DNA of 22,706 bases from a virus. Positions within the stretch are counted from its first letter, which is position 1. The number at the start of each line of letters is the position of its first letter. Shown here piece after piece: positions 1-22,706 of this stretch. The DNA lies in the IMG/VR virus record IMGVR_UViG_3300042549_002669, positions 1 to 22,706 of that record, one strand, 5' to 3'. The position numbers and the translations under genes were made by a program. The notes under the pieces are model-generated. The model did no database searches, had not been told where the DNA came from, and was given only the letters and a program-made list of their open reading frames with translations.

Positions 1-1
1 C

Positions 2-535
2 CGTAAGTCATTCTGTTCACGTATGGGTGGTATGAAAAAGCGTCTAACATCTGCTAAGACAGCAAGAGATCCTGATTCACGTATCAATAAGGCACTACGC
101 CGTTGGAACTGTGAGGAATCTGTAATCAACGAATTAAGAGACGAAACATATGGGTCATACATTGCAAAATCCTCTAAGTCTCGTAAGAAGTCATTAGTTG
201 GTCCTAAACCAGATATTAAGACCTGGTCTAAGAGAGAGCATGGTATCAGAACTGCTATCAAAAAACTTACAGTTGTTAAAGAATCAAACCATAAACATAT
301 TCATATAAATAAACCAGATACTAAAAAAGATCCTGGTGCTGAAGGATTAACTCACACAATCTATGAGGTAACTAAAATGGAAAACAAAGACCTTATCAAT
401 GAGGCTCTTACTAATATCCTTGAGAATAATCTAGTAGATATGAAAGAAAATCTATTGATAACTCTACAAGAAAAAGCCATAGAAAAGTTGGAAGAGCGTA
501 AGAAAGAAATCGCAGCCAACTATTTTGCACAGTAA
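2..535 (+). CDS. 5'-truncated phage protein: basic Cys motif domain joined to a prohead core (gp67-like) C-terminus
   Basis: The open frame runs in from the left edge, so the true start lies outside the window. The first visible residues (RKSFCSRMGGMKKRL, ending at a RRWNC motif about 30 residues later) resemble a small basic domain recurring in T4-like phages that I associate with DUF6321; this is from memory. A charged linker follows. The last 52 residues, from the Met at 377, are helical and charged (ending KKEIAANYFAQ) and resemble the small T4 prohead core proteins gp67/gp68. This fits the position just upstream of other head genes. A good Shine-Dalgarno precedes the internal Met at 377, so a separate 52-aa product is possible. 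It could equally be one two-domain protein. The family assignments rest on recall of sequence patterns. Confidence 0.6.
   Translation, partial: RKSFCSRMGGMKKRLTSAKTARDPDSRINKALRRWNCEESVINELRDETYGSYIAKSSKSRKKSLVGPKPDIKTWSKREHGIRTAIKKLTVVKESNHKHIHINKPDTKKDPGAEGLTHTIYEVTKMENKDLINEALTNILENNLVDMKENLLITLQEKAIEKLEERKKEIAANYFAQ
365..369 (+). promoter_or_regulatory. Internal ribosome binding site before Met at 377
   Basis: GAGGT lies 7 bases before an in-frame ATG at 377, inside the first gene. The spacing is canonical. It would allow the 52-residue core-protein-like C-terminus to be made separately. The motif is directly seen; its use is inference. Confidence 0.4.
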
Positions 536-545
536 GGATTAGATA

Positions 546-1844
546 ATGAAAACACTCAAGCAGTTACGTGAAGAACATGAAAGTAAATATGTGCCTCAGA
601 CTGTCAGTTCTGAGCAAATAGTGCTTGAGTCAAAATCTAAATCTTTAATGAGACCTGACACACCATCTGTTAGTCAGATGCCTTCTTTGTTGCTATTCAG
701 AAGAATAACTTACAGATTGTATCCTAATAAACAAGTAGTTGCACTTTACTACTCTAAAATGGTTGATAAGTATCTATCAATCCCATTTGGACCAACAGGT
801 AATCTTAATCTATCCGAATCTAAAATATATGATACACTTGAAGAATTGGAAGAAGGTGCAAAATGGGAAGCAATCAAAGGTGGCACAAAAGGCGGACTTC
901 AAGGTGCTGCAAAAGGTTTCTTCAAGGGTGCTGCTATTGGTGCTGAACCAGGTGCTGCTATTGGCGCCGTGGTTGGTGGTGTAAAAGGTGCCTATAAAGG
1001 TGCTAAGAGAGGTCTCGAAAAAGATAGAGAGCAGAACATAAAAGAAAGTTTTAAAGATAAGTTAGCCCAACTAAGAGAACAAAAGCAAGAAGATGATGAC
1101 CCATATGGCGTAAAAACCGCAATCTCTTTAGTTCCTGGTGCGGCCGCTTATCAAAAATATACAGAAGGTGATTATGCTGGTGCAGCAAAAAGTGCTGGAT
1201 TAGACCTTGCGATGGCAGGAGTAGGTAAAGCAATTGCAGCAGGAACAAAGTTTGCAAAACCTTTTATAAAAAAAGGTTTAAGTAAGTTTAAAAAAACACC
1301 TAAAAGTTCTGAAGAAGTTGCTAGAGATGCTTCTTCAATGGCTAAGTCATCAGCACCTAAACCAGCATCAACTGCTGCCAACGCTGCCAAAAATGCAACA
1401 AAGTTAGGTTTGGCCGGCGCTGCTGGTGCGGCTGCTGGTGCAATAAAAGATGCTTTAACAGGTAAAACTGGTGAAGTTGCAGCACAGTCTAAATCTGCCA
1501 GCACAGAATTAAAATATGATAGACCTAGAGTAAAAGCAGCAAGCACTTGGAAAAAAGTTGATGATCCTGTAACTGCTTCTAGATTAAAAACTGCTGATTT
1601 GAAAACACTCTCTACTACCAAAGAGAATAGAATATCTGATATCAAAAATATGATATCAGAAAACATTGAGTATAAAGACATTGAAATTAATGGAAGATTA
1701 ATTACACTAAATACTACAATGGCAAAAAGAATACTTGAAGTTTATGATTCGGTCAATACCAAGAACAAAAAGATTGTTGAAGGTATGTTGAATGAAGACC
1801 TTGAGTCCTTCAAGAAACTATTAAATTTCTCAATTAGGAACTAA
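546..1844 (+). CDS. Glycine-rich virion-associated protein, T4-like head region
   Basis: The gene encodes 432 aa and starts at ATG 546 after AAGGA, 10 bp past the previous stop. Residues 46-81 carry a conserved-looking block (LLFRRITYRLYP ... YLSIPFGP) that I recall from unnamed proteins of marine T4-like phages. Residues 111-156 form a glycine/alanine-rich stretch with repeated G-x-x-x-G spacing and lysines. Further small-residue-rich segments lie around 193-237 and 277-310. Residues ~370-432 form a compact predicted helical domain (INGRLITLNTTMAKRILEVY). The position between head-core genes and gp21 suggests a prohead or virion-internal protein. The glycine-zipper-like segments would suit membrane contact during DNA ejection, but that is inference. 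I do not recognise a named family. Confidence 0.75.
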   Translation: MKTLKQLREEHESKYVPQTVSSEQIVLESKSKSLMRPDTPSVSQMPSLLLFRRITYRLYPNKQVVALYYSKMVDKYLSIPFGPTGNLNLSESKIYDTLEELEEGAKWEAIKGGTKGGLQGAAKGFFKGAAIGAEPGAAIGAVVGGVKGAYKGAKRGLEKDREQNIKESFKDKLAQLREQKQEDDDPYGVKTAISLVPGAAAYQKYTEGDYAGAAKSAGLDLAMAGVGKAIAAGTKFAKPFIKKGLSKFKKTPKSSEEVARDASSMAKSSAPKPASTAANAAKNATKLGLAGAAGAAAGAIKDALTGKTGEVAAQSKSASTELKYDRPRVKAASTWKKVDDPVTASRLKTADLKTLSTTKENRISDIKNMISENIEYKDIEINGRLITLNTTMAKRILEVYDSVNTKNKKIVEGMLNEDLESFKKLLNFSIRN

Positions 1845-1846
1845 CG

Positions 1847-2365
1847 ATGGCAAACGTATTTAAAGAACAAAAGTTAGTCGATAGCAATAAACATACTGTT
1901 GTGAAGTATGTTGGTACTGTTGATACCAATACTTCAAATGCTATGTTGTTAACCGCAGCAAATCTTGCTTTTGCTCTAACAAGTAATGGTAATTCTGTTT
2001 TAACACCAGGTGATTGGGGTAATACAAAATCAAACTATAGAACCACAATCAAAAGGATTTGGGGTCAAGGTCAGACAAAATTTAATGGTTACCTTACTCT
2101 ATCTTGGGGTAGTAGATCAAACACAGAAATTGTTACGTTTGGTGATGGCCAGTTTGATTATAATTTTGATTCAGAAGGACTGTCATCCGCTATCGGAGTA
2201 CCTTCAGGTATTTCTGCAAATGGTGATCTTTTGATAACCACTACTGGTGTTGTTGCAGGCGATGCATTTACACTATTCATTGATCTTAAGAAAGATGGTC
2301 GTGACTTTGATCAAGGTCAGGCAAGAGATCCAGCAGCATTTAACTACGGAGCATACTCCAAATGA
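1847..2365 (+). CDS. Small beta-rich structural protein of T4-like phage head region
   Basis: The gene encodes 172 aa. ATG 1847 follows TAGGAA at the normal distance and starts 2 bp after the upstream stop; its own stop overlaps the next ATG (ATGA). The sequence is rich in Thr, Asn, Gly and aromatic residues with alternating hydrophobic strands, has no transmembrane segment, and looks like a beta-sandwich. Motifs such as NYRTTIKRIWG, EIVTFGDGQFDY and AFTLFIDLKKDGRD match my recollection of conserved unnamed proteins in cyanophage-like and other marine T4-like genomes. With prohead genes on both sides, a head surface or decoration role is the best guess. No named family can be assigned. Confidence 0.7.
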   Translation: MANVFKEQKLVDSNKHTVVKYVGTVDTNTSNAMLLTAANLAFALTSNGNSVLTPGDWGNTKSNYRTTIKRIWGQGQTKFNGYLTLSWGSRSNTEIVTFGDGQFDYNFDSEGLSSAIGVPSGISANGDLLITTTGVVAGDAFTLFIDLKKDGRDFDQGQARDPAAFNYGAYSK

Positions 2366-3009
2366 TTAATCTAGTAGAAAGCATCATGGCGGATGATCTA
2401 TTGTCTGCATCAGAAATCTTTGAGAATAGACTTGCAGCAATCATGGAGAAGAAACTCTATGAGAAAAAGAAAATGATGCAGGCTGAGGTTTTTGGAGGTT
2501 TGTCACTAGCACAGATTCAAGCCAGAAAAGAACTTGGATGGAAAAAGGCTGCTGATGTTCTAGGTGATCCTGATGTTATGATTAAATCAAAAAAATCAAA
2601 ATTACAAAAAAGACCTAAACCTATTAAAAGAAAGAAAAAAATTATCGAAGATATTAATAGAGATGAAGTTGAAGCGGAAAAGGCGAAACTAATAGCAAAA
2701 GGTATGGCATATCCAGAATATAACTTTGATGCTAAAAAAGAAAAAGCAAAAGCGGATAGTTTAAAAAAAGTTTTTGGTGTCGGAATGAAATCCGATAACA
2801 TTAGAGGAAACTCACCATCCGCTATGTTTAAGAGATTTAAATCACGTATGTCAGATAAAATAAAATCTACTCTTGATAAAACGCCGGCGGCGCCTGGATC
2901 AGCGGTTGTTAATACTACTAAGTATATTGCAAAAAAAGTTCCTGGTGCCATTGGTCGTGTTGCAGGTGAAATCGCCAGTTATAGTAACTTAGAAGAACAA
3001 AATAACTAA
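2362..3009 (+). CDS. Prohead core / internal head protein with basic C-terminus (gp67/68-like N-terminus)
   Basis: The gene encodes 215 aa; its ATG overlaps the previous stop by 4 bp. Residues 1-45 (LVESIMADDLLSASEIF ... KMMQAEVFGG) have the short helical, acid-then-base character of T4 prohead core proteins such as gp67 and gp68. Residues 70-215 are strongly basic (runs like KRPKPIKRKKK) with a glycine/proline-containing tail, as expected of a DNA-associated protein packed inside the head. Early I/L-x-E sequences (for example L-V-E at 4-6) are potential gp21 cleavage sites. The location directly before the gp21 protease matches the T4 order 67-68-21-22-23. Function is inferred from context and composition. 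Confidence 0.65.
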   Translation: MINLVESIMADDLLSASEIFENRLAAIMEKKLYEKKKMMQAEVFGGLSLAQIQARKELGWKKAADVLGDPDVMIKSKKSKLQKRPKPIKRKKKIIEDINRDEVEAEKAKLIAKGMAYPEYNFDAKKEKAKADSLKKVFGVGMKSDNIRGNSPSAMFKRFKSRMSDKIKSTLDKTPAAPGSAVVNTTKYIAKKVPGAIGRVAGEIASYSNLEEQNN

Positions 3010-3017
3010 ATAGGTAA
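3005..3017 (+). promoter_or_regulatory. Putative late-promoter-like motif upstream of gp21
   Basis: ACTAAATAGGTAA occurs here and, identically, 22 bp upstream of the gp22 start codon. The CTAAATA core is one base off the last seven bases of the T4 late -10 box TATAAATA, and the phage encodes gp55. Here it ends only 4 bp before the ATG, so transcription from it would be nearly leaderless; it might instead act in translation. Confidence 0.35.
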
Positions 3018-3021
3018 GTAA

Positions 3022-3669
3022 ATGAAACTTATTAGAGAAGACATTCAAGACGTTCAGTACCTTGTTGAATCTGATGGTAAAGGTGGTAAAAATCACTTTA
3101 TCACTGGCATCTTCATGCAGGCTGATAAACTAAATCGTAACGGACGTATCTATCCATTTCATACACTAAGTAAAGAAGCAGACAGATATAGTCGTGAATA
3201 CGTTGAAAAGAACAGAGCATTTGGTGAACTAGGTCATCCAGAGAATCCTCAAATCAACCTAGACCGAGTTTCGCATATGATTACCAAGTTATATGCAGAC
3301 GGCAAGAATTTTATTGGTAAAGCAAAAATTTTGGATACTCCTAACGGTAAAATTGTTAAGAGTCTATTAGATGGTGGTGCAAGTCTTGGTGTGTCAACTA
3401 GAGGCGTAGGGTCTCTAAGACCACATAATGGTTACCAACAGGTACAAGACGACTATAAGTTAGCAACAGCAGCAGATGTTGTAGCTGATCCTAGCGCACC
3501 TGACGCATTTGTGCAAGGCATCATGGAAGGTAAAGAATGGGTGTTTGAAAACGGTAAGTGGAGAGAGCAAGAATATTATCGTGCTAAGAAACTTATTAGT
3601 GAGGCATCAAAGAGTGAAATTGAGTCTGTGGCTCTAAAGATTTTTGAAAACTATATTTCAAAATTGTAA
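3022..3669 (+). CDS. 21: Prohead core protease gp21
   Basis: The gene encodes 215 aa, essentially the length of T4 gp21. It is a serine protease of the herpesvirus-assemblin-like prohead protease group. It sits in the core of the prohead and, once activated, degrades the scaffold and trims capsid proteins at (I/L)-x-E sites. Visible signatures are the N-terminal NRNGRIYP segment (38-45), GELGHP with His72, RVSHMI with His85, and GVSTRG with the candidate nucleophile Ser125. The order 21-22-23 downstream is the T4 head order. The upstream ribosome site is weak (AGGTAAG). Which His completes the triad I cannot decide from sequence alone. The family call is firm. Confidence 0.93.
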   Translation: MKLIREDIQDVQYLVESDGKGGKNHFITGIFMQADKLNRNGRIYPFHTLSKEADRYSREYVEKNRAFGELGHPENPQINLDRVSHMITKLYADGKNFIGKAKILDTPNGKIVKSLLDGGASLGVSTRGVGSLRPHNGYQQVQDDYKLATAADVVADPSAPDAFVQGIMEGKEWVFENGKWREQEYYRAKKLISEASKSEIESVALKIFENYISKL

Positions 3670-3673
3670 AAAT

Positions 3674-3686
3674 ACTAAATAGGTAA
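3674..3686 (+). promoter_or_regulatory. Putative late promoter upstream of gp22
   Basis: This is the second exact copy of ACTAAATAGGTAA, located in the gp21-gp22 gap. The CTAAATA core lies 27 bp before the gp22 ATG, leaving room for a short leader containing AAAAGGAG (3691-3698). It is a candidate gp55-dependent late promoter by resemblance to the T4 TATAAATA element. Confidence 0.45.
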
Positions 3687-3708
3687 ACTAAAAAGGAGTA
3701 TATCCAAA

Positions 3709-5160
3709 ATGGCATCATTAACAGAAACAGCAAAGGCTGTGCTAGAGGGTAAGACTCTACAGGAAGGTTATGGAAGTTCACCTTATCCATCAGTGGGTAA
3801 TGGTGGTACATCAAATCCAGATCCTGTAGATCCATCTACCGCTTCCACAGGTAATGCTAAAACACTACGCCCTGGTTCAAAAATGAAAGAAGATCGTAAG
3901 CGTCCACAGAATGGTGCAGGCGCCGCTGATAATAGTTCATTAGAAAACCAGCAGATCGATCTTGGTGGTCAGACACCAACATCATTGCCATCAGGCAATC
4001 TTGGTGCTGTCGCTGCATCACCAGTTGGCAAAGATTCATCACGTTCTGGTCAAGCATCTGTCAAGTCAGAGCCTACAAAGAAACTTTCTGCAATGGCCGA
4101 AGAGATGGAAGATGAATCAGAAGTCTTTGAAGAAGAAACATCAATGAGCATTTCTGATCGTGTTAAGGCACTCAAGGAAGCCCGTAAGCATTCTAAGAAG
4201 GATGAAGACGAGGATGAGAAGCACGAAAAAGAAGAGAAGCATGAAAAGATGGATGAAGAACTAGAACTTTCCGAAGAACTAGAAGACTTCATTGCAGAGG
4301 CCATCGAAGCAGGTCTTAACGAAGAAGAAATTCTTGCTGCCATCGATGAAAACTTTGAGTTCATTTCCGAGGAAGAAGAACTTGAAGAAGAATACGAAGA
4401 CGCTCTTGATTCATACGAAGTTGACATGTCCGAGCATGTTGAGGCACTTCTAGAAGGTGAGAATCTTTCTGAGGAGTTTCATGCTAAGGCCACCACAATC
4501 TTCGAAGCCGCTGTAAAGGCAAAGTTAGAAGAAGAAGTTGCTCTACTAGAACAGGCATATGCCGAGACGCTAGAAGAACGTGTTTCAGAAATAATGGAAC
4601 AACTATCAACAGACGTTGATAACTATCTAAACTACGTTGTTGAACAGTGGATTGAAGAAAATGAAGTTGCTGTTGAATCTGCACTACGTTCAGAACTAAC
4701 AGAAGATTTCATTTCAGGTCTACGTTCTCTATTTGCAGAACACTATATCGATATTCCAGAAGAAGAAGTTCCTGTAGTTGAAGAACTTTCAGCATCCGTT
4801 GAGGAACTAGAAGCAAGACTTAATGAAGAAATTGAGAGAAATGTTGCACTAGCATCAGCACTCAATGAATCACGCAAGATTGAACTCGTTTCTGCTGTTT
4901 GTGAAGGTCTTACATCAACTCAGACTGAAAAACTAAAAGGTCTAGTTGAGAATGTTGACTATACAAACGATGATGAGTTTGTTGAAAAGATTTTAACACT
5001 AAGGGAGAGCTATTTCCCAACTGCTGTTAAGAATAATGAAGATGTTCTTGACCGTGTTGACACCGCCAAGGCACCTGGCATGATTAATGAGTCCGTTGAA
5101 AACCTAAATGGTCCAATGGCTAATTATGTCAAGGCAATTGGCAGAACTCTTCCAAAGTAA
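3709..5160 (+). CDS. 22: Prohead scaffold (core) protein gp22
   Basis: The gene encodes 483 aa, considerably longer than T4 gp22. It forms the internal scaffold on which gp23 assembles and is later destroyed by gp21. Residues 1-125 are low-complexity, rich in Gly, Ser, Pro and Thr, and probably disordered. Residues 130-235 are extremely acidic with Lys/Glu/Asp repeats. Residues 240-420 are predicted long helices or coiled coil, also Glu-rich. Residues 420-483 form a C-terminal domain that may contact the capsid. Several I/L-x-E sites are available for gp21. The strong ribosome site AAAAGGAG precedes the ATG. The position between gp21 and gp23 makes the identity secure despite low sequence conservation in this family. 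Confidence 0.88.
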   Translation: MASLTETAKAVLEGKTLQEGYGSSPYPSVGNGGTSNPDPVDPSTASTGNAKTLRPGSKMKEDRKRPQNGAGAADNSSLENQQIDLGGQTPTSLPSGNLGAVAASPVGKDSSRSGQASVKSEPTKKLSAMAEEMEDESEVFEEETSMSISDRVKALKEARKHSKKDEDEDEKHEKEEKHEKMDEELELSEELEDFIAEAIEAGLNEEEILAAIDENFEFISEEEELEEEYEDALDSYEVDMSEHVEALLEGENLSEEFHAKATTIFEAAVKAKLEEEVALLEQAYAETLEERVSEIMEQLSTDVDNYLNYVVEQWIEENEVAVESALRSELTEDFISGLRSLFAEHYIDIPEEEVPVVEELSASVEELEARLNEEIERNVALASALNESRKIELVSAVCEGLTSTQTEKLKGLVENVDYTNDDEFVEKILTLRESYFPTAVKNNEDVLDRVDTAKAPGMINESVENLNGPMANYVKAIGRTLPK

Positions 5161-5191
5161 TTTAGTTAAACAAAGAAAGAAGGAAACTAAA

Positions 5192-6559
5192 ATGTATCTT
5201 ACAGAAAATCTAGAGTCAAAGTGGTCACCAGTTCTCGACCACGACGGCCTAAACCCAATTAAGGATTCATATCGTCGTGCTGTTACTGCCGTTATTCTTG
5301 AGAATCAGGAAAAGGCAATGGCAGAAGAAGGTCGTCAGCTAAACGAAGCAGCGCCAACTAACGCTGGTGGTGGTCTAGGTACAGGAACAAACGTCGCATC
5401 ATACGACCCAATTCTTATCTCCCTAGTTCGTCGTGCCCTTCCAAACCTAATTGCTTATGACGTTTGCGGCGTTCAGCCAATGACCGGTCCAACCGGCCTT
5501 ATCTTCGCAATGCGTTCACGTTATAAGTCAATGAGCGGCACCAATGCTGGTGTTTCTGGTTCAAACGAAGCACTATTCAACGAAGCCAATACAGCATTCT
5601 CTGGTCAGAATAATGCATTTGGTTTCACAAATGTTGGTTCACATCCAGATGCAAACAACAACCCATTTGCTGATGCTACACTAGCTGCTAACTCCTATCC
5701 AACAGGAACAGGTATGTCAACAGCACAGGCAGAAGCACTTGGTGACGCTGCTGGCAACATGTTCAACGAGATGGCCTTCTCAATCGATAAGGTTACCGTT
5801 ACTGCTAAGTCACGTGCCCTCAAGGCAGAATACACCACTGAACTTGCTCAGGACCTTAAGGCAATTCACGGCCTTGATGCTGAGACAGAACTAGCAAACA
5901 TTCTCTCAACAGAGATTCTTGCTGAAATCAACCGTGAAGTTATCAGAACAATCTATCGTTCTGCTACTCTCGGTGCTCAGTATGGTGTTACAACTGCTGG
6001 TACATTCGATCTTGACACCGACTCAAACGGTCGTTGGTCAGTTGAGAAGTTCAAGGGTCTCATTTTCCACATCGAGCGTGAATGTAACGCTATCGCCAAG
6101 GCAACCCGCCGTGGCAAGGGTAACGTTCTGATCGTTTCTTCAGACGTTGCATCTGCAATGGCTATGGCCGGTGTTCTTTCATACACCCCACAGCTATCAG
6201 CCGACCTAACCGTTGACGATACTGGCAACACCTTCGTTGGTATGCTACACGGCCGTATTAAGGTTTATATCGATCCTTACTTCGGTGGTTCAGCAAACGG
6301 CGACGAACTAGTTACCGTTGGTTATCGTGGTGCATCACCATTCGACGCTGGTCTATTCTACTGCCCATACGTTCCACTACAGATGGTTCGTGCAATCGGT
6401 CAGGATACCTTCCAGCCAAAGATTGGCTTCAAGACACGTTACGGCATGGTTGCAAACCCATTCGCAACTCTTGCAGGTGACGGCGTTGTTGGTACCCGTG
6501 ATGTTGCTAATCAGGCAAACATCTACTACCGCATTTTCAGAGTAAGGAACCTTACATAA
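5192..6559 (+). CDS. 23: Major capsid protein gp23
   Basis: The gene encodes 455 aa. The start at ATG 5192 is chosen because AAGGA (5180-5184) lies 7 bp upstream; an earlier in-frame ATG at 5108 would overlap gp22 and lacks support. The hallmark segment VQPMTGPTGLIFAMRSRY (94-111) is a signature of T4-like gp23, the HK97-fold shell protein. Residues 50-52 are Leu-Asn-Glu, matching the gp21 cleavage rule and near the T4 cleavage position, so the mature protein would begin at Ala53 with about 403 residues. The gene favours CTA, TCA and CCA codons, as gp22 does. It ends just before a strong terminator and is probably co-transcribed with gp22. Confidence 0.96.
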   Translation: MYLTENLESKWSPVLDHDGLNPIKDSYRRAVTAVILENQEKAMAEEGRQLNEAAPTNAGGGLGTGTNVASYDPILISLVRRALPNLIAYDVCGVQPMTGPTGLIFAMRSRYKSMSGTNAGVSGSNEALFNEANTAFSGQNNAFGFTNVGSHPDANNNPFADATLAANSYPTGTGMSTAQAEALGDAAGNMFNEMAFSIDKVTVTAKSRALKAEYTTELAQDLKAIHGLDAETELANILSTEILAEINREVIRTIYRSATLGAQYGVTTAGTFDLDTDSNGRWSVEKFKGLIFHIERECNAIAKATRRGKGNVLIVSSDVASAMAMAGVLSYTPQLSADLTVDDTGNTFVGMLHGRIKVYIDPYFGGSANGDELVTVGYRGASPFDAGLFYCPYVPLQMVRAIGQDTFQPKIGFKTRYGMVANPFATLAGDGVVGTRDVANQANIYYRIFRVRNLT

Positions 6560-6567
6560 AATCAAAT

Positions 6568-6595
6568 ACTTATACACACTTATAAGTGTATAAGT
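6568..6595 (+). repeat. Nested palindrome downstream of gp23
   Basis: ACTTATACAC (6568-6577) and GTGTATAAGT (6586-6595) are perfect inverted repeats of 10 bp around an 8-base loop. The inner part CACTTATAAGTG (6577-6588) is itself a perfect 12-bp palindrome. It sits directly before the gp23 terminator and could be an RNA 3'-end stabiliser, a protein-binding site or a relic of the adjacent homing endonuclease insertion. The structure is seen; the role is unknown. Confidence 0.6.
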
Positions 6596-6601
6596 CAAAC
6601 T

Positions 6602-6629
6602 GGGCGGGGGTTATTCCCCGCCCTTTTTT
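6602..6629 (+). terminator. Rho-independent terminator after gp23
   Basis: GGGCGGGG (6602-6609) pairs perfectly with CCCCGCCC (6616-6623) around a 6-base loop and is followed by six T residues (6624-6629). This is a textbook terminator for the late head operon. The convergent endonuclease gene on the minus strand ends inside its loop. Confidence 0.93.
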
Positions 6630-7183
6630 GATGACCAAAACTTTTCTTTTCTTCTTTTACTAACCGACTCTGCAATCTTTCGTTTTGTTTCTTCACTCAT
6701 AACTCTTGGATTCTCAGCAAGATACTTTTTAGCACTTTCGCTCATTTTCTTTTTTGTTTCTTCGGTTCTTTTAGCACCGGTATTTGCCTGTACCATACAT
6801 TCCACTCTACTTCTTCTTTCCTCAGGAGTCATAGCGTCAAATTGCTTTCTTTTAGTTTCTTTCATTTTCTCAATAGCGGTTTCATTTAGTGACTTGGCAT
6901 ACATCTGGTTATAACCATTAGGCCATATAGTATCAAAATCGTGTATGTAATGGTTTTCCATAAAATCTACAAATGTTTGTTCTGGACCGTCCCCTAATTC
7001 ATCCAACACCTCATAGGTAAAAGAATCCTCACCATACTTTCTTAATGCCCTATGAAAATAGTAATCAGAATCTTTTTCCATTGCTTCATGTATATGATTT
7101 CTTCTTCTTTGTTCCGGATGTTTTGTTTGTCCGATATATCTTTTACCGTTTACGTTGTTTTTCCAAGAATAGATAATAGTCAT
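6611..7183 (-). CDS. Free-standing GIY-YIG homing endonuclease with NUMOD3-like repeats
   Basis: The gene encodes 190 aa on the opposite strand to all neighbours. The N-terminus IYSWKNNVNGKRYIGQT (4-20) is the GIY-YIG signature; Arg27/28 and Glu76 (in MENHYI) match the catalytic Arg and Glu positions. Two helix motifs near the C-terminus (TGAKRTEETKKKMSESAK, 135-152, and a similar one around 162-178) resemble NUMOD3 DNA-binding modules of Seg-type and intron-encoded endonucleases. Such enzymes cut related phage genomes and spread by repair. The ribosome site GAGGTG lies 5 bp before the ATG at 7183. The stop codon lies in the loop of the gp23 terminator, so its last residues are encoded by the hairpin. 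Confidence 0.9.
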   Translation of the reverse strand: MTIIYSWKNNVNGKRYIGQTKHPEQRRRNHIHEAMEKDSDYYFHRALRKYGEDSFTYEVLDELGDGPEQTFVDFMENHYIHDFDTIWPNGYNQMYAKSLNETAIEKMKETKRKQFDAMTPEERRSRVECMVQANTGAKRTEETKKKMSESAKKYLAENPRVMSEETKRKIAESVSKRRKEKFWSSKKGGE

Positions 7184-7212
7184 CTTTCACCTCGTTCGTA
7201 ACCTAACCTAAT

Positions 7213-7241
7213 ACTATATAGTAAAATCAAGTTTTTGACAA
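7213..7241 (-). promoter_or_regulatory. Putative promoter for the homing endonuclease
   Basis: On the minus strand, TTGTCA (7236-7241) and TATAGT (7213-7218) are separated by 17 bp and lie about 30 bp upstream of the endonuclease start. This is a plausible host sigma70-type promoter, making the gene independent of the late operon. Only sequence resemblance supports it. Confidence 0.45.
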
Positions 7242-7243
7242 GC

Positions 7244-7250
7244 CTAAATA
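7244..7250 (+). promoter_or_regulatory. Putative late-promoter-like box before the tail tube gene
   Basis: CTAAATA, the core of the repeated motif upstream of gp21 and gp22, sits 16 bp before the start codon of the gp19-like gene, with the ribosome site GGAGG right after it. AT-richness makes chance occurrence possible. Confidence 0.3.
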
Positions 7251-7266
7251 TTAAACGGAGGATACT

Positions 7267-7794
7267 ATGGCTATAGAATCGTTTACAACTAATATACCAC
7301 AGAATACTAGTCTATTACAGGTCAACAAGTTTACCTTTTTGATTCCAGATAAACCGTATCTAAAGTATTTCTGTCAGACTGCTTCTATACCATCTGTATC
7401 AACCACAGAAATTACTATACCAACCCCATTTTCTAATACATATAGACATGGTGAAAAACTAAATTATGAACCTCTTACAATCACCACTTTGATTGATGAA
7501 GATTTGCAAGTATGGCATGAAACATATAAATGGTTATCATCATTAACACGACCCGAATCATTCGAACAGTATCCAAGAAAGTCACAAAGAGATCAAACAC
7601 CTTTATACTTTGATGGGTATCTAACAATCAATACAAATGCCAATAAACCTAACATTCGTATCAAGTTTTTGAATTGTCATCCTATTTCTGTTGGTATGAT
7701 CAACTTTGATACTAAATTAGATGCAGAAACCATTCCTACCTGTGACATTACTTTCCGTTATGATTTGTTTGAAGTTGAAAGATTGACTTCCTAA
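7267..7794 (+). CDS. T4 gp19-like tail tube family protein
   Basis: The gene encodes 175 aa; ATG 7267 follows GGAGG at good spacing. Segments such as NKFTFLIPD near the N-terminus, ASIPSVSTTEITIPTPF, and a region of the type LTITTLIDEDLQVWHETYKW match the pattern of the T4 gp19/Phage_T4_gp19 family, beta-rich proteins forming the inner tail tube or its initiator. The length is close to T4 gp19. In T4 the main tube gene lies upstream of gene 20, so this copy after gp23 could be the tube protein itself, a paralogue or a tube-initiator-like protein. The family call is moderately secure; the exact role is not. Confidence 0.65.
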   Translation: MAIESFTTNIPQNTSLLQVNKFTFLIPDKPYLKYFCQTASIPSVSTTEITIPTPFSNTYRHGEKLNYEPLTITTLIDEDLQVWHETYKWLSSLTRPESFEQYPRKSQRDQTPLYFDGYLTINTNANKPNIRIKFLNCHPISVGMINFDTKLDAETIPTCDITFRYDLFEVERLTS

Positions 7795-7811
7795 TCAAAC
7801 TGTTGTATAAT
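7783..7811 (+). promoter_or_regulatory. Sigma70-like promoter for uvsY-uvsW operon
   Basis: TTGACT (7783-7788) and TATAAT (7806-7811) are separated by exactly 17 bp. The -35 box overlaps the end of the tail tube gene. Transcription would start near 7818, giving a short leader before the uvsY ATG at 7835. Confidence 0.75.
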
Positions 7812-7834
7812 GATGTTTTGGAAATGGAGTGAAT

Positions 7835-8278
7835 ATGAAACCACCGGTAAAACTTGATGATCTGCGTGAAGAATGGTGCTCTAATGATTCTATCATTGAT
7901 GAAACTGAACCAGGCAAGGAACTAATCCGTGTTTCTGCTTTACACGGTAAGTATCTCAATATCCTTTCTTATCATCGTATGCTCTCACGTAAATATGTAA
8001 AAGAGTATGAAAATCTCAAACTGATTAAAACTCAATATTACTTAGGTGAACTATCTTTTGAAGAACTGCAAGAGCGTGGGTGGGAACCAGAACAGAGAAA
8101 CATATCCAAACCATCTCTTCCATTGTATATGGATGCCGATGAGGACCTTACTAATCTGCTAATCAAAAAGATGATACAGGATGAGATCGTTGATCTCTGC
8201 ACCCTTATAATCAAAGAACTAAATAGTAGAGTATATGCCCTCCGTGCATTTATTGAATGGAAGAAGATGACTTCGTAA
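7835..8278 (+). CDS. uvsY: UvsY recombination mediator
   Basis: The predicted protein is 147 aa and highly helical. It loads UvsX recombinase onto single-stranded DNA coated with gp32. The start at ATG 7835 is preferred over GTG 7829 because GGAG (7826-7829) lies 5 bp upstream. Similarity to T4 UvsY is low but visible: N-terminal LDDLREEW, a central YYLGEL segment, and C-terminal ... ALRAFIEWKK corresponding to the T4 tail. T4 UvsY is of similar length. It is immediately followed by uvsW, as in T4, with stop and start overlapping (TAATG), which strongly supports the call. Confidence 0.85.
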   Translation: MKPPVKLDDLREEWCSNDSIIDETEPGKELIRVSALHGKYLNILSYHRMLSRKYVKEYENLKLIKTQYYLGELSFEELQERGWEPEQRNISKPSLPLYMDADEDLTNLLIKKMIQDEIVDLCTLIIKELNSRVYALRAFIEWKKMTS

Positions 8279-9753
8279 TGACAGATTTTATCCTACATAA
8301 CAAGAATGAGGCATACCTTCATGTTAAATGTGATGAAGGTAAAGCATGGGAACTCCGTGATGCCTTTTCTTTCCGTCCTCCTGGGTTTCAGTTTGTTCCT
8401 TCTTACAAGCAGAAACTCTGGGACGGATATTTGCGTCTATACTCACCTAACAATGGGTTGATATATCGTGGTCTAGGGCCACATGTAACAAAATGGATTG
8501 AAGATAAAGGTTATACCTATGAATATGCCGACGAAGACCTTGACACCTCATTCTCTATTGAAGAGGCTAAAGAGTTTGTTGAAAAACTTAACCCAAAGCA
8601 CCCTCCTAGAGATTACCAGATGGATGCTTTTGTTCACGCTATCCGCAGTAAGCGTCGTATTGTTATTTCCCCTACTGGCAGCGGCAAGTCTTTACTACTA
8701 TATCTTGTATGCAATTACCTTCTCAAGCAAGGTAAACGAGGACTATTAATCGTACCTCGGTCAGCACTTGTTGAACAGATGTTTACAGACTTTGAGGACT
8801 ATTCTGTTAACAATGGTAAAGATATGTTCAAATATTGTTGGAGAGTTTATTCTGGTAGAGATAAACATTCTCAGCATCCTATCATCATATCTACATGGCA
8901 GTCTTTGCAAAGATTACCTAAAGAATATTTCGAACAATTTGATTACGTTATTTGCGATGAGGTGCATCAGGCACAGGCGAAGGCCCTGACAGATATCGTT
9001 TCTAAATGCACAAAGGCAGAATACCGTCTTGGTGTAACAGGCACACTATCGGGCGCCAAGGCTCATGAATGGGTTCTAATCGGTCTATTCGGACAGATAT
9101 ACAAGGCAACAACTTCTGCTGAGTTGATGAAGAAGAAACAATTGGCAGAATTGACAATCAAATGTCTTCTATTGAAATATAGTGAAGAAGAATGTCAGTA
9201 TATGAAGACTGCATCTTATCAAGAGGAAATTGAATATATCATTTCTAATGTTGAAAGAAATAAGTTTATTGTAAATCTGGCACTTTCATTAGAAGGTAAC
9301 ACTCTAATGCTATTCAACTATGTTGATAAGCATGGCAAGGTCCTACATGACATGCTAAATAAGAAAGTTAAAAACGGTCGAAAAGTATTTTTTATTCATG
9401 GAGGAACAGATGTTGAAGACAGAGAAGAAATTAGACGTATCCTTGAAACGGAAACTAATGCCATACTTGTTGGCAGTATTGGTGTTCTCAGCACTGGGAC
9501 TAATATTGTCAATCTATCCAATGTTATATTCGCATCACCTTCCAAAAGCAAAATTAGGAATCTACAATCTATCGGTCGAGGGCTTAGAGTATCAGAGACT
9601 AAACAATCCGCCACTCTCTTTGATATTGCCGATGACTTTAAGTGGAAGTCTAGAGACAACTTCACCCTTAAACACTTTTTCGAGAGGATTAAAACCTATA
9701 GTGAAGAAAAGTTTAAGTTCCGCATATACAAAATTAACATGAAGGACAGATAA
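8278..9753 (+). CDS. uvsW: UvsW recombination/R-loop helicase
   Basis: The protein is 491 aa, close to the T4 length. UvsW is an SF2 helicase that unwinds branched DNA and R-loops and shifts replication from origin-dependent to recombination-dependent initiation. The start at ATG 8278 (overlapping the uvsY stop) is preferred to the in-frame ATG 8257, because the T4 protein begins near the equivalent of MTDFILHNK. Residues 1-105 match the N-terminal UvsW substrate domain (LRDAFSFRPPGFQF, LWDGYLRLY). Helicase motifs: Walker A PTGSGKS (132-138), DEVH (227-230), GVTGTLSG (252-259) and a C-terminal QSIGRGLR motif VI. All key motifs are intact. Confidence 0.95.
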   Translation: MTDFILHNKNEAYLHVKCDEGKAWELRDAFSFRPPGFQFVPSYKQKLWDGYLRLYSPNNGLIYRGLGPHVTKWIEDKGYTYEYADEDLDTSFSIEEAKEFVEKLNPKHPPRDYQMDAFVHAIRSKRRIVISPTGSGKSLLLYLVCNYLLKQGKRGLLIVPRSALVEQMFTDFEDYSVNNGKDMFKYCWRVYSGRDKHSQHPIIISTWQSLQRLPKEYFEQFDYVICDEVHQAQAKALTDIVSKCTKAEYRLGVTGTLSGAKAHEWVLIGLFGQIYKATTSAELMKKKQLAELTIKCLLLKYSEEECQYMKTASYQEEIEYIISNVERNKFIVNLALSLEGNTLMLFNYVDKHGKVLHDMLNKKVKNGRKVFFIHGGTDVEDREEIRRILETETNAILVGSIGVLSTGTNIVNLSNVIFASPSKSKIRNLQSIGRGLRVSETKQSATLFDIADDFKWKSRDNFTLKHFFERIKTYSEEKFKFRIYKINMKDR

Positions 9754-10184
9754 TGACTGATAATGATAAAGAATATCCTCCCGTAAAGTTTCTTCGTTTG
9801 AAGAATGGTGATGATATTGTTTGTGAAGTGGTGGAAATTGGAGATGAGGATATAGATACATATCTTCTTATCAATCCATATAAAGTTTTATATATGCCTA
9901 GTGGTGATAGAGGAACAGTGCAGATTGCATTCATGCCATGGGTATTCTCTCGTATATGTGATAAACAAGAGTTTATGATTAGTATAGAAGATGTTCTATT
10001 GATGTCTGATGTATCCGAATATATGATAAAGTATTATTGGGATACTATGGACGGACCTCAAGAAAAAGAAGAGGAAGAAATCACACCCGAGGAAGAACAA
10101 GAACTAAATGATTTAGAGGGTGAAAATTTTGTTAATAACTTACTAAACTACTTAGGAGTAAATGGTAAAAGGACATTACACTAA
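9753..10184 (+). CDS. Conserved T4-like phage protein, possibly Sm-like fold
   Basis: The protein is 143 aa. The ATG overlaps the uvsW stop (TAATG), with AAGGA 6 bp upstream. Residues 10-75 (VKFLRLKNGDDIVCEVVEI ... INPYKVLYMP) read like a small five-strand beta barrel of Sm/LSm type, followed by an acidic helical C-terminus with a Glu-rich run around 105-120. I recall similar unnamed genes next to uvsW in marine T4-like phages. If the fold is right it might bind RNA, but that is inference and no RNA-binding residues can be verified here. Confidence 0.65.
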   Translation: MTDNDKEYPPVKFLRLKNGDDIVCEVVEIGDEDIDTYLLINPYKVLYMPSGDRGTVQIAFMPWVFSRICDKQEFMISIEDVLLMSDVSEYMIKYYWDTMDGPQEKEEEEITPEEEQELNDLEGENFVNNLLNYLGVNGKRTLH

Positions 10185-10492
10185 TGGCAACCACAAACAT
10201 AACATCAAACACAAACCCATATCTTACATTTGACGATGCCGACCTAACGGACGATTTTGGTTTTTCTTTTGGTTCGGAAGATGAAATTGCTGCACAGGCT
10301 CTTGCGCCCGCATCAGATGAAATTACCGACCTTAAACTGAGATTACAGGCAATTAGGAAGATTTATCTACCTCTATTACAGAACCTAGCAAAGAACTCCG
10401 ATCAACCTATCATCAAGTGGCCAGATCGTGGTCCTGTCCTTAAGAAGCAGATTGATAAACTCACAACTCTCACAGATCCGGGATTTAAGTGA
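10184..10492 (+). CDS. Small conserved phage protein with IKWPDR motif
   Basis: The protein is 102 aa; it overlaps the previous stop (TAATG). The first 45 residues are acidic, Thr/Asn-rich and probably disordered. Residues 46-102 form two helices around the motif IIKWPDR, a pattern (Pro-Leu-Leu-x-Asn-Leu ... I-x-W-P-x-R) I associate with small proteins of T4-like phages near gp55. A transcription-related role alongside gp55 is conceivable from position only. The function is unknown. Confidence 0.65.
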   Translation: MATTNITSNTNPYLTFDDADLTDDFGFSFGSEDEIAAQALAPASDEITDLKLRLQAIRKIYLPLLQNLAKNSDQPIIKWPDRGPVLKKQIDKLTTLTDPGFK

Positions 10493-10501
10493 ACTTTAAG
10501 G

Positions 10502-10518
10502 CCGATGCTTCGCATCGG
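10502..10518 (+). terminator. Perfect hairpin after the uvsY-uvsW operon, weak terminator candidate
   Basis: CCGATGC (10502-10508) and GCATCGG (10512-10518) pair perfectly around a TTC loop, 10 bp past the last gene. Only three T residues follow immediately, so termination would be inefficient; it may protect an RNA end instead. The rest of 10493-10619 shows no gene. Confidence 0.5.
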
Positions 10519-10619
10519 TTTCGCTTCGCTCAACCGTGAGCATTTGGTTATATTTGGTGGTGGTCTTGGTGAAGATTATACAAAAACTTAAAAAACATGT
10601 CAAGCCCCAAAATTTATAT

Positions 10620-10647
10620 TTGCCAAAAATTTTTTTTAGTGTATAAT
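10620..10647 (+). promoter_or_regulatory. Sigma70-like promoter for gp55 operon
   Basis: TTGCCA (10620-10625) and TATAAT (10642-10647) are separated by 16 bp. The expected transcript start near 10654 lies 24 bp before the gp55 ATG and rules out the earlier in-frame ATG at 10597 as its start. Confidence 0.65.
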
Positions 10648-10677
10648 GTCTTTAAATGCTTAAAGAAAGTTCTGAGA

Positions 10678-11277
10678 ATGGTAAAGAAAAAGAATCATTA
10701 TGTAGATAACGAAAAGTTTCTAGAAGATATTATGAAGTATAAAGAGAAAGTAAAGTATGCCTCTGATAATGGTCTAGAGAAACCTAGAGTCTCAGAATAC
10801 TCAGGTAAGTGTATATACTTGATTGCGGAAAACCTGTCACATAAGCCTAGGTTCATGAACTATTCATTTCGTGATGAACTTGTGTCTGATGCCATAGAAA
10901 ACTGCTTTTTATATTTCGATAACTTCAATCCTGAGATATCTAAAAATCCCTTTGCATACTTCACACAGATAATCTATTTTGCCTTTCATCGTCGTATCTC
11001 AAAAGAGGAAAAGAATAGATATATAATGTATAAAAAGTTTCAAGAAGGTATTCTAGAAACAACTCAACAGTTTGATGGTTTTAATGTTGAGAGTCACTCA
11101 CTACTTTTAGACAGTGCTGACAATCATGTTATGAATACACAAATGTATGATAACATTAATGACTTCATTAGAAAGTTTGAAGATAGGGAAGCGGCAAAGA
11201 AAGAAAAGAGAAAACAAGCAAAAGAAGGACTTGAAAAGTTTGTAGGAGATGATGATGAAGGAAGAGAATCAGTTTGA
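10678..11277 (+). CDS. 55: Late-transcription sigma factor gp55
   Basis: The predicted protein is 199 aa, slightly longer than T4 gp55. It is a minimal sigma-70 family factor that directs host RNA polymerase to late promoters, working with gp33 and the sliding clamp. Residues 62-112 (YSFRDELVSDAIENCFLYF then PFAYFTQIIYFAFHRRISKE) correspond to the sigma region 2 core with the aromatic -10 recognition helix. The start at ATG 10678 is chosen because an upstream Met at 10597 precedes the promoter; the ribosome site is weak (AAAGAAAG). The C-terminus is Lys/Glu-rich, and the clamp-binding tail is not obvious to me. Confidence 0.9.
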   Translation: MVKKKNHYVDNEKFLEDIMKYKEKVKYASDNGLEKPRVSEYSGKCIYLIAENLSHKPRFMNYSFRDELVSDAIENCFLYFDNFNPEISKNPFAYFTQIIYFAFHRRISKEEKNRYIMYKKFQEGILETTQQFDGFNVESHSLLLDSADNHVMNTQMYDNINDFIRKFEDREAAKKEKRKQAKEGLEKFVGDDDEGRESV

Positions 11278-11464
11278 GGTACCATTTCAGGTTCAAACCC
11301 TGATTACCTCTTTATCAAACAAAAACGAGAGAGTGCATATACGTGGTAACTATCGTATGAGATTAGAAGGTATAAAGCGAGCAATCGATAATGCTATTCT
11401 AGAGTATGATAGAGAGATGGGTACCGCACCACAAAAAATGTTTTATCCGAAAGGAAAACGCTAA
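11255..11464 (+). CDS. Small conserved T4-like phage protein
   Basis: The predicted protein is 69 aa, overlapping the end of gp55. Three tandem ATG codons occur (11249, 11252, 11255); the third is best placed, 6 bp after GGAG (11245-11248). The sequence (VPFQVQTLITSLSN, then NYRMRLEGIKRAIDNAIL) is a compact helical protein of a kind I recall downstream of phage sigma genes, without a known function. Its stop overlaps the next start as TAATG, so translation is probably coupled to the acyl-CoA dehydrogenase. Confidence 0.65.
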   Translation: MKEENQFEVPFQVQTLITSLSNKNERVHIRGNYRMRLEGIKRAIDNAILEYDREMGTAPQKMFYPKGKR

Positions 11465-13143
11465 TGAAATATACAGCACCAGTCGATTCAACTCTATTCT
11501 TACTTCGTGATGTTCTAAAGTTTGACCATGAACTAACAGAACCTATCTTGACAGAAGCAGCAAGACTATGTGAAGAAGTTATTGCTCCTACTAATCAAGA
11601 AGGCGACCGCATAGGTTGTCATAGAAGTGACATAGATGGTAATATCAAAGTTCCTTTTGTGTTTCATGAACCTTGGAAGAAATTTAAAGAAGGTGGTTGG
11701 ATTGGTTTATCAGTTCCTGAGGAGTATGGCGGACAAGGCTTACCATATGCACTTGCAAGTGCTATCAACGAGTTTGTATCCTCGTCTAACATGGCTTTTT
11801 CTATGTATCCTGGGCTTAGTCGTGGAAATATCCAGGCACTCCTCGAAGTAGCAAATGAAGAACAGAAGCGAACATTCATTCCTCGTATGGCATCGGGCGA
11901 ATGGACTGGCACGATGAATCTCACTGAACCACATTGCGGAACTGATCTTGGTTTGATTAAGACAAAAGCAGTTCTTAGTCCACTAGTGAACGAGAAACTT
12001 GGTGAGTGTTATGTTCTAGTTGGTCAGAAGATTTTCATTTCTTGTGGTGAACATGATCTAGCAGACAATATTGTGCATCTAGTTCTAGCTCGTATTCAAG
12101 GCGATCCAGAGGGAACGAAGGGTATCAGTTTATTTGTAGTTCCTAAGATTTTATCTGATGGAAAACCCAATAGCGTTTCGTGTGGATCAATTGAACATAA
12201 GATGGGCATTCATGGTTCGTCAACTTGTGTCATGAACTATGAGGGCGCAGTAGGATATCTTGTTGGCGAACGCTGCAAGGGTCTCAATGCCATGTTCATT
12301 ATGATGAATGAAGCAAGACTTGGTGTTGCTGTTCAGGGTCTATCACAATCAGAACTGGCGTATCAGAATGCTCTATCGTATGCTAAAGAACGTATTCAGA
12401 GTGCTAAACTCACGGATCCAAAAGGCAAATCAGTTGCCATTATCAATCATCCTGATGTTCGTCGTATGCTTATGGATATTCGTAGCATTAACGAAGCTGC
12501 TAGACTTCTGGTATTGGAAGCGGCGATGCTTTGTGAAGATAAAAGCGATAGTGCCCAAGATCGTTTAGGTCTACTCACTCCTATTCTTAAGGGTGTGCTA
12601 ACAGATTATGGATTTGAGAATGCTGTCAAAGCACAGCAAGTCTTCGGTGGTCATGGTTACATCAAGGAATGGGGCATGGAGCAGATTGTTCGTGACGCTC
12701 GTATTGCCCAAATCTATGAGGGTGCTAATGGTATTCAGGCACTAGACCTTGTTGCTCGTAAGTTACCTAAGAATATGGGGCGTGCTGTTCGTAATTTCTT
12801 TGATGATACAGAAGACCTAATCACCAAGGCATATAATAAGGACCTTCATGTTATTGTTCAACCTTTAACTGTTGCTAGAAACGATTTAAAGATTGCAACA
12901 GAATGGCTTGTGAATAACGGATTAAAGAATCCTAACAATGCTGGTTCTGCTTCATATGACTACATGAAGTTGTTTGGATTGGTGCTGCTTGGGTTTGCTC
13001 ATGTTCGTATATGTATGGCTACTGATGATAAAGAGCGACACAACAATGCACTTTATTTTATGCAGCGTATTCTTCCTGAAACATATATGTTACTTAATCG
13101 TATCAAGGCAGGAAGCGATACAATGATGAATGTAGAGTTTTGA
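11464..13143 (+). CDS. Acyl-CoA dehydrogenase, DmdC-like (FAD-dependent)
   Basis: The gene encodes a full-length 559-aa flavoenzyme that introduces a trans-2 double bond into an acyl-CoA, passing electrons to an electron-transfer flavoprotein. Residues 1-20 (KYTAPVDSTLFLLRDVL) match the N-terminal extension typical of the long acyl-CoA dehydrogenases. MNLTEPHCGTDLG (151-163) and QVFGGHGYI (392-400) are FAD-site motifs. Glu419 in QIYEGANGIQ is the expected catalytic base. The C-terminal ~120 residues form the extra domain of this subfamily. The pattern is closest, from memory, to DmdC (methylmercaptopropionyl-CoA dehydrogenase) and other proteobacterial acyl-CoA dehydrogenases. No frameshift or lost motif is seen. 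It lies between gp55 and gp47, with the start overlapping the upstream stop, so it is an integral operon member. The substrate cannot be decided here. Confidence 0.95.
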   Translation: MKYTAPVDSTLFLLRDVLKFDHELTEPILTEAARLCEEVIAPTNQEGDRIGCHRSDIDGNIKVPFVFHEPWKKFKEGGWIGLSVPEEYGGQGLPYALASAINEFVSSSNMAFSMYPGLSRGNIQALLEVANEEQKRTFIPRMASGEWTGTMNLTEPHCGTDLGLIKTKAVLSPLVNEKLGECYVLVGQKIFISCGEHDLADNIVHLVLARIQGDPEGTKGISLFVVPKILSDGKPNSVSCGSIEHKMGIHGSSTCVMNYEGAVGYLVGERCKGLNAMFIMMNEARLGVAVQGLSQSELAYQNALSYAKERIQSAKLTDPKGKSVAIINHPDVRRMLMDIRSINEAARLLVLEAAMLCEDKSDSAQDRLGLLTPILKGVLTDYGFENAVKAQQVFGGHGYIKEWGMEQIVRDARIAQIYEGANGIQALDLVARKLPKNMGRAVRNFFDDTEDLITKAYNKDLHVIVQPLTVARNDLKIATEWLVNNGLKNPNNAGSASYDYMKLFGLVLLGFAHVRICMATDDKERHNNALYFMQRILPETYMLLNRIKAGSDTMMNVEF

Positions 13144-13144
13144 T

Positions 13145-13327
13145 ATGGATATTGATGACTTCGTTAAAGAAATAGATCAGAATATTGAATGGTTTTGTGA
13201 CAAGGTAGTCGAACCTGTTCCTCAAAATGTAGAGGATAAAGATAAAGTTATGAAAAGGATGATACAATTAGGATGGTTGAGACAATCAGAATATGAAACG
13301 TATCAAATGGTTACCAAAGAGGATTGA
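13145..13327 (+). CDS. Small acidic hypothetical protein
   Basis: The predicted protein is 60 aa, starting 1 bp after the acyl-CoA dehydrogenase stop. It is acidic at the N-terminus (MDIDDFVKEIDQNIEWF) and helical, with no cysteines beyond one and no membrane segment. I do not recognise a family. It fills the gap tightly between two operon genes, supporting that it is translated. Confidence 0.55.
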   Translation: MDIDDFVKEIDQNIEWFCDKVVEPVPQNVEDKDKVMKRMIQLGWLRQSEYETYQMVTKED

Positions 13328-13409
13328 CGAAATCATTTTTCTGGTATATACTGTTGTTAAGAATATCCTAAATGACATCAAGGAAAAATTATGGCAAAGA
13401 TTGCATTAG
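13293..13409 (+). CDS. Possible 38-aa basic amphipathic peptide overlapping gp47 start
   Basis: An ATG at 13293 opens a 38-codon frame (MKRIKWLPKRIDEIIFLVYT at the start) that overlaps the end of the previous gene and the first 19 bp of gp47. It covers the otherwise empty 13328-13390 stretch. The peptide is basic with a hydrophobic centre. No good ribosome site is visible, so it may be chance. Confidence 0.25.
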   Translation: MKRIKWLPKRIDEIIFLVYTVVKNILNDIKEKLWQRLH

Positions 13410-14467
13410 TTACTGATACACACGCAGGTGTTCGTAATGATAATCCTGCATTTCAAAATTATCAGAAACGTTGTTGGGAATGGTTCTTTGATTACATTGA
13501 TGCTAACAGTATCAAACATGTCATTCATCTTGGTGACATTTATGATCGTCGCAAGTATATTAATTTTATGTCGGCGAAGCGACTTCGTGAGGACTTTCTA
13601 GAACCTCTACAGGAGCGAGGCATTGAAACACATATTGTTCAAGGTAATCACGATTCTTACTACAAAGATACACACGAAGTTAATGCTCTTGAGGAAATTA
13701 TCTCTGGAAGATATGATTACATTAATACTTATAGTGTCCCTAGTATCATCAGTATTGATGGGTTTGATATTCAACTGATGCCATGGATTACCGAATCAAA
13801 TAAGAAACAAGCATTAGAAGCAATTGATAAACCAAAATCATCAATACTCATGGGACATCTTGAGTTGAATGGTTTTACTATGCATAGAGGATTGATAGCA
13901 GACCATGGCATGGATAGAATATCTTTTGATAAGTTTGATCACGTTTATTCTGGTCATTATCATCACCGTTCTACGATTGGTAATATCAGTTATATTGGTG
14001 CCTTTGCAGAATACACTTGGCACGATTATAACGATTCTAGAGGATTTTCTATCTTTGATACGGACACCAGGGTTCTAGAGTTTATTCAGAACCCATATAA
14101 GATTTTTAGAATTGCTCGATATGATGATGTAGACAATCCTAATATTGTAGAGAAGATTCAGCAAACCGACTTTAGCAAATATAAAGATTGCTTCGTTAAA
14201 GTTGTAGTCATAAATAAGAGTAATCCATATGCTTTCGATCTTCTATTTGATTCTATCTACAACGCAGGCCCTTTGGATATTCAGATAGTGGAAGATCCAA
14301 CTATTCTTTTGGACAATGAGGAAGATACGGAAATTGATGAAGCGGAAGATACTGTAACGATTCTAAAGAAGTATATTGACGGGTTGACACTCCCGATTGA
14401 GAATGTAAAAATGAAGCAGTTTATGATTGACGTTTATAATGAAGCGTTACAAGTTGAAACAGTATAG
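13391..14467 (+). CDS. 47: Recombination nuclease subunit gp47 (SbcD/Mre11-like)
   Basis: The gene encodes 358 aa, about the T4 length. It is the manganese-dependent phosphoesterase of the gp46-gp47 complex, which resects DNA ends for UvsX recombination and degrades host DNA. Phosphoesterase motifs are intact: DTHAG (Asp9, His11), LGDIYDRR (Asp49), QGNHDS (Asn86, His87), MGH (His156) and SGHYHH (His189, His191). The start follows AAGGA at normal distance. In T4 genes 47 and 46 are close neighbours; here ftsH is placed between them, and 46 follows. Confidence 0.95.
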
Positions 14468-14478
14468 GAAACATTGAT

Positions 14479-16263
14479 ATGAAAAAACTAATACCTTGGG
14501 TTGTGTTCGTTGTAGTTGCTATGGGATTATATTTCATGGCAGTACCACAAGAACATCATTTAACAAATGAAATTTCATATTCGGACTTTGTATCTCAGGT
14601 CGAAAGTAATAATGTTCATGATGTAACAATCAGTGACTATCAGTTGACTGGTCACTTTCAGAAAGATAATAGGGCATTTAGCACAAATGTTGCTGGACTC
14701 TCCACCCTATTACCAAAACTAGAAGAACATAAAGTTAATATTACAGTTAAGAATGTTAGCGAGAATGCTTTTTGGACAGGCATTTTAGTTAATATTTTCC
14801 CTGTTATATTGTTCTTTGGACTATGGATGTATCTGACACGCCGGGCAGGTGGTGCCGCCGGCGGCGCAATGGGATTTGGTAAGTCTAAAGCCAAGTTGTT
14901 AACCGAATCAAGTGGCACCAAGACATTTGATGATGTTGCTGGTGTTGATCAAGCAAAAGAAGACCTACAAGAGATTGTAGAGTTTCTACAAAACCCAAAA
15001 AAGTTTGAACGCCTCGGCGGTAAGATTCCAAAGGGTGTCCTACTAGTTGGTCCTCCAGGCACAGGCAAGACATTGCTTGCTAGAGCCGTTGCAGGTGAAG
15101 CAGGTGTGCCGTTCTTTAGTATTTCTGGTTCTGACTTCGTTGAAATGTTCGTAGGTGTTGGTGCATCCCGTGTTCGTGATATGTTTGATCAAGCAAAGAA
15201 AAATGCTCCTTGTATCGTCTTTATTGACGAGATTGATGCTGTTGGTCGTTCCCGTGGTGCTGGCATGGGCGGTAATGACGAGCGTGATCAGACACTAAAC
15301 GCCATGTTAGTAGAAATGGATGGTTTCAATGATAATCAGGGTATTATTGTTATTGCTGCTACTAACCGTGTCGATGTGCTTGATAAGGCTCTCACACGAC
15401 CTGGGCGATTTGATCGTCAAATCGCTGTTCCAAATCCCGACTTCGTAGGTCGTGAAAAGATTCTAAAGGTTCATACACGCAAGGTACCGCTAGGTGCTGA
15501 TGTTGACCTTAGAACAGTTTCTAGAGGTACGCCTGGTTTTTCTGGTGCTGATCTTGCTAACCTTGTAAATGAAGCCGCTCTACTAGCAGCAAGACGTTCA
15601 AAGCGTATTGTCACATCACAAGAGTTTGAGGATGCTAGAGATAAGATTCTGATGGGTGCGGAACACAGAACTCTCCTTATGACCGAAGAAGAGAAGAAGA
15701 TGACTGCCTATCATGAAGGTGGACATGCTCTTGTTTCTCTAAACATGGAAGGATCAGTCCCTATTCATAAAGCAACCATTATACCTCGTGGTCGTGCTTT
15801 GGGTATGGTTCAGTCTCTTCCTGAGCGTGATCAAATCTCACAGTCATATGAAGAAATGGTGGCACAACTTGCTATGGCAATGGGCGGCCGTGTAGCCGAA
15901 GAGATTATTTTTGGTGAAGATAAGATTACTTCTGGTGCTTCTGGTGATATTCAGCAGGCTACAAAACTTGCCCGTGCCATGGTCACACAACTTGGTTTCT
16001 CGCCACTCTTAGGAAGAATGGCATATGATGATCCAAATTCCGATATGTTCCGTGGTCCTAAGATTGCCGAAGATACTCAGAAGATTGTTGATGTGGAAAT
16101 CAAAAGACTTGTAGAAGAAGGATATCAGACCGCCAAAAAAATCCTCACCGAGAAGAGAAAAGACCTTGACACACTAGCACAAGGTCTGCTAGAATATGAA
16201 ACATTGTCCGGAAATGAAATCAAGGACTTGTTACAAGGAAAGAAACCAACAAGAGAATTTTGA
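14479..16263 (+). CDS. ftsH: FtsH-type membrane AAA+ zinc metalloprotease
   Basis: The gene encodes a complete 594-aa FtsH, slightly shorter than typical bacterial FtsH. It is an inner-membrane hexameric protease that unfolds and degrades membrane and regulatory proteins. Residues 5-22 and ~98-120 are the two membrane segments flanking the periplasmic domain. A Gly/Ala linker (123-134) follows. Walker A is GPPGTGKT (191-198), the pore motif Phe-Val-Gly is at 224-226, Walker B is IVFIDE (246-251), and arginine fingers are Arg307 and Arg310. The zinc site is HEGGH (412-416) with the third ligand Asp490 in GASGDIQQ. All catalytic residues are present, so it should be active. It starts 11 bp after gp47 and ends 1 bp before gp46. 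Likely acquired from a bacterium (inference). Confidence 0.97.
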
Positions 16264-16264
16264 T

Positions 16265-17986
16265 ATGATTACATTCCATGTGATTAGATATAAGAACTTT
16301 CTATCATCTGGAAATGTGTTTACCGAAATTGAACTAGACTCCCATAAGAACACATTAATTATGGGTCACAACGGCGCAGGGAAGTCCACCATTCTGGACG
16401 CCCTGTGCTTTGTTTTGTTCGGTAAGCCATTTCGTAAGGTGAACAAGGGTAACGTTGTTAACTCTATCAATACCAAACAGTGTGTGACTGAGATTGAGTT
16501 TTCAATCAACAACCGCCGTTATAAGGTCGTGCGTGGAGTCAAACCAAATGTGTTTGAAATCTATATCGACGGAGTTATGATAAACCAAGATGCGGCCGCC
16601 AAGGACTATCAGGAACATTTAGAGAAGAACATTCTCCGCATGAACTATAAGTCTTTCACACAGGTCGTCATTCTAGGTTCTGCTTCTTTTGTTCCTTTTA
16701 TGCAGTTGTCCGCTAATGATCGACGGGCGGTTATTGAGGACTTGTTAGACATTCAAATCTTTACATCTATGTCTACCGTGGTCAAGAATCGACTACAGAT
16801 CAATCGTGAAACATTGGAAAAGAACCGTGTTATTCTAACATCTAAAGAAGAAAACAAGTCATACATTGAGAAGACTTTACGCTCTCTTAAGTCTAACAAT
16901 GAAGACAAACTAAAAGAACTAGAAGCAAAGAAAGAACGACTAGAGTTTGACCTTGATGTTCAGAGACAAGGTGTAAAGAATCGTCAGGCGCTCCTTGACA
17001 AGGCCCTTGAAAGAGACCTTGATCTATCACCGTTTAAGACAAAGCATTCAAAGTTGGTATCATTTCGTGCCAAGATGGAAGCCAATCGAGATAAGTATGT
17101 CAAGGATACAGACTTCTTTGCGGCATCAGGTACATGTCCGACATGCCGTCAGGACATTGCACCTGAGTTTTCTAAGAAGATGATTGAGGACAACGATAGA
17201 AAGATTCATGAACTTTCTGACGGACTAAATAAGGTTGAACAACAAATCGACTCCGTTTTGGTAGAGATTGATGAGATTGAAAAGATTCTCACAAATATTA
17301 GCAACATTAAAATGGACTTGGCATCTGCTAAGTCTTCCTATAACAATGTTGCTAATAATCTTCGTCAAGTTGTGGATGAGATTGAGAACTTTGCTCTTTC
17401 GGACAAAACAACCCAAGAGTCAGAACGACAACTCACCAACATCGAACATGATATTTCCACCCTCCAAAAGGAGAAGGAGACCCTTCTAGATGACAGACAG
17501 TATATTGACTTGGCCTCCACGTTGCTCAAAGACGGTGGGATTAAGACACGCATTATTAAGCAGTATCTCCCCGTTATCAACAAACATATCAATAAGTACC
17601 TGGGTAAGCTCGGTTTCTTTGTCAATTTCAACATCAATGAATCATTTGAAGAAAGTATCAAATCTCGTTATAGAGACGAGTTCAGCTATCACAATTTCAG
17701 TGAGGGCGAGAAGCTTCGGATCGACTTGGCAATCCTCCTCACTTGGCGTCAGATTGCTAAGATGAAAAACAGCGTAAACGTCAACATTCTTGTGTTTGAT
17801 GAGATCCTTGATCGTGCGATGGACTCAACAGGTATTGATGAGTTCATTAGAATTATGTGGGATATTGGTCAAGAAGGTACAAATGTTTTTGTTATCTCTC
17901 ATAAAGATACAATGGTTGATCGATTCCAAAGAACATTAAAGTTTGAAAAGATAAAAAATTTTTCTGTCTTATCAAAGGATCAGTGA
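16265..17986 (+). CDS. 46: Recombination nuclease subunit gp46 (SbcC/Rad50-like ATPase)
   Basis: The predicted protein is 573 aa, about the T4 length. The start ATG 16265, 1 bp after ftsH, is chosen because the T4 protein begins at the equivalent of ITFHVIRYKNF; the longer frame from 16196 overlaps ftsH. Walker A GHNGAGKS is at 34-41. A long coiled coil carries the zinc hook Cys-Pro-Thr-Cys at 291-294. The ABC signature FSEGEKLRIDLA starts at 478, and Walker B ILVFDEILD is at 508-516. With gp47 it processes DNA ends for recombination-dependent replication. The KPFRKVNKGNVVNS segment is strongly T4-like. All motifs are intact. Confidence 0.96.
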   Translation: MITFHVIRYKNFLSSGNVFTEIELDSHKNTLIMGHNGAGKSTILDALCFVLFGKPFRKVNKGNVVNSINTKQCVTEIEFSINNRRYKVVRGVKPNVFEIYIDGVMINQDAAAKDYQEHLEKNILRMNYKSFTQVVILGSASFVPFMQLSANDRRAVIEDLLDIQIFTSMSTVVKNRLQINRETLEKNRVILTSKEENKSYIEKTLRSLKSNNEDKLKELEAKKERLEFDLDVQRQGVKNRQALLDKALERDLDLSPFKTKHSKLVSFRAKMEANRDKYVKDTDFFAASGTCPTCRQDIAPEFSKKMIEDNDRKIHELSDGLNKVEQQIDSVLVEIDEIEKILTNISNIKMDLASAKSSYNNVANNLRQVVDEIENFALSDKTTQESERQLTNIEHDISTLQKEKETLLDDRQYIDLASTLLKDGGIKTRIIKQYLPVINKHINKYLGKLGFFVNFNINESFEESIKSRYRDEFSYHNFSEGEKLRIDLAILLTWRQIAKMKNSVNVNILVFDEILDRAMDSTGIDEFIRIMWDIGQEGTNVFVISHKDTMVDRFQRTLKFEKIKNFSVLSKDQ

Positions 17987-18648
17987 TGAAATATACTATT
18001 GGAACACTCGTTACAAACTGGGACGAGTATAAAATTATGAGAGATTCTTTTGTCAAGTCAGGTTTTGAAGATGATTGTGAGTTTCTAACAATAGACAATA
18101 CCGACGGTAACAAGATGGATGCCTTCGGTGGTAACAACTGGATTTTAAATAATGCAAAGGGTGAGTATGTCATTCTATGTCATCAGGATGTTAGAATCAA
18201 ATATGATACAAGAAAGACTCTGGACAATCAGTTAAGAAAATTGACAAATATGGACCCTAGTTGGGGTCTCGCCGGCAATGCAGGTGGTTTAAGACCAGGA
18301 CACAGAGCATTACGTATTACTGATCCTTTTGGTTTTAACCAAAATATTGGCGGCCCATTTCCCGTCAGAGTCGAAACGTTAGATGGTAACTTTATCATTG
18401 TAAAGAAAAGTTCAAGATTATCTTTTTCAAACGATCTTGAAGGTTTTCATTTTTATGATGCTGATATCTGTCTTCATGCAGACCAATATGGATATGGTAT
18501 CTATGTTATAGATTTTCATATTGAACATTTAGGACAAGGTAAATTTGATTCTGTGTTTCAAGAAAATAAGAAAACTTTTATGGAAAAGTGGACACATAAA
18601 CTAAGGAATCGTCCTTTGCAGTTGACTACCGTTTTGATCAAAGTATGA
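17986..18648 (+). CDS. GT-A fold glycosyltransferase (family 2-like)
   Basis: The predicted protein is 220 aa; ATG 17986 overlaps the gp46 stop (TGATG), with AAAGGA 6 bp upstream. The early beta-alpha-beta region (TIGTLVTNWDEY), the CHQDVRI motif (65-71, a DxD-like metal/nucleotide-sugar site), and the C-terminal HFYDADICLHADQYGYG segment match the small glycosyltransferase group that carries an HQD motif. It would transfer a sugar from a nucleotide-sugar. The target could be modified phage DNA, a capsid protein or host lipopolysaccharide; the sequence does not decide. No base-modifying hydroxymethylase lies in this window. It ends the operon just before a new promoter. Confidence 0.8.
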   Translation: MKYTIGTLVTNWDEYKIMRDSFVKSGFEDDCEFLTIDNTDGNKMDAFGGNNWILNNAKGEYVILCHQDVRIKYDTRKTLDNQLRKLTNMDPSWGLAGNAGGLRPGHRALRITDPFGFNQNIGGPFPVRVETLDGNFIIVKKSSRLSFSNDLEGFHFYDADICLHADQYGYGIYVIDFHIEHLGQGKFDSVFQENKKTFMEKWTHKLRNRPLQLTTVLIKV

Positions 18649-18649
18649 C

Positions 18650-18678
18650 TTGACTTTCTTATAGTTCTTTGTTATAAT
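18650..18678 (+). promoter_or_regulatory. Sigma70-like promoter for small-gene cluster
   Basis: TTGACT (18650-18655) and TATAAT (18673-18678) are separated by 17 bp, in the gap after the glycosyltransferase gene. Transcription would start near 18685, only about 14 bp before the next ATG, with the ribosome site AAGG at the extreme 5' end. Confidence 0.75.
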
Positions 18679-18698
18679 AAGTCCAAGGTAAAATACAC

Positions 18699-19007
18699 AT
18701 GCTAAACATAAAATATATCCGTGCCCTTGCCGAAGCAGAAAGATTGATGGACGATGGTAAGATACCGTTTGTCTGGGCAAAAAATGCTTACGGTGAGTTA
18801 GAAAGGTTGTCTGTAAATCCTCAGATAATGAAAGAGTTTAATCTAAGACAAGGTCAGTCCGTTAATAGCATTATCGTTGATGCCATTTCCATAAGATCAA
18901 TGGAAATTATTCATGAGAAACTAGAACAAGTAACACAAGAATTAGAAGACTCTTTATTGGATCCAGATTTTGACTACAGGATTATGATTGATGATGACAA
19001 TTATTGA
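18699..19007 (+). CDS. Hypothetical helical protein
   Basis: The predicted protein is 102 aa and the first gene after a strong promoter. It is helical and acidic toward the C-terminus (ending DYRIMIDDDNY), with no membrane segment and no metal motif. I do not recognise a family. Its leader position suggests an early or middle-expressed host-interaction gene, which is inference from context. Confidence 0.6.
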   Translation: MLNIKYIRALAEAERLMDDGKIPFVWAKNAYGELERLSVNPQIMKEFNLRQGQSVNSIIVDAISIRSMEIIHEKLEQVTQELEDSLLDPDFDYRIMIDDDNY

Positions 19008-19095
19008 AACGCCTTTTGGTTACTTCACCTACAACATAGATAATCTTTATACCGGGTTATCGCAGATGGGACATACTGATGAGGAAGCGAATTGA
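18994..19095 (+). CDS. Possible 33-aa peptide linking two small genes
   Basis: ATG 18994 opens a 33-codon frame (MTIIETPFGYFTYNIDNLYT at the start) that overlaps the preceding gene by 14 bp and the next start by 17 bp. It fills the otherwise uncovered gap 19008-19078 and its composition is protein-like. No clear ribosome site is visible; translational coupling would be needed. Confidence 0.35.
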   Translation: MTIIETPFGYFTYNIDNLYTGLSQMGHTDEEAN

Positions 19096-19315
19096 GTTTA
19101 TCCTAGAGTGGGGTTCAACTCTAGTTTTGTTTTATGGTGTGTTTCTCACATCACGAAACATATATCCTGCCAATGTTTACTTTTCACTGGCCGGCAACTT
19201 TGGGTGGATGATTGTTGCACTTACATGGCGCAAAACTTCACTTATAGTTATTCAGGTTTTTATGACCTTACTCTATCTCAATGGTCTATACGAAACAGGA
19301 GTATTCAAGTTATGA
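19079..19315 (+). CDS. Small multi-pass membrane protein (DUF6552-like)
   Basis: The predicted protein is 78 aa with about three hydrophobic segments: roughly 7-24 (FILEWGSTLVLFYGVFL), 29-48 and 54-70. The pattern, including N-terminal KRIEFILEW and a central G-x-x-x-W-x-x-VALTWR, resembles a small membrane family I associate with DUF6552, often found in phages. It probably sits in the host inner membrane. Its stop overlaps the next start (ATGA). The role is unknown; superinfection exclusion or membrane signalling are only possibilities. Confidence 0.6.
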   Translation: MRKRIEFILEWGSTLVLFYGVFLTSRNIYPANVYFSLAGNFGWMIVALTWRKTSLIVIQVFMTLLYLNGLYETGVFKL

Positions 19316-19419
19316 GATACAATCACTGGTTTTGGAACTCTAGATTTATGGATGTTGTTGAAAGTTTAGTAATTCGCATCAGTAACATTATCTGGAGCAA
19401 GAAGTATGGAAAAAATTGA
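19312..19419 (+). CDS. Tiny basic aromatic-rich protein
   Basis: The predicted protein is 35 aa, translationally coupled by ATGA overlap to the membrane gene upstream. It is Trp/Arg-rich (MRYNHWFWNSRFMD at the start, IIWSKKYGKN at the end) with an amphipathic helix that could lie on a membrane. The overlap with the next gene start supports translation. No family recognised. Confidence 0.45.
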   Translation: MRYNHWFWNSRFMDVVESLVIRISNIIWSKKYGKN

Positions 19420-19582
19420 TCCGCATCGGACTCACCACTATTCGCATGAACAAATCATTATGACGGCATATACACTAGATTTGCATAATGTGAAAACAAA
19501 TCCTAAGTATGATAATGTTCGTGAAATTCTAGAGAACTTCATGAATGAGCGTGTTAAAGAAATCAAAGATCGTTGGAAGTGA
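19406..19582 (+). CDS. Small His-rich hypothetical protein
   Basis: The predicted protein is 58 aa. ATG 19406 has GGAG (19394-19397) 8 bp upstream, a good ribosome site, and overlaps the preceding gene by 14 bp. The N-terminus has clustered histidines (PHRTHHYSHEQ), followed by a charged helical C-terminus (FMNERVKEIKDRWK). No known family is recognised. The operon position and start signal make it a real gene in my view. Confidence 0.55.
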   Translation: MEKIDPHRTHHYSHEQIIMTAYTLDLHNVKTNPKYDNVREILENFMNERVKEIKDRWK

Positions 19583-19593
19583 TGGAGAACTAA

Positions 19594-20850
19594 GTGGCAA
19601 AAAGTGATGAAGAACTAAAAGATGTAGAACGCCAATGGACAGAATTTCAAGAAACATTTAAAGCACCTGAGGCCCTCAGTGACAACGAACTAAAACAAGC
19701 TGTCACTGATGACCTTAAAGTCGTATCTGCTATGACTGTAGAAGAATATACCCTCTATCAGAAGTGGTTGGAAATTCATATCAAATATCCACTATCAAAT
19801 GGTTTGTTTGGTCAAGAATTGAATGGTGATGATGAACTGGAAATTCGTCTGACCAAAAATAACATCTGGATACCAGAAAGTCCTGATGATTATAAGAAGT
19901 TAGAACCTGTTCTAATCTATTCTAATGGTGGCATAATGGCCAGCAAGTGGAATACAATTAGAACATTTACTTCTACCATGAAGAATAATAACAACATCGG
20001 CCGCAATCTAAATTACATTGTTCAAGATGATGTTACAGGAAAGTACCTAGGGGTAATTTGTATTTCCTCTGACTTCTTGGATTTGACTCCTAGAGATAAC
20101 TATATTGGTTGGTCCCGTGACGTTAAGACAAGTCAGGGTATGATTAATCATACCGCCATTGGTTCGACAATCGTACCATTGCAACCACTCGGTTACAACT
20201 ATGTTGGTGGTAAACTGTTAGCATTGATGTGTCTGACAGATGAAGTTCAAAACAGATGGAAGGAACTATATGGTGATAAACTCGTTGCTGTCACTACTAC
20301 ATCTTTATACGGTCAGAATAAGGCTGGAGGTTTATCGCAATATGATAATCTCAAACATTGGAAGAAGATGGGATACACAAGCGGCTCTGTCTCTTATGAG
20401 GCAAGAAAACCTACTGTAGCACTAATGATTGATTGGTTGAAGAAGAACCATACAAGAAAGTATTTTGAATGGTATGTGGCCAAGAATCTAGATGGTATGC
20501 CTTTTAAGCGTGATCACAAGAACCGTTCTTATACCTTTATCTATTCGCAACTTGGTATCGATAAAGAACTGATCAGGTCCGAACATGCCCGTGGTATCTA
20601 CTTCAGTCCTCTATATACAAATACCAACGAATTTCTCCGCAAAGAGATTACAGAAGATAAGTTGGTCAAATCATTTGATACCAGCTATGAATATCTAACA
20701 AAGTTGTGGAAAGAAAAGTATGTGGAACGCCGTGTTCGTTCTTTGATGGAACGTGGAGCATTTTCAAAGGAAACGCTCTTTTATGATGACATAGTATATC
20801 TCGATTGGGAAGAAACAAAGGCGAAGTATTTGCCACAAGTAGGAAGATAA
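19594..20850 (+). CDS. DUF4338/DruA-like protein
   Basis: The protein is 418 aa with a GTG start at 19594, preceded by GGAG 6 bp upstream; an in-frame stop precludes an earlier start. Residues ~105-270 carry a pattern I associate with DUF4338, the domain of DruA in the Druantia anti-phage system: GKYLGVICISSDFL, RDNYIGWSRD, GGKLLALMCLTDEVQNRW, and a final NLKHWKKMGYTSG. The C-terminal ~140 residues are charged and helical and have no recognised motif. Similar proteins occur, as I recall, in other large T4-like phages. The biochemical activity of this domain is not clear to me. The resemblance is judged by eye and needs a profile search. Confidence 0.6.
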   Translation: MAKSDEELKDVERQWTEFQETFKAPEALSDNELKQAVTDDLKVVSAMTVEEYTLYQKWLEIHIKYPLSNGLFGQELNGDDELEIRLTKNNIWIPESPDDYKKLEPVLIYSNGGIMASKWNTIRTFTSTMKNNNNIGRNLNYIVQDDVTGKYLGVICISSDFLDLTPRDNYIGWSRDVKTSQGMINHTAIGSTIVPLQPLGYNYVGGKLLALMCLTDEVQNRWKELYGDKLVAVTTTSLYGQNKAGGLSQYDNLKHWKKMGYTSGSVSYEARKPTVALMIDWLKKNHTRKYFEWYVAKNLDGMPFKRDHKNRSYTFIYSQLGIDKELIRSEHARGIYFSPLYTNTNEFLRKEITEDKLVKSFDTSYEYLTKLWKEKYVERRVRSLMERGAFSKETLFYDDIVYLDWEETKAKYLPQVGR

Positions 20851-20851
20851 A

Positions 20852-21022
20852 ATGCAGTATTTCAACTTTCGTAAACTAGAACAATACATGGAAATATTTG
20901 ATGCCATATGGATTAGTCTTGCTGTATTCTTTATAGTTTGGACTCTTGCGTCACTATACTATTGGTCTACTGAGGATCTCCGCCTGCGACATTCTGACGC
21001 ACCTAAAAACCACAAAAAGTGA
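20852..21022 (+). CDS. Small single-pass membrane protein
   Basis: The predicted protein is 56 aa, starting 1 bp after the previous stop, with AGGA about 7 bp upstream of the ATG. Residues 18-38 form one hydrophobic segment (AIWISLAVFFIVWTLASLYY), followed by a charged tail ending HKK. It is the last gene before the next promoter and belongs with the other small membrane genes of this cluster. No family recognised. Confidence 0.55.
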   Translation: MQYFNFRKLEQYMEIFDAIWISLAVFFIVWTLASLYYWSTEDLRLRHSDAPKNHKK

Positions 21023-21051
21023 TTGATTTCCGTTTTCCGCTTTGATATAAT
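21023..21051 (+). promoter_or_regulatory. Sigma70-like promoter for the 80-aa gene
   Basis: TTGATT (21023-21028) and TATAAT (21046-21051) are separated by 17 bp, directly after the preceding stop codon. A transcript from near 21058 would carry AAAGGAAAC as ribosome site. Confidence 0.75.
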
Positions 21052-21082
21052 GTTTTCATAGTCGAGAAAGAAAGGAAACATT

Positions 21083-21325
21083 ATGTCGAATCAGAACGAA
21101 GCTCTCCTTGCCCGTATCGCTGATCTTGAGGCTCAGGTTGCTAAGTCCAAGACGGCCAAGGCTTTGACTCTTAAGGTCTCCCCTAAGGGTGCTGTATCTC
21201 TTTATGGTATGGGTCGCTTTCCTGTGACTCTTTATGCTTCTCAGTGGGAACAGGTTCTTTCGGAAGCGGAAAAGATTAAGTCTTTCCTTGAAAAGAACAA
21301 ATCCGTCCTTGCTGCAAAGGCGTAA
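21083..21325 (+). CDS. Small conserved phage protein (monocistronic)
   Basis: The protein is 80 aa with its own promoter and terminator. Residues 5-20 look like a short coiled coil; residues 28-75 form a compact domain with the motif GAVSLYGMGRFPVTLYASQW. I recall this motif in many phages and some bacteria without a known function. Leucine is almost always CTT, and CTA, TCA and CCA are absent, unlike the head genes. The strong dedicated transcription unit suggests high early expression, which is inference. Confidence 0.75.
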   Translation: MSNQNEALLARIADLEAQVAKSKTAKALTLKVSPKGAVSLYGMGRFPVTLYASQWEQVLSEAEKIKSFLEKNKSVLAAKA

Positions 21326-21337
21326 GGTGTTGAAAAC

Positions 21338-21365
21338 GAGGGGTCTTTATGACCCCTCTTTTTTT
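21338..21365 (+). terminator. Rho-independent terminator
   Basis: GAGGGGTC (21338-21345) pairs perfectly with GACCCCTC (21351-21358) around the loop TTTAT, followed by seven T residues. It closes the 80-aa gene; its T-run leads straight into the next promoter. Confidence 0.93.
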
Positions 21366-21366
21366 G

Positions 21367-21395
21367 TTGCTTTTCCTTAAATCATACTGTATAAT
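21367..21395 (+). promoter_or_regulatory. Sigma70-like promoter for CobT-like gene
   Basis: TTGCTT (21367-21372) and TATAAT (21390-21395) are separated by 17 bp, starting 1 bp after the upstream terminator's T-run. Confidence 0.7.
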
Positions 21396-21421
21396 GGTCA
21401 GACAATTCAGAAAGGAATCGT

Positions 21422-22706
21422 ATGCACACTAACAATTCCAATTCGCTGCTTGCTAAACTGCTTGCAACGGAAAACATCACTGTCCAGCATCAATCTGGTA
21501 TTAAAACTGCTATGTTCGACCTTAAGAACCGTGTTCTTATGCTTCCTGTATGGCAAGAAATTTCTAAAGACCTTGAGCATTTGCTTATCGGTCATGAAAC
21601 TGCCCACGCTATTGATACTCCAACCGCCGAAGAATATAAAGAGGCGTATGAAACCATTGCGAAGAATGTGTTTGGTGATACTGTCACCAACCGTCTCACC
21701 CGCACGGTTGCTGGCTTCTTGAATGTTATTGAGGATGCTCGTATTGATAAACGCCAGAAGCGCCGTTATCCTGGTCTTCGTAAAAACTATTTGCTCGGTT
21801 ATCAAGAATTGCTTGACCGTGACTTCTTCGGCACGAAGGGTCGTGACATTAATGCAATGAACTTTATTGACCGCTTGAATATCTATTTCAAGGGTGGCAA
21901 TGTTAACCTCAATATTGAGTTTACACCCGAAGAACGTGCCTTCCTTAAGCGTGTCGAAAACCTTGAAAAGTTTGATGAGACGGTTCTCCTGACCGAAGAG
22001 GTTTATCGTTTTTGCAAAGACCAGATTGAAAACTCGGATGCTCATATCGATATCGGTCTGGGTGAGTCCTCAGAAGATGGAGAAGATGGCAATGAGTTTG
22101 ATTGGGATTCTGACGGCGATGGCGCCGGTGATTTTGACTCTGATGAGGGCAGCGAGTCTGACTCCGATGAAGGCGAAGGTGAGGGTGAAGGTGAATCTGA
22201 TGAACCTAACGAAGGAGGTCTGACCCGTGGTACAGGCGATATTGGCACTAATGGCAGCGGTTCTGCCGGCAATGGTGCTGGTGCTGATGGTAATGTTGAG
22301 GGTCCTGTCCCAGAGTCAATGACCGACCGTGTCTGGGAACAAAAGAAAGAAGAATTGGTCCGTGATGTTAATGCGGATTATATCTATCTTTCTATGCCTG
22401 AGTTTGACTATGCCAAGCAGGTTCACGATTATAAGCGAGTTCTAAAAGATTGGCGTAACGATATTAGCAACACTAATAGACAGTTTATCCGCTTTATCAC
22501 TGCCGAATCTTATAACGAGGCTCGCCGTGAGATGATGGAGTGGAAGTCAAAAGAGAAAGATACCATTTCGTTCCTTGTCAAGGAGTTTGAACAGCGTAAG
22601 TCTGCCGAGATTTATTCTCGCATTTCTATCGCAAAGACCGGTGTTATTGACACCAATAAACTCCATGCTTACAAGCATTCTGATGATATCTTCCGTCGTC
22701 TGTCTG
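21422..22706 (+). CDS. CobT-like HExxH / VWA protein, 3' truncated by window end
   Basis: ATG 21422, preceded by AAAGGAA, opens a frame of 428 codons that leaves the window without a stop. Residues 58-62 are HETAH, a zincin-type metal site, and Glu104 in NVIEDARID could be the third ligand. Residues 214-266 are an extreme Asp/Glu/Ser/Gly linker. The last ~110 visible residues (FLVKEFEQRKSAEIYSR, then AKTGVIDTNKLHAYKHSDDI) match the segment just before the VWA domain in phage CobT-like proteins; a MIDAS motif of DxSxS type should follow outside the window. In T4-like phages such a gene often accompanies a CobS-like MoxR ATPase. It may be a chaperone/protease pair rather than a true cobaltochelatase. 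Confidence 0.85.
   Translation, partial: MHTNNSNSLLAKLLATENITVQHQSGIKTAMFDLKNRVLMLPVWQEISKDLEHLLIGHETAHAIDTPTAEEYKEAYETIAKNVFGDTVTNRLTRTVAGFLNVIEDARIDKRQKRRYPGLRKNYLLGYQELLDRDFFGTKGRDINAMNFIDRLNIYFKGGNVNLNIEFTPEERAFLKRVENLEKFDETVLLTEEVYRFCKDQIENSDAHIDIGLGESSEDGEDGNEFDWDSDGDGAGDFDSDEGSESDSDEGEGEGEGESDEPNEGGLTRGTGDIGTNGSGSAGNGAGADGNVEGPVPESMTDRVWEQKKEELVRDVNADYIYLSMPEFDYAKQVHDYKRVLKDWRNDISNTNRQFIRFITAESYNEARREMMEWKSKEKDTISFLVKEFEQRKSAEIYSRISIAKTGVIDTNKLHAYKHSDDIFRRLS

Follow-up and report, generated by a model that had tools for sequence, protein, structure and literature searches.

Introduction

Cyanophages carry photosynthesis genes such as psbA, and the gene described here is comparable in being a host energy gene carried by a phage as a solo enzyme or subunit; it differs in that a step of beta-oxidation, and not photosynthesis, is encoded, and in belonging to phages of the methanotroph type. 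Closer still are the pmoC-carrying phages of Chen et al. (2020, PMC7674155), the main text of which describes partial acyl-CoA dehydrogenase (ACAD) genes, similar to those of Methylocystis, in LM_1, LM_7, and LM_8, and reads the partial ACAD of the Lake Mendota phages as a possible leftover of recombination and a hint to the host. Neither FtsH nor fatty acids are named in that main text. As described there, those phages and ours are alike in being freshwater T4-like phages of methanotrophs, with an ACAD fragment near a partial pmoC in theirs; however, the ACAD gene is partial in LM_1, LM_7, and LM_8, whereas here it is full-length, under selection, forms one clade found on at least 41 contigs, and has a constant order relative to pmoC. 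Apart from the partial genes in the main text of Chen et al. (PMC7674155), open-access full texts yielded no further description of a phage ACAD in such a setting. A first-pass annotation of this DNA did not know ACADs as usual phage genes.

Three groups of cellular enzymes provide the relevant comparisons. Pseudomonas aeruginosa FadE1 (PA0506; 8pns, 8pu5) and FadE2 (PA0508; 8png) share the fold, the domains, and the catalytic glutamate of our enzyme, at ~40% identity, but the latter is phage-encoded, shorter, and without a pathway of its own. DmdC of Roseovarius nubinhibens (6ijc) is the closest solved sequence and has the same domain order, but it is 47% identical, falls in another clade (Roseobacter) in the tree, and lies in a different genomic setting. 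The best-scoring cellular homologues are the FadE-type ACADs of Methylocystis sp. Sn-Cys and other alphaproteobacterial methanotrophs, at 56-57% identity; these are chromosomal, lie beside a thiolase gene, and are ~594 aa long, whereas the phage clade sits on a long stem.

The locus

The window, by which we mean the whole stretch of DNA analysed (22,706 nucleotides of IMG/VR record IMGVR_UViG_3300042549_002669), has PHROGs matches to gp21, gp22, gp23, gp19, UvsY, UvsW, gp55, gp47, and gp46, and is thus a T4-like phage setting (Table 1). An AAAGGA motif is found upstream of the ACAD start. The start-stop coupling to a neighbour that had been noted earlier is real, and the partner is the 71-aa ORF. 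The order gp55, ACAD, gp47 also holds as first annotated, but the 71-aa and 60-aa ORFs intervene, so that the ACAD gene is the immediate neighbour of neither gp55 nor gp47.

Table 1. Features of the window, with two FtsH loci of methanotroph genomes listed last
Feature	Position	Strand	Remarks
gp23-like major capsid protein	5108..6559	+	phrog_138, E 1.7e-157
GIY-YIG homing endonuclease, between gp23 and gp19	6611-7183	-	also in L216, L253
UvsW-like helicase	8257..9753	+	phrog_16
gp55-like late sigma factor	10597..11277	+	phrog_234, E 7.7e-52
71-aa conserved small ORF, left insertion border	11249..11464	+	conserved in related loci
TAATG stop/start overlap, 71-aa ORF/ACAD	11462..11466	+	relatives lacking the insertion have it between the 71-aa and 60-aa ORFs
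Acyl-CoA dehydrogenase (ACAD), FadE-type	11464..13143	+	559 aa, catalytic Glu419
60-aa conserved small ORF, right insertion border	13145..13327	+	conserved in related loci
gp47-like SbcD subunit	13391..14467	+	phrog_100
FtsH ATP-dependent zinc metalloprotease, between gp47 and gp46	14479..16263	+	TIGR01241, 815 bits vs cut-off 600
gp46-like SbcC subunit	16196..17986	+	phrog_77
Extra FtsH locus L371	G153 C1:3132297-3135193		methanotroph genome
Extra FtsH locus L372	G056 C6:623196-626074		methanotroph genome

The encoded enzyme

The ACAD ORF contains zero internal stops, and the Pfam ACAD N, M, and C-terminal domains, together with the extra C-terminal domain PF12806, all score above their curated cut-offs. 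The protein is colinear over its full length, PF12806 included, with the long-form FadE1/FadE2/DmdC class. An AlphaFold model (mean pLDDT of 80.5) has FadE2, 6ijc, and FadE1 as its best fold matches. Glu419 aligns with the catalytic Glu441 (E441) of P. aeruginosa FadE1 and is invariant across the 21 phage and 21 bacterial sequences of the alignment, as is the glycine motif; the flavin-site residues are intact. These results bear out the first-pass description of an intact 559-aa flavoprotein with a catalytic Glu419 and FAD motifs. It had also listed two extra terminal domains: the C-terminal one is PF12806, but the N-terminal extra is not a separate Pfam domain, the N-terminus of the protein being colinear with 6ijc. 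Phage versions are ~20-35 aa shorter in loops.

In the alignment, tunnel residues Gly117, Ala284, and Gln291 of the window enzyme correspond to Gly129, Ala295, and Gln302, the open, long-chain filter of FadE1, the equivalent residues of the medium-chain enzyme FadE2 being Met130, Glu296, and Gln303 (PMC11890623). The Gly/Ala/Gln filter is also present in DmdC, and therefore cannot separate FadE from DmdC. Filter positions vary among the phage ACADs (Glu284, n=3; Leu284, n=6; His291, n=5) and are invariant in the cellular rows examined; given this variation, the substrate may differ between phages. A possible but doubtful reading is that the changed residues at 284 (Leu/Glu) reflect tuning of some phage ACADs to the lipids of their hosts.

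Distribution among phages and selection

Searches of IMG/VR matched 21 loci with the ACAD protein and 38 with its alignment, and members of the ACAD clade of the window (60% or more identity) were counted on at least 41 contigs; many of these contigs are one phage in several samples, and the counts are thus not independent. The phage group of the window was defined by its gp47 relatives, which are 73-81% identical. All five records of this group longer than 160 kb contain both the ACAD gene (one copy being cut by a contig end) and FtsH, and three of the five contain pmoC. In the tree, 21 phage ACADs form one phage-only clade with support of 100/100. Values of dN/dS were 0.07-0.24 across 11 pairs of phage ACADs and 0.14 in two bacterial pairs, from which it is concluded that the phage genes are under purifying selection. 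The ACAD gene lies inside phage genomes, where selection maintains it across phages, and it is in this sense an auxiliary metabolic gene.

Six weaker viral matches (L017, L021, L132, L134, L135, and L136) are not part of the phage clade. Several of them are located where a contig ends, and all six were excluded as probable prophage borders. Isolated phage records contained nothing closely related to the ACAD; the best match there was ~43%, and the records concerned look bacterial. The deposited "phage" records of Acinetobacter phage MD-2021a (14-379 kb) are rich in ACADs and have the look of bacterial contigs.

Association with pmoC and FtsH

The first-pass annotation had proposed to look for the same gene beside gp55 and gp47 in other phages. 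It was recovered from dozens of phage contigs, but at other sites, often near pmoC. On 20 phage contigs, the two genes share a strand and ACAD precedes pmoC by 582-5167 bp; the PmoC in all 20 is of the Methylocystis (alpha) type, with an identity of 88% or more to the query PmoC. The linkage was seen at 20/57 alpha-type pmoC loci versus 0/23 loci of the 58-64% PmoC type; by Fisher's test, p is 4e-4, although contigs of one phage recur among the 20 (which comprise ~13 distinct ACAD types) and the true significance is therefore weaker. PmoC proteins of pmo-bearing Beijerinckiaceae genomes are up to 93% identical to the query phage PmoC; isolated phage records gave zero matches to the query. The window, a 22.7-kb fragment, has no pmoC among its ORFs. 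Two near-complete relatives (G002 and G004) contain ACAD and FtsH without pmoC, and ACAD and pmoC are thus separable. Neither ACAD nor FtsH was found in two other pmoC-phages, G030 (168 kb) and G031 (162 kb). Other cargo near ACAD (L009 527-2086, L006 4614-6844, and L007 5454-7582) includes a tryptophan halogenase, a UDP-sugar dehydrogenase and epimerase, and a DegT aminotransferase.

Besides ACAD, these phages have FtsH as a second auxiliary gene. It is placed between gp47 and gp46 in most related phage loci, and shortly after pmoC in L002, L111, and L159; the corresponding stretch of the cultured Methylophilales phage Melnitz, the nearest by gp47 (42%), is without ACAD and FtsH. Neither the ACAD-pmoC link, which is new here, nor the FtsH gene between gp47 and gp46 was part of the first-pass annotation. 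Two methanotroph genomes contain an extra FtsH (~70% identical to that of the window) with a stand-alone pmoC ~350 bp downstream of it, and this proximity suggests that FtsH may handle pMMO turnover.

Proposed role

The reading we prefer, with a probability of roughly 0.6, is that the gene is an auxiliary metabolic gene for a working FadE-type ACAD of alphaproteobacterial origin, which would speed host beta-oxidation in phages of methanotrophs. The nearest cellular enzymes are FadE-type, and a homologue adjoins a fadA-like thiolase gene; the role in fatty-acid catabolism proposed at first pass is probably correct. The identity and context of the gene are shown, and point to a FadE-type ACAD that probably works in phages whose hosts are likely to be methanotrophs; beyond this we infer the mechanism, including its substrate and electron route. 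The ACAD gene would have been acquired once from an alphaproteobacterium, the best candidate being a Methylocystis-like methanotroph, by T4-like freshwater phages infecting such hosts, and would later have moved between sites within their genomes. During infection, phage ACAD would accelerate the opening step of beta-oxidation in the host, oxidising acyl-CoAs from membrane or storage lipid. Electron transfer from ACADs in general via ETF to ubiquinone is established; in this case, FADH2 would presumably pass electrons to the host ETF, then to ETF-quinone oxidoreductase and ubiquinone, and the acetyl-CoA formed could feed biosynthesis and phage replication. In a methanotroph, pMMO could in addition draw on the resulting quinol as its reductant, and it is the PmoC subunit of pMMO that sister phages bring.

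The phages would push the first step only. Enoyl-CoA hydratase was found in 0/16 phage records, and the remaining pathway must therefore be that of the host; an AMP-binding protein was found in one of the 16, and a complete phage beta-oxidation set was thus rejected. That one protein, of the acyl-CoA synthetase superfamily (G006 C1:124612-125448), is encoded in the same phage genome as ACAD and pmoC.

An extension of the preferred reading, which we offer as possible but doubtful, is that ACAD, PmoC, and FtsH form a phage-borne set keeping methane oxidation going during infection. ACAD would then turn host lipid into quinol, the reductant for pMMO; phage PmoC would renew a labile subunit; and FtsH would clear damaged pMMO from the membrane, by analogy to FtsH and the D1 protein of photosystem II. 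pmoC-carrying phages are believed to influence the removal of methane from lakes. Should the greater part of one pmoC-phage lineage also have ACAD, some members without pmoC, the reshaping of methanotroph lipid and electron flow may be wider than PmoC alone would bring about, and ACAD would offer an additional marker for phages that infect alphaproteobacterial methanotrophs. That a lone pMMO subunit is carried may mean that the limit is electron supply and subunit turnover and not the amount of enzyme.

The long-chain type of substrate tunnel in the window enzyme also fits a rather unlikely alternative, in which fatty acids are removed to change or weaken the intracytoplasmic membranes of the host rather than to supply energy. 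Methanotrophs are membrane-rich, and such bacteria are the presumed hosts. However, the substrate of an ACAD is an acyl-CoA and not an intact lipid, and the enoyl-CoA hydratase and AMP-binding counts given above also speak against remodelling, which is hard to tell apart from energy supply by sequence.

Origin and family assignment

The phage clade sits inside a Rhizobiales grade in the tree, and the cellular enzymes closest to it are Rhizobiales ACADs of the FadE type, among which those of alphaproteobacterial methanotrophs score best; the two top cellular scores are from pmoC-bearing genomes. In the unconstrained tree, the fork at the sister group of the phage clade is without firm support. 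When the phages were held with the methanotroph ACADs, the log-likelihood was 12.7 above that of the free tree, and the AU test failed to reject the grouping (p 0.786); it is the best tree found, short of proof. The thiolase gene beside the methanotroph homologue matches model PRK08242, which points to beta-oxidation.

The gene had initially been annotated as DmdC-type, in which case the enzyme would oxidise methylmercaptopropionyl-CoA in DMSP breakdown. Its best PDB sequence match is indeed 6ijc, the MMPA-CoA dehydrogenase of Roseovarius (E 1e-160), with a fold match of TM 0.86. However, FadE1 and FadE2 have the same fold, and 6ijc, the only characterised DmdC compared, is less similar to the phage enzyme than are the methanotroph FadE-type ACADs and groups with Roseobacter at 100. 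The tree resolves a phage-only clade apart from 6ijc, and forcing the phages to join 6ijc costs 19.8 log units, although the AU test does not reject such a joint clade (p 0.193). No further dmd or DMSP gene was recognised within the window. Freshwater methanotrophs are unlikely DMSP users. We therefore prefer the FadE-type assignment over DmdC, which we judge to be very unlikely.

Insertion site and other cargo

Among 50 related phage loci that hold both the 71-aa and the 60-aa ORFs, the two abut in 49, often via the same TAATG, and the ACAD gene of the window is thus inserted exactly, within an operon. The sole exception (L219) has a 230-aa ORF at the junction, methyltransferase-like by eye. 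That one relative holds a different insert at this site could favour a passenger gene or an assembly chimera without function, but this is highly improbable in view of the dN/dS values and the presence of the gene in all five near-complete relatives; moreover, its nearest relatives are phage genes, and both the phage-only clade and the exact in-operon junction contradict a chimera. With dozens of phage relatives and a clean empty site, the gene is phage-carried, as the first-pass annotation had supposed. Least probable of all is an AidB-like flavoprotein protecting or repairing phage DNA, a role evoked by the neighbouring recombination genes (UvsY, UvsW, gp46, and gp47) but dismissed by a PRK11561 score of 86.7 bits against a cut-off of 545, a structural match to AidB of just 18% identity, and the location of the gene elsewhere in other phages, often near pmoC.

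The gp55-gp46 stretch is a cargo site. Transport of ACAD by a homing endonuclease was considered and rejected because the inserts seen there are methyltransferase-like or 2OG-Fe(II) oxygenase-like by eye, with no endonuclease look. In L219, inserts occupy 6461-7147 and 7323-8001, one of them the methyltransferase-like ORF. In L221, L236, L242, L250, and L257, inserts of ~200 aa separate the 60-aa ORF from gp47, and it is these that resemble 2OG-Fe(II) oxygenases.
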